Source of the DNA: Ghiorsea bivora
Lineage (GTDB): Bacteria; Pseudomonadota; Zetaproteobacteria; Mariprofundales; Mariprofundaceae
Length of the DNA: 64,000 nucleotides
Assembly (NCBI RefSeq): GCF_000744415.1
Contig: NZ_JQLW01000013.1
Span: 1-64,000, forward strand
Reading direction: 5' to 3'
The notes beneath the pieces were generated by a model. It did no database searches and had not been told where the DNA came from. It saw only the letters and a list, made by a program, of their open reading frames with translations. Each line of letters starts with the position of its first letter. The stretch's first letter is position 1. Below, piece after piece: positions 1 through 64,000 of this stretch. The position numbers and the translations under genes were made by a program.

Positions 1-185
1 TTCAAACTGCTATTTAGAGTTCTGGTTACCCAAATGACTGACGAACAATCGTTGGGTTTGTTCAGTCCGTAGCGTTAAGCTACTACTGGAATTTCGTTTG
101 CCTCAATGACCACGAGCGATCACAGGGTTTATTAGCAAGTAGCTTTCAAGCTGCTACTGAAATTTAGTTTATCTCAATGGTTAAG
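1..185. repeat. Degenerate tandem repeat, period about 71 bp
   Basis: Three diverged copies of one unit follow each other at about 1-67, 68-138 and 139-185. Units 2 and 3 both begin with GTAGC, carry a nearby GCTAC able to form a small hairpin, and continue through a shared GAATTT/GAAATTT and CTCAATG. Unit 1 is the most diverged and is cut by the window edge. The period is not a multiple of three, so it is unlikely to be coding. From 186 to 328 I see only AT-rich sequence downstream of the umuC-like gene. Function unknown. Confidence 0.55.
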
Positions 186-328
186 TTTCAACCAATGAAC
201 TGGTTATTTATCATTCTACATCCATCTAACGTAGCCGATTATATCTGCACCCGATGTTACGTCAATTATTAATTTACTAAGTATATTAGTAGGTTAACGA
301 TATAGGGAGTATGATTAAGGTAACTGTT

Positions 329-1552
329 TTAAGTCGCTATGATAAGGGGGTACTTAAACTTCACTCTTGGCACAGCCGCTTTGCAAATCGTAGCAGGCGC
401 TAAGACTTGGCTGCCAAATCGTGTATTAATATCATCCATTACTTTGGTAATGGTAAGCTGTTTGTTCATTTGAAGCGAGGTAGTGAATAGATTGCCTTGT
501 TGTGTGTCAGGTGCAATGGCAGATGCAACCACACCACATGCCCGATATTGCTCACCATGTTTGAATAGATGTTTAAACATACTGAGTATAATGCGGATGA
601 TATTGCTGTAATCATTGGTTGGTGTGATACGCACTTTATGCCCAACGGCCTCAAATGATTTGAGGCGGATAAAAACGCTAACCAATGATGTGGTTAATTG
701 TTGCCGCACCAGCTCGGTGACCACTCTTGTAGTGTGATAAGTTAGATGTCTTTCAATCAGTGCCTTGTTGGTGGTTACAGCACCCAAACTTGCGGTTCGT
801 GCAATGGTCTTGGGCATGGGAGGATGAAGCTCAAGAGGAAACACAGGTGTGCCATTCAGCTCATGCCATAAATCTACGCCCGTCTTACCCAACATATAAT
901 CAATGCGTTCAACAGGTGTATTGATAAAATCATAAGCAGTATGGATATTAAACTTCAACATCAGTTGTTTTCGATTTCGACCAATGCCAGGAATATTACC
1001 CACAGGCACATCTTTGAGAAAGTTGCTGATGCGTCTTCCTGCAATGATTGTTGTGCCATTGGGTTTATTCATTTCTGATGCAATCTTGGCAAGAATACGG
1101 GTGGTGGATATACCCACAGACACCGTGATTCCCACTTCATTGTAAACCGTTGCCCGAATATGGTCTGCGATTTCACGGTAAGACTTTCGCCACATTGAGC
1201 GAATGCCATTCATATCAATAAAACCTTCGTCTATGGAGTAAGCTTCAATATCTGAGCTATACCTGCGAAAAATTGAAAACATTTTTTCAGAAATTAGCCC
1301 GTAATAATAAAAATCAGCCGATAAGAAATGCGCTTCAGGCATAAGCTTTTTGGCATCCCAAACAGGCATACCCGTCTTGATGCCTATAGCTTTGGCATCA
1401 TAGGTCTTGGCAACCACACAGGCATCTTGACTGGATAATACGCATACAGGCTGCCCTTTAAGGTCTGGGCGGCGGGTTAGCTCACATGATGCGAAGAAAC
1501 AATCTGCATCCACATGGGCAATGGCATTGTACCAATTGCTGGATTGACTCAA
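329..1552 (-). CDS. umuC: UmuC-like Y-family translesion DNA polymerase (copy 1)
   Basis: A 407-residue Y-family polymerase for DNA-damage bypass. The palm shows the first metal aspartate in DADCFFASCE (D15; F20 would be the steric gate) and the second acidic pair in YSIDEG (D108, E109). A helix-hairpin-helix with GIGRNRKQ follows near residue 190, then a little-finger domain. The start overlaps the stop of the upstream LexA/UmuD-like gene by 4 bp (ATGA), so the two are translationally coupled as in umuDC. A full-length paralogue lies at 40293-41516 on the same strand. The length is close to UmuC (about 420) rather than DinB (about 350). The family call is firm; whether it is active cannot be seen. 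Confidence 0.9.
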   Translation of the reverse strand: MSQSSNWYNAIAHVDADCFFASCELTRRPDLKGQPVCVLSSQDACVVAKTYDAKAIGIKTGMPVWDAKKLMPEAHFLSADFYYYGLISEKMFSIFRRYSSDIEAYSIDEGFIDMNGIRSMWRKSYREIADHIRATVYNEVGITVSVGISTTRILAKIASEMNKPNGTTIIAGRRISNFLKDVPVGNIPGIGRNRKQLMLKFNIHTAYDFINTPVERIDYMLGKTGVDLWHELNGTPVFPLELHPPMPKTIARTASLGAVTTNKALIERHLTYHTTRVVTELVRQQLTTSLVSVFIRLKSFEAVGHKVRITPTNDYSNIIRIILSMFKHLFKHGEQYRACGVVASAIAPDTQQGNLFTTSLQMNKQLTITKVMDDINTRFGSQVLAPATICKAAVPRVKFKYPLIIAT

Positions 1553-2124
1553 TGGATTTTACGGAATAAACCAACCATCTCACCATAGATTTCTAATGTT
1601 GATTCAGGGCGGATAATCGGGAAAGCATCATTGGCAGGTTCTAAATACATACCTTGTTTATCTTTGCGCAAATATTTAACGGTAAACTCACCATCAATCA
1701 TCGCCACCACAATGCTACCTACGGCAGGTGTGGCTTTACGCTCAACCACAAGCATATCCCCATCATTGATACCTGCGTTAATCATGGATTCACCACTCAC
1801 TTTCACCAACACAGTGGACGCAGGGTGCTCCACCAAATACTCATCAATGGTAATCGAATCACCCATCAATTCTGCCGCAGGGCTTGCAAAACCAGCAGGC
1901 ACAGCGCCAACAAAAGAGCGAGCAAAGAAATGATTTTCAGGCACAGCACGACCATCTGGTGCTTTGCCCAAGTAACCTGCAAAAATCATACGCTCGACAA
2001 ACTTAGCAGCACCACGTTTGGACATGCCAATCAATTGAGCAATACCATTATGTGAAGGAATGGTGCGGTGAAGCGCATAGTAGTCTTGTAATTTGCCGAG
2101 ATACTCATGGTCTTTATTATTCAT
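1549..2124 (-). CDS. umuD: LexA/UmuD-like self-cleaving repressor (copy 1)
   Basis: A 191-residue protein with a winged-helix-type N-terminus (about 1-62) joined to an S24 peptidase domain. The predicted self-cleavage bond is A77-G78 in VPAGFASPAAE, very like UmuD's CGFPSPA site. The catalytic dyad is S113 (SGESM) and K150 (TVKYL). The DNA-binding head makes it longer than UmuD (139), so it probably acts both as SOS-type repressor and as polymerase accessory subunit. It is first in an operon with the umuC-like gene (4-bp overlap). An operator-like GTATCC box lies 12 bp upstream of the start. The paralogue is 41513-42088. Confidence 0.88.
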   Translation of the reverse strand: MNNKDHEYLGKLQDYYALHRTIPSHNGIAQLIGMSKRGAAKFVERMIFAGYLGKAPDGRAVPENHFFARSFVGAVPAGFASPAAELMGDSITIDEYLVEHPASTVLVKVSGESMINAGINDGDMLVVERKATPAVGSIVVAMIDGEFTVKYLRKDKQGMYLEPANDAFPIIRPESTLEIYGEMVGLFRKIH

Positions 2125-2136
2125 GCCCGAAGCATA

Positions 2137-2152
2137 GTATCCAATCGAGCAC
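2137..2152 (-). promoter_or_regulatory. Candidate autoregulatory operator of umuDC copy 1
   Basis: GTATCC, 4 nt, then an imperfect second half GAGCAC. At the equivalent position before the second copy (42102-42117) the dyad is perfect: GTATCC, AGTC, GGATAC. Conservation of place and first half suggests the binding site of the LexA/UmuD-like repressor. Confidence 0.5.
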
Positions 2153-2182
2153 CTAGCAATATTTTAATGAAGATGTCTTCTT

Positions 2183-2215
2183 TGCGACACTGAATGGCGC
2201 AAGGTGTGTTTCCTT
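2183..2215 (+). promoter_or_regulatory. Island operator/promoter element 1 (FtsZ-like gene)
   Basis: TGCGACA (2183-2189), 5 nt, TGGCGCA (2195-2201), 8 nt, then TTCCTT as a poor -10. The dyad fits the island consensus well but the -10 is the weakest of the set. The FtsZ-like start is 18 bp further on, preceded by GAGG. Confidence 0.6.
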
Positions 2216-2232
2216 TACCTCTTTGAGGTCTA

Positions 2233-2811
2233 ATGATGAATAGAAAGAGGAAGAATGAAGTGGTATATATTGGTATTGGAGGTTGTGGTGTTTCGATATT
2301 GGAATGCGGCATAGGATTACTGCCCAAAGGAACGACATGTATTGCCATTGATCGAGATGGTAAAACACTTAATCAAGTCAAACATATTAAACATAAGTTG
2401 CCTTTGCTTAAACTAAGAATAACGGGTTCTCACCTTGAATATTCTGAACAAGCAAAAGAGCAAATACAAGAAAGCATAGACATGCAAAGACTACGTTTAG
2501 ACCTATCATTGAAGCAAACAGGTCGAGTAGTAGTGATGGCGGGCATTGGTGGAGTTGTTGGCTCATGGGCAACACTGCTTTTATGCAACCAATTTATTGA
2601 AGAAGGCAAGTTGGTAGATTTAGTTTTGGTAAAACCTTTTGCTTTTGAGAAAGAGAGAACAGAACTTGTAGAGTATGTGTTACCTTTATTCTCTGACAAG
2701 ATAAGGCAGTATATATTTCACAATGATAACTTAACCAGTAGTAGCAACTTAAGTATGAAAGAATCATTTGATAACATGAACCAACAAATATTCGATGCAT
2801 TGAAAGGGTAA
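2233..2811 (+). CDS. Truncated, degenerate FtsZ/tubulin-like GTPase-domain protein
   Basis: A 192-residue protein resembling only the N-terminal half of FtsZ. It starts with a nucleotide-loop-like GIGGCG (14-19), then AIDRDGKTL where FtsZ has the NTD-xxxL segment. It keeps AGIGG at 103-107, but the tubulin signature GGGTGTG is altered (G106 G107 V V G S W), and it retains KPFAFEKER where FtsZ has KPFxFEGKxR. It ends before the T7 loop and has no C-terminal domain, so it should not hydrolyse GTP or polymerise normally. It could still cap or bind host FtsZ (inference). It stands alone behind island element 1. ATG codons at 2233 and 2236 are both possible. The fold assignment is by motif reading. 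Confidence 0.65.
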   Translation: MMNRKRKNEVVYIGIGGCGVSILECGIGLLPKGTTCIAIDRDGKTLNQVKHIKHKLPLLKLRITGSHLEYSEQAKEQIQESIDMQRLRLDLSLKQTGRVVVMAGIGGVVGSWATLLLCNQFIEEGKLVDLVLVKPFAFEKERTELVEYVLPLFSDKIRQYIFHNDNLTSSSNLSMKESFDNMNQQIFDALKG

Positions 2812-2825
2812 ATCCTATTTACCAG

Positions 2826-2848
2826 TTATTCACAGGCAATGTGGATAA
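2826..2848. other. Palindromic pair of DnaA-box-like sequences (left)
   Basis: TTATTCACA (2826-2834) and TGTGGATAA (2840-2848) face each other across the 5-nt spacer ggcaa. Each half matches the DnaA box TTATNCACA. Almost the same structure occurs at 39832-39854 near the other end of the island. Both lie just after a stop codon and upstream of a TGCCTATAAA motif and an island promoter element. There is no U-run, so it is not a normal terminator. Confidence 0.55.
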
Positions 2849-2924
2849 AATAATTCTCTGATTATTAGCTGCGTTAGCGTGCCTATAAAAGTGTCAGTCC
2901 ATCACAAGTAACGGATTGCTTCGG

Positions 2925-2957
2925 TGCGACAGAAGTTGACGCATGATAGTTTATACT
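2925..2957 (+). promoter_or_regulatory. Island operator/promoter element 2 (HIRAN operon)
   Basis: TGCGACA (2925-2931), 5 nt, TGACGCA (2937-2943), 8 nt, TATACT as -10 (2952-2957). This is the best consensus copy. A TTTTAGGAG ribosome-binding region and the ATG at 2987 follow. Confidence 0.75.
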
Positions 2958-2986
2958 CTTTTTAAAATAAATTTTAGGAGCGTATT

Positions 2987-3349
2987 ATGACGAAAGAATT
3001 ATCACGAGAAACGTTTGAAAAGCCTGCGCATCTCCACTATAAATCAATGTTTATAACTGGATTCAAGTTCTACGAAGGTGCCTTTGTTTTCAAAAAATTA
3101 AAAGTAGGAACAAAGCTAGATTTGATTGCAGACCCAAAGAACCAACATGATGACAGTGCGGTTGAAGTTCACTTTAAAGGCAAAAAGATTGGATTTATTC
3201 CAAGGGCTCAAAATTATTCAATCTCAAAGCTATTACTTGCTGGGTATAATGTGTTTGAAGCTGTGGTGCAGCAGGTTTGCCCAGATGAAAACCCTGAGAG
3301 ACAAGTTCGTGTTGGTATTTTTATTATGGAGGTTGAGGCCGTTAAATGA
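2987..3349 (+). CDS. HIRAN-domain protein
   Basis: A 120-residue protein that is nearly all one HIRAN domain. It shows GFKFYEGAF near residue 25, a DPKNQHDDSAVEV segment near 50 (family pattern EPxNxxDxxAV), KKIGFIPR near 67 and a C-terminal beta strand. HIRAN domains bind 3' single-stranded DNA ends and usually sit on SNF2 helicases; here it is free-standing. It is first of a three-gene operon and overlaps the DnaB-like gene by 4 bp (ATGA), which suggests a joint role with that protein. An AGGAG motif precedes the start. Confidence 0.8.
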   Translation: MTKELSRETFEKPAHLHYKSMFITGFKFYEGAFVFKKLKVGTKLDLIADPKNQHDDSAVEVHFKGKKIGFIPRAQNYSISKLLLAGYNVFEAVVQQVCPDENPERQVRVGIFIMEVEAVK

Positions 3350-4011
3350 GTTATGAAGGATATGCTTTAAAAGATTTACTTATGGATTCATATGAGGAGC
3401 TGCAAAAGCGATATGACGATAATGATAAAGGGTCGGAGCCAATTGGATTTGAGACTATTGAAATTAAGCTTAACTCAGCTTTTGATTTCTTTAAGAAAGG
3501 AGGACTTTATATGCTTTCAGGAGCAGTGCCTCGAGATAATAGAGAATGTTTGATGTCAATGGCTATTGCCAATATAGCAGACTTTAAATCCACGCGAAAA
3601 GTGTTGGTGTTCCTACGTAAGACTGACCTTCAAGAATGGGGGATGCAATTACTTAGTTATGCCTCGGATGTACCGATGAAGAAAATTAGGAAGGGTGATT
3701 TTGAGACTGATGATTGGCGAAGTTTTGCGGCAGCAACGGGAGATTTGGCTGAGGTTGGTGTGCATCTTTATGAAAGTGTAGATGAATTAAATGATTGTGT
3801 GAGCTATTGTAGAGCCCAATATAAAGCAGGGAATTGTTTTGATGTGGTTGTTATCGATGGGCTAACATTACAGGAAGCAACCGACTTGGATGATGGTGGT
3901 GAAGTACGCCAATATTTGTCTGCTTTGGCAAAAGACTTGCAGGTATCGATTGTTACCTCTAGCCCAACATATAAAGGAAAGAAAAAACCAATGTTAGAAA
4001 GGGTGTTTTAA
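3346..4011 (+). CDS. DnaB-helicase-like RecA-fold protein lacking Walker A
   Basis: A 221-residue protein resembling the linker plus first part of the replicative helicase DnaB. ALKDLLMDSYEELQKRY (7-23) looks like the DnaB linker helix. A GF and GGL segment (34-54) matches the entry to the RecA fold. LSGAVPRDNREC (57-68) stands where DnaB has a GKT Walker A, so the nucleotide-binding lysine is gone. A Walker B-like VVVIDGLTL is present near 168, and the motif-4 arginine-finger region is missing. It is probably ATPase-dead and may dock on DnaB or its loader (inference). It sits between HIRAN and SemiSWEET genes. Confidence 0.6.
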   Translation: MSYEGYALKDLLMDSYEELQKRYDDNDKGSEPIGFETIEIKLNSAFDFFKKGGLYMLSGAVPRDNRECLMSMAIANIADFKSTRKVLVFLRKTDLQEWGMQLLSYASDVPMKKIRKGDFETDDWRSFAAATGDLAEVGVHLYESVDELNDCVSYCRAQYKAGNCFDVVVIDGLTLQEATDLDDGGEVRQYLSALAKDLQVSIVTSSPTYKGKKKPMLERVF

Positions 4012-4013
4012 GT

Positions 4014-4295
4014 ATGGAGATTGATGGTTGGCAATGGGTTGGCTCCATTGCAGCGATGTCGTTCACGTTTGGTTTTGTTGACCAAGTTCGCGTGACTTAT
4101 AAAACGAAGTGTGTGCTAGGTTTGTCGTTAGTTCAATGGGTGGTGTTTGCCACTGCATCATTATTGTTTGTTGCATACTATGGACATCTTGAGCAATGGC
4201 TTATGCTGAGCGTGTCTGTGTTTGGGTTTGCCTGTTGTTTTGCTGTGGTGGTGATGATTTTTTGGTTTAGTAAAGCAGGAATTAACGATGAGTAG
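4014..4295 (+). CDS. SemiSWEET-like small PQ-loop membrane protein (copy 1)
   Basis: A 93-residue protein with three membrane segments (about 8-25, 37-56, 62-87), the size and layout of SemiSWEET half-transporters. Family-like features are a GSIAA start of helix 1, a polar QVRVTYKTK loop after it, GLSLVQW leading into helix 2 and YYGHLEQW between helices 2 and 3. SemiSWEETs dimerise to carry sugars. It begins 2 bp after the DnaB-like stop, so it is third in that operon. A clear paralogue at 11465-11737 also ends an island operon. Substrate unknown. Confidence 0.7.
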   Translation: MEIDGWQWVGSIAAMSFTFGFVDQVRVTYKTKCVLGLSLVQWVVFATASLLFVAYYGHLEQWLMLSVSVFGFACCFAVVVMIFWFSKAGINDE

Positions 4296-4353
4296 TTTTT
4301 ATCTGATTGCGCATCAATAAATTTTTCGGCTGATTGCTTTAATGGTGCTTTAG

Positions 4354-4386
4354 TAAGACACTAGATGACGCAAGGGGTGATATGTT
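4354..4386 (+). promoter_or_regulatory. Island operator/promoter element 3
   Basis: TAAGACA (4354-4360), 5 nt, TGACGCA (4366-4372), 8 nt, TATGTT as -10 (4381-4386). It serves the small gene at 4441 and perhaps the genes behind it. Confidence 0.65.
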
Positions 4387-4440
4387 TCTCTATAAACATA
4401 GTCAGCACACAAATGAAATAGAATAAACGGGGAGGCAAGC

Positions 4441-4680
4441 ATGGCAGTTTTTAGACCAATTGATAAAGGTGATTCAGAAAATACGCCAAAACCAATTTTT
4501 TACTCGAAACACGAAGAAAATAAATATTATTATAATATGGTAAACCCACAAAATGGTTTGCGTTATGACATTCCTATGCTAACTCCAACTGACCCTGATT
4601 ATTTCTCCAAATATGTTTATTTTATGAAAATGAAAGAACAATCAGAAGAAACATTCGATAAGATATTAAGGTGGGATTGA
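4441..4680 (+). CDS. Small hypothetical protein (79 aa)
   Basis: Not recognised. A polar, tyrosine-rich 79-residue protein without a signal peptide or membrane segment. A strong GGGGAGG ribosome-binding site precedes the ATG and island element 3 lies 55 bp upstream, so it is very likely expressed. An 82-bp gap separates it from the next gene, which may share its transcript. Confidence 0.6.
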   Translation: MAVFRPIDKGDSENTPKPIFYSKHEENKYYYNMVNPQNGLRYDIPMLTPTDPDYFSKYVYFMKMKEQSEETFDKILRWD

Positions 4681-4762
4681 TTTTATAACGGTCAAGTTGA
4701 TTTGTTGACTAACAGTCAGGTGAGAAAAATTAGGGGCACTTCCCTTTATAGGAAAACATAAA

Positions 4763-5380
4763 ATGAAAGAAGCTTTATTTATAAACAAGCACGACAATAA
4801 AGAGGGTTATCAGACCGACTTCGATAAGATTGCAAAAGTATTGTTAAATCGTGCCGAATTGAAAGTAAATAAAACTGCTTATCGTATCATAGAAATAGAG
4901 TTCTATTATCATGCTGCTAATCATATTGACGTTTATTGTCACAAAAACCCAAGGCAAAGAAAAAGTCAAAGATTGTACTTCCATCGTTTCAATGAATCTG
5001 GAAAATATGATGCTCTTAGACGTAAAGGGATTGATATTACCCTAGGTGACGAGAATGAAGTTTATGGTGGTATATTAATTCGAGCGGTTGAGAATATAAG
5101 AACAAAGAAAATTATAACTGGAATCGGCAAGCTGACTAATCAAATTATTGATGGTGTTGGTGGCGCTAACAGAACTGATTCAGTTCGTAAGATTTATAAG
5201 GAAGATAAAAATATTTTTGATTCATCTGGAATGGTTTACCTGCAATCTAGCCAAGAAAACAGCTTGCCAATTTTTAAAAAACAACGTCAAGGACTTAATC
5301 AGAAAAAAGGCGATGAGGATAAGTTTTACCTTGATGTTAAATATAATTATTTCACATACCCTGAAATTGAAGTTTTGTAA
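4763..5380 (+). CDS. Hypothetical protein (205 aa)
   Basis: Not identified with confidence. It is soluble and basic. Its central part contains YRIIEIEFYYH (near 40), a DVYCHKNPRQ segment, YFHRFNESGKY and KGIDITLGD, followed by GGILIRAVENI. That pattern of spaced His, Asp and Glu residues around two beta-rich blocks vaguely resembles the alkyladenine-glycosylase fold, but no diagnostic motif is certain. It lies between a small island gene and the 5'-nucleotidase, and its AT-rich codon use matches the island. Confidence 0.55.
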   Translation: MKEALFINKHDNKEGYQTDFDKIAKVLLNRAELKVNKTAYRIIEIEFYYHAANHIDVYCHKNPRQRKSQRLYFHRFNESGKYDALRRKGIDITLGDENEVYGGILIRAVENIRTKKIITGIGKLTNQIIDGVGGANRTDSVRKIYKEDKNIFDSSGMVYLQSSQENSLPIFKKQRQGLNQKKGDEDKFYLDVKYNYFTYPEIEVL

Positions 5381-5427
5381 TAGTTAAACTGGTTTATTAG
5401 AGACCTTATTATGACTTAGGAGAGATT

Positions 5428-6408
5428 ATGGCAGCAGTAGATTTATCGGATACTTTGGTTATTGGCATTACAGCTACTGCCTTATTTGATTTGAGTGAAG
5501 CGGATAGAGTTTTTCGTGCCGCATTTGAAAAAGACAAGGAAACAGCTGTTCGAGATTATCGAGCTTATATGCTTGAGCGCGAACATGATAATTTGGCTGA
5601 TGGCACGGGCATGCCGTTGGTAGAAGCATTGCTTGGGCTGAACCAATACCAGCCAGAGGGTGAAGCGCCATTGGTACACGTTGTGGTGATGTCTCGCAAT
5701 AGTCCTGAAACAGGGTTGCAGGTATTACATAATATTCGCCGCAAAGGTTTGCCTATTTCACGGCATGCTTTCACAGGTGGTGAATCTGTGGTGGATTATC
5801 TTGATACATTTGATGTGGATTTATTTTTAACCACACGATCCAAAGATGCGCAAAAAGTGATTGATGCTGGTAGTTGTGCGGCGGCCACTCTCAAAGAACC
5901 ACCAGAAATCCATGTGAAGGTTCCTGAAGGACAAGTACGTATTGCTTTTGATGGTGATGCGGTTTTATTCGATGAGGGTAGTGAATTTGTTTATAAAACT
6001 GCGGGTCTGCAAGCATTTGAGAAGCACGAAGATAGCAAAAAGGATGAGCCTATGATAGATGGACCCTACGCCATCTTACTGCGTAAACTTTCCCGCCTGC
6101 AAGAACGCTTGCCATTTAGCGTGGAATTTTCACCAGTACGCATTTCTATTGTAACTGCTCGCAGCTCACCATCTGAGATGCGTGTTATCAACACACTAAG
6201 GCACTGGGGTGTATATGTGGATGAAATGTTTTTTCTTGGGGGCTTGGAAAAAAGCAAAGTTTTGAAAGCTTTTAATTCACATATTTTTTTCGATGACCAA
6301 GATTTGCATTTGGAAACCGTTTCGCATACCGTGCCCGCTGGCAAAGTACCATACAAATCGGACTCTCCATTAAACAAACTAGGAGGGCGGAAGCTTTGTT
6401 TAATGTAA
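5428..6408 (+). CDS. 5'-nucleotidase of the cN-I type
   Basis: A 326-residue cytosolic 5'-nucleotidase (cN-I/YmjG-like HAD family), which dephosphorylates nucleoside monophosphates. An N-terminal DTLVIGITATALFDL block opens the protein. An RIAFDGDAVLFDEG motif near residue 172 is the HAD-type DxD-like element, and a C-terminal block has FLGGLEKSKVL and FFDDQDLH. Length is close to the family norm. A TTAGGAGAG ribosome-binding site is 7 bp from the ATG. It sits among defence-like genes alongside two sirtuin-type genes and a SLOG gene, which may point to nucleotide or NAD metabolism (inference). Confidence 0.8.
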   Translation: MAAVDLSDTLVIGITATALFDLSEADRVFRAAFEKDKETAVRDYRAYMLEREHDNLADGTGMPLVEALLGLNQYQPEGEAPLVHVVVMSRNSPETGLQVLHNIRRKGLPISRHAFTGGESVVDYLDTFDVDLFLTTRSKDAQKVIDAGSCAAATLKEPPEIHVKVPEGQVRIAFDGDAVLFDEGSEFVYKTAGLQAFEKHEDSKKDEPMIDGPYAILLRKLSRLQERLPFSVEFSPVRISIVTARSSPSEMRVINTLRHWGVYVDEMFFLGGLEKSKVLKAFNSHIFFDDQDLHLETVSHTVPAGKVPYKSDSPLNKLGGRKLCLM

Positions 6409-6476
6409 GCTTGGATAAACAGCTTGTCGAGCCATGGATAATAAGAAAGCAGGTTAGTTAAATAAAAGGGTACCAT

Positions 6477-7646
6477 GTGAATAATCAATTTAAAGTCTCG
6501 TTACTAAACGGGCGAGAAAATATCTTAGTAACTTGTTCGGTTATCATAATTATAGCTATTGCATGGTTAGGAACTATTGATGTGCCTGTAGAAGCACACA
6601 TCAATGATTCAATTGTTAACGCAGCAGCAATTTATGCAATTTCACGTGGAATCAATGCTGTCTTATCATTGCTTCAGAGTGTAGATATTTCTATTGTGGT
6701 TGCATCTTTTTCTCCAGGTGAATTGTTAGACCCAATTAACGATATGATAGAGAGATTCTCAGAAGTTATGACTTATGCTCTAGCGTCTCTAGCTATGCAA
6801 AAAATATTAATTGTTCTTGCCCAGCAAAATATATTCAGTATTTTTATCACGATAGCAGGTACAGCTTATCTCTATTTTAAATGGGTTCATCATAAGTTTC
6901 TTAGCTATGCGTTCCAAACATTTATAACTCTTGTTTTTCTAAGATTCTTTTTGGTTCTAGTTTTATTGGTGAATGGGCTTGTGGATACTTATTTTATCGA
7001 CACTCAAATTCATAAAGAGAAGATGGAACTAAGTACGATGGAGGGAAAGTTAAACAGTATTAATACGTTTACAAAAGGTTCATTATCAACAGCAGATGAG
7101 ATGAACGAGGAGTCTATGGCTTTAGAATTACAAGCTCAGGGTGATAATCTGGATCAACAAATTGCGACAGAGAAAGCAGCTCTTGAGTCACAAAGAAATA
7201 AGGTTCAAGTACTTGAAGATCAATTGTCACTTTTAAACTCAGATGAAGGTTTGGTGGATGTAGTCAAAAATGTGTTTGCTAGTGATGATACACCAGAGAT
7301 TTTAGCAGAGAGGGAAAGGCTAACCTCGTTGGAAGCCAGTTTAGAGTCAGTAACAGAGAGTCGTGAAAACATTACTAGAAAGCTGGAATGTGTTCAAAAG
7401 AACTTGAAAGGTGAGGAATGTATACTACCTGAAGCAGAAAATAGCTTTACTTGGAACCCTGTTGATTCCTTGAAAGAAAAGATTGCAGAGTTAAAGGAAT
7501 CTAGTGGAAAATGGTTTGAGAGTGTTATCACCTTATTGGCTCTGATGTTGTTAAAAACAATCGTCTTTCCCCTGTTATTTTTGTATGGTGTTGTAAAAGT
7601 TGTGAAGCTGATTTGGAGAAGAGAATCTTTAAACATAACGGAATAG
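6477..7646 (+). CDS. Membrane protein with long central coiled coil
   Basis: Not recognised. It has 389 residues: one membrane segment near 16-33, further hydrophobic segments between about 98 and 165, a long acidic heptad-rich coiled coil (about 170-325) and a last membrane segment near 346-375 before a short basic tail. The likely start is the GTG at 6477, since the overlapping ATG at 6475 is followed at once by a stop. AAAAGGG serves as ribosome-binding site. It is 68 bp behind the 5'-nucleotidase. The layout resembles a membrane-anchored sensor or effector scaffold, but no function can be assigned. Confidence 0.6.
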   Translation: MNNQFKVSLLNGRENILVTCSVIIIIAIAWLGTIDVPVEAHINDSIVNAAAIYAISRGINAVLSLLQSVDISIVVASFSPGELLDPINDMIERFSEVMTYALASLAMQKILIVLAQQNIFSIFITIAGTAYLYFKWVHHKFLSYAFQTFITLVFLRFFLVLVLLVNGLVDTYFIDTQIHKEKMELSTMEGKLNSINTFTKGSLSTADEMNEESMALELQAQGDNLDQQIATEKAALESQRNKVQVLEDQLSLLNSDEGLVDVVKNVFASDDTPEILAERERLTSLEASLESVTESRENITRKLECVQKNLKGEECILPEAENSFTWNPVDSLKEKIAELKESSGKWFESVITLLALMLLKTIVFPLLFLYGVVKVVKLIWRRESLNITE

Positions 7647-8043
7647 GTGTCTCGGGATTTGATTTACTGAGATATGTTGGAACATTAAGTGACTTGTTGA
7701 TAAAAGTTTGGGTAATGTAGTATTTTTTAGTATAGAAGCTATTAAGATTTCTTTTTAGGGGCTGAGTTCCCATGAGGCCTTTGTGTATGCTTTATGCAAG
7801 TGAACCAATATTGAAAAGGTAACTGATAAAGACACTAGATGTCGTTAAACGCAGTAAATTGATGTTAGTGAAAATACTGCCTAAATAAACGTCAAGCGGC
7901 ACTGTAAATTATGAACTGAAACAATTTCGGTAATTAATAACAAAGATAGAAAAGGTTTACAGGGTTACGCCAATAATCATTGCTATTGAGCCTAGTGGGA
8001 ACGAAAGAAGTAATTTGATTTATAAAGCAGGAGTTTAGTTGTA
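7647..8043. other. Intergenic region, 397 bp
   Basis: AT-rich and without a supported gene. The only recognisable structure is the island promoter element at 7828-7860, whose transcript would have a leader of about 175 nt before the gene at 8044. Confidence 0.5.
7828..7860 (+). promoter_or_regulatory. Island operator/promoter element 4 (weak)
   Basis: AAAGACA (7828-7834), 5 nt, TGTCGTT (7840-7846), 8 nt, TAAATT (7855-7860). The spacing is exact but the halves are diverged. The next gene starts 183 bp downstream. Confidence 0.45.
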
Positions 8044-8658
8044 ATGCATAAATATGTTATTAATGATATTTGGATGGCACTAAAGCTATCAAGTCGCAAT
8101 TTTTTTGGTTTGATAATTCTGATACCAGTTTTGTTATTTCTTTTTTTGATGTTGTTGCCTGAGGATGCAGGACGAAGAGTAGCCGAATATTTTGTTTATT
8201 TTTCAATTGCTGTGGTGCCAGTCATCCTTATTCAAAGTATATTTATTTATTTTGCAAATAGGCGGTATGTAATTGATTTGGAAACTGGAATGATTACCTT
8301 TCCAAAATCTGATATTGAGAATAGTATATTAGCAATAATTTTAATGGCTCCCTACTGGAATCTCATGAGAACCATTACTATTCATGCTTCTGAAATTGAG
8401 AATCTATATTTGGACACAAAAAGATGGAGTAAAACATCTCAAGTGAGTAATGGAAATACAGCTAGTGGGAAGCCTAAAACACGATCGAAAACAACAAAGC
8501 ATGTCAGGTATAACATTAATTTAGCAGGAACATTTGGCTCAGCTAGTTTGAATTTTTTGAAAAGGCAGAAGAGAGATGAAGTTCGAAATGCAATCCAACA
8601 ATGTATAAAGCAGCATAGCAATATAAATGTTGACAGAAAAGTGGCAGAATTTAGTTAA
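8044..8658 (+). CDS. Membrane protein, function unknown (204 aa)
   Basis: Not recognised. Two hydrophobic segments (about 20-40 and 50-72) form a hairpin. A cytoplasmic region follows with a possible short amphipathic segment near 95-112 and a lysine- and threonine-rich linker (about 135-158). A C-terminal beta-type region (RYNINLAGTFGSASL) and a helix rich in Arg and Lys complete it. The membrane hairpin with a PH-like soluble part is reminiscent of small bPH-type membrane proteins, but that is only a guess. GCAGGAG precedes the ATG. Confidence 0.6.
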   Translation: MHKYVINDIWMALKLSSRNFFGLIILIPVLLFLFLMLLPEDAGRRVAEYFVYFSIAVVPVILIQSIFIYFANRRYVIDLETGMITFPKSDIENSILAIILMAPYWNLMRTITIHASEIENLYLDTKRWSKTSQVSNGNTASGKPKTRSKTTKHVRYNINLAGTFGSASLNFLKRQKRDEVRNAIQQCIKQHSNINVDRKVAEFS

Positions 8659-8919
8659 CGTGCCTCTGAACAAGGATGCCCCCATCTCATAAGTATAGTT
8701 CCTATAAATGGTAATTACTGACTAATAGAGCTTGTAGTGGTCTAGCGATTGTATAGGATCAGAAAAGGGGTAAATGCGGGGAACATGCTTTTCCAAGTTA
8801 AGGTCATATGACACCCGAACCATTACAGTACAATTTGGGTTGAGCCTTTTGAAAGTGGTATAGACTCAAATTTTGAACTACTAAGGTAATATTTTAATCG
8901 AAAAATTTGAATATATCAT
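8659..8919. other. Intergenic region before the Sir2 operon
   Basis: No gene, repeat or clear terminator seen in this stretch, which with the following promoter makes a gap of about 314 bp. Confidence 0.4.
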
Positions 8920-8952
8920 AGCGACATAAATTGGCGCATAGGATGTTATCCT
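8920..8952 (+). promoter_or_regulatory. Island operator/promoter element 5 (Sir2 operon)
   Basis: AGCGACA (8920-8926), 5 nt, TGGCGCA (8932-8938), 8 nt, TATCCT as -10 (8947-8952). It overlaps a possible upstream TTG start at 8931, which decides for the ATG at 8973. Confidence 0.72.
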
Positions 8953-8972
8953 TCCTTAAAAGGAGAAAGCTT

Positions 8973-9386
8973 ATGCCGATGATATTAGATACGATTGATA
9001 AAATTTCACGCGATAAACAACGCGATGTTTTGTATATTACTTTTCACGATGCAGAAGCAGATTGGGAAGATGTGTTTGACTGGGAACAGGATGAACGTCG
9101 TAAACGGGTGATAAGCTTTTTGGAAAGTCATGGTATTTCTTATCGCATGTGTTTCCCTCCACAGCCAACTAATGGAATGGTGGTCATTTCTGGTCGTTAT
9201 AAAGGTGAAATTTATGTGGATGTTGAATTTGATGATGCTAATGAAACATACAAGCTTCTGAATAATTATTTAGAAGATGAATGTGGAAAACCACGCATAC
9301 ACAATGTTCTGTTTTGGTATTACAAATTAGAGCTAGCTATGAAAAATGCTAAGCATGATGAGCCTGGTTATTGGGATAATATGTAA
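8973..9386 (+). CDS. Hypothetical protein at head of Sir2 operon (137 aa)
   Basis: Not recognised. A soluble acidic protein with alternating helices and strands. It contains DVLYITFHDAEADWEDVFDW near residue 20 and GRYKGEIYVDVEFDD near 72. The start is set at ATG 8973 because AGGAG lies 9 bp before it and the promoter element covers the earlier TTG. Its stop overlaps the sirtuin start (TAATG), so the two are translationally coupled and the protein is a likely partner or inhibitor of the sirtuin (inference). Confidence 0.65.
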   Translation: MPMILDTIDKISRDKQRDVLYITFHDAEADWEDVFDWEQDERRKRVISFLESHGISYRMCFPPQPTNGMVVISGRYKGEIYVDVEFDDANETYKLLNNYLEDECGKPRIHNVLFWYYKLELAMKNAKHDEPGYWDNM

Positions 9387-10198
9387 TGAAAGCCATTCAA
9401 GATATTGTAGATGATGCTGAGGTTGTCATTATTACAGCTGGTGCTGGTATGGGTGTTGACTCTGGGTTACCAGACTTTCGTGGAACCCATGGTTTATGGA
9501 AGGAATACCCAGAGCTTGGGCGAAGAGATTTAGAGTTTGAGGATATGGCTAATCCAAAGTGGTTTAGAAATGATCCGAAATTGGCTTGGGCATTTTATGG
9601 GCATCGTTTTCATAAGTACATATCAATTCAACCCCATGCTGGCTTTGGTATGCTACTTGAGCTGTGTGAGAAAAAAGAAGACTACTTTGTGATTACAAGC
9701 AATGTGGATAATCAATTTCAAAAAGCAGCCTTTGACTTATCCAAGATATATGAGATACATGGCTCTTTGATGCATTTTCAATGTATATATGGATGTAAGC
9801 GAAATATTTGGGATGCCGACCCAGCATCCATACAAGTTGATGAGGAACGATTTGAGGCAACTTTGATGCCTAGCTGTCCACATTGTGGAAGGATTGCGAG
9901 ACCGAATGTCATGATGTTTGATGATTATGGCTGGCTATGTGATCGGGAACGAAGGCAAAGGAAGCGTTTTGAATCATGGAAACGGAAGGTATGGGATAGG
10001 AAAAAGAAGGTTTTAATTATAGAGGTTGGTGCAGGTACAACTGTTGCCTCAATTCGCAGGATTTCTGAACAGCTTTATGACAAGGAATTTCATTATTCTA
10101 AGTTTATCCGTATTAACCCTAGAGATATCGAAGTGCCTGTTGGTGCTAACTGCATCAAGTTGGGCGGTTTAGAGGGTATAGCTCAGCTTTTAAAATGA
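9386..10198 (+). CDS. Sir2-family NAD-dependent protein (sirtuin)
   Basis: A 270-residue sirtuin. The NAD-binding signature GAGMGVDSGLPDFRG begins near residue 18. TSNVDNQF stands near 105 in place of TQNxDxL, and the catalytic histidine is in YEIHGSL near 123. Zinc-site cysteines are in CIYGC (near 132) and SCPHCG (near 164). A basic insertion (RERRQRKRFESWKRK) follows. All core motifs are intact, so it should use NAD, either as deacylase or as an NADase of the kind found in phage-defence systems. It is coupled to the unknown gene before it and followed by a broken EEP gene, an ArfB-like gene and a SemiSWEET gene. Confidence 0.85.
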   Translation: MKAIQDIVDDAEVVIITAGAGMGVDSGLPDFRGTHGLWKEYPELGRRDLEFEDMANPKWFRNDPKLAWAFYGHRFHKYISIQPHAGFGMLLELCEKKEDYFVITSNVDNQFQKAAFDLSKIYEIHGSLMHFQCIYGCKRNIWDADPASIQVDEERFEATLMPSCPHCGRIARPNVMMFDDYGWLCDRERRQRKRFESWKRKVWDRKKKVLIIEVGAGTTVASIRRISEQLYDKEFHYSKFIRINPRDIEVPVGANCIKLGGLEGIAQLLK

Positions 10199-10221
10199 AG
10201 TGAATTGAAGCAGACGGTAGA

Positions 10222-10999
10222 ATGATTTATAAAAAAGAGAAAATAATGACATTGAACATCGGGAATGGTGGCGGTGTTCATCGGCTAGAAGCTATAATTA
10301 ACCGCATAGAGATACATTCTCCTGATGTGTTGGTATTAACTGAATATCGTGAAAATCATAATTCAGGTCTGCTCAGGGAATATCTTACAAAAAGTGGTTT
10401 TTTATACCTTGCAGCAGGTTCAAACGATTCAAGTATTAATACTGTGCTGATTGCATCAAAGATTCGTTTTACGCCGTATATGTTTGAAGATTTTGTTGAG
10501 CCAGAAGGGGTGAAAAGTTTGCTAGGCGCTCGGTTTGAGAACTTTCATTTAATTGGCTGTTCCTTGTCAGGTTTATCTGAGAATAATGAAGCATTTATTG
10601 GAAAATACAGCCACCTTTTTCAAAGGGCAATACGGGTGTGATTTTGGTGTGATTGTTGGAGCGGTGAAATCCACAAAAAAACTTGCAGGTGAAGAGCCTT
10701 TAACTTATTTGAGGGGCATGGAAGATCAAGGGCTGGTGGGATTACATTGCGAGAAGGAGTCGTGTGCAAATGAATGTTCAATTCAGAATCAGAATGATAA
10801 CTTCTTTCGAAAAAGTTTTGTTTTTGTAACAAGTAACTTAATGGAGGAGAGGGTATCCTCAGTGGTTTGTTCTCCGAGTAATATTGCCTCGGAAAATTTA
10901 AACTATTCAGAAATGCTTGTTGAAGTGAGCTTTGGTAAACGGTTAGCTTCAGATGATAAATATCTATTTGATAAGTGGGCTCAAATGAGAAGATATTGA
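10222..10999 (+). pseudogene. Frameshifted endonuclease/exonuclease/phosphatase (EEP) gene
   Basis: The first part (10222-10641) reads as an EEP N-terminus: MTLNIGNGGG with the metal Asn, PDVLVLTEYR with the metal Glu, and LIGCSLSGL. The C-terminal half continues in the +1 frame to 10999 (FGVIVGAVKST, then FVFVTSNLM, then YSEMLVEVSF). The switch falls near a T5 run at 10616-10620, so one indel explains it. Even restored, GDFNTG has become VGAVKS and the SDH motif has become NYSE, so catalysis was probably already lost. Programmed slippage is possible but unsupported. Confidence 0.65.
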
Positions 11000-11041
11000 A
11001 TGTCGCATGGATATTGTTATCTGAGGTATATAGGACGTGAT

Positions 11042-11446
11042 ATGGAAAAGGTGATTATTGCAGAGGATGAAGTGCAAATGATAGCGATCCGAGCGCAAGG
11101 ATCGGGTGGTCAACATGTGAATAAAGTTTCAACGGCTATTCATTTACGCTTTGATATTCGAGCATCATCATTGGCTGAAGAAGATAAAGAAAGGTTGTTG
11201 CAATATCATGATCATCGAATCAGTCGGGATGGTGTGATTGTGATTAAAGCGCAGCAGTTTCGTAGCCAAGCGAAGAATAAGGAAGCTGCGTTAAACCGTT
11301 TAAAGGCGTTGATAAGTGTGGGCACGGTCGCCCCGAAGAAAAGGAAAGTTGTAAAGCGGTCTAAAGCTTCAATACAAAAGCGACTGGCAAATAAAAACCA
11401 GCGTTCACAATTAAAAAGGTTAAGGAAGAATGATTGGAATGAATAA
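11042..11446 (+). CDS. arfB: ArfB/YaeJ-like peptidyl-tRNA hydrolase (ribosome rescue)
   Basis: Rescues stalled ribosomes by hydrolysing peptidyl-tRNA. The GGQ motif lies in RAQGSGGQHVNKV near residue 20. TAIHLRFDIRASSL and DGVIVIKAQQFRSQ follow as in ArfB, and the C-terminal tail is long and basic, the part that enters the mRNA channel. The start is placed at ATG 11042, 14 codons inside the longest frame. There an AGGA motif is well spaced and the N-terminus matches the family. It lies in the Sir2 transcript, unusual for a gene that is normally core. Confidence 0.85.
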   Translation: MEKVIIAEDEVQMIAIRAQGSGGQHVNKVSTAIHLRFDIRASSLAEEDKERLLQYHDHRISRDGVIVIKAQQFRSQAKNKEAALNRLKALISVGTVAPKKRKVVKRSKASIQKRLANKNQRSQLKRLRKNDWNE

Positions 11447-11464
11447 TTTGGAGCGTGTGTAATA

Positions 11465-11737
11465 ATGGATTATTGGCAATTGTGTGGCACGGTCGCAAGT
11501 GTTGCGTTTACAGTGGGTTTTGTTGGTCAGTTGCGAACCACATATCAAACGCGAAATGTGGAAGGGTTATCCCTTTTGCAATGGTTGGTGTTCACCATGG
11601 CATCAAGTATGTTCGCTGCATATTATGTGCATTTAGAGCAGTGGATGATGGTTTCGGTATCCATTTTTGGTGCTGTCGTTTGCTTATTGATTGTATTGAT
11701 GGTTTTGAAATACCGAAGGTCTGAAGTGTTATTTTAA
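11465..11737 (+). CDS. SemiSWEET-like small PQ-loop membrane protein (copy 2)
   Basis: A 90-residue paralogue of the protein at 4014-4295, with three membrane segments and the same landmarks: W-x2-GTVASVAFT-x2-FVGQ, a TYQTRNVEGLSLLQW stretch and HLEQWMM. It is 18 bp behind arfB and closes the Sir2 operon, as copy 1 closes the HIRAN operon. It is a probable dimeric sugar or small-solute carrier; no substrate evidence. Confidence 0.7.
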   Translation: MDYWQLCGTVASVAFTVGFVGQLRTTYQTRNVEGLSLLQWLVFTMASSMFAAYYVHLEQWMMVSVSIFGAVVCLLIVLMVLKYRRSEVLF

Positions 11738-11825
11738 TCAAAAGCATGCATAGAGGCGTTAATGCATTCAGCAATAGCTATTGGGGGTGATAGATGAATT
11801 TTCTACAATCTATATTAATAGTAGT

Positions 11826-11837
11826 TATTGACCAATA
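11826..11837 (+). promoter_or_regulatory. Candidate HipB operator
   Basis: A short perfect inverted repeat TATTG-AC-CAATA about 27 bp before the hipB start. HipB proteins repress their own promoters through short palindromes; only the position and symmetry support this one. Confidence 0.35.
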
Positions 11838-11863
11838 GTCTTTATTATGGGAAAGTTGTAGGT

Positions 11864-12181
11864 ATGAATTTACCAATAGATATGCAGCAACTATTGAGTG
11901 GACCTGCTGAAACTCAGAAGCGATTGGGTGAAAAAGCTAAAGATTTACGCCTTTTTCAAGGTTTGAAGCGGGTGACATTGAGTGAAAAAAGTGGTGTGTC
12001 GCCAGAAACGATTCGCAATTTTGAGCAAACTGGAAAAATAACCTTAGAAAACTTTCTCCGCATTGCCTTTGCCTTGCATGAAGAGCATAAGCTGAACGAC
12101 CTGTTTGAGCTACCCGAAATAGCCTCATTGCAAGATATAGAAAAGCGCAGTAACCCTCTACCAAAGCGAGGTAAGCGATGA
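11864..12181 (+). CDS. hipB: HipB-like antitoxin, XRE-type repressor
   Basis: A 105-residue helix-turn-helix protein. The recognition region is TLSEKSGVSPETIRNFEQTG, followed by the helix ENFLRIAFAL. The start is ATG 11864, not the TTG at 11828, because the latter lies inside a palindrome that looks like the operator. The stop overlaps the hipA start by 4 bp. Expected to bind its own promoter and to neutralise the HipA kinase. Confidence 0.82.
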   Translation: MNLPIDMQQLLSGPAETQKRLGEKAKDLRLFQGLKRVTLSEKSGVSPETIRNFEQTGKITLENFLRIAFALHEEHKLNDLFELPEIASLQDIEKRSNPLPKRGKR

Positions 12182-13377
12182 GCGAACTTCATGTGTATTA
12201 CAATGGTCACAAACATCACTCTTTATTGGTTGGTCAGTTGGCAACGTTTAAGAAGAAAATATATTTTGAATATGATGCCGCTTTTTTAGAAGCTGGGTTA
12301 AATCTATCACCCTTTTTATTGCCCATGAAATCAGGTGCACAAACACCACAAGCCAGTAACCCTTGGCAAGGATTGTTTGGCGTGTTTAATGATTCTTTAC
12401 CTGATGGTTGGGGATTGTTGCTGATGGATAGACACTTAAAGTCATTGGGTGTGGATGTGCAGTATTTATCGCCCTTGGATAGATTGGCGTATATTGGTAG
12501 TCGTGGGATGGGGGCATTGAGCTATAAACCTGCAAAGCGTATGCATACGGCAGGCTTTGATATTGATTTAAGTGAGCTGGCTACAGCTGCTATTGCGATT
12601 TATGAAGGTCAAACAAGTGAATGCTTGGCAGAGATGGCGCAGGCGGGTGGGTCGCCAGGTGGTGCAAGACCCAAAGTGTTGGTGCATACCAAGGGTGAAT
12701 ACCTGATTTCAGGTGATGGGCAAGTGCCAGAAGGTTACACGCCTTGGGTGGTCAAATTTTTCTCTGCTCAGGACGCACCTGAAACAGGGCGTATTGAGTA
12801 TGCCTATTCATTGATGGCAAAAGCTGCGGGTATTGTCATGCCAGAAACACGGTTGTTTGAAGATAAACATGGCAAGGCATGGTTTGGTATTCAGCGCTTT
12901 GACCGTGTGAATGGTCAGTGTATCCATATGCATACATTGGGTGGTTTGGTTGATGCTGATTTTAGAATGCCATCGCTGGATTATACGGAAGTATTGAAGG
13001 TGACGCAGGCATTGACGCGACACGCCAAAGATGTGGAGCAGGCGTTTCGGGTGATGGTGTTTAATGTGCTGGCTAAAAACAGAGATGATCATTCCAAAAA
13101 CTTCTCTTTTTTGATGGATGAACATGGTGAATGGCGGTTAGCCCCAGCCTATGATTTGACCTACTCTCAAGGCATCAATGGTGAGCATACAACATCTATT
13201 GCAGGTGAAGGTAGAGACCCAAAGACAGTACATATGCTAAAAGTTGGTGAAACTGTTGGGTTAAAGCCGAGTGCAATGGAAGCCATGATTGATGATGTAT
13301 CTGTGGCACTAAACAGGTGGGATGATTGGTGTGATGTGGCGGGAATTGCTCAAGGGAAACGGAATGTCATCGTCTGA
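12178..13377 (+). CDS. hipA: HipA-type serine/threonine kinase toxin
   Basis: A 399-residue HipA kinase, which in E. coli phosphorylates GltX and halts growth. It shows the N-terminal subdomain, the regulatory P-loop GGSPGGARPK (about 158-167), the catalytic loop NRDDHSKNFSF (near 301) and the metal-binding PAYDLTYS (near 322). Length is as in the family (about 440 in E. coli; 400 is common in other groups). All catalytic residues are kept, so the pair should be a working toxin-antitoxin unit. Confidence 0.88.
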   Translation: MSELHVYYNGHKHHSLLVGQLATFKKKIYFEYDAAFLEAGLNLSPFLLPMKSGAQTPQASNPWQGLFGVFNDSLPDGWGLLLMDRHLKSLGVDVQYLSPLDRLAYIGSRGMGALSYKPAKRMHTAGFDIDLSELATAAIAIYEGQTSECLAEMAQAGGSPGGARPKVLVHTKGEYLISGDGQVPEGYTPWVVKFFSAQDAPETGRIEYAYSLMAKAAGIVMPETRLFEDKHGKAWFGIQRFDRVNGQCIHMHTLGGLVDADFRMPSLDYTEVLKVTQALTRHAKDVEQAFRVMVFNVLAKNRDDHSKNFSFLMDEHGEWRLAPAYDLTYSQGINGEHTTSIAGEGRDPKTVHMLKVGETVGLKPSAMEAMIDDVSVALNRWDDWCDVAGIAQGKRNVIV

Positions 13378-13411
13378 AAATGGTGTTGATAGGATGTTTA
13401 TCTTTATTATG

Positions 13412-13444
13412 TGCGACACTATATGGCGCATGGGCTTGTAATAT
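13412..13444 (+). promoter_or_regulatory. Island operator/promoter element 6
   Basis: TGCGACA (13412-13418), 5 nt, TGGCGCA (13424-13430), 8 nt, TAATAT as -10 (13439-13444). The gene at 13482 follows after 37 bp with AGGAGAGG as ribosome-binding site. Confidence 0.75.
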
Positions 13445-13481
13445 GTTGCCTAAACATGAAAGTGTATGAGGAGAGGTTGTT

Positions 13482-13874
13482 ATGAATGAAGAAATGAAAG
13501 ATAAGTCAATGGATGGTGCTTATCAAATTGATGGGTTTGATGTGTTGGACTGTGAAACTTCTAAGAAATGGTATATTCGAGAAATTTTAGATGTTACTTC
13601 AACTGAGTTTGAGAGGTCGGAGCTGACCCATAAAAAGCGAATTGAGATAGTTCATGCATTAGGTGTTACATGCTTAGAAAGTGTTCTTAATCAGTGTTTT
13701 AAGGAGTCTCATCCCAGCTATTCTGCTGCAGATGAAGTAAAGCTATTTGCTCAAGTGGTTGGGTTACACACGCAGGGAAAAACAACTTTATCAGATGAGG
13801 AGTATTTCCAACTAACGATGGAAGCGCGCTTAAGAAAGGCGATGGCTTCTCAAGTATTGCGGAATAATGATTAA
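13482..13874 (+). CDS. Hypothetical protein (130 aa)
   Basis: Not recognised. A soluble, mostly helical, mildly acidic protein without membrane segments. It is driven by island element 6 and has a strong ribosome-binding site, so it is probably expressed. The IS3-type element is inserted 70 bp behind its stop and may have cut it off from former operon partners, of which the zinc-ribbon remnant at 15157-15408 could be one. Confidence 0.6.
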   Translation: MNEEMKDKSMDGAYQIDGFDVLDCETSKKWYIREILDVTSTEFERSELTHKKRIEIVHALGVTCLESVLNQCFKESHPSYSAADEVKLFAQVVGLHTQGKTTLSDEEYFQLTMEARLRKAMASQVLRNND

Positions 13875-14019
13875 GCGATAAGGAATCAATTTGCGAGTGA
13901 AAATATGAAAGGTGTATGGAAAAGCATTGTTGGCATATAGCAAGCTTGAGGTAATCCCCCCGAAAAATGTTTGAGTTTATAAGTAGAATTTTCTAGTAAT
14001 CAAAACAGGAGATTTTACG

Positions 14020-14286
14020 ATGAAGAAATCAAGGTATAGTGATAGCCAAATAATCAATATTTTAAAGGAAGCCGAGGCAGGTGTTCCAGTTCCAGAGTTG
14101 TGTAGAACTCATGGTATGAGCAGTGCCTCATTTTATAAATGGCGTAGCAAATATGGCGGCATGGATGCGTCAATGATGTCTAGACTCAAAGAGCTTGAAG
14201 AAGAAAACCGTCGTTTAAAAAAAATGTATGCTGAAGAACGATTGAAGTATGAGATTATTCAGGAAGCGATGGCAAAAAAGTGGTAA
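14020..14286 (+). CDS. IS3-family transposase OrfA
   Basis: An 88-residue DNA-binding part of the transposase. A helix-turn-helix ([20 protein letters not shown]) is followed by a leucine-zipper-like coiled coil ([14 protein letters not shown]). The heptamer A_AAA_AAG at 14274-14280 lies in the correct zero frame near the end, so a -1 ribosomal shift would give the OrfAB fusion transposase. AGGAG precedes the ATG. Confidence 0.88.
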
Positions 14287-15107
14287 AGCCTTCTGAGCGT
14301 CGATACATGGCAAAGGAGGCTGTTTGCAACCGTAGTGTCAGTATTCGCATGGCATGTTTAACCTTTGTTGTTAGTGAACGGTGTTATAGGTATCAGCCTA
14401 AGCTTAGCACCGAGAATCAAGTGATTGCTGACTGGCTTATTCGCCTCACGCATAACCAACGCAACTGGGGTTTTGGTTTATGTTACTTTTTCCTTCGTAA
14501 TGTCAAAGGGTTTGGCTGGAACCATAAGCGTGTATATCGCATATATCGGGAGTTGGAATTGAACCTGCGTATCAAGCCAAAGAAACGGCTAAAAAGAGAG
14601 AAGCCTGAGGCTTTAGCCGTACCTGAAGCCATCAACGAATCTTGGTCGATGGATTTTATGCATGACCAACTTAGTGATGGTCGAAGTTACAGGCTGTTTA
14701 ATGTGATTGATGATTTTAATCGTGAAGGTTTAACCATTGAAGCTGACTTTTCATTGCCTGCGACTCGCGTGATTCGTGCTTTAGACCAAATCATTGAGTG
14801 GCGTGGAAAACCTAAAAGCATTCGTTGCGACAATGGACCAGAATACATCAGTCATTTGCTGGCAAACTGGGCTAAGAAACACAATATTATATTGGAGTTT
14901 ATTCAGCCAGGAAACCCTCAGCAAAACGCCTACATTGAACGGTATAATCGAACAGTGAGATATGACTGGCTTAGCCAGTATATCTTTAGTGAGATGGAAG
15001 AAGTTCAGCGTCATGCAACCCGCTGGTTATGGACGTACAACAACGAACGACCTAATATGGCACTTGGTGGTATAACGCCTAAGCAAAAGCTGGCGTTAGC
15101 TGCTTAA
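14280..15107 (+). CDS. IS3-family transposase OrfB (DDE integrase)
   Basis: A 275-residue catalytic part with the DDE triad in [16 protein letters not shown] and [12 protein letters not shown], in the -1 frame relative to OrfA. It has the usual HTH_21-like region ([13 protein letters not shown]) before the core. It is expected to be translated mainly as the frameshift fusion. No internal stops, so the element may still be active. Confidence 0.88.
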
Positions 15108-15156
15108 CAGTTTTCTACTTATAAATGCAGGCACTTATGGGTGGATTACCCAATGA

Positions 15157-15408
15157 TTTGGTCTAAAGCACGAATTACCCGTGTTGCAGGCAACAGGAAA
15201 GTCGTATCCATATGATGATTACAGTTGTGGAAAGTGTGGTTGGCGTGGGACAATATGTGGTACTTGTGGAATGAAAAAGTGCCCTAAGTGATCAGGTCAA
15301 ATAAAATCGACTCATGATAAAGATCCCAAAGGGATTCTGTATTAAATTTGTGAGCAATGTAAGAGGTGGCATTCGATATGCTTGCCAAAGAGTTGTCGAA
15401 TATGCTGA
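15157..15408 (+). pseudogene. Decayed zinc-ribbon protein remnant
   Basis: One reading frame with two internal stops keeps two zinc-ribbon-like cysteine sets: SCGKCGWRGTICGTCG in the first part and ICEQCKRWHSIC followed by CRIC in the second. It starts 6 bp from the right end of the IS and has no start codon there, so the 5' part was probably lost with the insertion. The former full gene is unknown. Confidence 0.5.
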
Positions 15409-15452
15409 AAAATAAATAGGTCTGCTAGCCTAAGGTCAAAGAATTACGAAAG

Positions 15453-17387
15453 ATGGGATGTAAAATGAATGTACAGGAAATTGTTGGTTTCCAAAAAGAA
15501 CTATTGAATAAATTACTGGATTATAAGGAACAGAATCAAGATTTTACTTTTCTTTTGCGAAAGAATGCAACAGCAAGGGTGAAAGCAGGTTATTGTTTTC
15601 ATGGAAGTGAGGAATATTTAGCACTTGGTTTCTTTAATGAGCTGGATACTAAAAGTAGGGTTCCCACCATCAACTTGAGTTATAATTATAAGAGTGATGC
15701 TACTTTCTTTCAGGTTAGCTATCGTGAAAAAACTGAGATTCTAGAAAAATTTTATAGTGAGGTGGTTTCTCATTTAGAAAAAAATGTTAAACGCTTTAAA
15801 ATAAAAGAAGTTAAGAAACAGAATGATGAAAAAACAGTTTATTTCATTTTTGAAGTGAATTTTGATGAAGCGTTAAAAATATCACTGGACTCCATAATAC
15901 CTGACATTAAGGAACTTATTGAAAAGCATGCATTGGGGAGTTCCCTTCTTGTTACAGAGGAAGATTTAACTAGGGACATGAAAAAGTTAGAAGATTGTTG
16001 GAGTAATCAATTAAAAAATGAGCAAGCTTTAGCTAAGGGCACTGAAGGTACTGAAAAAGCTTTGCAAAAAGGGATTAATCAAATTTTATATGGCCCTCCA
16101 GGGACAGGAAAAACATATAATACAGTGATAAAAGCTGTCGAAATATGTGATCCTGATTTTAAAGGTGATTATGATGCTGTGAAAGACCGCTATAAAGAGC
16201 TAAAAGAAGATGGGCGTATTGAATTTGTAACTTTCCATCAATCCTATGGTTATGAAGAGTTTATCGAGGGTATCCGAGCTGAGACAGATCCAAATTCAGG
16301 TAGTATCAGTTACTCTGTTGTAGATGGTATTTTTAAACGATTATGTGATAAATCAAAAGCACAAACGAAAACTAGTCAATTAGAGCAAGCAATACAAAAG
16401 TTAAAGGTTGATTGCGAAGAAGATATTGAGCTTGCAACCTCTCGAGGCAACAAGTTTTATCTTACTTATAGAGGTGGAAGAACATTCCGAATTCACCCAT
16501 TAGATACAAAAAAAGAGATAGCAGATTATCCTGCAAGTATTGAAAACATAATCAAACTGTATAATGGTGATAATGAAATCTATAACTACAGTTATGTAAA
16601 AGGTATTTTGGAGTTTCTAAAGTCTAATTATGGGGTTCCGGAAGAGCCTGAAAAGCTTGATAATGCCCCGTACGTAATAATTATTGATGAAATTAACCGT
16701 GGGAATATGTCTAAAATCTTTGGTGAGTTGATTACTTTGATTGAAGACGATAAGCGACTTGGAAAACCAAATGAAATGACGGTTCGGTTGCCTGTTTCTG
16801 GCGACGAGTTTGGTGTACCATCCAATTTACACATTATTGGAACAATGAATACGGCTGACCGTTCTATTGCTATGATGGATACTGCGTTAAGGCGTAGGTT
16901 TGAGTTTGTAGAGATGATGCCTGATGCAGAGGTGTTTGATGACTTTGGTAATAACGGTATTATTAATGTTCAATTGAAAGACGGTGCTTCATTTGATTTA
17001 AACCTAAAGGACATGTTAAATAAAATAAATCAACGCATTGAAGTGCTTTATGATAGAGAGCATACCATTGGGCATGCCTATTTCATGTCTTTGAAAGAAA
17101 GCGCTACGATAGATAAGTTAAGCTCGATTTTCAAAAATAAAGTTATCCCATTGCTGGCAGAGTACTTCTTTGAAGATTGGGAGAAGATACGCATGGTTCT
17201 TGGGGACAATCAAAAGGAAAATTCCAAGCGTCAATTTGTGATTGAAAAAGAAAGTGTGAAATATAATGACCTTTTTGGCCCTAAAGTAGATCTTGGTTCT
17301 GATGATGAGCGCAAGGTTTATGAGCGCAATCCAGAAGCTTTGAAGCATGCAGAAAGTTACTTTGGTATATATAGTGAAGTCTCTTAA
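15453..17387 (+). CDS. mcrB: McrB-like AAA+ GTPase of type IV restriction
   Basis: The motor subunit of a modified-DNA-dependent restriction enzyme. The N-terminal part (about 1-190) is a variable target-recognition region. The AAA+ core has Walker A YGPPGTGKT near 213, Walker B IIIDEINRGNMSKIFGEL near 410, the McrB signature MNTADRS near 465 and the arginine-finger region ALRRRFEF. Start codons at 15453 and 15465 are both possible, neither with a clear ribosome-binding site. The following gene starts directly after its stop. No island element precedes it, perhaps because the IS and the remnant now lie upstream. Confidence 0.88.
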   Translation: MGCKMNVQEIVGFQKELLNKLLDYKEQNQDFTFLLRKNATARVKAGYCFHGSEEYLALGFFNELDTKSRVPTINLSYNYKSDATFFQVSYREKTEILEKFYSEVVSHLEKNVKRFKIKEVKKQNDEKTVYFIFEVNFDEALKISLDSIIPDIKELIEKHALGSSLLVTEEDLTRDMKKLEDCWSNQLKNEQALAKGTEGTEKALQKGINQILYGPPGTGKTYNTVIKAVEICDPDFKGDYDAVKDRYKELKEDGRIEFVTFHQSYGYEEFIEGIRAETDPNSGSISYSVVDGIFKRLCDKSKAQTKTSQLEQAIQKLKVDCEEDIELATSRGNKFYLTYRGGRTFRIHPLDTKKEIADYPASIENIIKLYNGDNEIYNYSYVKGILEFLKSNYGVPEEPEKLDNAPYVIIIDEINRGNMSKIFGELITLIEDDKRLGKPNEMTVRLPVSGDEFGVPSNLHIIGTMNTADRSIAMMDTALRRRFEFVEMMPDAEVFDDFGNNGIINVQLKDGASFDLNLKDMLNKINQRIEVLYDREHTIGHAYFMSLKESATIDKLSSIFKNKVIPLLAEYFFEDWEKIRMVLGDNQKENSKRQFVIEKESVKYNDLFGPKVDLGSDDERKVYERNPEALKHAESYFGIYSEVS

Positions 17388-18686
17388 ATGAAGCAGGTAA
17401 CGCTTCGTGAGTATGATTATTTAAGGGTTGGTCAGCTTGGCGAAAAAGAAGTGAGGGGTAGTCGGCTGGCTGTCGCTATCCCTCAATCTGCTTTTGATTA
17501 CCTTGAAGGCCTGTTGGAGCAAGAAGAAAGCAAACAGTATTCGGATGATCATACTTTATTTTTGAAGCGGAGAGGAAAACGGTTATTTCAGGTACAAAGT
17601 TATGTGGGGGTATTGCAAACCCCATGTGGAACGCAAATTGAAATACTTCCTAAAATATCGGACGCTACTAAGGAAGGCAATATACAGTCGCGCAAAATAT
17701 TACTGCGTATGTTGCGTTATCTCAAAGATGCGAACTTCAAACAGGGTAGTGATGCTCATTTGCATAAAGCACCCATGCACTTGCTTGAGTTGTTTATGAC
17801 TTACTTCTTGCAAGAGGTGAATACGCTTGTGAAGCGTGGTGTTCGCTCGGATTATGTGGCAAAAGAGGAAAACCAAGCTTTTCTCAAGGGAAAGTTGTTA
17901 ATCAATCAGCAAATACGCGTAAATGCCGTACAACAGCAACGCTTTTTTTGTGCGTATGATGAATATGAGCCGAATCGCCCTGAAAACCGTTTGATTCACA
18001 CTGCATTATTGAAAGTGTCAAAGCTTAGTCAGAATGCAAACAATCAAAGGCTATGCCGAGAATTGATGTTTGTGTTTGCCGATGTGCCAGTGTCTAAAAA
18101 CATTCGGCAAGACTTCTCTAAATGTAAATCAAATCGAGCCATGACACATTATCAACATCCACTTGAATGGTGTCGCTTGATTCTGAATGAGGAAAGTACT
18201 GTTCCATCGGCAGGTCGCACCCAAACCATTTCAATTTTATTCCCTATGGAAAAAATCTTTGAGGATTATGTGGCTGCGATGTTAAGGAAACGTTTGGGGC
18301 AAGAGTACAGCGTGTCTACGCAAGAGCAGCGAAAGTATTTATGCATTGACCCTAAAAAGTTTCAATTGAAACCTGATATTGTGATTCGAAAAGGTGATGA
18401 ATGTTGGGTTGCGGATACGAAGTGGAAGATGATTGATGAGAATGAAGCAAAACATGGCGTTTCGCAAAGTGATATGTACCAGCTTTATACTTATGGTAAA
18501 AAGTATGGTGACAACTGCAAGGGCTTGTTCCTTCTTTACCCAAAAAATAAGTCTTTTGTAGAGTCAATAAGATTTAAGTTTGATGGTGCACTGTGGTTAG
18601 AATGCTTGCCTTTTGATTGCGAAGCCAAACTGAAGTCTGACCCTGTAAGTATCAAGTCATACCTTGAGGGCTGCGATTATATTTAA
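17388..18686 (+). CDS. mcrC: McrC-like nuclease subunit
   Basis: A 432-residue partner of McrB. It has an N-terminal beta-barrel region and a C-terminal PD-(D/E)xK nuclease: LKPDIVI and CWVADTKWK near residues 325-345, with a following Q in SDMYQLYTYG. These are the family's catalytic residues. It abuts mcrB with no gap. Its end overlaps the convergent SLOG gene by 4 bp. Confidence 0.88.
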   Translation: MKQVTLREYDYLRVGQLGEKEVRGSRLAVAIPQSAFDYLEGLLEQEESKQYSDDHTLFLKRRGKRLFQVQSYVGVLQTPCGTQIEILPKISDATKEGNIQSRKILLRMLRYLKDANFKQGSDAHLHKAPMHLLELFMTYFLQEVNTLVKRGVRSDYVAKEENQAFLKGKLLINQQIRVNAVQQQRFFCAYDEYEPNRPENRLIHTALLKVSKLSQNANNQRLCRELMFVFADVPVSKNIRQDFSKCKSNRAMTHYQHPLEWCRLILNEESTVPSAGRTQTISILFPMEKIFEDYVAAMLRKRLGQEYSVSTQEQRKYLCIDPKKFQLKPDIVIRKGDECWVADTKWKMIDENEAKHGVSQSDMYQLYTYGKKYGDNCKGLFLLYPKNKSFVESIRFKFDGALWLECLPFDCEAKLKSDPVSIKSYLEGCDYI

Positions 18687-19030
18687 GCTTTTGAATCAAA
18701 GTAGATGATGGTGACTGGTTTGTTCAGCTTGCGGGCGTAGTCAATGCTGCTTTTTGTGCCAAGGCTTGAGCCATCCCAAAATGCTAAGATGTGGTCAGCA
18801 CTTTCCACAATAGTTCTGTTTCGGATGATTCCTGCGCCGCGTCCAAATTGTTTCCAGTCTGCCTTGTGTTCGACCATGTTGATGTTGTGCTTTGTGGCAT
18901 AAGTTTTAGCCAGTGTGTCTGCGCCTTTTGCACCGCCACTGATTATGGTTGAGGGGGTTAGTCCGTCTATTTTGGCGCTCATTTCCACCATGTTTGTATA
19001 TTGTCGTGATCCAATTACGGCAAGCTTCAT
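18683..19030 (-). CDS. SLOG-family (DUF2493/YspA-like) Rossmann protein
   Basis: A 115-residue protein of the SLOG nucleotide-sensing superfamily. MKLAVIGSRQY opens the fold, ISGGAKGADTLA (near 31) is the phosphate-binding glycine motif, GAGIIRNRTIVESADH follows and ILAFWDGSSLGTKSSID is the last binding loop. SLOG proteins bind nucleotide-derived ligands and occur in defence islands as sensors. AAAGGAG precedes the start and an island promoter element with a perfect TATAAT drives it, divergent from 19116. Confidence 0.78.
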   Translation of the reverse strand: MKLAVIGSRQYTNMVEMSAKIDGLTPSTIISGGAKGADTLAKTYATKHNINMVEHKADWKQFGRGAGIIRNRTIVESADHILAFWDGSSLGTKSSIDYARKLNKPVTIIYFDSKA

Positions 19031-19050
19031 AATATTCTCCTTTGGGGGGG

Positions 19051-19097
19051 ATTATAGCAAAGGGTGCGTCACTATGCGTCGTTCATAGTTGTAAGCT
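19051..19097. promoter_or_regulatory. Island operator/promoter element 7, bidirectional
   Basis: The 19-bp dyad 19065-19083 reads in the minus direction AACGACG, 5 nt, TGACGCA, then 8 nt and TATAAT (19051-19056) for the SLOG gene. In the plus direction it reads TGCGTCA, 5 nt, CGTCGTT, then 8 nt and TAAGCT (19092-19097) for 19116. One symmetric site can thus place a -10 at the same distance on both sides. Confidence 0.7.
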
Positions 19098-19115
19098 TCG
19101 ACCAAGGGGAAAAGA

Positions 19116-20114
19116 ATGAAAAGTATTCACGACATTGTAAACAAACTTCAAGACGAAAGTGATTTGGTTTCAATTTTTTCTCAGACGAACATATATACCT
19201 TTGATATTGATAGAAGTGAATTTTCTAAGCTTGAAACCTTGGATGCCTTGCATGACTTGAAAGCAAGTGAGTATCTAGTTGTCACGAAAGAAGCCTTCGC
19301 ACTGAAAAACTGCAGTTTACCCCATGCCGCTGATGTTACTGCCTTCTTACCGCTTGATTCGAAACTTATAGCCAAAGATTTTTTTAATCGCATGGCGTTT
19401 ACGGCTGACTTAACAGAAAACACCTTGGTTATCTCATACATGGGCAGTAAGGTTTATGAAGAGCCGCTATTTCTTTCATTGTATGTTGAAGATGAAGCAC
19501 AAGACAGTGATGGGGAGGTATTCAGGAATCGATTTGATTATCTGCAAGGGGTGTTGAAGGAAGTTTACGGTAGTAAAGCCAAGTTACAGTCTAGTGTATC
19601 ATATCCATCCATGCGGGTGACAAAGGATCCATTGGAGTTATTTGCTGAACACATTGACGGGCATTGGGGTGAAATATCTCAAGAAAATTTGCCGAAGTTC
19701 TTCAGATTAATGCTGAAGTTCGCACTGACTTCAGAGGAGCGCAATCAATTTTATCATTGGGTTTCTGATTTGCCATCAAAAGCAGATGCTTTAATCGAAA
19801 CGCTTAGCGCAGCTTATATTGGGCAGTGCGGTGTATCACTAGGTTTTAGGTCTGCCATTTGGGATAGTATGTTGGCTATTTCTTTATATTTTGAACCTGA
19901 ACTTTCTTATGAGGAAGCGGCGCCTGCACTTGCAAAGACTTTGAATGCGAAGGCTGGTGAGCAAGAAATGTATGATATAGCGCCATTATCCATTTCAGAA
20001 TCTATGTTAAATCAAATGCAATGGTGTAAGCAGTGTGGACAAACTTATAAGCAAGCTTTGGCAATCGGCTTGCTATGCTTTGTATCGGTTCATGATGCAA
20101 TGATTAGTATATAG
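19116..20114 (+). CDS. Hypothetical protein (332 aa)
   Basis: Not recognised. It is soluble and acidic. The N-terminal half is alpha/beta and the C-terminal half (from about 175) is helical with small-residue-rich repeats. Near residue 308 there is CKQCGQTYKQA, a lone CxxC. It has a plausible GGGGAAAAG ribosome-binding site and lies behind the shared divergent promoter with the SLOG gene, so the two may act together. Confidence 0.6.
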   Translation: MKSIHDIVNKLQDESDLVSIFSQTNIYTFDIDRSEFSKLETLDALHDLKASEYLVVTKEAFALKNCSLPHAADVTAFLPLDSKLIAKDFFNRMAFTADLTENTLVISYMGSKVYEEPLFLSLYVEDEAQDSDGEVFRNRFDYLQGVLKEVYGSKAKLQSSVSYPSMRVTKDPLELFAEHIDGHWGEISQENLPKFFRLMLKFALTSEERNQFYHWVSDLPSKADALIETLSAAYIGQCGVSLGFRSAIWDSMLAISLYFEPELSYEEAAPALAKTLNAKAGEQEMYDIAPLSISESMLNQMQWCKQCGQTYKQALAIGLLCFVSVHDAMISI

Positions 20115-20124
20115 TTATATTGAT

Positions 20125-20157
20125 AGCGACTTCATATGTCGCTAGACCTGATATGTT
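20125..20157 (+). promoter_or_regulatory. Island operator/promoter element 8
   Basis: AGCGACT (20125-20131), 5 nt, TGTCGCT (20137-20143), 8 nt, TATGTT as -10 (20152-20157). It stands before the duplicated addB 5' piece, the GmrSD gene and the AddAB-like genes, and probably once drove addB directly. Confidence 0.7.
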
Positions 20158-20199
20158 GGTTTTGATACAAAGAAAGAAGTTATAAGTACGAGGGGCAAA

Positions 20200-20403
20200 A
20201 TGATGTGCATAATTTTTGATATGGCTTACAATCAAGCCACTGCACCAAATGGTGCTCAAGCTGGAGAACTATCATTGGGTTCCCTATGGAAGAGAAATAT
20301 GACTAAGGTGAGCGCTATAGTGATAACTGGTTTGGGAATATGGTGGTTGACCATGAAAAACAAAGCATACACATACGGGGGTACGAATGAATTTTACAGA
20401 TAG
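20200..20403 (+). pseudogene. Duplicated 5' end of the AddB-like gene
   Basis: The stretch 20214-20290 is a close copy of 22263-22339, the start of the AddB-like gene (shared FDMAY-QATAPNG-QAG). After about 30 codons the frame runs into unrelated sequence with one hydrophobic segment and ends inside the next gene's first codons. GAGGGGC before the ATG makes translation of the 67-residue product possible. It is best read as a scar of insertion of the GmrSD gene into the former promoter-addB junction. Confidence 0.6.
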
Positions 20404-22156
20404 GATACGTCCAACAGACAAAGGTATTACAACATATTTAGATGAACTGGAAAACCTTGATTATCAGATTCCAACATTTCAGAGGGATGTTGTATGGGAA
20501 AAAGAAAATGTAAAGAAATTATGGGATAGCATTTACAAATTTTACCCTCTTGGCAGTATTTTGGTTTGGAAAACTGATATAAAATTACAAAATCATAGAA
20601 AAATTGGTGGTCATAAAATATCAGAAGGCACATTTAACCGTAGCGAATATCAATATATTCTTGATGGTCAACAAAGAACAACATCATTACTAACATCACT
20701 GTACGGTGGTAGTATAGAAGGTCAGGATGGTTTTGATCCATCGTTATATATTGATTTAACAATCGAAAATGAAACTGATACCGATGATGATAGCTACAAA
20801 AAACGCTTTCTATATTGGGATGAAATCAATGATAAGGCTGGAAACTTTAAAAGAAATACAGGGCGGCAGAATAAATTCAATGCGGGTCTTATCGTTAAAT
20901 TGTTGGATATAAAAAATGATTTTGGTTCTGTAGAACGCTCTTTGGTTGAAAGTAAATACGATGATTACAAAGATTATGACCATCCAATCAGAGAACAATT
21001 AAGAAGACTCAAGCAAGTTCTTGATAATTATCGTTTGTCATTTATTGAATTGAAAGGCATTCAGGTTTCAGAGGTTTGTCAGATATTTGAACGAATAAAC
21101 CAAGCTGGAAAACCTCTAGATATATTTGATATTGTTGTTGCAAAAACATTCAGGCCTGAATCTAGTGAAGAACAAGGGTTTTACCTGAGAGAATATATTG
21201 ATAATTTCAGAAAGTTGAATAACAGCAATTTTTTGCAAATTAGTGATTTTGATTACCTTCAAATCATTGCTATATTAATTCGAGAGAATATCGAAAAGTC
21301 GGGAATATGGAATATTACTCCACGCTATCTAAATGATATAAAGACAGAGCAGATTGAAGAAATATGGGAGCCCACAAAAAAAGCCATCAACAAGACCTTT
21401 GATTTTTTTGAAAATACATTAAATATAAAAGGTCCTCAACTTATTCCTTACAGGTATTTCTACCTAACCATCGCAGCGTATTTTTTCAAAAATGATAACC
21501 CAGATTACAGTTATCTAAAAAAATACTTTTGGTTTTATAGCTTTCATCATGATGATTTGCTCAGTAATACTGGAGATGTTAATTCACACATAGAATTTCT
21601 TGATAGTCAAAAAAACACAGGGGAATATGCATTCCCCAGATTCTTAATTGATAAAGAAACTTTAAGGAATTCTTCGTATAGCTCTAAAGGTCGATTATCA
21701 AGAGCAATACTATCTCTTTACGCAAGCAAGCAACCGAAAGATTGGAAGTACATAGACAGAAACGTCATTGTGGATAATTTTTTCTTTTCAACCGACAAAC
21801 CAAACCTGCACCATATTTTTCCAACAAACTATATATCTCAAAATCCAGGAGAAAACGAACTAAATAACAATAGTCTAATGAATATTGCCTATCTTACGCA
21901 GATAACCAACCTTGAAATCAGTGATAAGAATCCACTGAATTACATTCAAGATTATGATTCTAATCCAGAATTTGAATCAGTCATGAACAATCACCTTCTG
22001 CCAATGGAGTTGTTACAATGGTCAAGGTTGGAAAGTATGCCTGCTGATGCACTAGACCAGTTTATAGAAAAGCGTGTTGATTTAGTTATTGAAGAATTAA
22101 AGAAAAATATGGCTGGAATAAATGTTGAAGTAATTGATACTAAACAAAAAAGCTAA
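20387..22156 (+). CDS. GmrSD-type nuclease (DUF262 + DUF1524)
   Basis: A 589-residue fused GmrSD-like type IV restriction protein. The DUF262 part carries IPTFQRDVVW near 28 and ILDGQQRTTSL near 90, a ParB-like nucleotide-hydrolysing motif. The C-terminal DUF1524 part has the HNH-type nuclease HHIFP (near 475) followed by NNNSLMNIAYL and NPLNYI. Such enzymes cut glucosylated or otherwise modified phage DNA. The start overlaps the addB remnant by 17 bp. The insertion between duplicated addB ends shows that it arrived as a separate unit. Confidence 0.85.
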   Translation: MNFTDRIRPTDKGITTYLDELENLDYQIPTFQRDVVWEKENVKKLWDSIYKFYPLGSILVWKTDIKLQNHRKIGGHKISEGTFNRSEYQYILDGQQRTTSLLTSLYGGSIEGQDGFDPSLYIDLTIENETDTDDDSYKKRFLYWDEINDKAGNFKRNTGRQNKFNAGLIVKLLDIKNDFGSVERSLVESKYDDYKDYDHPIREQLRRLKQVLDNYRLSFIELKGIQVSEVCQIFERINQAGKPLDIFDIVVAKTFRPESSEEQGFYLREYIDNFRKLNNSNFLQISDFDYLQIIAILIRENIEKSGIWNITPRYLNDIKTEQIEEIWEPTKKAINKTFDFFENTLNIKGPQLIPYRYFYLTIAAYFFKNDNPDYSYLKKYFWFYSFHHDDLLSNTGDVNSHIEFLDSQKNTGEYAFPRFLIDKETLRNSSYSSKGRLSRAILSLYASKQPKDWKYIDRNVIVDNFFFSTDKPNLHHIFPTNYISQNPGENELNNNSLMNIAYLTQITNLEISDKNPLNYIQDYDSNPEFESVMNNHLLPMELLQWSRLESMPADALDQFIEKRVDLVIEELKKNMAGINVEVIDTKQKS

Positions 22157-22251
22157 CCAGTATCGAGAGAGTGTGCTGTAGAATACCATTTATTTAAATC
22201 GTTAGGGTTTATTGAATCTGAATGAAGGGAATAGTTTTTGAGGAAGGGAAT

Positions 22252-24987
22252 ATGCAAATAGTTTTTGATATGGCTTACGATCAAGCCACAGCACCAAATG
22301 GTGTTCAAGCTGGGCAATCATCATTAGGCAAGCTTATGGTTGGTTCCCAAGGGCTGCTAGGCGTACTAGAGACGCACTTGGGGTTAACTTCTAGGGAAAC
22401 CCACCATGCTATGCGCATCCAAGGCTATATGGAGAGTATGCAGGCGGTGGTGGATAAACCTGAAGCATCTTTTTTTAAGCGGTCTTTAGAAGCTGATGCT
22501 TGGTCTTCGGCGAAACAGTTTATTGATTATAGGGATGAATTGGTTTTGGCAGGTTGGGATGGTTGTGACCTTGCAACGCAATCAGCAAAACTGCATGCCT
22601 TAGCCTTGGTTGAAAGTGTTTTTCCTGAAACCCTTAAAAAAGGATTGGGTGATAAACTACAGTCAGTTTTGATGGCATTAGACCATAACCCATCCTTACA
22701 CATTCAAACCATTGAATTAACTGAACCACTGGATGCACTACCTTTTTTGATTGGGCAAGTTCTTCGCAAGCTCCAAGCGTTGGGTGTTTGTATTGATGTT
22801 AAAAATGAGAAGGTGAACCTAGCCAATGGTAATCTAGGTATGATTCAAAATGTCATGTTTGATGCTGACCACGAAACAGCACCTGCCAAGCAGGGCGATG
22901 ATTCAATCGTTTTGTTATGCCCAGAAGATGAATGGACGGCTGCAAATACTTTGGCATCATGGCTTAAAGCTGATGAAGCCAAGAACACAGATGTATTGCT
23001 TGTGCAAAACGGTGGTAGTGATGTGTTAGACCATGCTTTGAATGAAGTGGCTTTGCCGATGTTGGGCAACAGTACCCGTTCGGCATTTAGGGCAGCTTTG
23101 CAAATCATGCCGTTGGCTTTATCCAATGCGTGGAGCCCTCTAAATATCCAAGCTCTGCTTTCATTTTTATCACTCAAAGTATCTCCCGTACCGAGTTTTG
23201 CAGCTAAGCGCTTGCTTGGCGCGATTCAAAATGAACCTGGTGTTGGTGGTGAGCGGTGGCAAAAAGCAGAGAACAAAATTATCGAAATCAAAAAAGATAG
23301 GCTGCTTGCCGATGGTATTGAAGAAGCTGATGCAGTGATTCAAGCCCAAACATTTATGGATGAGCTGAATCATTATTTAACAGGTTTTCGTTTTGACCCG
23401 CAATCAGGTATTCCTGCGAAAGCTGTGGTTGAGATGTGTGATTGGATTAAGCAGGGCTTAAAAACGCCTGAACTCAAACAAAGCATGGCGCAAGCTTTGG
23501 CACAAGTGGATAGAATGATAGAGCTCGCTTCTTGCTATAATCAACCTATCCCACGGGCCCAAATTGAGAGAATGTTGGATTCAGTGATTGCTGAAGGTGG
23601 TCAAAACCCTGATAGCCAAGCGCAAGCCACGCCGTGGCACAGTGTGTCAGATACGGGAAGTATTGCAGGCAAGGTTGGCACTGTCGTGTGGTGGAATTTT
23701 ACTGATTCTGGGCAGTCTTCATTAGCATTTTGGAGTGAAGAAGAGCGGGAGTCCCTACAAAAAACAGGGGTGCATTTAGAAACGCCAGCAACCATTAGAG
23801 CAAGAGAAGCCAACCAATGGCGCAGAGCTTTGCAGTATGCAGGTGAGCGATTATTGCTTATTTCACCTTTAAAAATGAATGGTGAAGCCACGCAGCTTCA
23901 TCCGTTGTGGGATGAGATTCGACATTGTGCCGTTTCACCAACCGATTCAGAGGCTGAAAAGGAAGACAAATATCAGCGTTTATTATGGCAGGGGAAAAGT
24001 TTAAATGCTGAGCCGACCCTATCCTTGGCTGGTCGTTCTATTGTTCTACAAGCTGAGAATAAAGCAGCGCTTCAAGCCCCTGAAGAAGTGATTCAAGTGG
24101 GCAAAGGCATCATTTCTAAACCCAAAGGTTTATCGTTTTCTCAAATGAGCACGTTGCTGGGCTGTCCGACCAAATGGGCATTTCAATACCATGCAGGGCT
24201 AAGATCAATGGATTCATTGAGCCTGCCAACGGGTAACACCATGATTGGTTCGTTATGCCATAAAATTGTGGAGGATATTTATACCGACACAAGCAAGTGG
24301 GATGTGGGAAGTGTGCGAAACTATGTATCCAAGTTGTTTGATCTGCGAGTGCCACAAATGGCGGCAGAACTTTTAGAGCCTGGGCGCGAATTAGAATTGG
24401 AGCGTTATCGAATCAGTGTGTGTGATGCAGTGGAAGCACTCTTACAAACGATAGATAAAGCAGGCTTAAAAGTAACGCAAACCGAGGGTATGGTGAGCGG
24501 TAAAGATTTGGATGGTATCCCGTTCAAAGGTTATATTGATTTATTGCTTGAAGATGATGATGGGCAAACGTTTGTGATTGATTTGAAATGGACAGGTTCC
24601 ACAAAATACAAAACTGAAGAAATCAAAGAGGGTAATGCCTTGCAGCTCGCATCGTATGCTTGGATGCTAAAAAGTGCTGATGATGTGTGGGCACCAGGCG
24701 CATATTTTATGTTAGCCCAAGGTGAACTGCTTACCGATGATTATAGGTTTAACACCGATAGGATTATTGAGAGTCCTTTGTCTGCCAAAGAAGTTTGGCA
24801 ACTCGGCTCAAAAACTTGGCGCAGTATGTTCCAAGAAATGCAAAATGGTGAGATTGAAGTCTCAGGTTTAATGGATGAAGGCGAACTTAAAGAAGCACGA
24901 AATGATGCAGGTATTATGCATGTGAAACCACCATGCCACTTCTGTGACTTTGGCAAACTTTGTGGGCAAACGAGGGCAGAAGCATGA
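22252..24987 (+). CDS. AddB-like nuclease subunit of a helicase-nuclease pair
   Basis: About 911 residues. The N-terminal part looks like an inactivated helicase fold without Walker A, as in AddB. A RecB-type PD-(D/E)xK nuclease lies near residues 755-800 (GYIDLLL, VIDLKW, LQLASYAWML). Cysteines in LGCPTKW (near 637) and CHFCDFGKLC (near 894) form the four-cysteine iron-sulfur staple of AddB and Cas4. ATG 22252 is chosen because GAGGAAGGG precedes it and the duplicate copy begins there. It overlaps the AddA-like gene by 4 bp. Together they would process DNA ends. Confidence 0.8.
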   Translation: MQIVFDMAYDQATAPNGVQAGQSSLGKLMVGSQGLLGVLETHLGLTSRETHHAMRIQGYMESMQAVVDKPEASFFKRSLEADAWSSAKQFIDYRDELVLAGWDGCDLATQSAKLHALALVESVFPETLKKGLGDKLQSVLMALDHNPSLHIQTIELTEPLDALPFLIGQVLRKLQALGVCIDVKNEKVNLANGNLGMIQNVMFDADHETAPAKQGDDSIVLLCPEDEWTAANTLASWLKADEAKNTDVLLVQNGGSDVLDHALNEVALPMLGNSTRSAFRAALQIMPLALSNAWSPLNIQALLSFLSLKVSPVPSFAAKRLLGAIQNEPGVGGERWQKAENKIIEIKKDRLLADGIEEADAVIQAQTFMDELNHYLTGFRFDPQSGIPAKAVVEMCDWIKQGLKTPELKQSMAQALAQVDRMIELASCYNQPIPRAQIERMLDSVIAEGGQNPDSQAQATPWHSVSDTGSIAGKVGTVVWWNFTDSGQSSLAFWSEEERESLQKTGVHLETPATIRAREANQWRRALQYAGERLLLISPLKMNGEATQLHPLWDEIRHCAVSPTDSEAEKEDKYQRLLWQGKSLNAEPTLSLAGRSIVLQAENKAALQAPEEVIQVGKGIISKPKGLSFSQMSTLLGCPTKWAFQYHAGLRSMDSLSLPTGNTMIGSLCHKIVEDIYTDTSKWDVGSVRNYVSKLFDLRVPQMAAELLEPGRELELERYRISVCDAVEALLQTIDKAGLKVTQTEGMVSGKDLDGIPFKGYIDLLLEDDDGQTFVIDLKWTGSTKYKTEEIKEGNALQLASYAWMLKSADDVWAPGAYFMLAQGELLTDDYRFNTDRIIESPLSAKEVWQLGSKTWRSMFQEMQNGEIEVSGLMDEGELKEARNDAGIMHVKPPCHFCDFGKLCGQTRAEA

Positions 24988-27900
24988 AGAATATTCAATT
25001 GATTAGTGCAAGTGCAGGTTCAGGAAAAACATTTCGCTTAATGAATGAAATCGGTACGCGAGTGGCAGGAAAAGCTGGTGTGCCACATGTTGAGCCAGAG
25101 CAAATCATGGCAACGACATTTACCAACAAAGCTGCCGCAGAATTAAGAGAGCGGATTCGTATGCGTTTGCTTGAAGAAGGAAAAACTGCAGAAGCGCAGC
25201 GTATTTATGATGGTTTGATTGGCACGGTAAACGCTATTTGTTCCAAATTATTAAAAGAATATGCGTTTGAAGCGGGCTTATCGCCTGCGGTTGATGTGTT
25301 GTTGGAAGATGATGCCAAGCGTATCTTCAATATGGCGACGGCATCGGCGATTGCGACATCGGGCAAAACATTAGAACCCATTGCAAGGCGTTTGGGGCTT
25401 ATGGGAATTAAAAAAGGCTACGCTAGGCAAGATGATTGGCGTGATCATGTACAAAGGATAGTGGATTTAGCGCGTTCCAATGCCATGGATATTGCCACGC
25501 TTCAAGCTGCAGGTGATGAATCTTGGGCATCACTAGAGAAGCTACTCGGGCAAGGGCATACTCAAAATATGGGCGCTGGAATGGATAAGCGACTTGCTGT
25601 GGCAGTCAATGATGCGGTGTCGGCGATTGAAAATAATATTGAAGATAAAACAGTCGACACAAAAAAAGCGCTTACGGCACTTCAAAAGGCGCAACGCATT
25701 ATCAATAGCTTTGGTGCACATAATCTTTCGTGGCAAGACTGGTTGATTATATCTACAGTTAAAACTGGGGCAAAAAGTAGAGCTTTAGTGGAGGATGTGC
25801 AAAAGGTTGCCAGTGACCACACCAAACACCCAAGGTTTAGGCAAGATATGGAAACCATGATTAAAGGTGTGTTTGATTGTGCAGGCAAAGCATTGCAGCA
25901 ATATGCAGATTATAAGCGCGAACAAGGGCTGATGGACTTTGTGGACCAAGAAGCTTTGGTGCTGGATATGGCAACAAACAATGCATCGTTTCGCGCATCC
26001 ATGACTGAGCGTGTGAAGCTATTGATGGTGGATGAGTTTCAAGATACCAGTCCTATCCAGTTGGCATTATTTTTAAAATTATCAGAACTTGCCCAAGAAG
26101 TGATTTGGGTGGGTGATCAAAAGCAATCCATTTATGGTTTCCGTGGTGCTGACCCTGTATTGATGGATGCGGTAGCGACTGAAATTGATAACAGTTCCGC
26201 GCAAGCCTCAAAAGGAAGTGTGCTCAAAGAATCTTGGCGCTCCAAACGTGAATTAGTTGAATTCTGTAATGCGATTTTCTCGCCAGTGTTTCATCAAATG
26301 GATGAAGATAAGGTATGTTTGGATATTCCTGCTGCGCGTAAGGCTTCTGCGGAAGGTGGCTGGTTAGAAAACTGGGTGCTTGAAGGCAGTAACGCTCCAA
26401 AGCGCGCCAATGCGATGGTGCAGGGCGTTCAAAAATTATTGGATGAGAAGCAAGTTAAGGCTGGGGATATTGCTATTCTTTGCCGCTCAAATTCTGAATG
26501 TGAAGATTTGTCTTCTGCATTAAAAAATGCGGGAATTCGTGCATCTATTGCCCAAGGCGAACTCTTGGCAACCCAAGAATGTACGTTGGCATTGGCTGCA
26601 TTGCGATATATGGCGGATCATCAAGATAGTATCGCCTTATCCGAAATAGTCTGTTACTCGCATAAGCATCAAGCTCACGATGACTGGTTAACCCATTTGC
26701 TTCAAGATAGTGAAACAACCCTTGAATCATGGAAACAAGATTCACTTATCCAAGCCTTGGATGCACTAAGCAAAAAAGGTGTATATCTCACGCCATTGGA
26801 ATCACTAGAGCAAGCCATGGCTGCCATTGCCTTGGAGCGCACGCTTTATGCATGGGGTAATGTGGAGCAGCGATTGAGCAACTTAGATCAATTGCGTGCA
26901 GCATGTGTTGAATATCAAGATAGATGTCGTTCTCGCCGTGATTCTGCCACGGTGTCTGGCTTACTTACTTGGTTGTTTAGCGAAGCAGAGCTGAAACAAG
27001 CTAAAAGCGCAGGTGAGGATACAGTGAATGTATTAACGTATCACAAGTCCAAAGGCTTGGAGTGGCCTGTGGTGATTATGAGTAGCCTCAATAAAGAATC
27101 GAGAAGTGGTGTATTTGGGGTATCAGTTGAAGAAGCGGATGTGTTCACGGCTGACCAACCACTCAAAGGGCGTTCGCTTCGCTTTTGGCCATGGTGTTAT
27201 GGCACGAAGAAAAAAGCAGAACAACTTGATGCGCTTATTTTAGGCTCAGCTATTGCGGATAAAGCCATGAGCCAAACTTTGGCAGAATCCAATCGTTTGC
27301 TTTATGTGGGGCTGACCCGCGCGAGAGATGGTTTGGTGCTTACTCAACAAAAAGCCAAGAAATCTGTAGAAAGTAAATGGTTGGATGAGCTTAAAGATGC
27401 GAATCAAGAATCTGTGCTAACACTGGAAGATAATTCTTGTTCCATCATGGATAGGCAAGGGCAAGCCCAAAGCTTTACGATAAAGACGCGTCATCTTATT
27501 GGCGAAGAGGATGTTCAGGTTTTAGATATTCAAGATAAACCCTCATTCCTACCCAAAGCCGAGCCTGCCCAAACATTTCCTGCGGCGACCATTGCACCTA
27601 GCAGCATGGATTGGGATGATGATGCTAAGCAAGCCGTGCCTACATCTGTGATTGCCACGCTTGGCGAAGCCATAGATAAGCATGGCAACCCTGAAGCAGC
27701 AGACTTTGGTAATGCCATGCATGGTTTCTTGGGCGCAGATATTCATGCGAGTGACGAAGCAAGAAAATCGCAAGCCAAAGCTTTGCTTGATGCATGGGGT
27801 GTTGAAGGCTCCATTGCACCAGAAGATATGCTCAAAGCCAGTGATAGACTGAAACAATTTGCGCAGGATACTTATCCTCAATGTAAAGTGCTTCCTGAAT

Positions 27901-28157
27901 GGCCAATCAATATGGTGTTGGATAATCATCAGCAGCTCACAGGTTGGATTGATATGTTGATTGAGCTTGATGATGGGTTTGTGGTGATAGACCATAAAAG
28001 TTATTCAGGTGGCAATGTAGAAACGTATGTGAAGCAATATGCACCGCAGCTTGCGGTCTATCGTGATGCCGTGGTGCAAGCGACGGGTAAACCTGTGCTG
28101 CAAACCTTGATTCATTTGCCCATGACAGCACAAATGGTGGAAGTGCAGTTGCCGTGA
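24984..28157 (+). CDS. AddA-like UvrD/RecB helicase-nuclease
   Basis: About 1057 residues. Superfamily 1 helicase motifs: Walker A SASAGSGKTF at the N-terminus, TFTNKAAAELRERI, motif II VDEFQDTSPIQL near 348, motif III GDQKQSIYGFRGAD, motif V VLTYHKSKGLEWPVV and motif VI RLLYVGLTRAR. The C-terminal RecB-type nuclease has GWIDMLIE, VVIDHKSY near 1000 and QLAVYRD. ATG 24984 overlaps the preceding stop as ATGA. AddAB normally does recombination repair; its place behind an island promoter leaves open whether it is the cell's main enzyme or a defence version. Confidence 0.85.
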   Translation: MKNIQLISASAGSGKTFRLMNEIGTRVAGKAGVPHVEPEQIMATTFTNKAAAELRERIRMRLLEEGKTAEAQRIYDGLIGTVNAICSKLLKEYAFEAGLSPAVDVLLEDDAKRIFNMATASAIATSGKTLEPIARRLGLMGIKKGYARQDDWRDHVQRIVDLARSNAMDIATLQAAGDESWASLEKLLGQGHTQNMGAGMDKRLAVAVNDAVSAIENNIEDKTVDTKKALTALQKAQRIINSFGAHNLSWQDWLIISTVKTGAKSRALVEDVQKVASDHTKHPRFRQDMETMIKGVFDCAGKALQQYADYKREQGLMDFVDQEALVLDMATNNASFRASMTERVKLLMVDEFQDTSPIQLALFLKLSELAQEVIWVGDQKQSIYGFRGADPVLMDAVATEIDNSSAQASKGSVLKESWRSKRELVEFCNAIFSPVFHQMDEDKVCLDIPAARKASAEGGWLENWVLEGSNAPKRANAMVQGVQKLLDEKQVKAGDIAILCRSNSECEDLSSALKNAGIRASIAQGELLATQECTLALAALRYMADHQDSIALSEIVCYSHKHQAHDDWLTHLLQDSETTLESWKQDSLIQALDALSKKGVYLTPLESLEQAMAAIALERTLYAWGNVEQRLSNLDQLRAACVEYQDRCRSRRDSATVSGLLTWLFSEAELKQAKSAGEDTVNVLTYHKSKGLEWPVVIMSSLNKESRSGVFGVSVEEADVFTADQPLKGRSLRFWPWCYGTKKKAEQLDALILGSAIADKAMSQTLAESNRLLYVGLTRARDGLVLTQQKAKKSVESKWLDELKDANQESVLTLEDNSCSIMDRQGQAQSFTIKTRHLIGEEDVQVLDIQDKPSFLPKAEPAQTFPAATIAPSSMDWDDDAKQAVPTSVIATLGEAIDKHGNPEAADFGNAMHGFLGADIHASDEARKSQAKALLDAWGVEGSIAPEDMLKASDRLKQFAQDTYPQCKVLPEWPINMVLDNHQQLTGWIDMLIELDDGFVVIDHKSYSGGNVETYVKQYAPQLAVYRDAVVQATGKPVLQTLIHLPMTAQMVEVQLP

Positions 28158-28750
28158 GTCATGATTTAAACGATTCTAAAATATATATGATTCATGGCTT
28201 TGCATCGGGGCCAAAGTATCCCAATGCCAAAGCGGATATATTTGAAGCAATATTTAAATTGCCAGTGCAGCAAATTGCATACGATTCAGCTGCAACATTT
28301 GCTGAGAATATGGAGGCGCTGCAAAAGCAAATAGAGGATAACCCAGCTATTATCATTGGCACATCTTTAGGCGCATTTTATGCATCAAAGCTTGCAGAAC
28401 AATATGCCGAGCAAGTGAAGCTGTTATTGATGTTAAATCCATGTCATACACCTTCTGAAATTTTAAAACATGCAGTAGGTGAGCATGAAAACTTTGCCAC
28501 AGGCAAATCTTTTGGGTTCTCAAGCGCTACCTTGCAATCTTATGCGGAAACGACTTTTATTGATGAAAGCATAACCTTAAACCGTCAGGTGATGCTCAAT
28601 ATGGATGATGATTTAATTGATAGTCAGCGCACGATGGATTTGTTTGGTGATGTGTTAAACATGACTTCGTTTACGAAAGGCGGGCATAGGTTTGAGAATC
28701 TTGGGGATAAGGAAGTGACAAGTTTTTTACAGGCTATTAAGCCAAGTTAG
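28154..28750 (+). CDS. YqiA-like alpha/beta-hydrolase (UPF0227)
   Basis: A 198-residue esterase-like protein. MIHGFASGP opens the fold, IIIGTSLGAFYA near 73 holds the nucleophile serine (GTSLG), and a C-terminal GGHRF has the catalytic histidine. The GTG start overlaps the addA stop by 4 bp (GTGA), so it belongs to that operon. A diverged copy of its C-terminus lies at 30061-30168 behind the Fic gene. Natural substrate unknown; E. coli YqiA has short-chain esterase activity. Confidence 0.75.
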   Translation: MSHDLNDSKIYMIHGFASGPKYPNAKADIFEAIFKLPVQQIAYDSAATFAENMEALQKQIEDNPAIIIGTSLGAFYASKLAEQYAEQVKLLLMLNPCHTPSEILKHAVGEHENFATGKSFGFSSATLQSYAETTFIDESITLNRQVMLNMDDDLIDSQRTMDLFGDVLNMTSFTKGGHRFENLGDKEVTSFLQAIKPS

Positions 28751-28857
28751 TGATCAAAACAGTGATCATCATAGTGTTCACTTTAACCCTTAAGTCTTGA
28801 TATTTCACTTTTATTATATCATGTTACCGTATTTAGTTAGTGTTCAATGGAGTGGTC

Positions 28858-30036
28858 ATGCCAATAAGTTCATTCACACCCGTAGTGCCGTCGGATGCCG
28901 TATCAGGCAAGCTCAAAGAGAAGTCTTTTGAATTGACGAAGAAGGCGAGCGCGCTTACGCCACATGCGCCGCTATTGCAGCCGCTTAGTCAGCTTGCGCG
29001 TGTCATGAACTGTTATTACAGCAATTTGATTGAAGGGCATAACACGCTGCCTTATGAAGTTGAAAGTGCGCTGAACAACAATTTATCTGCTGATTCTGCA
29101 ACCAGAGATTTGCAACAAGAAGCCCTGGCGCATATCCATGTGCAATCCTTGATTGATGAGGGTAAATATCCGCAACCCGCAATGTCGATTGAATTTTTAA
29201 CATGGTGTCACTCTGAATTTTATCAGCGGCTACCCGAATCCATGTTGATGATAAAACATCCTCAAACAGATGAAGAGGTATTGATGAAAGCGGGTGAAAT
29301 TCGTATGCGTGGGGTGCAGGTTGGCAAGCATATTGCGCCCGATGCCGAACAAGTCCGCCCTATGTTGCAAAGCCTGTTTGACACATACCATAAGTATCAC
29401 GGTGGTGATATGTTGATTGCCATTGCTGCAGCCAATCATCGGGTAGCATGGATTCATCCGTTTATGGATGGTAATGGGCGCACGATTCGGCTCATGGCAC
29501 ATGCTGCTTTGCAAAGCTTGGGTTTAAATGTTGGTTTGTGGTCGCCATCGCGTGGTTTGGCGCGTTCGGTACAGCAATATAAACAGCATTTGGCGCAAGC
29601 TGACCAAATCAGGCAAGGCTCATCCACAGATGGTCGCGGCACATTGTCTGAAAAAGGGTTGTTGAACTTTTGCGATTATTACTTGACGACTTGCATTGAT
29701 CAGGTGGATTTTATGAGTCAGTTGTTTGATATGAAAAACCTTAGCCGGCGTATCGAGCGCTATTGTGTGGATGAACATCAACGCTCAAAACTATCGCCTG
29801 ATTCGTTCTTATTGTTGCGTGAGGCGTTGTATCGTGGTGAGTTTGATAGAGGCGAAGTGAAACACATGATTGCAGGAAAATCTGAGGTCACGGGTCGGCG
29901 TGTGCTCAAAGGTTTGTTGGATAGAAAGTTGTTAATTTCTGATTCGCCACGAGGCAAAGTGCGCTTAAACATCCCAAGCCATGTGCTGGGGGCATGGTTT
30001 CCGAACCTATATCCTGAAAGTGCTTTGCTGTGTTAA
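28858..30036 (+). CDS. Fic-domain protein (AMPylator-type)
   Basis: About 392 residues. The Fic core motif HPFMDGNGRTIR starts at H200. An N-terminal inhibitory-helix motif SNLIEG near 54-59 (pattern S/TxxxEG) marks a self-inhibited class II Fic protein. A winged-helix-like region lies at the C-terminus (VTGRRVLKGLLDRKLL). Start ATG 28858 is chosen for the GGAG 8 bp upstream. It sits alone between two copies of the YqiA C-terminus and has no island element; the upstream gap has repeats of GTGATCA and GTGTTCA that may be its own operator. Confidence 0.85.
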   Translation: MPISSFTPVVPSDAVSGKLKEKSFELTKKASALTPHAPLLQPLSQLARVMNCYYSNLIEGHNTLPYEVESALNNNLSADSATRDLQQEALAHIHVQSLIDEGKYPQPAMSIEFLTWCHSEFYQRLPESMLMIKHPQTDEEVLMKAGEIRMRGVQVGKHIAPDAEQVRPMLQSLFDTYHKYHGGDMLIAIAAANHRVAWIHPFMDGNGRTIRLMAHAALQSLGLNVGLWSPSRGLARSVQQYKQHLAQADQIRQGSSTDGRGTLSEKGLLNFCDYYLTTCIDQVDFMSQLFDMKNLSRRIERYCVDEHQRSKLSPDSFLLLREALYRGEFDRGEVKHMIAGKSEVTGRRVLKGLLDRKLLISDSPRGKVRLNIPSHVLGAWFPNLYPESALLC

Positions 30037-30060
30037 ATCATCTAGGTGATGCATTTATGG

Positions 30061-30168
30061 ATGATGAATAAACTTGAGGTTGCAAACTTTGACAGTGGTG
30101 AATATAGGTTTGGAAACATTGCGGATAGTGAAGTGAAAATAGCCTTGCAGGGAATAATAGGTAAATAA
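30061..30168 (+). pseudogene. Duplicated C-terminal fragment of YqiA-like gene
   Basis: A 35-codon frame whose second half, YRFGNIADSEVKIALQ and on to its stop, aligns with the last residues of the YqiA-like protein (HRFENLGDKEVTSFLQ). It is a diverged copy left on the far side of the Fic gene, consistent with insertion of Fic next to the 3' end of an older gene. Confidence 0.45.
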
Positions 30169-30263
30169 AAGTAAACAATGATTTTCTTTATGATTTTCTA
30201 TACGCTTTGGACTGAAACAATATAGAGGTGTGGGAGCCAATGAGAGTTTGTTCGTTTAATTAG

Positions 30264-30932
30264 ATGATAACAGAATATCACGCAAAATATTATGCCCATG
30301 AGCTAACGCTTCAGCACGCCAGTAATGGTGTTGATCGCCTTTCGCAGTCTTTGTTTGATGCCTCGGTTGATCTGAATCCCCATCAAATTGAAGCGGCCTT
30401 GTTTGCTTTGCGGAACCCTTTGAATAAAGGCGTTATTCTTGCAGATGAAGTGGGTTTGGGTAAAACCATCGAAGCTGCCTTGGTTCTAAGTCAATGCTGG
30501 GCAGAGCGAAAGAGGCACTTGCTGATTATATGCCCTGCATCATTGCGTAGGCAGTGGGCTTCAGAGTTGCAAGAAAAATTTAACCTGCCTAGTCAAATAC
30601 TTGATGCGCCAACCGTGCGAAAGTTCAGAAAGAATGGTATATTCTCACCGCTATCAATGAAGAAAGTGATTATCATGTCATATCATTATGCGGCAAGGTT
30701 GGAAGAAGAGCTTATTGCGGTACCTTGGGACTTGGTGGTTATTGATGAAGCACATAAACTTAGAAATGCTCACAGACCAAAAAACAAGATGGGGCAAGCA
30801 TTAAATGCCAGCCACTATCTCAAACAACATGGTGGCAAGGAGTGGAAATACTTATTGATTCCGCATGATGAGGTGAAAGATAATAAAAAGTTGGTTGATT
30901 TTGTTCGTGCCTTTACAGTGAACAATACATGA
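30264..30932 (+). pseudogene. Internally deleted SNF2/superfamily 2 helicase remnant
   Basis: The first about 175 residues are a normal SNF2-type helicase start: NPHQIEAALFAL, Walker A LADEVGLGKTIEAAL, ICPASLRRQW and motif II VVIDEAHKLRN. The frame then jumps to a typical far C-terminus of such proteins (HGGKEWKYLLIPHDEV followed by DNKKL). Several hundred residues including motifs IV-VI are missing although no stop intervenes. The 222-residue product cannot be a helicase. Its stop overlaps a duplicated start of the WYL gene (ATGA). Confidence 0.65.
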
Positions 30933-30994
30933 GTGATACAGTATTGCGGCAATGGGCGATGTTGCGGATGGTGCTTCGAGCGACAACTGAATGA
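30929..30994 (+). pseudogene. Duplicated 5' end of the WYL-regulator gene
   Basis: A 21-codon frame that matches the start of the WYL gene at 32013 (MSDTV-RQW-MLRMV), then ends. Its ATG overlaps the helicase stop and its own stop overlaps the NERD start, both as ATGA. It shows that the WYL gene once followed the helicase directly and that the NERD gene was inserted with a duplicated edge. Confidence 0.7.
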
Positions 30995-32016
30995 ATTTCC
31001 TACCGTCCATTTTTGATGCAGTGTTACCCATGGCACTTTTTGGGCTAGCAGTTTTCTTACTGGTCTCTGGGTTTAAGCTTTATCAGCCTATTTTAGTGGG
31101 TTGGTTAGGTGAGTTGGTTATCAAAGGTGAACTATCAGGCTTAGATGAAAATCAGTATATCCAGTTTCATGATGTGCTTTTGCCTATTGATGGCGAAACG
31201 ACGCAAATTGACCATGTTTTAATCGTGGGAGACACATGCTTTGTGATTGAAACCAAAGCCTATGCAGGATGGATATACGGCAAAGCGCATGATAAGACTT
31301 GGCTGCAAACATTTAACAAGCGTGCTAAGTTCCCATTTCAAAACCCAATCAGACAAAATCATAAACATATCCTTGCGATTAAATCGTGCCTCAAAGATTT
31401 GAAGGTTAAAGGAGTGGTGGTTTTCACTCATGGTAAACTTAAGAGCCCTAGAATTGATGGTGTTTTATATGCCAAAGAATTAAAACAATATATTCTTGAA
31501 CAAGATGTAGATAAGTCTTTTAACAATAAACCTGCACTTCAAGCATTACAAAAAGTGATGATCACGGATAAGGCAGATCATAAGGCGCATGTGTTGCGGT
31601 TGCAGAAGAAACATGGGGGTCGGTGGCGTACACCTGTTGCCAAAACCTTTATATTGGCATCCATTGTTATGTTTATCATTGCTTCAAATATAAATGGTTC
31701 AAAATCCAGCCATGAGGTGAAACAGGCTTATGCTCCAGAGCGCATCCAAGCGCAGCCTCTGGCTGTTGTTCCAAAGCAAGTGCAAAAACGCGTTCAGCAG
31801 GTTGAGCAGAAAAGTGTTCCGTTGGTTGCGCCCGTGGTGAAAGGCTTTGCGAAAGGAAAGGTAATGCTAGCGATTGGCAATGATTATAAAATGTTACGTG
31901 TAGGGGAAACAACCCATGATGGTTGGACTTTGCAAGCTTCTGAAAATAATACAGCAATGTTTACACATATTTCAGGGCAAAAAGTAAAAGTATCCCTACG
32001 AGGAGTTGAGAAATGA
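30991..32016 (+). CDS. Membrane-anchored NERD-domain protein
   Basis: A 341-residue protein: membrane segment at 10-28, NERD (nuclease-related) domain about 35-160 with GELVIKGEL, an LLPIDGETTQIDHVLI stretch and FVIETKAYAGWIYG, a second membrane segment near 216-232, a Pro/Gln/Val-rich linker and a C-terminal beta domain with GWTLQASENNTAMF. The D and ExK residues of the nuclease core are present. It is translationally coupled to both neighbours, but inserted secondarily (see the duplicated WYL start). NERD proteins are frequent in defence islands; target unknown. Confidence 0.75.
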   Translation: MNFLPSIFDAVLPMALFGLAVFLLVSGFKLYQPILVGWLGELVIKGELSGLDENQYIQFHDVLLPIDGETTQIDHVLIVGDTCFVIETKAYAGWIYGKAHDKTWLQTFNKRAKFPFQNPIRQNHKHILAIKSCLKDLKVKGVVVFTHGKLKSPRIDGVLYAKELKQYILEQDVDKSFNNKPALQALQKVMITDKADHKAHVLRLQKKHGGRWRTPVAKTFILASIVMFIIASNINGSKSSHEVKQAYAPERIQAQPLAVVPKQVQKRVQQVEQKSVPLVAPVVKGFAKGKVMLAIGNDYKMLRVGETTHDGWTLQASENNTAMFTHISGQKVKVSLRGVEK

Positions 32017-33020
32017 GTGATACAGTAATGCGGCAATGGATGATGTTGCGGATGGTGCCAAGATCGCCGAGTAAAATCAGCACCATAGAAATTATGAATA
32101 ACTTAGCAGCGGAAAGCTTCATAATTTCGCAACGCTCTATTCAACGCGATTTGGATAAGTTTTCATCCATTTTTCCGCTTGAATGTGATGATAGAAGTAA
32201 ACCTTTTGGTTGGTCGTGGCGCAAAGATGCTCCTACGATCGATATTCCAGGCATGGATTCACACACTGCATTGGCATTCTATTTGGCAGAGCAACATCTT
32301 GAGCCGATTCTGCCACGAGAAACGGTAGTGAAATTAAATCCACACTTTTTATCGGCAAAAAAGATACTTAATGAACTTTCAGGTGATTCGGGAACTACAT
32401 CTTGGGTGAATAAAGTGCGTGTACTGCGCCAAGGCCCTGATTTATCTACGCCAGAGATTGATGCAGGTGTGCAAGAGAAGGTTTACACAGCATTGCTGTT
32501 GAATAAACGCTTGGAAGTACAATATAAGAAGCGCGGCGCGACAAAAGCGAAGGATTATACGATTAGCCCGCTGGCGTTGGTGCTTAAAAATGGTATTTTT
32601 TATATTCCGTGTACCGTGTTTAATTATGACGATATTCGCTTGATGACATTGCACAGGATTAAACAAGCAACATTAACGGATGCGATGATTGATTCGCCTG
32701 AAAATTTTGACTTGGATGCGTATATCCAGTCGGGTGAGTTAAGTTTTCAAGTAGGTGATATGATAAAGCTTACAGCCATCATTGATAAGGATGTGGCATT
32801 CCATTTGGGTGAGCGCAAGCTTAGCCCAGACCAAACACTGGAAGAACAAGAGGATGACACATTTCTATTGCAAGCCACAGTGAATGATACTTCGGAGCTT
32901 CGGTTTTGGTTGCGTGGCTATGATGAGCAGATTGAAGTGCTTGAGCCTAAGGAGCTACGAGATGATTTATATCGAAGCGCTCAAGCGCAAATTAAGAAGT
33001 ATGAAGCTAGCCAAGGTTGA
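32013..33020 (+). CDS. WYL-domain transcriptional regulator (BrxR/CapW-like)
   Basis: A 335-residue regulator. The N-terminal winged helix (ISTIEIMNNLAAESFIISQRSIQRD region) binds DNA. The WYL domain (about 150-240) begins at KVYTALLLNKRLEVQYKKRG, with SPLALVLKNGIFYIPC and LHRIKQATL in place of the usual W-Y-L core. A C-terminal extension (WCX-like) ends in LRFWLRGY. WYL regulators of this size repress defence systems by binding inverted repeats. It is the best local candidate to read the island operator, though no element stands before its own operon. It overlaps NERD by 4 bp. Confidence 0.8.
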   Translation: MSDTVMRQWMMLRMVPRSPSKISTIEIMNNLAAESFIISQRSIQRDLDKFSSIFPLECDDRSKPFGWSWRKDAPTIDIPGMDSHTALAFYLAEQHLEPILPRETVVKLNPHFLSAKKILNELSGDSGTTSWVNKVRVLRQGPDLSTPEIDAGVQEKVYTALLLNKRLEVQYKKRGATKAKDYTISPLALVLKNGIFYIPCTVFNYDDIRLMTLHRIKQATLTDAMIDSPENFDLDAYIQSGELSFQVGDMIKLTAIIDKDVAFHLGERKLSPDQTLEEQEDDTFLLQATVNDTSELRFWLRGYDEQIEVLEPKELRDDLYRSAQAQIKKYEASQG

Positions 33021-33109
33021 GAAGGTCATCTATTAATAGATGGCTGTTGTTATATATAGGTGTAAGTGATTTTGATTGGGTGTTTTGAGCTATAAGAAAG
33101 GAGAGAGAT

Positions 33110-33583
33110 ATGAAAATAATTGGAGTAAAGCCAGATACAGGTGAAACATTCCAAGAAGATGTGGCAGAAATTTCAAATGACTATTTTCAAGAGTTCTCTA
33201 TTTTTGAGATGTCGGATGATGATATTAAAAGAATGATTGATCGATTGAATATTTCTGCAGATATAAAGGCATTACTGTTTAAGTTTTCAAAGGCAACACT
33301 CAAGGTTGGGTCATATGTACTCAAGGTTGGGCGCAAAATTATTGATTATATTTGCTCTGCCTTTCGTGAATATCCGAATACTGGATTTGGAATGCTTTTT
33401 GGAGCAATTGTAACGCTTCTTATTGCTTCTATTCCAGTTTTAGGTGCGTTGCTTGCCCCAATTGTTGGCCCGATATTAATAGCCTATGGAATTTTGGTTG
33501 GTGCAAATGTGGATTTAGAGAATAAAAAACTTAAAACGCGTGTTCAAGATATTGTTGCAAGCTTTATACCTTTAAAAACATGA
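33110..33583 (+). CDS. Small protein with glycine-rich membrane hairpin
   Basis: Not recognised. It has 157 residues: a soluble N-terminal part (1-60), an amphipathic region (65-88) and a strongly hydrophobic Gly/Ala/Pro-rich stretch (about 92-135, GAIVTLLIASIPVLGALLAP) that can form a membrane hairpin, then a short charged tail. GGAGAGAG precedes the ATG. It overlaps the TerB-domain gene by 4 bp, so the two form a unit. The hydrophobic core would suit a membrane-acting effector, which is inference. Confidence 0.6.
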   Translation: MKIIGVKPDTGETFQEDVAEISNDYFQEFSIFEMSDDDIKRMIDRLNISADIKALLFKFSKATLKVGSYVLKVGRKIIDYICSAFREYPNTGFGMLFGAIVTLLIASIPVLGALLAPIVGPILIAYGILVGANVDLENKKLKTRVQDIVASFIPLKT

Positions 33584-34410
33584 ATGATCACAAAAGATTA
33601 GAACAAAGGCTTGGCGAGCTTGATGAAATTATTAGTGACCCATTAAGGTTTAAAGCTAAACTTGGTATTGGTGAAGATGCTTATACTAGCCTGAGCATAA
33701 AAAATAAAATTTCAGACTTTTGGGATGTCGCAGGAACTGCAGCAACTACAGCATCGATGGCAAGTTCACCTGCAGTAGCATCAACATTTTTCTCAACAAG
33801 TGGGGTGTTATCACTGTTTGGATTAGGAGCCGCTGTTACCCCAGTTGGCTGGGTGATTGCTGCTGGTGTGGCTGGTGGTGGAGCATGGTATGGAATTCGT
33901 AGGGCTATACGGAGTGCTACTCATGATAGGGTGACTGTGATTCCGAAGTTTATTAATACGCCTATGGATATTTTAGCCTTGGGTCTTTTTGACTTAATGG
34001 GTCCACTTGCTTTAAAAGTAGCTGTCATTGATGGTGAAGTGGTTGAGGCTGAAAGAAAGCATATTGAGTCATACTTTGTTAAGGAATGGGGTTATAACCC
34101 AGAGTTTATTCAAAGTGCTACAGCTATCACTGAGGCAAGTCTTTCTGAAATATCAATCAAAGATATATCCCAAGCACTGGCAACCTTACAGAAAGAAAAC
34201 AAAGACTGTAATTATGAGGTGATGACACGCGAGATTTTAAACTTTTTAGTTGGTGTTACCGAAGCTGACGGACGACTTGATGAGCGGGAAGAAATGGCTA
34301 TAGATAGGATACAAGCTGTGTTTCTTGAAACGAACAAGTTGAATATTACGGGTAAAGTAACCTTAGTTGGTAGGGCATTGGCTTCAAGGTTTAAGCACCC
34401 TAAAGAATAG
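33580..34410 (+). CDS. TerB-like domain protein with hydrophobic N-terminal region
   Basis: A 276-residue protein. Residues about 48-108 are Ala/Gly/Ser-rich and hydrophobic (LFGLGAAVTPVGWVIAAGVA), like a membrane or glycine-zipper segment. Residues about 130-270 resemble a TerB helical domain with the two acidic motifs VAVIDGEVVEAERKHI and VGVTEADGRLDEREEMAI, which in TerB bind metal. TerB domains link tellurite/stress systems to phage defence. It is coupled to 33110-33583. Which process it serves is unknown. Confidence 0.65.
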   Translation: MNDHKRLEQRLGELDEIISDPLRFKAKLGIGEDAYTSLSIKNKISDFWDVAGTAATTASMASSPAVASTFFSTSGVLSLFGLGAAVTPVGWVIAAGVAGGGAWYGIRRAIRSATHDRVTVIPKFINTPMDILALGLFDLMGPLALKVAVIDGEVVEAERKHIESYFVKEWGYNPEFIQSATAITEASLSEISIKDISQALATLQKENKDCNYEVMTREILNFLVGVTEADGRLDEREEMAIDRIQAVFLETNKLNITGKVTLVGRALASRFKHPKE

Positions 34411-34415
34411 GGTGC

Positions 34416-34712
34416 CTATTTGAGTCGTTTTTTGGCTGTGTAGAACAGGGCTAGTAAAGTAACGGCAGGAAAAATAGCGAAGGAAAAAGTTCCAAGTACA
34501 ATGAGGTATAATACCATTAAACCGAGACCAAGAAATAATAATAGGTAGCCAACCCACCAGAGCAAGTGCTCAATAAATAGAGCAGGCATCATACTTTTTA
34601 GCTTGCTGTTATGGTTTGCGGGGTACGGCTGCTTCATCCTCTCGGTATGGCGTTTGATGCTTTGAAGCATTGCCCAACCACCTAAACATATCATAAGAAC
34701 TGACCAAATCAT
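34416..34712 (-). CDS. Small three-helix membrane protein (98 aa)
   Basis: Not recognised. Three hydrophobic segments (about 1-16, 44-66, 68-88) with a basic linker and a KKRLK tail. ATG 34712 is preferred over 34742 because AGAGG lies 7 bp before it, while the earlier ATG sits directly on the predicted -10. It is driven by a minus-strand island promoter element, divergent from the DnaQ-Sir2-like gene. Confidence 0.6.
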   Translation of the reverse strand: MIWSVLMICLGGWAMLQSIKRHTERMKQPYPANHNSKLKSMMPALFIEHLLWWVGYLLLFLGLGLMVLYLIVLGTFSFAIFPAVTLLALFYTAKKRLK

Positions 34713-34742
34713 GATTTTAACCTCTTGTGTTTTATAGGACAT

Positions 34743-34775
34743 AACTTAGAGCAGGTTGCGACAACGGGTGACGTT
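34743..34775 (-). promoter_or_regulatory. Island operator/promoter element 9 (minus strand)
   Basis: Read on the minus strand: AACGTCA, 5 nt, TGTCGCA, 8 nt, TAAGTT (34743-34748). The halves and spacing match the island consensus and it faces the small membrane-protein gene. Confidence 0.6.
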
Positions 34776-34815
34776 TGTAGTTGCTTGGTATTTTAATAAG
34801 CCACCGTTTTTTTGT

Positions 34816-34848
34816 AGCGACAATAGTTGACGCACAATGGTCTAGATT
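34816..34848 (+). promoter_or_regulatory. Island operator/promoter element 10
   Basis: AGCGACA (34816-34822), 5 nt, TGACGCA (34828-34834), 8 nt, TAGATT (34843-34848). It is placed for the DnaQ-Sir2-like gene 22 bp further on. Confidence 0.72.
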
Positions 34849-34869
34849 TGCTTCTTTATAGAGAGGTGA

Positions 34870-36414
34870 ATGATGCGGTTGATTATGTTAGATACTGAAA
34901 CTACAGGTTTAAGCCCTGAGCAAGGTGATAAAATTGTCGAGATTGGTGCGGTTGAGATTGTGAACCGTGACTTGTCGCAGAAAAGGACATATCAGCAATA
35001 TATTAATCCACAGCGCCCTAGTTCATCAGGTGCCTTTCGGGTACATGGTTTGACAGAAGAGCGTCTGCAAGATGAACCATTGTTTGCCGAAATTGAAGAA
35101 GCGTTTCTAAGTTTTATCAGAGGCGGGGTGTTGGTTATTCACAATGCCGTATTTGACCTTGGATTTCTAATGAATGAGTTGTCAGATGCAGGCAAAAAAG
35201 AGCTTGAGTCTTTTATGGTGATTGATTCATTTAAACTTGCGAAAAGCTTATTTACGAGCAAAAATAGTTTGGATGCATTGTGTGATAAATTCGACGTGGA
35301 TAGACAACATCGAACCTTACATGGTGCGTTATTAGATGCGGAGCTGTTGGCAGAAGTTTATCTTTTAATGACAGGTGGAACCCAATTTTCTTTGGGTTTG
35401 AACTCGTTCGAGGAGCCTGTCTCAAATTATGCACTGCCATTTAAAAGCTCTGCTATGTTAAAAGAACGCAAGGAAACTTCTAACCTCACTCGAAGACCAC
35501 CTGCAAAGCTTCGTCAAGATGATATTAGTGCTCACCAAGCGATGATGCAGCGTATCCATAAAGAAAGCGGTGGGCAAACAATATGGAACCTGCCTGAGCG
35601 CAAGAAACGAGCGCAATCTTATGTGCAACAAGCCGAAGCATTCCTATTTGTGACAGGTGGTACATTTGATAGTAAGCACGGACATAATGATTTGCCGCTA
35701 ACCAAGCAGTTTCGAGATGCTTGTCCTGAGTATGGGAAGCAAGACCCGAAAAAGGCCATACATATTCAAGATGAGAAGATGTTTTTTGAATACCCCAACA
35801 CTGCATGGTCTTTTTATGCGGATTTTATTGTGAAAGCTCGCGAGGCAGAAGCAGATGAAACATTGCAAGCGTGGCTTGCTTTAGCCAAAACCAAACCTGA
35901 AGGCTATTTTGCTTATACATCAAACCTTGATGGTCGATTGCAAACAGCGGGCTGGGATGAGCAATGTTTGGTTGAGGCGCATGGCTCCCTTCATCATATG
36001 CAGTGTGTTTCTGATTGTGATTTAGGTGTTGTGCGTAATGACATTGCCTTTGATATTTATATGAATGAGTTGCGTACTGATATACCCACGTGTCCCAAAT
36101 GCGGGTCGGATATGATGCCCAATGTTTCAAAATTAAATCAAAAGCATTTTGATAGTTCGCGATTTGATGAGCAATCAGCACGGTTGAATGCGTGGATTGA
36201 TGATTTGGAAGCAAGGCAAAAACGCTTGGTGGTGATTGAGGTGGGTTGTAATGATGCAAAAGTTCAGTCGTTTTCCAATAAACTTAGCGAACCTGAATTT
36301 ACACGCTTGATTCGCAATAATATGCATTATCAACATGGGCGAGTACCTGAAAGTGGCTTGGCTTTGAATATGACGCTAGATAGTTGTTTTGATTTATTAG
36401 TTGGACTGCGTTGA
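34870..36414 (+). CDS. DnaQ-type exonuclease fused to a degenerate sirtuin-like domain
   Basis: A 514-residue fusion. Residues 1-190 are a DEDDh 3'-5' exonuclease like DNA polymerase epsilon subunit: MLDTETTG, VIHNAVFDLGF near 92 and HGALLDAELL near 155. Residues about 240-514 follow the sirtuin plan: TSNLDGRL near 350, EAHGSLHHM near 368 with the catalytic His, zinc cysteines CVSDC (near 378) and CPKCG (near 408), and EVGCND near 458. The NAD signature GAGxS...DFRG is replaced by VTGGTFDSKHGHND, so NAD use is doubtful. ATG 34870 or 34873 follows GAGAGG. I know of no common protein with this architecture. Confidence 0.75.
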   Translation: MMRLIMLDTETTGLSPEQGDKIVEIGAVEIVNRDLSQKRTYQQYINPQRPSSSGAFRVHGLTEERLQDEPLFAEIEEAFLSFIRGGVLVIHNAVFDLGFLMNELSDAGKKELESFMVIDSFKLAKSLFTSKNSLDALCDKFDVDRQHRTLHGALLDAELLAEVYLLMTGGTQFSLGLNSFEEPVSNYALPFKSSAMLKERKETSNLTRRPPAKLRQDDISAHQAMMQRIHKESGGQTIWNLPERKKRAQSYVQQAEAFLFVTGGTFDSKHGHNDLPLTKQFRDACPEYGKQDPKKAIHIQDEKMFFEYPNTAWSFYADFIVKAREAEADETLQAWLALAKTKPEGYFAYTSNLDGRLQTAGWDEQCLVEAHGSLHHMQCVSDCDLGVVRNDIAFDIYMNELRTDIPTCPKCGSDMMPNVSKLNQKHFDSSRFDEQSARLNAWIDDLEARQKRLVVIEVGCNDAKVQSFSNKLSEPEFTRLIRNNMHYQHGRVPESGLALNMTLDSCFDLLVGLR

Positions 36415-36499
36415 AACAAAAGCATAAAAAATACTTACTATGGAAAGTGAAAGTTAACAAAGAACAGTGTATTGTACCACGGTTTGTTATCTATAAATT

Positions 36500-36528
36500 T
36501 TGACATTGTTCGGTTAGTATAGATAATT
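36500..36528 (+). promoter_or_regulatory. Sigma-70-type promoter for a possibly leaderless mRNA
   Basis: TTGACA (36500-36505), 17 nt, ATAATT (36523-36528). Transcription would begin near 36534, the ATG itself, and no ribosome-binding site is visible. This differs from the island promoter type. Confidence 0.5.
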
Positions 36529-36533
36529 GATGT

Positions 36534-37535
36534 ATGGATACTTTGGAATTAACGCATCGGCAAAGTTTGGAGTTTACGGATAGTTTGCAGCTTTTTGAGG
36601 CTTGGCAGGATGCAAAAATGCGTGCGAATCATTATTCAGGCTCTATGCATTGGAAAAGCATCAAGGGTAAAAAATACCTTTATCACATGCTGGATGGTTA
36701 TGGTAAAGGCAAGAGCTTGGGGGCGGAAAATGATAAAACCCAAGCGATGTATGATGCTTTTCAACAAGGTAAAAAAGAAACAACCGAGCGCATCAAATCT
36801 CTACAGAAAGCTTTGGATGAAAAAGCAGCGTTGAATCGTGCGGTTGGTTTGAACCGTGTGCCACTCATCGTTGCTCGTATTGTCAGAGAGCTAGATAAAC
36901 AAGGTTTGATGGGTGAGCGCATTTGTACGGTTGGTACACATGCGATTTATGCTTATGAAGCCTTGGCGGGTGTGATGGTCTATCGTGAGTTGTTGGCAAC
37001 TGCTGACGTGGACTTCTTGTGGGATAATCGTAAAGAGGTGAAGTTTTATTCGGCTGCCAATGTGGATGGGTTCTTACCTATACTCAAAAAGGCAGACCGT
37101 AGCTTTGAGCGCAGCTCGCAACTTTATCGTGCTGCCAATAAAGATGGTTTTATGGTGGATTTGATTGTTGCGGAGCCTAAAGACTTGCGTGAGCAACCCC
37201 ATGAACAAATGGGCGATGCTTATGATTTGAAAGCATCAGGGATTGGTAGCCTACGTTGGCTCATCAATTCGCCCAAGGTGGAGGCTGTTGTGATGGATAG
37301 TAGAGGTTACCCTTTCCGTATTGTTGTGCCAGACCCGCGCTCATTTGCAGTTCACAAGCTGTGGGTAAGCAAGCAGCCAAACCGAAGAGCTGATAAAGCC
37401 AAGCGAGATCAAGAACAGGCATTCACCGTAGCCAAACTGGTGATGGAGCGGTTGCCACAGTTTCCATTTGATGCAAAGGCATTAAAAATGTTTCCGAAAG
37501 ATTTGGTTGAACAAAGCTTGAAAGCATGGCGATGA
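36534..37535 (+). CDS. Nucleotidyltransferase-fold protein, GSU2403 type
   Basis: A 333-residue protein of the GSU2403/NTP_transf_8 nucleotidyltransferase family. The N-terminal region is charged and helical. VGTHAIYAYEALAGV near 140 and ATADVDFLWDNRKEV near 161 give the G-H...DxD-type active site, and a third acidic residue comes in FMVDLIVAEP near 208. The substrate is unknown; members occur in defence and toxin contexts. It has a promoter of its own and may be translated from a leaderless mRNA. Confidence 0.75.
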   Translation: MDTLELTHRQSLEFTDSLQLFEAWQDAKMRANHYSGSMHWKSIKGKKYLYHMLDGYGKGKSLGAENDKTQAMYDAFQQGKKETTERIKSLQKALDEKAALNRAVGLNRVPLIVARIVRELDKQGLMGERICTVGTHAIYAYEALAGVMVYRELLATADVDFLWDNRKEVKFYSAANVDGFLPILKKADRSFERSSQLYRAANKDGFMVDLIVAEPKDLREQPHEQMGDAYDLKASGIGSLRWLINSPKVEAVVMDSRGYPFRIVVPDPRSFAVHKLWVSKQPNRRADKAKRDQEQAFTVAKLVMERLPQFPFDAKALKMFPKDLVEQSLKAWR

Positions 37536-37674
37536 TACTTTTCTGTCGTTTTGAAAGTTAAGCTCTTTATAATATTCTACTTTAGACTGTCATTACTTTT
37601 CGGGGGATTATCAGTCAGCCATCATTATTTTGAAACATATTTCGAAGCCTAATGCAATAGATTAAGTTTTCTTG

Positions 37675-37707
37675 TGCGACATTATTTGACGCTCTGTGCA
37701 GTATCAT
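37675..37707 (+). promoter_or_regulatory. Island operator/promoter element 11
   Basis: TGCGACA (37675-37681), 5 nt, TGACGCT (37687-37693), 8 nt, TATCAT as -10 (37702-37707). It drives the double AAA+ gene. Confidence 0.75.
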
Positions 37708-37738
37708 CTTCCTATCATTAAAGCATAGGAGATTGGAT

Positions 37739-39811
37739 ATGGGTATTCGACACAGACACAGAAGATTTTCAGGAAATGGTCGGCAAAAAGATGAAAGAAC
37801 AGTTTCAATTTGGATGCTTAGGCTTTTAACGCAAAATAATTGGATGTTTAAGGCAATCTTCCATCCAGAGAAAGGGTATGCGGATGATGATGTTCAAGAG
37901 TTCTTGGGTCTTCCCGAATATGATTCTGATAAGAAGATAACTTATAAAAAAGTGCGAAATTTCATGGTGGATAAGCTTGAGAGGCTAGAATCCAAGAAAA
38001 TATCGGATAAGGCTATTGATTTTAATATCAATCTTTTAGCGGAGCGCATTGAGCTTACAGAAGTTCAAAAGTCACTATTAACTTTTGCTGTGCTTACAGA
38101 TAATAGTAGTGCTTGGTCTGATATGTTTAGATTTGTGAAAATTGAAAATGAGCAAGAGTTTTTAAATGTTTTGTCTTGCGCGCTTGATGTTGGCTTGCGT
38201 GAGATAAAAAAAGAAGTATCTAAAAAATCTTTTCTTAGACAGTCGGGTTTAATTTCTCTCAATAAAGATTATTATACTGAAGCAAAGTTTGATATCATGA
38301 GCAGCCTAGAAGAAGCGTTGCTTGCCGACAATACGAATCAAGAAGAGTTATTGGCTCATTTTCTTATGCCTACTAAAAAAAGTAACCTCACAATGAAAGA
38401 TTACCCACATGCTATGGATGATATCCAAGTTGTTTCTGAAGTGTTGAGCAAAGCAATCAATCGTAAAGATATGGGTGTGAATATATTGCTCTATGGAATA
38501 CCAGGTACGGGTAAAACGGAGCTGGTACGCTTATTGGCTGAAACATTGAAGTTGTCTTTGTATGAGGTGAAAACGGAAGACGATGATGGTGGTGCGATTA
38601 ATGCTTCGCGACGACTTGGAAGCTATCGCTTAAGCCAGCAGCTTCTTGCTGAAGATAAAAACAGTCTGTTGTTATTTGATGAGGTTGAAGATGTGTTTCC
38701 AGCCAGAGCTTTTTCATTTTTTGGGATGGAGATGAAGTCGGGCGAAAATAAAGGATGGATGAACAAAACCCTAGAGGAAAACACAACACCTGCGATTTGG
38801 GTGTGTAATCAAGTGAGACAAATTGATGCGGCATTCTTGCGACGGTTTGATTATGTGATGGAGCTAAACACGCCACCGAAGTCTGTTCGCCTAAATATCA
38901 TCAAATCTTATTTAAGTGATGAGCGCGTCAGCGAAGCGTTTAAAAACCGTTTGGCAGACCATAGTCAGCTTTCACCAGCGCAAGTGGCGAAACTGAGTAA
39001 GGTAGCATCCCGACTGGGTCAAAGCTCAGAGTCGATTGATGAAGTGTTAGAAAAAGTACTTGAAAATAGCTTGAAAGCGATGTCGTTAAAACCTTTGCCT
39101 AAGAAATCCAAGCATGAAACGAAATATGATTTATCTTTCATCAATACCCATGCCGATATTCAAAGCATGATTAAGGGGCTTGGTCGCAGTAAGAAGGGTA
39201 ATTTATGCTTTTATGGTGCGCCAGGAACGGGTAAAACTGCTTTAGCAGGGTATATCGCTGAAACATTAGAGATGCCTTTGGTAAGTAAAAAAGCATCGGA
39301 TATTCTGGGTATGTATGTTGGGCAATCAGAACAAAATATTGCAGCCATGTTTCGCGAAGCCACGCGAGAAAAAGCGGTGTTAGTTCTGGATGAAGCCGAT
39401 TCATTGTTGCGAGATAGGAGAAGTGCCAACCAGTCATGGGAAGTCACCCAGGTGAACGAACTTCTTGTACAGATGGAAAACTTTGAAGGCATTTTTATTT
39501 GCTCAACAAATTTAATGGATAATCTTGATCAGGCGAGTCTTCGCCGTTTTGCACTTAAAATTGAGTTTAAATACTTAAGTCCTGAACAGGCATTGCGAAT
39601 GCTAGAGCAAGAATCTTTAGAAGCTGTGGATAGCGATTCAAAGCGTAAGATTTTAGCTATGAACAACTTGGCACCAGGAGATTTCTCAGCAGTGAAGAAA
39701 CGCCTCAATATCTTGGATTTAGATGCATCTGCTAAAAACTGGGTGGCAGAGCTGAAAGAAGAGGTAACTACCAAAGAGCCACATGCTCAGAAACCTATCG
39801 GTTTTATGTAG
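37739..39811 (+). CDS. Double AAA+ ATPase (690 aa)
   Basis: Two AAA+ modules in one chain. Module 1: Walker A YGIPGTGKTEL near 253, Walker B LLLFDEVEDVFP near 310. Module 2: Walker A YGAPGTGKTAL near 494, Walker B VLVLDEADSLL near 550, with FLRRFDYVMEL and SLRRFALKIEF as arginine-finger regions. The N-terminal about 230 residues are a helical domain I do not recognise. Start ATG 37739 follows AGGAG at 7 bp. It resembles FtsH/CDC48-type remodelling ATPases, with no protease domain. It stands alone behind an island element; partner and substrate are unknown. Confidence 0.75.
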   Translation: MGIRHRHRRFSGNGRQKDERTVSIWMLRLLTQNNWMFKAIFHPEKGYADDDVQEFLGLPEYDSDKKITYKKVRNFMVDKLERLESKKISDKAIDFNINLLAERIELTEVQKSLLTFAVLTDNSSAWSDMFRFVKIENEQEFLNVLSCALDVGLREIKKEVSKKSFLRQSGLISLNKDYYTEAKFDIMSSLEEALLADNTNQEELLAHFLMPTKKSNLTMKDYPHAMDDIQVVSEVLSKAINRKDMGVNILLYGIPGTGKTELVRLLAETLKLSLYEVKTEDDDGGAINASRRLGSYRLSQQLLAEDKNSLLLFDEVEDVFPARAFSFFGMEMKSGENKGWMNKTLEENTTPAIWVCNQVRQIDAAFLRRFDYVMELNTPPKSVRLNIIKSYLSDERVSEAFKNRLADHSQLSPAQVAKLSKVASRLGQSSESIDEVLEKVLENSLKAMSLKPLPKKSKHETKYDLSFINTHADIQSMIKGLGRSKKGNLCFYGAPGTGKTALAGYIAETLEMPLVSKKASDILGMYVGQSEQNIAAMFREATREKAVLVLDEADSLLRDRRSANQSWEVTQVNELLVQMENFEGIFICSTNLMDNLDQASLRRFALKIEFKYLSPEQALRMLEQESLEAVDSDSKRKILAMNNLAPGDFSAVKKRLNILDLDASAKNWVAELKEEVTTKEPHAQKPIGFM

Positions 39812-39826
39812 CAACGGTGGATATAC

Positions 39827-39860
39827 ACGCCTTATCCACAGGCTATGTGAATAAGGCGTG
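39827..39860. other. Palindromic pair of DnaA-box-like sequences (right)
   Basis: TTATCCACA (39832-39840), a perfect DnaA box, faces TGTGAATAA (39846-39854) across the 5-nt spacer ggcta. The dyad extends outward through CACGCC and GGCGTG. It matches the left copy at 2826-2848 in halves, spacing and position behind a stop codon. Confidence 0.6.
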
Positions 39861-39931
39861 GTCTCCAACTAAGAGTCAGTTTGGCTGCCTATAAATTCAT
39901 CATTTTATTTTGAGAGTTGCAGCCTTTTTTA

Positions 39932-39964
39932 TACGATGCCATATGACGCATGGTGATTTATTTT
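39932..39964 (+). promoter_or_regulatory. Island operator/promoter element 12
   Basis: TACGATG (39932-39938), 5 nt, TGACGCA (39944-39950), 8 nt, TATTTT (39959-39964). The left half is diverged. The sigma-region-4-like gene follows 29 bp later with AAGGAG. Confidence 0.6.
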
Positions 39965-39993
39965 TCAAGATGATGTTCGGTAAGGAGAATGAT

Positions 39994-40211
39994 ATGAATC
40001 AATCAGTAAGGAAGCCGTTTGCTCTCAATAAGCGTGAAGCCAAGGTGATTGCCATGCGTTTTGGGTTGGAGGGAAATGTGCAGCATACTTTGGAAGAAGT
40101 CGGGCAGCAGCTTGTGGTGTGACGCGCGAACGGGTTCGTCAAGTTGAGGCTAAAGCATTGCGCAAGCTTAGACGAAGTGATGTTCTATTGTCATTTTGGC
40201 GTGATGGGTAA
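39994..40211 (+). pseudogene. Frameshifted stand-alone sigma-70 region 4
   Basis: It reads as a small sigma-70 region 4: FALNKREAKVIAMRFGLEG and TLEEVGQQL, then a stop at 40122. Two bases inserted in CTTGTGGTG break the frame; without them it continues GVTRERVRQVEAKALRKLRR to a stop at 40211, the -35-binding helix-turn-helix. The repaired product would be about 71 residues with no other sigma domain. It has its own ribosome-binding site and island promoter element. It is either a recent pseudogene or a sequence needing slippage. Confidence 0.65.
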
Positions 40212-40292
40212 GTGAAATGTAAACACTAAGGTCTTATGGGACAGCCTCCATAATATTATAGCTTTTATCTTAGTCTGCATCATAAATAGAGA

Positions 40293-41516
40293 CTATTTAG
40301 CAATCAAAAGCGGATATTGGAACTTCACTTTAGGTGTTTCTTTTTTAAGTGAGTTAGCTGGTCGTAATACTTGATTGCCAAATCTTGTATTGATGTCATT
40401 CATCACTTTAGTGAGCGCGAGTTGTTTGCTGGTTTGTAGTGGGGCGGCGAATAAGTCGCCTTGCTGCACGTCGGGTTGAAGCGATGTGGCAACCACACCA
40501 CATGCTCGGTATTTAACACCATCTCTAAAAATATGGTTGAAGATGCCTTTCACAATATGATTGATTCGGCTGTAATCATTGGTGGCTGTGATTCGCACAT
40601 TTTGACCAATTGATTCAAACGATTTGAGGCGTAGAAATACACTAATCACAGAGGCAGTTAAACCCTTGCGTACAAGCTCAGTGACCACGCGAGTGGTGTG
40701 ATAGGTGATATGCGTGCTAATAAGCTGCTTATTATGTGTTACAGACCCTAAGCTTGCAGTTCTCGCAATGCTCTTGGGCATAGGTGGCTCCAGCTCCAGC
40801 TCAAACACAGGGTTTCCATTGAGTTCATTCCACAAATCCACACCAACTTTCCCCAACATCATATCAATGCGTTCTAATGGTGTGTTGGTAAAATCAAAAG
40901 CCGTTTGAATGCGGAGCTTTTTCATAAGCTGTTTTCGACTGCCACCAATACCTGGAATATCACCCACAGGTACTTCACGCAGGAAATTGGCGATTCGCCT
41001 ACCTGGTATAATCGTTGAACCATTGGGTTTATTCATCTCTGATGCAATTTTAGAAAGAATACGTGTAGTAGAAATACCCACTGAAACTGTAATTCCCACT
41101 TCATCGTAAACAGTGCGCCGAATATCATCAGCAATCCCTCGGTAAGACTTATCCCACATCGAACGAATACCATTCATATCTACAAAGCCTTCATCAATCG
41201 AATACTCTTCAATGTTAGGGCTGTACCTACGCAGGATAGAGAACATCTTTTTAGAAATTAGTCCGTAGTACCTGAAATCAGCAGATAAGAAGTGGGCGTG
41301 AGGCATTAGCTTTTTCGCATCCCACACAGGCATACCTGTTTTTATACCGATTGCTTTGGCATCATAGGTTTTGGCAACCACACATGCATCTTGGCTAGAC
41401 AATATGCATACAGGCTGACCTTTTAGGTCTGGTCGTCGGGTTAATTCACATGATGCATAGAAACAGTCTGCATCAATATGGGCAATCGCATTGTACCAAT
41501 TGCGCGTATGGTTCAA
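40293..41516 (-). CDS. umuC: UmuC-like Y-family translesion DNA polymerase (copy 2)
   Basis: A 407-residue full-length paralogue of the gene at 329-1552, with the same landmarks: DADCFYASCE (D15, Y20 as steric gate instead of F), YSIDEGFVDM and GIGGSRKQL. All catalytic residues are kept. It is coupled to the LexA/UmuD-like gene by a 4-bp overlap. The two copies share strand and gene order, so they could recombine and delete or circularise the 40 kb between them (inference). Confidence 0.9.
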   Translation of the reverse strand: MNHTRNWYNAIAHIDADCFYASCELTRRPDLKGQPVCILSSQDACVVAKTYDAKAIGIKTGMPVWDAKKLMPHAHFLSADFRYYGLISKKMFSILRRYSPNIEEYSIDEGFVDMNGIRSMWDKSYRGIADDIRRTVYDEVGITVSVGISTTRILSKIASEMNKPNGSTIIPGRRIANFLREVPVGDIPGIGGSRKQLMKKLRIQTAFDFTNTPLERIDMMLGKVGVDLWNELNGNPVFELELEPPMPKSIARTASLGSVTHNKQLISTHITYHTTRVVTELVRKGLTASVISVFLRLKSFESIGQNVRITATNDYSRINHIVKGIFNHIFRDGVKYRACGVVATSLQPDVQQGDLFAAPLQTSKQLALTKVMNDINTRFGNQVLRPANSLKKETPKVKFQYPLLIAK

Positions 41517-42088
41517 TGTACTTTACGAATAAGCCCAGTCATCTCGCCGTAGATTTCTAAGTCTGTTTCAGGATAAATATTTGGGAATGCATCATTGGCA
41601 GGCTCTAGGTACATACCTTGCTCACCTTTACGCAAATATTTCACAGTAAACTCACCATCAATCATGGCAACAACAATACTATTAACAGGAGGGTTGGCAT
41701 TGCGTTTCACCACCAATAAATCACCGCTATTGATACCGGCACCAATCATGGACTCACCATCAACTTTCACCAATACCGTTGAAGAAGGATTATCCACCAA
41801 ATATTCATCAATGGAAATGGAGTCACCTAATAATTCTTCAGCAGGGCTGGCAAAACCAGCAGGCACCACACCCACGATAGAGCGAGCAAAAAAGTTATTC
41901 TCTGGCACCGCTCTACCATCAGGAGCCTTGCCCAAATAACCTGCAAACACCATGCGCTCTATAAATTTGGATGCGCTGCGTTTGGACATACCAATCAGCT
42001 CAGCAATCTTTGCATGTGAAGGAATAATGTGGTGGGCATGATAATAGTCTTGAAGTTTGGCTAAGTATTCATCATCTCGTTTTTTCAT
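41513..42088 (-). CDS. umuD: LexA/UmuD-like self-cleaving repressor (copy 2)
   Basis: A 191-residue paralogue of 1549-2124: winged-helix N-terminus, cleavage site VPAGFASPAEE, catalytic Ser in DGESM and Lys in TVKYL. ATG 42088 is preferred to the longer frame starting at 42154, because it aligns with copy 1 and because the extension would run through a perfect operator-like dyad. First gene of the second umuDC-like operon. Confidence 0.88.
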   Translation of the reverse strand: MKKRDDEYLAKLQDYYHAHHIIPSHAKIAELIGMSKRSASKFIERMVFAGYLGKAPDGRAVPENNFFARSIVGVVPAGFASPAEELLGDSISIDEYLVDNPSSTVLVKVDGESMIGAGINSGDLLVVKRNANPPVNSIVVAMIDGEFTVKYLRKGEQGMYLEPANDAFPNIYPETDLEIYGEMTGLIRKVH

Positions 42089-42101
42089 GTGTCCAACTAT
42101 G

Positions 42102-42117
42102 GTATCCAGTCGGATAC
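42102..42117 (-). promoter_or_regulatory. Perfect dyad operator of umuDC copy 2
   Basis: GTATCC, AGTC, GGATAC: a perfect 6-4-6 inverted repeat 13 bp before the start codon. The same half-site stands at the same place before copy 1, pointing to autoregulation by the LexA/UmuD-like proteins. Confidence 0.6.
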
Positions 42118-42188
42118 TTTGCAAGAGTAAAGTTGGTTTAGTGGTAAAGATCATCTTAGGATATTGCTAAGCATAGGACAAAAGTCAT

Positions 42189-42229
42189 GACAAATATCCA
42201 TTATCCATGATATTTTCTGGACATTTGTC
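42189..42229. repeat. Inverted repeat in divergent intergenic region
   Basis: GACAAATATCC (42189-42199) and GGACATTTGTC (42219-42229) are inverted copies with one mismatch. They lie between the umuDC operon and the candidate small RNA, so they may be an operator for either. Confidence 0.4.
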
Positions 42230-42287
42230 TAGCACGTAATGTTCATATTTTATATGACTTTTGACTAGACATTCTTATTTTTCCTTG

Positions 42288-42382
42288 AAATCATTATCAT
42301 CACTGGGGTTAAGAACACATCCCCTTGGGGATGCCAAATAAATAAACCCCAGTTATGGAGACATAACTGGGGTTTATTTTTG
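42288..42382 (+). ncRNA. Candidate Fur-regulated small RNA
   Basis: A possible promoter (ATGACT 42254-42259, 16 nt, TATTTT 42276-42281) is followed by a Fur-box-like GAAATCATTATCATCA at 42287. The stretch then has a hairpin CATCCC-CTTG-GGGATG (42318-42333) with a stable CUUG loop, and a strong terminator hairpin with a GAGA loop ending near 42382. The implied length is about 95 nt, like RyhB. No open reading frame or IS explains these features. The start of transcription is inferred only. Confidence 0.4.
42344..42381 (+). terminator. Strong Rho-independent terminator
   Basis: A perfect 14-bp stem, AAACCCCAGTTATG (42344-42357) with CATAACTGGGGTTT (42362-42375), closed by a GAGA (GNRA) tetraloop and followed by ATTTTT. 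An A-rich left flank lets it work on both strands. Confidence 0.9.
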
Positions 42383-42451
42383 CCTAATTTTTACTTGGAT
42401 GTTGATGCTTATCAAAGTATATATACTACAAGATCTATAATATTATTTTAA

Positions 42452-43168
42452 GGGGCTGTCCCAGATAACTAGAAATAGTTATGGTGAGGGGCAGCATGAG
42501 GAAGAGTCGATTAAGTTATTCAAAACAGCTACGGCTAATGGAGCATTTTGTAACTGGAAGTACAGCTAGATGTGCTTCTGAATTGGTGGGCTAAATCGTA
42601 AAACAGGTGTATATTACTATCACCGTTTGCGGGTTATTATTAGCATCGAACTTGAACGGGAAGCTGCTGAATTTCTAAGTGGTGAGATTGAAGTTGATGA
42701 GAGTTACTTTGGCGGTCATAGGAAAGGAAAACGTGGTAGAGGTGCAGCAGGTAAAGTGCCCGTTTTTGGTTTACTTAAAAGGGGTGGCAAGGTTTACACC
42801 AAGATTATACCCGATGCAAAATCGTCAACTTTGATGCCAATTATTCAAAATAAAGTGAAGCCTGATAGTATCGTTTATACAGACTGTTGGCGAGGCTATA
42901 ATGTGTTAGATGTTTCAGAGTTTAAGCACTATCGAATTAACCATTCAAAGCTGTTTGCACATAAGCATAATTACATCAATGGTATTGAAAACTTTTGGAA
43001 CCAAGCCAAGCGGCATATGCGCAAATTTAATGGTGTTCCCAAAGAGCATTTTTACTACTTTTTGAAGGAATGTGAGTGGCGTTTCAACAACCCAAGTCCA
43101 AAAGAGCAATTAACGTTGCTAAAACAGTGGGTTAGAAAGTATAATATCTAGTTATCTGGGGCAGCCCC
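42452..43168 (+). mobile_element. IS1595-family insertion sequence (IS1016/ISXO2-like)
   Basis: Ends GGGGCTGTCCCAGATAACTA (left, from 42452) and its near-perfect inverted copy (right, to 43168). The element is flanked by a perfect 8-bp target duplication TATTTTAA (42444-42451 and 43169-43176). Size 717 bp. It lies upstream of rpsO, where truB is usual in proteobacteria. Confidence 0.9.
42496..43151 (+). pseudogene. Frameshifted ISXO2-like transposase
   Basis: The first 32 codons from ATG 42496 (MRKSRLSYSKQLRLMEHF) end in a stop at 42594. The rest, from LNRKTGVYYYHRL to 43151, lies in another frame. One lost base near 42590 explains it. The catalytic core is otherwise intact: EIEVDESYFGG, VYTDCWRGY and INGIENFWNQAK. 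The element can probably not move without help. Confidence 0.8.
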
Positions 43169-43430
43169 TATTTTAATTGAATACCTTGCTACGCTAATTA
43201 TAATTTATTTTTTCTAAAAATAAAAAAATCGGTTGTTTAATTCTGCTCATGTTTTGTTTACCCAATGGGGAGATTTGGCGTATTAGTCAATGTACGGGGA
43301 AAAAGTTTATAATATGGTAAACTATAGCTATGCTTGCCATATTTATTCACGGTTCTAGTGGACGAAGCCTTACGTTAATCAAAATACATTCGGTAGAAAA
43401 TATGCATGCCAGTTTGAACTTTTAGATTTT

Positions 43431-43458
43431 TTGACTTATGTGTAGATAAAGTTATATT
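43431..43458 (+). promoter_or_regulatory. Promoter of rpsO
   Basis: TTGACT (43431-43436), 16 nt, TATATT (43453-43458), giving a leader of about 77 nt before rpsO that could hold an S15 autoregulatory structure. Between the IS and this promoter (43169-43430) I see only AT-rich sequence with a lone TATAAT near 43310. Confidence 0.6.
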
Positions 43459-43541
43459 GCGCTTCCGCTCAATGCTGGGGTTCTATGTGTTCCGCATGTC
43501 CTCTCGGGTTGTAGTGAGTTTAAGTAAGACAAGGAAATACA

Positions 43542-43811
43542 ATGGCTTTATCCACAGAAGAAAAAAACAAAGTAATCGCTGAATATGCGATTAAAGAGGG
43601 TGATACTGGTTCACCAGAGGTGCAAGTAGCACTTATCACAGCGCGTATCAACGGTCTTTCAGGCCACTTTAAAGACAATCATAAAGATCATCACTCACGT
43701 CGTGGCCTTTTGAAAATGGTTGGTCAACGTCGTAACCTTTTGAAGTATCTTAAAGGTGAAGATTTTGGTCGTTATCGTAATCTTATCGAACGTTTAGGTT
43801 TGCGTCGTTAA
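43542..43811 (+). CDS. rpsO: 30S ribosomal protein S15
   Basis: An 89-residue ribosomal protein S15, binding 16S rRNA at the platform. Typical blocks: [33 protein letters not shown] and RRNLLKYLK. Length matches the family. GGAAATACA precedes the ATG. It is followed by a terminator and pnp, the usual proteobacterial order. Confidence 0.97.
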
Positions 43812-43829
43812 TTTTAAAAGTTTATTGGG

Positions 43830-43853
43830 AAAGCGGTCTTCGGGCCGCTTTTT
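43830..43853 (+). terminator. Terminator between rpsO and pnp
   Basis: AAAGCGG and CCGCTTT form the stem (43830-43851) with a T-run behind. In E. coli the same place holds a partly used terminator. Confidence 0.8.
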
Positions 43854-43910
43854 CTGTATTAGAAGGTTGTCATGCTTAGTTTAACTGGGCATTCATAACA
43901 GCTTTGGGTG

Positions 43911-43941
43911 TATATGGATTCACGCATAGGCGGGAATGACG
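43911..43941. repeat. Dispersed intergenic repeat fragment (copy 1)
   Basis: GGATTCACGC and GCGGGAATGACG are typical of a short intergenic repeat that reappears inverted at 56341-56411. It lies in the rpsO-pnp gap. Confidence 0.4.
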
Positions 43942-44006
43942 AAAACAGTAGGAAAAGAGAGTAGAAAAAAAGTAAGCGAGCATGGGGCTCGTGAAAGGAA
44001 GTATAA

Positions 44007-46100
44007 ATGTTTAATGTAAAAACAAGTAAGGCTACCGTTGGTGGCAAAGAAATCAGCTTTGAAACAGGTCGCGTAGCGCGTCAAGCTGGTGGTTCAATTT
44101 TAGCCCAAGTGGGCGACGTGGTGGTTCACGTGGCTGCAACAGCAGCAAAAACACCAATGCAAGGCGTAGATTTCATGCCTTTAACCGTTCATTACCAAGA
44201 AAAGACTTATGCAGCAGGTCGTTTCTTAGGTGGGTTTGTAAAACGTGAAGGTCGTCCTTCTGAAAAGGAAACTTTAACTTCACGTTTAATTGATCGTCCA
44301 ATTCGTCCTTTATTCCCTAAAGGTTATTTCCATGAGACACAAGTGATTGCCACTGTGATGTCTGCTGATGATGCAACCAACCCTGATATTATCGCCATTA
44401 ACGGCGTGTCTGCTGCATTATCTATTTCTGATGTGCCATTTGCAGAGCCCATTGCGGCATCTCGCGTGGGTTTGATTGATGGTGAGTTTGTATTGAACCC
44501 AACATATGCAGAAATGGAAAATTCCGAACTGGATTTGATTGTAGCTGGTACTCGCGATGCGGTATTAATGATTGAATCTGAAGCCAAAGAATTATCTGAA
44601 GAGCAGATGATTGATGCAATCATCTTCGGTCAAGAAGGTTATGCACCAGTGATTGATGCAATCGATGCTTTGGTTAAAGAAGCGGGTAAAGAAAAATTAG
44701 TGATTGAATTGGCTGGTAATGATGAAGTTCAAGCGGCTGTGAATGCTGCATTTGAAGCGGATGTTCGTGCAGCTTACGGTATTGTTGATAAATCAGAGCG
44801 TTCTGCGAAATTGGATGCGATTCGTTTGGCAGCACAAGAAAAATTCGCAGGTAGTGAAGAGAACCCTGGTGAATTTTCAAACAATGATGTGACTTCAGCT
44901 GTAAAAAGCTTGGAGAAAAGTGTTGTTCGACGCTCAATCATTGATGGCAACCCACGTATTGATGGTCGTAAAACAGATGATGTTCGTGCAATCGATTGCC
45001 AAGTTGGCGTTTTACCTGGTCCGCATGGTTCAGCATTGTTCACCCGTGGTGAAACCCAAGCTTTGGTAACTATCACATTGGGTACTGAGTCTGATATGCA
45101 AACCACTGAAAGCCTTGAAGGTGTTGCTAAGCAACGTTTCATGCTGCATTACAACTTCCCACCTTACTCAGTTGGTGAAGCGCGTCGTATGGGCCCTCCA
45201 GGTCGTCGCGAAATTGGTCATGGTCGTTTGGCACGTCGTGGTGTTGAAGCTGTGTTGCCAACCATGGAAGAGTTTGGTTATGCGATTCGTTCAGTTTGTG
45301 AAATTACTGAATCCAATGGTTCTTCATCTATGGCTTCTGTTTGTGGTACTTCGCTTGCGATGATGGATGCTGGTGTGCCGATTAAAGGTGCTGTGGCTGG
45401 TATTGCCATGGGGCTTATCCTTGAGAAAGACGGCTATGCTGTATTGTCTGATATCTTGGGTGATGAAGATCATCTTGGTGATATGGACTTTAAAGTTGCG
45501 GGTACAACCCAAGGTGTAACCACATTGCAGTTAGATATTAAAATTGGTGGTTTAACGCGTGAAATCATGCGTGAAGCTTTGGCGCAAGCCAATGGTGGTC
45601 GTATGCACATTTTGTCTGAAATGGCGAAATGCATGGATAAACCCAATGCAGACGTTGCTTCTCATGCGCCACGTATGTTCACCATGAAAATCAAAGCGGA
45701 CAAAATTCGTGAAGTGATTGGTGCTGGCGGTAAAGTGATTCGCGGTATTGTTGAAGAAACAGGTGCTAAAGTTGATATTGCTGATGATGGAACGATTACA
45801 ATCTTTGCAGTAACTGGCGAAGCTGGTGAAGCTGCGAAGAAAATGATTGAAGACATCGTAGCAGAGGTTGAAGTGGGGGCAACTTACGAAGGAAAAGTGG
45901 TGAAAATCATGGATTTCGGCGCATTTGTTCGCATTTTGGGTCAAACTGATGGTTTGGTGCATATTTCGCAAATCTCAAATGATCGTGTTGAGAAAGTTTC
46001 AGATAAACTGAGCGAAGGCGATATTGTTAAAGTGAAAGTGTTAGAAGTTGATCGCAGTGGTAAGATTCGTTTGTCGATGAAAGCATTGTTGGAAGACTAA
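44007..46100 (+). CDS. pnp: Polyribonucleotide nucleotidyltransferase (PNPase)
   Basis: A 697-residue 3'-5' phosphorolytic exoribonuclease of mRNA decay and degradosome. Two RNase PH domains (about 10-140 and 310-530) flank a helical region. The second carries the substrate loops GPPGRREIGHG and DILGDEDHLGDMDFK. A KH domain with IREVIGAGGKVIRGI and an S1 domain with GKVVKIMDFGAFV close the protein. Length is standard. Confidence 0.97.
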   Translation: MFNVKTSKATVGGKEISFETGRVARQAGGSILAQVGDVVVHVAATAAKTPMQGVDFMPLTVHYQEKTYAAGRFLGGFVKREGRPSEKETLTSRLIDRPIRPLFPKGYFHETQVIATVMSADDATNPDIIAINGVSAALSISDVPFAEPIAASRVGLIDGEFVLNPTYAEMENSELDLIVAGTRDAVLMIESEAKELSEEQMIDAIIFGQEGYAPVIDAIDALVKEAGKEKLVIELAGNDEVQAAVNAAFEADVRAAYGIVDKSERSAKLDAIRLAAQEKFAGSEENPGEFSNNDVTSAVKSLEKSVVRRSIIDGNPRIDGRKTDDVRAIDCQVGVLPGPHGSALFTRGETQALVTITLGTESDMQTTESLEGVAKQRFMLHYNFPPYSVGEARRMGPPGRREIGHGRLARRGVEAVLPTMEEFGYAIRSVCEITESNGSSSMASVCGTSLAMMDAGVPIKGAVAGIAMGLILEKDGYAVLSDILGDEDHLGDMDFKVAGTTQGVTTLQLDIKIGGLTREIMREALAQANGGRMHILSEMAKCMDKPNADVASHAPRMFTMKIKADKIREVIGAGGKVIRGIVEETGAKVDIADDGTITIFAVTGEAGEAAKKMIEDIVAEVEVGATYEGKVVKIMDFGAFVRILGQTDGLVHISQISNDRVEKVSDKLSEGDIVKVKVLEVDRSGKIRLSMKALLED

Positions 46101-46134
46101 GTATAACTGTTTAGAACGTTATAACGGATAGAAG

Positions 46135-46162
46135 AGGGCGGAGCATTGGCTTCGCCCTTTTT
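46135..46162 (+). terminator. Terminator after pnp
   Basis: AGGGCGGAGC pairs with the GGCTTCGCCCT side across ATT, and a T5 run follows. Confidence 0.8.
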
Positions 46163-46312
46163 GTTGGAATATTCATAAGTTGGCGTATTTTTTGCTTATG
46201 GAAGTGGATTGTTTATGATAAATTAGCCTGTCGTTAGAAAAACTGTGCAGAAATGTCGTAGTAAGTTATGCTTAGTTTTTAATGTGGGTAGGTTTTAAAG
46301 AGGAGCTTTAAA

Positions 46313-47695
46313 ATGGTTGTAACATTACTTGTTGTCTGCGTGATATTATTCATAGCCTTACAGCTGGAAGAAAAATTTAAGGTGCCATCCCCTTTAGGGT
46401 TAATTGGTCTTTCTTTCCTTGCTCACTATTTGTTTGCTGGTATTCCTATGATTACAGGGGATACCGAACATTTTGCAGCCTTAGTTTTACTCTTATTACC
46501 CGTATTGCTTATTACCGATTCATTTGAACTGACAGTTGAAGATTTAAAAGAACATGGTTTAAGTTTGGTGTACTTGGCAGTGGTTGCGGTATCGTTGTCG
46601 GTGGGTTTAGCCTTGCTGACTGCAGACACATTGTTTGGAGAATATCACCTGTCTTTTGCTGCCGTGATTGTATTGTTTGCTATGGTTTTAGCGACCGACC
46701 CTGTATCTGTGGTGAGTATTTTCTCTAATTTTGAACTACCCCATCGTTTAAAAATTCTTGCAGAAGGTGAAAGCCTTTTTAATGATGCTACAGCTTTGAT
46801 TGTGTTTGTATTTGTTGGTCTTTATGCCCTTGATGGTGGTGAACTTACCTTGGGTTATGTGACTGAAATTAGCTTGATTGTTATTTTTGGTTCAACTGTG
46901 CTGGGTGTGATTTTGGGTTATCTGGGGTTGTTATTTATGAAAACGACGGAGAACAGAATTGCTGAGTTATTGATTGTGATTATGGTGGGTTATGGCGCGT
47001 TTGAAGCGGCTGAGTTTTTTTATATATTCTTAAATATGTTTGGTGGGCATTCGCATTTACACTTATCGGGCATACTTTCATGTATTTTTGCAACCATTAC
47101 TTTGCACCATGTGATGAGCAAGGCTGTGGCGACGGATGATGAAAAATTAAAAAAAGAAGAAGCTGAATTACAGTTTGAATCGAGTAAAGGTGATTCATCA
47201 TCCAATGTGATTGGTTTTATGTTCAATAAAATTCGCGCTACAGTTGAAGAGCGTAATCGTCATTTGCGTACCAAAGAAGATATTCAGCTTTTGGCGATTG
47301 TTGCCAATACGATTTTATTTATTGCGATGGCAGAAATTATCAATCTTGATTTACTGATGAAGTATAGCACTGAAATTATTGTGATGTTTTTAGCAACCAC
47401 GGTTATTCGTGCTTTGATGATGGCAAAATTTGCAATCATTACTAATAAAACAACCAAGATGACCAATGTGAACTTCCGTTGGTGGGGTGTGCTTACCTTT
47501 GCAGGCATTAAAGGTGGTTTATCCATTGTGATGTTGATGATGATTCCTGCAGGTTTTGAACATATTGAAATGTTTACTGCCGTGGTGGTGGGTGTCATCA
47601 TGCTTTCTACGTTTATTTATTCGGGTATATTGATTGCTTTGATTGGCAAGAATGCTGAAATTTTCCGTCAGGAAAAAGAAGAAGAGGCGCATTAA
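46313..47695 (+). CDS. Na+/H+ antiporter, CPA1 family
   Basis: A 460-residue monovalent cation/proton antiporter with about 12 membrane helices. FAMVLATDPVSVVSIF near 125 and AEGESLFNDATALIVF near 150 are the paired ion-binding motifs (TDP and ND) of the CPA1 group. A hydrophilic insert (about 268-320) with two lysine/glutamate-rich helices separates the last helices. GAGGAG precedes the ATG. It probably exports Na+ or K+ in exchange for protons; ion specificity cannot be read. Confidence 0.85.
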   Translation: MVVTLLVVCVILFIALQLEEKFKVPSPLGLIGLSFLAHYLFAGIPMITGDTEHFAALVLLLLPVLLITDSFELTVEDLKEHGLSLVYLAVVAVSLSVGLALLTADTLFGEYHLSFAAVIVLFAMVLATDPVSVVSIFSNFELPHRLKILAEGESLFNDATALIVFVFVGLYALDGGELTLGYVTEISLIVIFGSTVLGVILGYLGLLFMKTTENRIAELLIVIMVGYGAFEAAEFFYIFLNMFGGHSHLHLSGILSCIFATITLHHVMSKAVATDDEKLKKEEAELQFESSKGDSSSNVIGFMFNKIRATVEERNRHLRTKEDIQLLAIVANTILFIAMAEIINLDLLMKYSTEIIVMFLATTVIRALMMAKFAIITNKTTKMTNVNFRWWGVLTFAGIKGGLSIVMLMMIPAGFEHIEMFTAVVVGVIMLSTFIYSGILIALIGKNAEIFRQEKEEEAH

Positions 47696-47715
47696 ACTGC
47701 TACACCGTTGAGGTT

Positions 47716-48624
47716 ATGAAGGTGGAAGATACACATAACCAAACAGATACTGAGACAAAAATTGAAGGCATATTGCAGCGTATGGCTATGTTATACAGTT
47801 GGTCAAAACTGACTGTTGAGGCATACCTTAGGGACTTATTGGCATTTCATCGTTTTGTGCTGGATGCTAAGCCCTCTAGCACGGCGCTATTGGCGACAGC
47901 ACAACATGTGACGGATTATCTTGCTTATTTGCAACACAAGGGTTTGGCAACCAGTTCGATTCAGCGCCAACGCAGTGCGATGGCTACGTGGTTTCACTAT
48001 TTACAAAATGAAAAAATGCGTACTGATTTTCCTATGCAGGATGTAGTGGGTGTGATGTCCTCGTTTCGGTTACCCAAATATATCAGTGAACAAGATGTGG
48101 AAGCACTGATTCAAGCCCCCGATACAACGACAAATAAAGGCATACGAGACCGGTTCTTATTGGAAATGATGTATGCCACAGGTTTGCGAGTGAGTGAATT
48201 GGCAAGCCTGAAAGTGGCTGATATTAACCAAAAACAAAAAACATTGCGTGTGATTGGTAAAGGCAATAAAGAACGAGAAATTCCTTATGGTGAACAAGCT
48301 GATTTCTGGTTAAAAAAGTGGTTGAAAATACGAAAAGCCACAAGTGTTTTTTTATTCCCAAGCAAAAAAGGGCATTTATCACGACAAACATTGTGGCGTT
48401 GTGTGCATAATTGTGCTATATTGGTTGGACTAAGCCCTGTGCCTTCACCACATGTGCTGCGTCATGCGTTTGCAACACACTTGTTAAACCATGGTGCAGA
48501 CCTGCGTGCTGTGCAGACATTACTGGGGCATGAGAACATTACGACCACTGAAATATATACCCATGTTTCAAGGTCGCAACTGTATGATGAGCTGAATAAA
48601 GCGCATCCTATGGGGAAAAAGTAA
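47716..48624 (+). CDS. xerD: XerC/XerD-like tyrosine recombinase
   Basis: A 302-residue site-specific recombinase. A SAM-like N-terminal core-binding domain (YSWSKLTVEAYLRDLLAF) is followed by the catalytic domain with ATGLRVSELASL (Arg), KGNKEREIP (Lys), HVLRHAFATH (His-x-x-Arg), LGHENITTTEIYTH (His and nucleophile Tyr). Size and motifs fit Xer proteins that resolve chromosome dimers; the XerD rather than XerC label is tentative. It lies 20 bp behind the antiporter. Confidence 0.85.
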   Translation: MKVEDTHNQTDTETKIEGILQRMAMLYSWSKLTVEAYLRDLLAFHRFVLDAKPSSTALLATAQHVTDYLAYLQHKGLATSSIQRQRSAMATWFHYLQNEKMRTDFPMQDVVGVMSSFRLPKYISEQDVEALIQAPDTTTNKGIRDRFLLEMMYATGLRVSELASLKVADINQKQKTLRVIGKGNKEREIPYGEQADFWLKKWLKIRKATSVFLFPSKKGHLSRQTLWRCVHNCAILVGLSPVPSPHVLRHAFATHLLNHGADLRAVQTLLGHENITTTEIYTHVSRSQLYDELNKAHPMGKK

Positions 48625-48669
48625 TGTGTGTGTTTGGTTAAGTTTTTGTTTTGGAATGGAGGATAGGTT

Positions 48670-49860
48670 ATGTCAGGTAGTGATTATATCATTGATGATT
48701 CATCAAACACCTTTCGAGCCGCCATGGCAGCAGAAGAAGCGGGGGAATACGAAAAAGCATACCGCTTATTTGGTGAATTATGGGAATCAGAGTTTTGGAG
48801 TGAAGATAGGGATGTATTGTTGCATTATGCCAATGCCAGTGAACATGTGGGCGATCATACACGTGCTTTAAATATTTATACTAAATTGATGGAAAGCATG
48901 ACCTTAAACCCATCGGATACAACAGGCACATTGATACAAGCCAGTATGTCACGCTTGAATGAGTTGGTGCATGATGGCTCGGTGGAAACGGAGATTGAAG
49001 GTCATAATCTTGATGTGGCATATGATGATGAAGAAGCAAGGCTAGTGGATCAGCTTTTTAAATATGCTACAGAGCTAAGTTTGCCTGCTGGGGCAACTAT
49101 TTGTGAAGCTGAAGATATTGCCAATCACATGTGGTTATTGATTGATGGGCAAGTGGATGTATTGATATCCAATATTACGACCACAACATTGACAGGCAGT
49201 AGAACACACCCATGTTTGATGGGCGAAGTTGCTTATTTTACAGGTATGCGTCGTGCTGCAACTTTGAAATGTACAACGGATGTGAAACTTTTAGAACTTT
49301 CGTTCAATGATATTGTTGAGCTAGAGTCGAAAGATCACAATGTTCAACCTTTATTGGATCACTTATTTCGTAGCCGGTTGGGTTATCACTTGTTAAGCCA
49401 ACACGATATTTTCAGAAAATTGGATGATGAAGAACGCAAAGAAGTCGCATTATCCATGCGGCACACCAGCTATTTACCCAGTAAAATATTAGTGGAGCAG
49501 GGTTTACCAAGGGATAATGCCTTTATGGTGCAATCAGGTACGCTGCTTATGCTAAAAAAAGGTGAAGGTGGCAATTTTGAACTTATCAGTAGCATGCATC
49601 CGGGTGATATTTTCCATTTGGGTGGTTTGTTGGTTGGTTTCCGTGCGCCGTACCGGGTGGTGACGGGTACACCATGCCGTTTGTTGCGCTTAAAAGCAGA
49701 GTTATTTGAACCCATGATGAAAAAACATCCATGGTTAATCAAAGATATTTTGGCACACAGCCGAGAAGAAGCCGAGCGTCAAATCTTGCACCCAGAAAAA
49801 GAAAATCTTTGGGCTGCCAATCGTTATATCAACTTGGATAAAAACGGTACCAAAAAGTAG
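48670..49860 (+). CDS. TPR plus double cyclic-nucleotide-binding-like protein
   Basis: A 396-residue protein with an N-terminal TPR-like helical region (about 12-105) and two CNMP-binding-type beta-roll domains (about 130-230 and 245-365). These show DGQVDVLISN, LMGEVAYFTGMRRAATLK, FMVQSGTLLML and GDIFHLGGLLV. The phosphate-binding GExA/R-A motif is partly present in the first domain (GEVAYFTGMRRAAT). No DNA-binding or enzyme domain is seen, so it looks like a sensor or adaptor. GGAGGATAG precedes the ATG. Confidence 0.75.
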   Translation: MSGSDYIIDDSSNTFRAAMAAEEAGEYEKAYRLFGELWESEFWSEDRDVLLHYANASEHVGDHTRALNIYTKLMESMTLNPSDTTGTLIQASMSRLNELVHDGSVETEIEGHNLDVAYDDEEARLVDQLFKYATELSLPAGATICEAEDIANHMWLLIDGQVDVLISNITTTTLTGSRTHPCLMGEVAYFTGMRRAATLKCTTDVKLLELSFNDIVELESKDHNVQPLLDHLFRSRLGYHLLSQHDIFRKLDDEERKEVALSMRHTSYLPSKILVEQGLPRDNAFMVQSGTLLMLKKGEGGNFELISSMHPGDIFHLGGLLVGFRAPYRVVTGTPCRLLRLKAELFEPMMKKHPWLIKDILAHSREEAERQILHPEKENLWAANRYINLDKNGTKK

Positions 49861-49905
49861 CTGTTTGGTTAAACTCTGCACAAAAATAAGTGCAAGGGTT
49901 GTGAA

Positions 49906-51573
49906 ATGGCAGAACAATATATTTATACCATGCAAGGCGTTGGCAAAGTTGTCGGCGGCAAAAAGAAAATTCTGGATGACATCTGGTTATCCTTTTATCC
50001 CGGTGCAAAAATTGGTGTATTGGGTCTGAATGGTTCGGGTAAATCCACCTTATTAAAAATCATGGCTGGCATTGATACAGAAATCTTGGGTGAAGCACGT
50101 CCAGCTGATGGCATCAAGATAGGTTATTTGGCGCAAGAGCCAGAATTGGATGAAAGCAAAGATGTGCGTGGCAACGTGGAAGAAGCGGTTGCTGATGTAA
50201 TTGATGCTTTGGCAGAGCTTGATGCGGTGTATGCCCAATATGCCGAGCCTGATGCGGATTTTGATGCACTGGCGAAGAAACAAGCCAAGCTTGAAGACAT
50301 CATCAATGCAGCCGATGGTCATGATTTAAACCGAAAACTGGATATTGCAGCCGATGCACTGCGTTTACCAGATTGGGATGCGGATGTGTCTAAGCTTTCG
50401 GGTGGTGAGCGCCGTCGTGTGGCTTTGTGCAGGCTTTTATTGTCCAACCCAGACATGATTCTGCTTGATGAGCCTACCAACCATTTGGATGCAGAGTCTG
50501 TGGCTTGGTTAGAGCGCTTTTTGCATGATTACACAGGCACAGTAGTTGCTGTGACCCATGATAGGTATTTCTTGGATAATGTGGCGGGCTGGATTTTAGA
50601 GTTGGATCGTGGCAAAGGCATTCCATTTGAAGGCAATTATTCATCATGGCTTGAGCAAAAAGATGCGCGATTAAGCCAAGAAAGCAAAGAAGAGTCTTCG
50701 CGTCAAAAAGCAATTAAACAAGAGCTTGAATGGGTGCGTCAAGGTACTAAGGGCAGACATGCCAAATCCAAAGCGCGCCTGAAAGCGTTTGATGAATTGG
50801 CAAGCAAAGAAGTGCAGCAGCGTAATGCGACCAAACAAATATTTATCCCAGCAGGTGAGCGATTGGGTGATGTGGTGATTAAAGCGGACATGGTGAGCAA
50901 AGCTTACGGTGACCGAGTATTGTATGACGATTTAAACTTTAATTTGCCGCGTGGTGGCATTGTGGGCGTGATTGGGACAAATGGTGCGGGTAAAACCACA
51001 TTATTCCGCATGATTACAGGGCAAGAAGAGCCGACATCAGGCACATTAACCGTGGGTGATACTGTGCAACTGGCATACGTTGACCAATCCCGTGATGCAT
51101 TGGATGACAACAAAACTGTATTTGAAGAAATTTCAGGTGGTTCTGATTTTATCACTTTGGGTAAAGCTGAAGTGTCTTCTCGTGCATATTGCGGTCGTTT
51201 TAACTTTAAAGGCGGCGACCAACAGAAGAAAGTGTCTATGCTTTCAGGTGGTGAGCGCAACCGCTTGCACATGGCAAAAATGCTGAAAGAGGGCGGCAAT
51301 GTATTGCTTCTCGATGAGCCAACCAATGATTTGGACGTGGAAACATTGCGTGCCTTAGAAGATGCCTTGCTTGATTTTGCAGGCTGTGCCGTAGTGATTT
51401 CGCATGATAGGTGGTTCTTAGACCGTGTGGCTACGCATATACTTGCTTTTGAAGGTGATGGGCATGTGGAGTGGTTTGAAGGTAACTTCGCTGAATACGA
51501 GAAAGATAAAGAACGTAGGTTGGGCAAAGATGCAACGCAACCGCACCGGATGAAATACAAAAAACTAGCGTGA
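49906..51573 (+). CDS. ettA: EttA, energy-dependent translational throttle ABC-F protein
   Basis: A 555-residue ABC-F ATPase that acts at the ribosomal E site. Two ATPase domains: Walker A LNGSGKST and TNGAGKTT, signatures [12 protein letters not shown] and [13 protein letters not shown], Walker [11 protein letters not shown] and [10 protein letters not shown]. The linker with [18 protein letters not shown] is typical of EttA, as is the length. A strong terminator follows. Confidence 0.95.
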
Positions 51574-51574
51574 T

Positions 51575-51614
51575 AAAAAAGCCCATTTAGAGAAATTTAA
51601 GTGGGCTTTTTTTT
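51575..51614 (+). terminator. Terminator after ettA
   Basis: AAAAAAGCCCA (51575-51585) and TGGGCTTTTTTTT (51602-51614) form an A/T-flanked hairpin that can work in both directions. Confidence 0.85.
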
Positions 51615-51651
51615 GTGAGAAGTTTATTGGGGGAAGTTCACTCTGCCCCCT

Positions 51652-51774
51652 TTTTCTCTCTGTCCGCTTTCCGTAATGGTGATAACGAAGGACTTCATGT
51701 ACTTGATCCATCAACCTTTCAGAGGTTGGGCAATATTTGGTCTTTTCATTGACGCGCGTTTGAAATCGGGACAT
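51652..51774 (-). pseudogene. 5' remnant of an integron-type tyrosine integrase
   Basis: From ATG 51774 the frame reads MSRFQTRVNEKTKYCPTSER, then LMDQVHEVLRYHHYGKRTE. The second part matches the start of integron/phage integrases (LxDQVREVLRxxHYxxRTE). It then diverges into unrelated residues and no catalytic domain follows. A TATTAT/TATACT-type -10 lies upstream on the same strand. It faces away from the cassette-like gene at 51891, as intI does. Confidence 0.55.
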
Positions 51775-51890
51775 GCTACACCTTCGTGTTTCCAGTATAA
51801 TACGGGATACGGAGGAACTATGTCCATATATAACGAAAAAATACATGGATGTTTTTCCACGTATCAACAATGTTAGTTCTGTGAATAAAT

Positions 51891-52232
51891 ATGATAATTG
51901 AACCAGAAACTCGCCGTAACGTCCTGCTGGCATTGTCAGGTCTGGTTGTTGCAAACGTGCGCAACTTGATCCAATATGGAGAGTTTGCGTTTAGCTCTAT
52001 TTGGTATTTCCTCGGTACGTGGTTCATTCATTATATTGCGGTTGCGCTAATTGGAGCTGGTGCATATGCAATCTATTCAAGTGGTCATAGTAAGTATGTA
52101 AATAGCTCGGATCGTAAAGATGCTGTTTCGAGCGGAGAGTTCTTATATATCGTCTCCATTATCGCAATAATATCGGCGTTGGCTATTTTGTTCTTTTATT
52201 ATTATGTCCCAAGGGGCTTGGAAGAATGGTAA
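51891..52232 (+). CDS. Small membrane protein, possible gene cassette
   Basis: Not recognised. A 113-residue protein with three hydrophobic segments (about 10-26, 36-62 and 82-106). No ribosome-binding site is visible before the ATG, as in many integron cassette genes. Its stop lies 4 bp before a GCCTAAC motif like the start of an attC site, and an integrase remnant lies just upstream on the other strand. Together these suggest a first cassette. Confidence 0.5.
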   Translation: MIIEPETRRNVLLALSGLVVANVRNLIQYGEFAFSSIWYFLGTWFIHYIAVALIGAGAYAIYSSGHSKYVNSSDRKDAVSSGEFLYIVSIIAIISALAILFFYYYVPRGLEEW

Positions 52233-52236
52233 TCAG

Positions 52237-52270
52237 GCCTAACAATCGGAACTTCGGGGTAAGGTCTAAC
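52237..52270 (+). other. Partial attC-like site
   Basis: GCCTAAC (52237-52243, pattern RYYYAAC) follows the stop directly, and a second TCTAAC stands at 52265-52270. The far GTTRRRY end is not found, so the site is incomplete or diverged. Confidence 0.35.
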
Positions 52271-52310
52271 ATTTACTATTATCTTGAGATAACTGGTCAG
52301 AGTCCTTTAA

Positions 52311-52589
52311 TTAACGATAAACCTCTTGGTGTGTGCCAACATTAATCGGGATAATGGTTTCATCTTCAATGATGAGTTCAATAGTAAGGCGGTAGCTCAC
52401 ATTGATGGATACTGAATGTAAATCTTTAAGCCTGCCCGTGAGTTTATGCAAGCGTAGGGCTGGATGATAAGGGTTAAGTTCTAACAGTTGCAGGGTTTTG
52501 AGGTATTGTTGTTTGAGTTCGGGATGCTTCTTGGCAAACTTTTTGGCACGTTTTATATAACTGTCGGTAAAAACTAGCTGAAATGGCAT
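52311..52589 (-). CDS. RelE/YafQ-like mRNA interferase toxin
   Basis: A 92-residue RelE-superfamily toxin. Landmarks: FTDSYIKRAKKFAKKHPELK helices, RLHKLTGRLKDLHSVSI, then YRLTIELIIEDETIIPINVG and a C-terminal H-x2-VYR. It cleaves mRNA on the ribosome in this family. Its start overlaps the antitoxin stop (TAATG). Confidence 0.82.
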   Translation of the reverse strand: MPFQLVFTDSYIKRAKKFAKKHPELKQQYLKTLQLLELNPYHPALRLHKLTGRLKDLHSVSINVSYRLTIELIIEDETIIPINVGTHQEVYR

Positions 52590-52840
52590 TAGTCAAATAT
52601 GTGCTGTACATGCGCTTCTGCACTTTCTTGAGTTGCCTTGTTGTCCGTTATATCTTGCCTGCTTTCAAGCAGCGCAGCTTCAAGCTCTACTTCTCTAAGT
52701 TGATGATAATACTCAATATCTAGCACCACATATTTTTCTTTGCCGCGCACTGTAATCATCAATTCGGGCGAATCTTTCAAACCTTCTTCAAGCGAAGATA
52801 TACCGCGTGTTTTTAATTCATTGGCTGTAAGTGAATGCAT
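52589..52840 (-). CDS. Phd/RelB-type antitoxin of the RelE-like toxin
   Basis: An 83-residue antitoxin. MHSLTANELKTRGISSLEEG begins a Phd-fold DNA-binding region, YVVLDIEYYHQL follows and the C-terminus is the acidic toxin-binding helix. ATG 52840 is preferred over 52891 because AGGAG lies 8 bp before it. It precedes and is coupled to the toxin. Confidence 0.8.
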   Translation of the reverse strand: MHSLTANELKTRGISSLEEGLKDSPELMITVRGKEKYVVLDIEYYHQLREVELEAALLESRQDITDNKATQESAEAHVQHIFD

Positions 52841-52896
52841 AATAGTACTCCTAATCATACTGTTTATAGTGCGATTAAGAGTGTGTGTCAAATGGA

Positions 52897-53157
52897 TTAG
52901 TAATGCTTACGGCAGGAAAGGATGGTGATGTAAATATCATCAACGGCATAAACCAAGCGATTACTTTCATCAATTCGCCGTGACCAAAAGCCTGATAAGC
53001 TGCCTTTAAGGGGTTCGGGTTTTCCAATGCCTGAAAAATTATCTCTTTGGACGGCTTGGATGAGCTTGTTGATACGTTTTAAGGTTTTGCGGTTTTGGCT
53101 TTGCCACCACACATAATCTTCCCATGCGGCATCAGTCCAAGCGATTTGTTTACTCAT
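52897..53157 (-). CDS. yoeB: YoeB/Txe-type mRNA interferase toxin
   Basis: An 86-residue YoeB-family toxin: IAWTDAAWEDYVWWQ, KPEPLKGSLSGFWSRRID and the C-terminal RKHY with the catalytic His-Tyr pair. It overlaps the YefM-type antitoxin by 8 bp. Second of two toxin-antitoxin units in a row. Confidence 0.9.
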   Translation of the reverse strand: MSKQIAWTDAAWEDYVWWQSQNRKTLKRINKLIQAVQRDNFSGIGKPEPLKGSLSGFWSRRIDESNRLVYAVDDIYITILSCRKHY

Positions 53158-53404
53158 CTAGCAGATTTTTAACTTTGGCTTGCCCTGCGCGATATTGGGC
53201 GATGCTTTCCATGAGATGTTTGGCATTGGCGGGGGTGTCCAAGAGGTGGAGGGTTTCCATCATACTGTTGAAGTAATCCAAGCCCATGACCACAGCATCC
53301 GAGCTATCACGGCGGTTAATCACGGTGTAGTCGGCATCGTCGGTGACTTTATCAAGGATGCGTTTTAGATTGTTTCTGGCTTCTGTGAAATTTACAACTT
53401 GCAT
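53150..53404 (-). CDS. yefM: YefM/Axe-type antitoxin
   Basis: An 84-residue Phd/YefM antitoxin: MQVVNFTEARNNLKRILDKV and DADYTVINRRDSSDAVVMGL are the dimer and DNA-binding fold, and the C-terminal helix neutralises YoeB. First in the operon, probably autoregulated. The gap 53405-53527 shows nothing else clear. Confidence 0.9.
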   Translation of the reverse strand: MQVVNFTEARNNLKRILDKVTDDADYTVINRRDSSDAVVMGLDYFNSMMETLHLLDTPANAKHLMESIAQYRAGQAKVKNLLDE

Positions 53405-53527
53405 ATTATCACCTCATACATGTACAGCTTATAAGGCAAGTTTAACCTTGTTGCATGATATGTGCAAGTTTCTGCACATGTGTATTATTTTAAGTGTGTG
53501 GGTTAGGAAATTGAGGGTAGTGACTGA

Positions 53528-53746
53528 TTAATCAGACGCAAGCTGAATATGAAGTTTTTCACCTGCAAACTCTATAATATCACCAGATATAATCTTTTTT
53601 CTTTTCTGGGTTTCAACTACACCGTTGAGCAAAACCTCACCTTCAGCAATCACATGTTTTGCAACACCGCCACTGGATGCTAACCCTTCAAACTTTAAGA
53701 TTTTATAAAGTTCGGTGGGTTCTTTTGTAATGGTTACTTCTCTCAT
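53528..53746 (-). CDS. S4-domain RNA-binding protein (YbcJ-like)
   Basis: A 72-residue S4-fold protein: LYKILKFEGLASSGGVAKHV and GEVLLNGVVETQKRKKIISG give the alpha-L RNA-binding motif. ATG 53746 is chosen for GAGG 9 bp upstream; an in-frame extension to 53836 overlaps the neighbour. Confidence 0.8.
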   Translation of the reverse strand: MREVTITKEPTELYKILKFEGLASSGGVAKHVIAEGEVLLNGVVETQKRKKIISGDIIEFAGEKLHIQLASD

Positions 53747-53786
53747 GGCTGTATCCTCAGTTTGTTTTGCTGTTTGTTGAAGTGAC

Positions 53787-54083
53787 TTAGGCTGATTTAT
53801 TAGGAACCAAACCCTGCGCTCTGATTTTCTTTTCAAGGTAAAAGCAGCCGAATGGAATCACGGATGTGATAAATGCGATGCTTAACATGGATGACGGCCA
53901 TTTTTGTTGGCGATTGGTGGCATCCAGCATAGGTAAGTAGGCGAGCCATAACATGCCATGAATCGGACCAACAAATTTGACGAGGTCGATGCCATACTGA
54001 TACTTGGCAGGCATAGCGATAAATAACAAAGCAATCAGCGATAAACCTTCAATCATACTTAAAATTCGGAATGTTTTGAGCAT
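53787..54083 (-). CDS. DUF3817-type membrane protein
   Basis: A 98-residue protein with three membrane helices: FRILSMIEGLSLIALLFIAM at the N-terminus, VKFVGPIHGMLWLAYL in the middle and a last helix before a basic tail. The EG and GxxHG pattern fits DUF3817. ATG 54083 is preferred over the TTG at 54095, whose ribosome-binding site would be too close. Function unknown. Confidence 0.75.
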   Translation of the reverse strand: MLKTFRILSMIEGLSLIALLFIAMPAKYQYGIDLVKFVGPIHGMLWLAYLPMLDATNRQQKWPSSMLSIAFITSVIPFGCFYLEKKIRAQGLVPNKSA

Positions 54084-54221
54084 AGGGTTGATCAACCGCC
54101 TTTATCATTATCAATCACAAATGAATCATACGACACTTTAGCCATGCGAAGGTTATTGTAAAATTAAATACAATGGACTTCATGTGTTCATTGCTTTGAA
54201 AATACAATAGTATTACTGCAT

Positions 54222-54701
54222 ATGAAGATTAATATTGTAAATATCAACGCGATCAAAGTAGCGGCATTAGAACATTTGGATCATCCTGAGACATTAGCAG
54301 AATCGGTTGAGACTTTTAGAGCTTGGCGTAAAGAAAGTGGCTGCTCACCTGTCGCCAAGAAACGAACTTTTGGCATTGTCTACAGTAATCCAGAGGCTAG
54401 ACCTGTGCAAAAGTTTCGCTTTGATGTTTGTGGTGAAGTGGATATAGCTATTGCTGAGAATACTTATGGCGTGGTTAATAAAGCTATTCCTGGTGGTCGT
54501 TATGCAAAGCTGCGTCACAAGGGTTCACACGATAAGTTGAGGCAGAAGGTCAATGCGCTTTATCGGACTTGGTTGCCCAATAGCAATGAAATGAAACGTG
54601 ATTCAGCACTCTTTTTTGAATATATCAATGTCATGCCCGAAGTGTCAGAGGCTGAATTGATGACTGATATTTATTTCCCTTTAAAACCATTGAGGTCATA
54701 G
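54222..54701 (+). CDS. GyrI-like effector-binding domain protein
   Basis: A 159-residue SbmC/GyrI fold: IKVAALEHLDHPETLAESV, FGIVYSNPE, RFDVCGEVD and GVVNKAIPGGRYAKLRHKGS, ending in EYINVMPE and DIYFPL. No DNA-binding part, so it is a stand-alone effector- or toxin-binding protein, in E. coli an inhibitor of gyrase poisoning. Confidence 0.8.
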   Translation: MKINIVNINAIKVAALEHLDHPETLAESVETFRAWRKESGCSPVAKKRTFGIVYSNPEARPVQKFRFDVCGEVDIAIAENTYGVVNKAIPGGRYAKLRHKGSHDKLRQKVNALYRTWLPNSNEMKRDSALFFEYINVMPEVSEAELMTDIYFPLKPLRS

Positions 54702-54725
54702 CTTTTAAACGATACTGAGATTGAT

Positions 54726-55607
54726 ATGCTACTAAATTATCACATGCCTTTATACCGACCGCCCAGTGAGGGGAATAACCTGATTATTCAGGTGACGTTA
54801 GGCTGTAGTTTTAACCAGTGCAGCTTTTGTGCTATGTATCGAAGTAAGGTGTATAGCCAGCGCCCATTTGTGGATGTGGTTCACGACATCCAACAGGCTG
54901 CCAAGAGCTTGCCTGATGCAAGGAGGGTGTTTTTAGCAGATGGCGATGCTTTTTGTCTGCCTACCCATGATTTGATTGCCATACTTGATGCCCTTAAAGC
55001 TGCATTGCCAAAGTTATCTCGGGTGTCCTGTTATGCCACGCCGAGCAATATTTTGAACAAAAGTGTCGATGAATTGCGATTGTTAAAAGAAAAAGGGCTA
55101 AATCTTCTCTATCTTGGTATTGAATCGGGCTCCAACTTGATTTTGAAGAAAATTACCAAAGGTGCGAGTCAGCAAAGCATTGCCAAGGCGATGCTTAAGG
55201 CAGATGAAGCGAGTTTAAAGGTGTCTGGCACGGTGATTTTGGGTTTGGGTGGCAAACATCATGGGCAGGAACACATTGATGGCACAATAGAGCTATTGAA
55301 TCGTGCACCCATTACATATTTATCTACGCTACAGCTACACTTAGAACCTGATATGATTGAAGAGTTTCAAAGTAAATATGGCGAGCCTTTTGAAATTCCT
55401 AATGACAGGGCTATTCTTGAAGAACAGCTGCGTTTGATTCGCGGTTTAAATCCGCCAAAACCTGTGATTTTCCGTTCCAATCATGCTTCGAATGCACTTG
55501 CTTTGGCTGGGAACTTACCTAGGGATCAAGCGAAGTTATTGGTGCAGCTACAAAGTGCGCTTGATGGCGAACAAGTTTTACGACCGTGGTATATGAGGGG
55601 TATGTAA
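54726..55607 (+). CDS. Radical SAM protein
   Basis: A 293-residue radical SAM protein. The cluster motif is GCSFNQCSFCAMYR (near 27-40), with spacing CX4CX2C rather than the usual CX3CX2C. This spacing is found in a small family of similar length. SAM-binding GGE-like and later motifs appear as LADGDAF, SCYATP and LGIESGS. Reaction unknown. It lies 25 bp behind the GyrI-like gene. Confidence 0.8.
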   Translation: MLLNYHMPLYRPPSEGNNLIIQVTLGCSFNQCSFCAMYRSKVYSQRPFVDVVHDIQQAAKSLPDARRVFLADGDAFCLPTHDLIAILDALKAALPKLSRVSCYATPSNILNKSVDELRLLKEKGLNLLYLGIESGSNLILKKITKGASQQSIAKAMLKADEASLKVSGTVILGLGGKHHGQEHIDGTIELLNRAPITYLSTLQLHLEPDMIEEFQSKYGEPFEIPNDRAILEEQLRLIRGLNPPKPVIFRSNHASNALALAGNLPRDQAKLLVQLQSALDGEQVLRPWYMRGM

Positions 55608-55640
55608 GATGTTGAAATTTGAAGAACTGTATTATCGAGC

Positions 55641-55667
55641 AAAAAAATAGCCCTCGGGTGGAGGGCT
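55641..55667 (-). terminator. Terminator for the minus-strand small gene
   Basis: AGCCCTC and GAGGGCT (55649-55667) form the stem around GGGTG. On the minus strand it is followed by a T7 run, so it ends the 55708-55866 transcript. Confidence 0.75.
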
Positions 55668-55707
55668 TAGGTTATTAAAAAATTGAGCTATGTATGTTTA
55701 TGAAACG

Positions 55708-55866
55708 CTAAGAGGCGAGTTCTTGTTTAAGTGCTTGTCTCATGCGTTTGTTCATTGCTCTTTTGAGCCTTCTTTTCTCGTGGGTGTGGAAACTGTGTGT
55801 TTGTTTGAATTCGGGTGTAACCAAGGTTCTTTCTTTTGCTGTTGTACGTTGATGTCTTCCTAGCAT
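55708..55866 (-). CDS. Small basic protein (52 aa)
   Basis: Not recognised. ATG 55866 follows a strong AAGGAG ribosome-binding site. The product is rich in Arg, Lys, His and Gln (MLGRHQRTTAKERTLV at the start, then KRRLKRAMNKRMRQALKQ). A proper terminator with T-run lies 40 bp behind the stop, so it is a complete small transcription unit. The charge suggests RNA or ribosome binding. Confidence 0.6.
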   Translation of the reverse strand: MLGRHQRTTAKERTLVTPEFKQTHSFHTHEKRRLKRAMNKRMRQALKQELAS

Positions 55867-55990
55867 GAATGTTCTCCTTGTTTTAAAGTATGCTCCACGA
55901 GCGATTTAGTTTATAACATAAATAGAAATAATTTGCAATCATTATTTTATTTTTATCATGTATAACAAAGGCTTAGAAGTGGAGTAAAAA

Positions 55991-56326
55991 ATGAGTAATT
56001 ATCCAGAAAAAACATGTTCAATCGAAAGATTAGTGCGTCACCCCAAGTTGGTTGAAGCAGCACTTGCTGGTAAAAAGACAGAACAACGGCGTGATGGGGT
56101 GTATGCATACCCTGGTGAAACGTTTGAGCTTGATGGCGTGAGCTTTATCGTGACTGACTTAAAACGTGAAACCTTGGGTGATATGGATGATGAAAGCGCA
56201 CAAGCTGAAGGTTATCCATCGATTGATATGTATAAGAACCTGATTTTAAACATGCATAAAGGTATGGACTGGCAAGATGATGCCCTTGTTTGGGTACACT
56301 GCTTTAAGCGTGTTGATGCAGTCTAA
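55991..56326 (+). CDS. ASCH-domain protein
   Basis: A 111-residue ASCH-fold protein: ERLVRHPKLVEAALAGKKTE with Q-R-R-D, then FELDGVSFIVTDLKRETLGD and EGYPSIDMYKNLI, ending in VWVHCFKRV. The fold relates to PUA domains and binds RNA or nucleotides. Role unknown. Confidence 0.75.
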   Translation: MSNYPEKTCSIERLVRHPKLVEAALAGKKTEQRRDGVYAYPGETFELDGVSFIVTDLKRETLGDMDDESAQAEGYPSIDMYKNLILNMHKGMDWQDDALVWVHCFKRVDAV

Positions 56327-56340
56327 ATTGTTACTTTATA

Positions 56341-56411
56341 ATCGTCATTCCCTAGAAGTAGGGAATCCACACTTGAACCATGGACACCCAGTCAAGCTGG
56401 GCATGACGAGT
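56341..56411. repeat. Dispersed intergenic repeat (copy 2)
   Basis: TCATTCCC and GGGAATCC near the left, then CCCAGTCAAGCTGGGCATGA on the right, a short palindromic intergenic element. Its outer part matches 43911-43941 in reverse. Confidence 0.4.
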
Positions 56412-56419
56412 GGTTTGTT

Positions 56420-57214
56420 ATGAATAAAGAACTTGCAGCTTGGATAGCTGAACACAAGCAGGTGAATTATACGCTTGTGGTGGGTATTAGTGGTGGGCAA
56501 GGCGCGGGGAAATCCACGCTAGCCAAAGCTTTGCAGGATGTATTGGCGGATAGATTTAGCGTTGTTACTTTATCATTGGATGATTTGTATTTATCGCAGA
56601 ATCAACGGCAAAAACTTGCGGCATCTATACACCCATTGTTTGCCACCCGTGGCGTGCCAAGCACCCATGATGTGCAATTGGGTATTCAGGTTTTGAAACA
56701 ACTTAAAAGCGGGCAGGGGAAAGTGTTGCTGCCACGCTTTGATAAACAAACCGATAATCCCAAGCCGCAAGCATTATGGGAAAGTTGTGAAATACCTGTG
56801 GATATTGTGTTGTTTGAAGGTTGGTGTTTGGGGCTTGAGCCGCAAACGGAAGCAGAACTTTTAACACCTATCAATAGTTTGGAAGCCACGGAAGATAAGG
56901 GTGGTGTGTGGCGCAATCAGGTGAACAAAACACTTGGGGCTGAGTATCAAAGACTGTTTCAACACATAGATGTCATGATGTATCTTCAAGCGCCAAGTTT
57001 TGAATCGATTTTTGCATGGCGAAAGCAGCAAGAGCAAGAAACTTTTGCGCAGCAGACGAACTCTTCTGGTATGGATGATAAGGCTTTAAGGCGTTTTATG
57101 GCACACTACGAGCGTTTAACACGACATGGTTTAACAACCATGCCTGACACTGCCGATGTGCTGCTCACTTTGGATGCATCACATCATTGCGTGGATATAA
57201 ATTATAACGATTAG
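56420..57214 (+). CDS. D-glycerate 3-kinase-like P-loop kinase
   Basis: A 264-residue kinase of the glycerate kinase GLYK/uridine-kinase-like group. P-loop GISGGQGAGKSTLA near 24, SLDDLYLSQNQR near 54, ATRGVPSTHD near 76, LLPRFDKQTDNP near 97 and VLFEGWCLG near 130. These are the family's substrate and metal motifs. It converges with ppiC with a 4-bp overlap. Confidence 0.85.
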   Translation: MNKELAAWIAEHKQVNYTLVVGISGGQGAGKSTLAKALQDVLADRFSVVTLSLDDLYLSQNQRQKLAASIHPLFATRGVPSTHDVQLGIQVLKQLKSGQGKVLLPRFDKQTDNPKPQALWESCEIPVDIVLFEGWCLGLEPQTEAELLTPINSLEATEDKGGVWRNQVNKTLGAEYQRLFQHIDVMMYLQAPSFESIFAWRKQQEQETFAQQTNSSGMDDKALRRFMAHYERLTRHGLTTMPDTADVLLTLDASHHCVDINYND

Positions 57215-57513
57215 TTGCTGCGTTTAGTGATTTCTATCAAATGATAACCAAATTTGGTTTGCACTGGACCATGCACTTGGTTGAGTTCTGCGGTAAATAC
57301 CACATCATTAAATTCTTTGACCATAGCGCGTTCGCGAAATGTACCCAAGTCACCACCTTTGGCAGATGATGGGCAAGTCGAATGTTTGGCGGCAACTTCT
57401 GCAAAGTCGGCACCTGCTTCAATTTCTTCTTTTAGCTTTTGGCATTCTGCTTCATCGGCAACCAAGATATGACGGGCTGTGGCTGTTTTTCTTTTTTTAT
57501 TAAATCCAAACAT
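57211..57513 (-). CDS. ppiC: Parvulin-type peptidyl-prolyl isomerase
   Basis: A 100-residue single parvulin domain: ATARHILVADEAECQKLKEE, HSTCPSSAKGGDLGTF and HGPVQTKFGYHLIEI. ATG 57513 follows AAAGGAT; a longer frame to 57567 would cross the terminator hairpin. No signal peptide, so cytoplasmic. Confidence 0.9.
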   Translation of the reverse strand: MFGFNKKRKTATARHILVADEAECQKLKEEIEAGADFAEVAAKHSTCPSSAKGGDLGTFRERAMVKEFNDVVFTAELNQVHGPVQTKFGYHLIEITKRSN

Positions 57514-57534
57514 ATAGTTATCCTTTGTTGATAT

Positions 57535-57577
57535 GTAACAAAAAAAGCCTTGTATGAAATGCATCAAACAAGGCTTT
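57535..57577 (-). terminator. Terminator of the pyruvate carboxylase operon
   Basis: On the minus strand AAAGCCTTGT and ACAAGGCTTT (57544-57577) form a 10-bp stem followed by a T-run, 24 bp behind the pycB stop. Confidence 0.85.
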
Positions 57578-57600
57578 GGTTGTCGTATTAAGCGTATGGT

Positions 57601-59451
57601 TTAACCAATCTCAATCAAACATTCATCAGGGTTAACTGTATCACCCTCGGCAACATAAATGGCTTTGACTGTACCAGCTACAGGGGCGTGTACAGGATTT
57701 TCCATTTTCATGGCTTCAACAGTGACCACTGTATCACCTGCTTCAACCGCATCACCTTCTTTCACGTTTACAGCAACAATACGACCCGGCATAGGCGTGG
57801 TGACATCGCTGTCATTGCGTGCTTTAGGGCGTTTAGAACCTTTAGAGACTTTGCCCGCATCAATGCTGCGTCCATCAAGTGTAGGCACCATTTCTGTTAA
57901 AGTTTCTAAATAAACTTCTTCTAATACATTATCCACTTTCACGTAATAAGGTTTCAAATCATCTTCAACATGACCCGTACCTTCGATTTTAATGTGGTAT
58001 TCTTCACCATGAATGGTGATGTTAAACTCAGTAGGCGCAAGGGCAGGTGGTATTGCCGTTGTTGTAGACTCAACGGCATCTAACTCCAATGGTTCAGGTT
58101 TAAAGTTGCCAGATTCACGCTCAGCAAAGAATTCCAAAGCAATGCTTGGGAACATGGCATAAGATAATACATCTTCCACAGATTTTGCACGATCACCCAC
58201 TTCACGGGTTAAAGCATCTAGTTCATCAGGAATCAAATCAGCTGGACGTACGCTGATGGTTTCTTCATCACCCAAAGCTTTCTTTTGTACTTTTGCATTG
58301 ATTTCACCCAGTGCTTTTCCGTACATACCTTTGAGGTAGTTTTTGGTTTCTTCGGTAATCACGCTGTATTTCTTGCCTGAAACCACATTAAGCACGGCTT
58401 GTGTGCCTACAATTTGACTGGTTGGTGTGACCAAAGATGGATAACCAAAGTCTTTGCGAACATTGGTGATTTCGTCCAAAACTTCATCCATTTTGTCCAA
58501 TGCACCTTGTTCCTTCAGCTGGTTGGCAAGGTTTGAAATCATGCCGCCTGGGATTTGGTTGACAAAAACACGGGTATCCACGCGAGTCACATCGGATTCA
58601 AAACGCGCATATTTTTTGCGTACATCGCGGAAATAAGCAGCGACATCTTGCAATGCTTCCAAGTTTAAACCTGTGTCGTATTCGGTTTCTGCAAAGGCTG
58701 CAACCATAGATTCGGTTGCGGGGTGCGATGTACCACCCGATAATGGTGAAATAGCGGTGTCGATGATATCACAACCGGCATGTACAGCTTCCCATTGCAC
58801 CATTTCAGCTACACCTGAAGTGGAGTGTGAGTGTAAATGAAGGGGGATGTTAATCGCATCTTTTAACGCCAAAATAAGCTCTTTGGTGGCTACGGGAGTT
58901 AATAAACCTGCCATGTCTTTAATGGCAAGCGTATCACAACCCATATCTTCAAAACCTTTGGCTAGGTCTACAAAGTAGTCCAAGGTATGCACAGGGCTGG
59001 TGGTGTAACAAATCGTACCTTCGGCATGTTTACCGTTTTCTTTCACTTGGGCAATGGCAGTGCGTACATTGCGTAAATCATTCATCGCATCAAAGGTGCG
59101 GAATACATCCACGCCATTGGCTGCTGCCATGTCTACAAATTTACGCACCACATCATCAGCATAATGGCGGTAACCGAGCAAGTTTTGTCCGCGAAGTAAC
59201 ATTTGGATTTTGGTGTTAGGCATGGCTTTGTTGAGCTCGCGCAAACGCATCCATGGACCTTCTTTTAAATAACGAAGGCAAGTATCAAAGGTAGCACCAC
59301 CCCAAGCTTCAACAGACCAATAACCAATTTGGTCAATTTTTTCGCAGATGGGTAACATATCATCCAAACGCATGCGGGTTGCCAATAATGATTGGTGACC
59401 ATCGCGCAGGGCAAGTTCAGTAATCGCTAGTTTTTTCTTTGCTTGTGTCAT
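57601..59451 (-). CDS. pycB: Pyruvate carboxylase subunit B / oxaloacetate decarboxylase alpha
   Basis: A 616-residue carboxyltransferase plus biotin carrier. ELALRDGHQSLLATRM has the metal-binding Asp, and EAWGGATFDTCLRYLKE and LLRGQNLLGYRHYADD follow. VFRTFDAMND and HLHSHSTSG complete the barrel. The C-terminal biotinyl domain has VEAMKMENPV near 580. With the biotin carboxylase gene 16 bp upstream it makes a two-subunit pyruvate carboxylase that forms oxaloacetate; the missing beta and gamma membrane subunits argue against a Na+-pumping decarboxylase. Confidence 0.9.
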   Translation of the reverse strand: MTQAKKKLAITELALRDGHQSLLATRMRLDDMLPICEKIDQIGYWSVEAWGGATFDTCLRYLKEGPWMRLRELNKAMPNTKIQMLLRGQNLLGYRHYADDVVRKFVDMAAANGVDVFRTFDAMNDLRNVRTAIAQVKENGKHAEGTICYTTSPVHTLDYFVDLAKGFEDMGCDTLAIKDMAGLLTPVATKELILALKDAINIPLHLHSHSTSGVAEMVQWEAVHAGCDIIDTAISPLSGGTSHPATESMVAAFAETEYDTGLNLEALQDVAAYFRDVRKKYARFESDVTRVDTRVFVNQIPGGMISNLANQLKEQGALDKMDEVLDEITNVRKDFGYPSLVTPTSQIVGTQAVLNVVSGKKYSVITEETKNYLKGMYGKALGEINAKVQKKALGDEETISVRPADLIPDELDALTREVGDRAKSVEDVLSYAMFPSIALEFFAERESGNFKPEPLELDAVESTTTAIPPALAPTEFNITIHGEEYHIKIEGTGHVEDDLKPYYVKVDNVLEEVYLETLTEMVPTLDGRSIDAGKVSKGSKRPKARNDSDVTTPMPGRIVAVNVKEGDAVEAGDTVVTVEAMKMENPVHAPVAGTVKAIYVAEGDTVNPDECLIEIG

Positions 59452-59467
59452 CTATTCAATCCTTTTC

Positions 59468-60886
59468 CTACAATCCTGCGTGTGCGGCAATGGCAACTGC
59501 CACAGCTGCGGCAATATCTTCACGCGATTCAAATGGTTTATAATCAAGTAAGTCTGCATGTTGCTCCATAAAACCAGTATCAAACTGACCTTTGAGGAAT
59601 ACATCAGAAAGTGCAATATTACGATAAAATGCCAAAGTCGTTTTAACGCCGCGAATATCATATTCTTTAAGTGCACGTTGTGAACGTTTAACGGCATGTT
59701 GCCAATCCGGTGCCCAAATGGTGAGTTTGGCACACATGGAATCGTAATGTGGAGGAATGGTGTATCCAGGGTAGACGCAGCCATCGACGCGAATACCAGG
59801 GCCTCCTGGTGAATGGTAACGTGTAATGCGCCCAGGGTTAGGGAAGAATCCATTTTGCGGATCTTCTGCATTCACACGAAATTCAATCGCACTGCCTTTA
59901 AAACTTAAATCTTCTTGTTTGAAGGGAAGTGGCTCTCCTGCAGCAATGGCAATTTGTTGTGCTACAATATCTACGCCTGTAATGGCTTCGGTGATGGTAT
60001 GCTCAACTTGCAAACGGGTATTCATTTCCATGAAGAAAAAGTCATGATTTTTATCAACCAAAAACTCTACAGTGCCTGCATTCACATAACCCACAGCCAG
60101 TGCTGCCTGCACGGCGACTTCACCCATTTTTGTACGAAGTTCATCTGTAATATAATTGGAAGGAGCAATTTCAATGAGTTTTTGATTGCGGCGTTGAATA
60201 GAGCAGTCGCGCTCAAACAAATGTACACAGTTACCGTGCGAGTCTGCCAATATTTGAAACTCAATATGGCGTGGCTCTACAATACATTTTTCCATGAATA
60301 ACTCGCCATTACCAAAAGCAGTCATGGCTTCATTGGTGGTGAGTTCATAGTTTTCAACAACTTCTGCATCACTGTCACAACGGCGAATACCGCGCCCACC
60401 ACCGCCTGCAGCAGCTTTAAGCATAACGGGGTAACCCATGGCTTGTGCAGTTTCTACAGCTTCTTCTACACTAACCAATGAGGCTTCCGTACCTGGAATA
60501 CAAGGCACACCAGCAGCCAGCATAGCAGTACGCGCATTGGTCTTGCTGCCCATATTTTCAATGGCTTCGGGAGAGGGGCCAATATAGGTAATGCCAGCAT
60601 CAATCACAGCTTGGGCAAAATCAGGATTTTCAGAAAGGAAACCATAACCGGGGTGAATAGCATCCACTTTGGCTTTGATGGCAATGTCCACGATACGGTG
60701 AATATTTAAGTAACTTTTGACGGGGTCTGGACCAATTAAAATGGCTTTGTCGGCTTTTTTTACGTGTAGGGCATGGCTGTCTGGTTCGGAAAACACAGCA
60801 ACAGACTCAATGCCTAGCTCATTGCAGGCACGAATAATACGGATGGCACATTCGCCACGGTTAGCAATTAGGATGCGTTTAAACAA
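59468..60886 (-). CDS. pycA: Biotin carboxylase, pyruvate carboxylase subunit A
   Basis: A 472-residue biotin carboxylase: NRGECAIRIIRACNELGI opening, HPGYGFLSENPDFA, the ATP-grasp loop KAAAGGGGRGIRR, EKCIVEPRHIEFQ and MEMNTRLQVEHTITEAITG. First gene of the operon with pycB. An AccC role is possible from sequence alone, but the neighbour favours pyruvate carboxylase. Confidence 0.9.
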   Translation of the reverse strand: MFKRILIANRGECAIRIIRACNELGIESVAVFSEPDSHALHVKKADKAILIGPDPVKSYLNIHRIVDIAIKAKVDAIHPGYGFLSENPDFAQAVIDAGITYIGPSPEAIENMGSKTNARTAMLAAGVPCIPGTEASLVSVEEAVETAQAMGYPVMLKAAAGGGGRGIRRCDSDAEVVENYELTTNEAMTAFGNGELFMEKCIVEPRHIEFQILADSHGNCVHLFERDCSIQRRNQKLIEIAPSNYITDELRTKMGEVAVQAALAVGYVNAGTVEFLVDKNHDFFFMEMNTRLQVEHTITEAITGVDIVAQQIAIAAGEPLPFKQEDLSFKGSAIEFRVNAEDPQNGFFPNPGRITRYHSPGGPGIRVDGCVYPGYTIPPHYDSMCAKLTIWAPDWQHAVKRSQRALKEYDIRGVKTTLAFYRNIALSDVFLKGQFDTGFMEQHADLLDYKPFESREDIAAAVAVAIAAHAGL

Positions 60887-60962
60887 CTGGCTTACTCCTT
60901 TTCATTCAAGCGAGGCATGCTAGAGAAAACTTGCCCTCTGGGCAATTGTTAAATGATGCTTT

Positions 60963-61919
60963 TTAAGCGTTTAGCAGCGGTATTTGTAGTGATAATGCCT
61001 GCAATTCTTGCATGCAGTGTTGATGTGTTAAAGGGATTTCGTCTAGAAACTGTGTTTTGCCATCACGATGTGCCAATCTGGCAAAAATACCCAAAACTTT
61101 AATGTGGCGTTGCAAGGAAGTCAGGCGAACAGCGCGATGCCAGACCTCAAAGTCTTGAAATTTTTCTTTATATTTGGTGTTTAAGTTCGTAAAAAAGTGT
61201 TTGCTCCAATGGCGGCGTTCTGTTTCAGGGTAATCTTGGTAACAATCGTATAATAAAGATGCCAAATCATAGGTAACAGGGCCAACCACGGCATCTTGGA
61301 AATCAATAATACCCAAGGGTAGCCCATTTTTGGGAACCATGAGATTACGACTATGGTAATCCAAGTGTACGGCAGCCTGGGGTAAACCATGAATTTTTTT
61401 GAGAAGGGGTTGCAATACTTGGTGAAAAGCTTGGCGCTGTGCTGGGTTGGGTGTTAAACCGTGGATGTGGGGCAGGTACCAGTCCAAATATAAGTCGCAC
61501 TCACGTTGCATGCGTGTGGTACCAAAACAAGGAAGTTTGAGTGTGTTTGGCGCTGCTTGTAAGCGGTGGAGTTGTTCCAAGGCATCTGTAAATAAGGGGT
61601 CAATGACATGGTTTTTTTCGTGATAAACAGACCAAGTGACATCACCAAAGTCTTCAAGCAATAAAAAGCCTTGATGTTGGTCGCGAATGATGATTTTGGG
61701 AACGCGAAGTTGATGTTGGGCTAACCAATCACCAATTTGAACAAAAGGGGTGACATCTTCTTTTTCAGGTGGGGCATCCATGAGTACATAGTTCTCTTCG
61801 GCTGTTGAAATACGAAAGTAACGGCGAAAAGATGCATCACCAGCAAGGTTATGTATCTCAAAGTGAGAAAAATGTTTGCCTAACCATTGTTTTGCTTGCT
61901 CCAAACGCAAATCACTCAT
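60963..61919 (-). CDS. amgK: AmgK-like N-acetylmuramate/N-acetylglucosamine kinase
   Basis: A 318-residue aminoglycoside-phosphotransferase-fold sugar kinase, used in cell-wall recycling. NLAGDASFRRYFRIS near 24, FLLLEDFGD near 104, the catalytic VHLDYHSRNLMV near 195 and metal-binding GIIDFQDAVVGPVTYDLASL. It overlaps the SPOR gene by 4 bp. Confidence 0.85.
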   Translation of the reverse strand: MSDLRLEQAKQWLGKHFSHFEIHNLAGDASFRRYFRISTAEENYVLMDAPPEKEDVTPFVQIGDWLAQHQLRVPKIIIRDQHQGFLLLEDFGDVTWSVYHEKNHVIDPLFTDALEQLHRLQAAPNTLKLPCFGTTRMQRECDLYLDWYLPHIHGLTPNPAQRQAFHQVLQPLLKKIHGLPQAAVHLDYHSRNLMVPKNGLPLGIIDFQDAVVGPVTYDLASLLYDCYQDYPETERRHWSKHFFTNLNTKYKEKFQDFEVWHRAVRLTSLQRHIKVLGIFARLAHRDGKTQFLDEIPLTHQHCMQELQALSLQIPLLNA

Positions 61920-62641
61920 TCTGTGATAAGTATGCCCGTAATTTGGAGTTTACTTTTAATTGCTTCTTTGGCACGTAAAGCATGTTCGCGCTGTTCAAAA
62001 GGAAGGGTTAGAACACGGTAACGTATACCAATATTGGCTAGACTCACTTGTTGAATTTCGGCAGGGATGTCATCTTGGCGTAAAAGCTGCACCAAGTTTC
62101 CAGCATCTTTTTCATGTTTAAAGGATGCAATTTGAATGCGATAGTGTTGGGTTGGCGTGCGCATTTCTTGTTCAATAATTGCATTTAAACGTTTTTCGGT
62201 TAGCGCTAGGTCGGTTTGCTGTTCGTTGATGATGGAGTGTGCTTTGCGTTGCGTTCCGGGTTGCGCATGGTTTGGGGTATCTTTGGGGCTAGCGTTTAAA
62301 GGTTCTGGTGTGATGGATTGGTTGGGAAGCTCAGTGTAAAAGGTGAGTTCACCCAGCTGTGATGTTGCTGCTTCAGGTTTTTTAACTTTGGCAGCCTCTT
62401 TTTTGAAGGCTTCAATTTTTTGTTGCTGTTTTTCCAGCTTTTTCATCAATGCTTCGTATTGTTTGCCCTTATTGCTTTCTAAACCATGTTTCTCTCCCAT
62501 GAAAAAACCAACAGCAAAACATGCAATGGCAAACATGACGGCTAACATCACAATCAAACTGGTTTTGGATTGAGAAGGGGCAGATGAACGCTCAGAATTA
62601 TTGTTTTGAGGTTCGCTATAAGCAAAGTCTTTATCACTCAC
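61916..62641 (-). CDS. SPOR-domain membrane protein
   Basis: A 241-residue protein: short cytoplasmic start, one membrane helix (about 30-47), a coiled-coil region rich in Lys, Glu and Gln, a Pro-rich linker and a C-terminal SPOR domain (about 165-241, YRIQIASFKHEKDAGNLVQL) that binds denuded septal peptidoglycan. GTG start directly at the argS stop (TAGTG). FtsN/DedD-like; argS-SPOR pairs are common in proteobacteria. Confidence 0.85.
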   Translation of the reverse strand: MSDKDFAYSEPQNNNSERSSAPSQSKTSLIVMLAVMFAIACFAVGFFMGEKHGLESNKGKQYEALMKKLEKQQQKIEAFKKEAAKVKKPEAATSQLGELTFYTELPNQSITPEPLNASPKDTPNHAQPGTQRKAHSIINEQQTDLALTEKRLNAIIEQEMRTPTQHYRIQIASFKHEKDAGNLVQLLRQDDIPAEIQQVSLANIGIRYRVLTLPFEQREHALRAKEAIKSKLQITGILITE

Positions 62642-64000
62642 TACATCGACTCCGGTGCATCAACACCCAACAGCCCAAGTGCATTTTTAATCACTTGTGC
62701 AGTGGCTTGTAGCAGTAATAAACGCGCTTGCATCAATTCTTCTTCCACGCCGAGTACACGATTGTGGTGATAGAAGCTGTGAAAAGCGGCTGCAAGCTGC
62801 ATGATAAATGTAGCAATACGGTAAGGTTCACGACGGCTGGCTGCGGTGTCTAACATTTCAGGGTAGGATAAAAGCATTTGAATCAGTTTTTTGGCTTCAT
62901 CGCTCACCAATAAAGAACTGTCCACGTCTTTGGCGTCTGCAATGTTTACGCCTTCTTCTTTGGCTTTGCGCAGCACAGCATGAATACGGGCATGGGCATA
63001 TTGCACATAATACACGGGATTTTCGGCATCTTTGGCTTTGGCAGCTTCCAAATCAAAATCAAATTGGCTTTCAATGCGGCGGGTCATGAAGTTAAAGCGC
63101 ACGGCATCTTTGCCCACTTCTTCCACCACTTCACTTAAGGTGACAAACGTGCCTGCGCGTTTGCTCATTTTAAAGGGTACACCATCGCGGGTAAGGTTAA
63201 CCATTTGCACCAGCAATACTTCAGGTTGTTTTTCTAAGCCCGTTAAAGCTTTCATGGCTGCTTGAACGCGGGTGATATAACCACCGTGGTCTGCGCCCCA
63301 AATATCAATCATATGTTTGAAGCCGCGCTCAAACTTGTCGGTGTGGTAAGCAATGTCTGCAGCGAAGTAGGTGGCAGTACCATCTTGTTTTTGTAAAGGT
63401 CTATCCACATCATCACCAAAATCAGTGGTGCGGAACAAGCGTTGCTCTACTGGGTTATAGTTTTCAACTTCTTTCCCTTTGGGTGGCGGAAGTGTGCCTG
63501 TATAAATCAAATCATCGGCTTCAAGTTTTTCAATCAGCTGATTGACCTTGCCTGATTCATGCAATGTTTTCTCTGAAAAATACTGGTCAAATTCAATACC
63601 AATTTCTTTAAGGTCTTGGCGAATCATAGCCATATTGGCATCCACGGATAATGCACCAATATTTTTTAGGCGTGTATCTTCATCCATGTTTTCAAAATGG
63701 GTGTAATCTTGTTTGCCCAAGATTTCTTTGGCGATATCAATAATATAATCACCAGGATAAGCGGAATCTGGGAATGTAATGTTTAAACCTTGAAGCTCTT
63801 GCATGCGTAGCCAAACTGAGTTTGCCAATACACCAATTTGATTACCTGCATCATTGATGTAATATTCTTTATGCACCTTGTAACCACGGGCATTGAGCAA
63901 GTTGGCAAGCGAATCACCAACCACCGCGCCACGACCATGACCCACATGCATAGGGCCAGTTGGATTGGCTGAAACAAATTCAAGGTTAACCGCTTCACCA
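62641..64000 (-). CDS. argS: Arginyl-tRNA synthetase, C-terminal part (runs off window)
   Basis: Class I aminoacyl-tRNA synthetase. The coding frame continues past the right end of the window (residues FVSANPTGPMHVGHGRGA contain the HIGH motif HVGH), so the N-terminal domain is missing. Further in, the chain shows YFAADIAYHTDKFERG and IDIWGADHGGYITR, the KMSKR signature in KMSKRAGTF, and the DALR anticodon domain with LLSYPEMLDTAASRREPYRI. Its TAG stop overlaps the next GTG by 1 bp. Confidence 0.93.
   Translation of the reverse strand, partial: GEAVNLEFVSANPTGPMHVGHGRGAVVGDSLANLLNARGYKVHKEYYINDAGNQIGVLANSVWLRMQELQGLNITFPDSAYPGDYIIDIAKEILGKQDYTHFENMDEDTRLKNIGALSVDANMAMIRQDLKEIGIEFDQYFSEKTLHESGKVNQLIEKLEADDLIYTGTLPPPKGKEVENYNPVEQRLFRTTDFGDDVDRPLQKQDGTATYFAADIAYHTDKFERGFKHMIDIWGADHGGYITRVQAAMKALTGLEKQPEVLLVQMVNLTRDGVPFKMSKRAGTFVTLSEVVEEVGKDAVRFNFMTRRIESQFDFDLEAAKAKDAENPVYYVQYAHARIHAVLRKAKEEGVNIADAKDVDSSLLVSDEAKKLIQMLLSYPEMLDTAASRREPYRIATFIMQLAAAFHSFYHHNRVLGVEEELMQARLLLLQATAQVIKNALGLLGVDAPESM

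Follow-up and report, generated by a model that had tools for sequence, protein, structure and literature searches.

What does a bacterium do with a protein that joins a DEDDh exonuclease to a sirtuin-like domain? The question is raised by a gene at 34870..36414 (+ strand) of the window, the 64,000-nucleotide stretch analysed here of DNA from Ghiorsea bivora, an iron oxidiser of the deep sea, which comes from a 2.15 Mb genome in 13 contigs listed as 100% complete. The open reading frame encodes 514 aa, is preceded by a good ribosome-binding site (GAGAGGTGAATGATG) and is identified by its domain matches as a dnaQ-pseudosirtuin fusion. The two-domain composition given in a preliminary description is borne out by profile searches: PF00929 matches residues 5-164 (E 8.6e-35) and the SIR2 family PF02146 matches residues 298-419 (36 bits; cut-off 24), so that neither half is a chance resemblance. 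One reading frame runs through the junction. The alpha-binding tail of the first half ends at W239-N240, and the sirtuin part starts directly after it and has no separate start codon among its first residues. The gene product is predicted to be a second, divergent Pol III epsilon with a sirtuin-fold module after its alpha-binding tail.

The exonuclease domain (residues 5-164; 34882..35361, + strand), recognized by PF00929 and by dnaQ equivalog models, has the full set of DEDDh residues (D8, E10, D96, H151 and D156) when compared with its relatives, as the preliminary description had supposed for the active site. The fusion scores 230.4 bits with TIGR01406 (cut-off 222.7) and 240.6 with PRK05711 (cut-off 196), and its DnaQ half matches the curated dnaQ equivalog models to their last positions. 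Sequence comparison identifies a putative clamp-binding motif, QFSLGL, at residues 172-177 (35383..35400, + strand), compared with QFSLGM in most zetaproteobacterial DnaQs and QTSMAF in E. coli DnaQ (PMC3642679). The alpha-binding tail (residues 201-240; 35470..35589, + strand) keeps nine of nine near-invariant residues. Over the linker and tail together, 18 of the 19 near-invariant positions, defined from 29 zetaproteobacterial DnaQs, are kept, as against 73 of 91 in the exonuclease domain. The fusion thus has in common with DnaQ (TIGR01406, PRK05711) the DEDDh site, the clamp motif, the linker and the alpha tail up to the final tryptophan. It differs from that family in being a second copy, with its own stress-type promoter and a sirtuin domain after the tail. 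The DnaQ half of the fusion shares 54% identity with the product of the housekeeping dnaQ, located on another contig, and 54-57% with Ghiorsea DnaQs. The fused DnaQ branches among those of Ghiorsea in a tree, weakly supported and with a long branch, a position that a paralogue originating in this lineage would be expected to take. All the sequence tests applied place this half in the epsilon family, as a complete Pol III epsilon paralogue, and its clamp and alpha docking parts point to the replisome. C-terminal fusions are tolerated by E. coli DnaQ (PMC2288635).

Residues 241-514 (35590..36411, + strand) were assigned to the sirtuin fold, lacking NAD-binding motifs, by profile, alignment, structure model and Foldseek. 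Using the AlphaFold2 model of this half (pLDDT 80.1, pTM 0.82), the top Foldseek matches are all sirtuins, and the best PDB match is SirTM (5a3a; E 2.9e-14), fold evidence that is not wholly independent of homology because intact sirtuins were present in the alignment behind the model. The predicted fold is therefore Sir2-related, as had been proposed, and not one unrelated to Sir2. Within the folded part of the model, the former NAD loop has the lowest confidence. A full-length AlphaFold model (pLDDT 66.6, pTM 0.45) shows a folded exonuclease domain and a flexible linker, with no reliable arrangement of the domains relative to each other.

The relatives of the pseudosirtuin are intact sirtuins with the GAGMGVDSGLPDFRG segment, which is kept in the 33 intact relatives compared, apart from isolated substitutions at F and at the final G; one such intact sirtuin, the second member of this family in the window, is encoded at 9386-10198. 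In the fusion, the alignment places GGTFDSKHGHNDLPL (residues 263-277; 35656..35700, + strand) in the position of the NAD-binding loop, and 3 of the 14 invariant core residues of the family's GAGMGVDSGLPDFR segment are kept. The NAD-binding GAG and PDFR motifs are lost in both Ghiorsea bivora and a Ghiorsea metagenome-assembled genome (MAG; G013). Further along, EVGCN replaces EIGAG, and neither the second GAG nor the R of TIR (residues 459-466) is retained. A compensating frameshift restoring GAG/PDFR was rejected, as the other two frames, read by eye, are without the motif. Retained residues, located by alignment at 35923..36102 (+ strand), comprise N352 and D354 in a kept TSNxD motif (T350-S-N352-x-D354), H371 and the zinc cysteines C379, C383, C408 and C411. 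The preliminary description, which had the sirtuin histidine and both zinc cysteine pairs kept and the NAD signature lost, was right on each point. Taken together, alignment and model indicate that the C-terminal half adopts a sirtuin fold in which the NAD site has been destroyed. Compared with bacterial SIR2 proteins (PF02146, GAGMGVDSGLPDFRG type), it has the fold, the zinc cysteines and the TSNxD and HGS motifs, whereas the GAG/PDFR NAD segment and the second GAG are destroyed. The NAD-dependent sirtuin class is not apt for the fusion, because the NAD segment that defines this class was tested and is absent. The nearest solved structures are SirTM (5a3a) and the fungal Mfs1 (8rsn). In SirTM, a class M ADP-ribosylating sirtuin, the catalytic His is replaced by Gln (PMC4518038); in contrast, the pseudosirtuin retains the catalytic histidine, H371.

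These features bear on the abortive-infection effector with a sensing part that was first envisaged for this gene. An effector of this kind that consumes NAD would be in keeping with the sirtuin fold, the presence of the catalytic N, D and H and the island in which the gene lies. We consider it highly improbable, as GAG, PDFR and the second GAG are lost in both genomes, none of the sirtuin-type models of PADLOC matches the fusion, and the exonuclease half is, by its homology, a Pol III epsilon paralogue. The NAD-consuming, abortive-infection part of the proposal is thus not supported, and a regulatory, sensor-like sirtuin module is possible. In its explicit form, the sensor proposal holds that a small ligand, derived from NAD or not, is bound in the remodelled pocket without being turned over, and that this gates the exonuclease. 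In its favour, the residues on the nicotinamide-ribose side (N352, D354 and H371) are retained, purifying selection acts on the whole domain including the loop, and an intact-sirtuin operon bears the same promoter element as the fusion (see below). Against it, the loop for the remainder of the NAD molecule has lost almost all its residues, and the kept residues may be structural, which leaves the proposal unlikely in our estimate.

Comparison with the Ghiorsea MAG gives a dN/dS of 0.14 for the DnaQ half and the sirtuin half alike, and of 0.12 for the part of the sirtuin that holds the destroyed NAD loop. Both halves are under purifying selection, with dN/dS about 0.14, and the pseudosirtuin domain is maintained rather than decaying. 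A duplicate decaying without function might be suspected from the long branches in trees and from the existence of one fused and one split copy. It has very little to recommend it in view of the low dN/dS in every part of the fusion (0.12-0.14), the conservation of the promoter element in G013 and the single frame in which both halves stay across the junction. On the same dN/dS values, a pseudogene was rejected.

The split copy is found in the MAG. A genome-collection search with a narrow query returned one close relative only, on a contig of this MAG (G013:C54), which is 90% identical over the sirtuin half. There, unrelated sequence of about 92 bp (L056:7900-8040) takes the place of about 130 bp comprising the alpha tail and the junction, with 91-95% DNA identity to the fusion locus on both flanks of the replaced stretch. 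The result is a truncated DnaQ of 212 aa, with the sirtuin in an ORF of its own. Only one genome thus attests the fused state, and docking is not essential in G013. A scar recalling IS21 at the junction was considered and discarded, as it has one copy in G013, none in G000 and no plasmid match. No further DnaQ-sirtuin fusion was found in 78 Zetaproteobacteria genomes, and none was recognized in 398 genomes of the phylum and 300 genomes of one order, a scan in which five long-frame sirtuin loci were read. Plasmids and phages gave no record covering 80% of the query, viral scans gave no close relatives of the pseudosirtuin or the fused DnaQ, and a full-text literature search gave no description of an epsilon-sirtuin fusion.

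Fusions of a DnaQ-type exonuclease to a DnaB_C-type ATPase occur in two other Zetaproteobacteria, G062 and G066 (L051:5880-7187 and L052:1-948, both on the - strand). Like the dnaQ-pseudosirtuin gene, these encode a DnaQ paralogue with a C-terminal partner domain and have the same promoter element upstream; they differ in having a DnaB-like ATPase as partner and no epsilon tail. In a further genome, G011, a gene for a tail-less DnaQ-type exonuclease is immediately followed by a PD-(D/E)XK-nuclease-like gene and then by a WYL gene (L054:5186-7982, - strand).

The promoter element was first noticed inside the fusion's island, by comparing the DNA upstream of the fusion with that upstream of an AAA gene. 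Its consensus is TGCGAC-N7-G(T/A/G)CGCA-N8-TAnnnT. Two copies precede the fusion, an upstream one at 34757..34775 and a proximal one at 34816..34848 (both + strand), the latter with a TAGATT hexamer 8 bp after it and 35 bp before the ATG. Another copy (37675..37693, + strand) precedes the double-AAA ATPase gene (37739..39811, + strand), which of all genes with the element is the best conserved across the class. The remaining sites, also on the + strand, lie at 2183..2201, before a tubulin-like gene (2233-2811) and 59 bp before a divergent S24/LexA-like gene (1549-2124); at 2925..2943, before HIRAN (2987) and DnaB-like (3346) genes; at 8920..8938, before an operon (8976-10198) that ends in the intact sirtuin; and at 13412..13430, before an unknown 130-aa gene (13482). 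Tubulin/FtsZ-like, HIRAN and DnaB_C-like genes stand in a row at 2233-4011; the Walker A of the DnaB-like protein is degenerate (SGAVPRDNRE). In another genome, G010 (L218), the same trio adjoins an S24-peptidase/umuC pair.

With up to one mismatch, GCGACA-N5-TGACG occurs 7 times in the window versus 0.5 expected, an enrichment that is in part not independent, since three of the seven sites were used to define the element; all seven lie on the + strand, the coding strand of the genes downstream. Genome-wide, the TGRCG form is matched 8 times, with 7 of these sites in the fusion's island; in G013 it is matched 5 times, always on the contig with the orthologous genes, and the promoter element before the fusion is conserved there. 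Across Zetaproteobacteria, TGCGAC-N7-GTCGCA or a near form precedes the AAA orthologues in 10 of 10 readable promoters (G000 and G013 included). The palindrome, mostly 31-52 bp upstream of the start codon, also precedes genes for DnaQ-DnaB_C fusions and for tubulin-like, HIRAN, DnaB-like, metallo-beta-lactamase and sigma70-region-4 proteins, and its occurrence in other genera is independent support for the element. Allowing up to two mismatches, we obtained 41 hits in the window, G013 and the WYL and AAA/DnaQ-fusion loci; the reversed pattern gave 2, and control loci totalling 98 kb gave no hit. In an alignment of 30 sites, a T-A-n-n-n-T hexamer that was never part of the search pattern follows the palindrome at a distance of exactly 8 bp (T 27/30, A 29/30, T 29/30), a fixed -10 spacing; some of these sites are orthologous and so do not make up 30 independent cases. 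The element is predicted to be a promoter whose -35 region is overlapped by the binding site of a dimer, and it marks an apparently undescribed zetaproteobacterial regulon. It is also present at loci L052, L182, L183, L186, L190, L191, L194-L198, L218 and L255, WYL genes are among those it precedes, and proteins of 71 aa consisting of sigma70 region 4 alone are encoded under it (L194:739-996, - strand; L051 from about 3915, + strand).

A WYL-WCX regulator gene near the fusion (32013..33020, + strand; PF13280, PF25583) encodes a candidate reader of the element. A close WYL homologue is absent from 7 of 13 AAA-bearing genomes, and with co-occurrence this imperfect we rejected the WYL protein as the sole regulator. 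An S24-peptidase (LexA/UmuD-like) gene adjoining umuC also has the element in its upstream region. The products of both genes are candidate regulators, a role that is unproven. The mycobacterial RecA-NDp promoter, read by PafBC, has the form TTGTCRGTG-N8-TAnnnT. Our locus resembles it in having an HTH-WYL-WCX gene near the fusion and the same N8-TAnnnT spacing. However, the PafBC site lacks the palindromic form of the present element, and the regulator is a candidate only. The WYL-WCX class of activators, which includes PafBC, has been described (PMC6789036).

The region around the fusion carries McrB-like, GmrSD, UvrD-type helicase, Fic, NERD, WYL-WCX, TerB-domain and AAA genes and, judged by this gene content, is a variable, defence-rich island, in which the analysis turned up no direct sign of phage defence. 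No conserved operon partner of the fusion was found: the TerB neighbour is limited to G000 and G013, save for one weak hit, and the AAA gene has other neighbours in other genomes. The only PADLOC matches of the fusion are to DEDDh and PDC-S48 models, both in the DnaQ half; of the PDC-S48 defence candidate, profile positions 8-198 of 411 are matched, which correspond to the DnaQ part. Unlike a CRISPR-associated DEDDh nuclease, the fusion has no adjoining cas genes, since, apart from hits to WYL and DEDDh domain models, no cas family is matched by the proteins encoded at 28840-39811. The setting in a defence-rich island raises the possibility of a free-standing nuclease effector, in which the epsilon-derived exonuclease degrades phage or host DNA once activated, the sirtuin fold does no more than oligomerize or autoinhibit it, and the docking parts are inherited and unused. 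The G013 protein without an alpha tail, both halves nevertheless being under selection, and the tail-less DnaQ gene of G011 next to a nuclease-like and a WYL gene agree with this. It is harder to reconcile with linker and tail residues that are better kept than the exonuclease domain, and we regard such an effector as rather unlikely.

A spare epsilon, a dead sirtuin and a promoter common to replication- and stress-like genes together favour a protein bound at the fork, serving in stress or defence, over a suicide enzyme that burns NAD. The best explanation, to which we give a little less than an even chance, is an alternative epsilon, induced by stress, which would dock on the clamp and on Pol III and bring with it a sirtuin module without catalytic activity. 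DNA damage, or the replication stress that phage infection causes, would activate the promoter. The fusion protein would then dock on the beta clamp and Pol III alpha, competing with the housekeeping DnaQ, and so bring a 3'-5' exonuclease to the fork. The sirtuin-fold module may serve as a zinc-stabilized binding or regulatory domain, and not as an NAD hydrolase or deacylase. The genes under the element are rich in copies or fragments of core machines, and the fusion, like the DnaB-like, tubulin-like and sigma70 region 4 products, could instead be a decoy that mimics phage-attacked host parts and titrates a phage protein. An intact exonuclease site would be needless for a decoy, and we think this role improbable.

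The alternative epsilon may also belong to something larger, a modular stress or anti-phage regulon of Zetaproteobacteria, controlled by a WYL- or LexA-like regulator at TGCGAC-N7-GTCGCA-N8-TAnnnT. It would combine an AAA ATPase and sirtuins with duplicated parts of core machines (epsilon-pseudosirtuin, epsilon-DnaB, DnaB-like, tubulin-like, sigma region 4). The epsilon-pseudosirtuin would replace the proofreader at attacked forks, with the dead sirtuin as a switch. We put this forward as a speculative possibility that is more doubtful than probable. If the alternative epsilon acts as proposed, bacteria can recruit a signalling-type fold to the replication fork through attachment to a spare proofreading subunit, a route of which no description was found in the literature searched. 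The common promoter element provides a means to catalogue the remaining genes of the set and to search for what triggers it, and the fusion shows a sirtuin kept by selection after the loss of NAD chemistry.

Other unusual fusions were seen in the course of the analysis. A 620-aa frame in another proteobacterium (L202) joins a WYL-type domain to an intact sirtuin of the family nearest the pseudosirtuin, and intact sirtuins of the same family are fused at two loci (L204, L205) to an N-terminal domain of roughly 170 aa of no identified family. In the window, a chimeric ORF at 30264-30932 combines the N-terminus of an SNF2 helicase with the last ~45 residues of a type III restriction subunit; the subunit is intact in G013 (L019:10953-13676), and the chimera is evidently a deletion scar.
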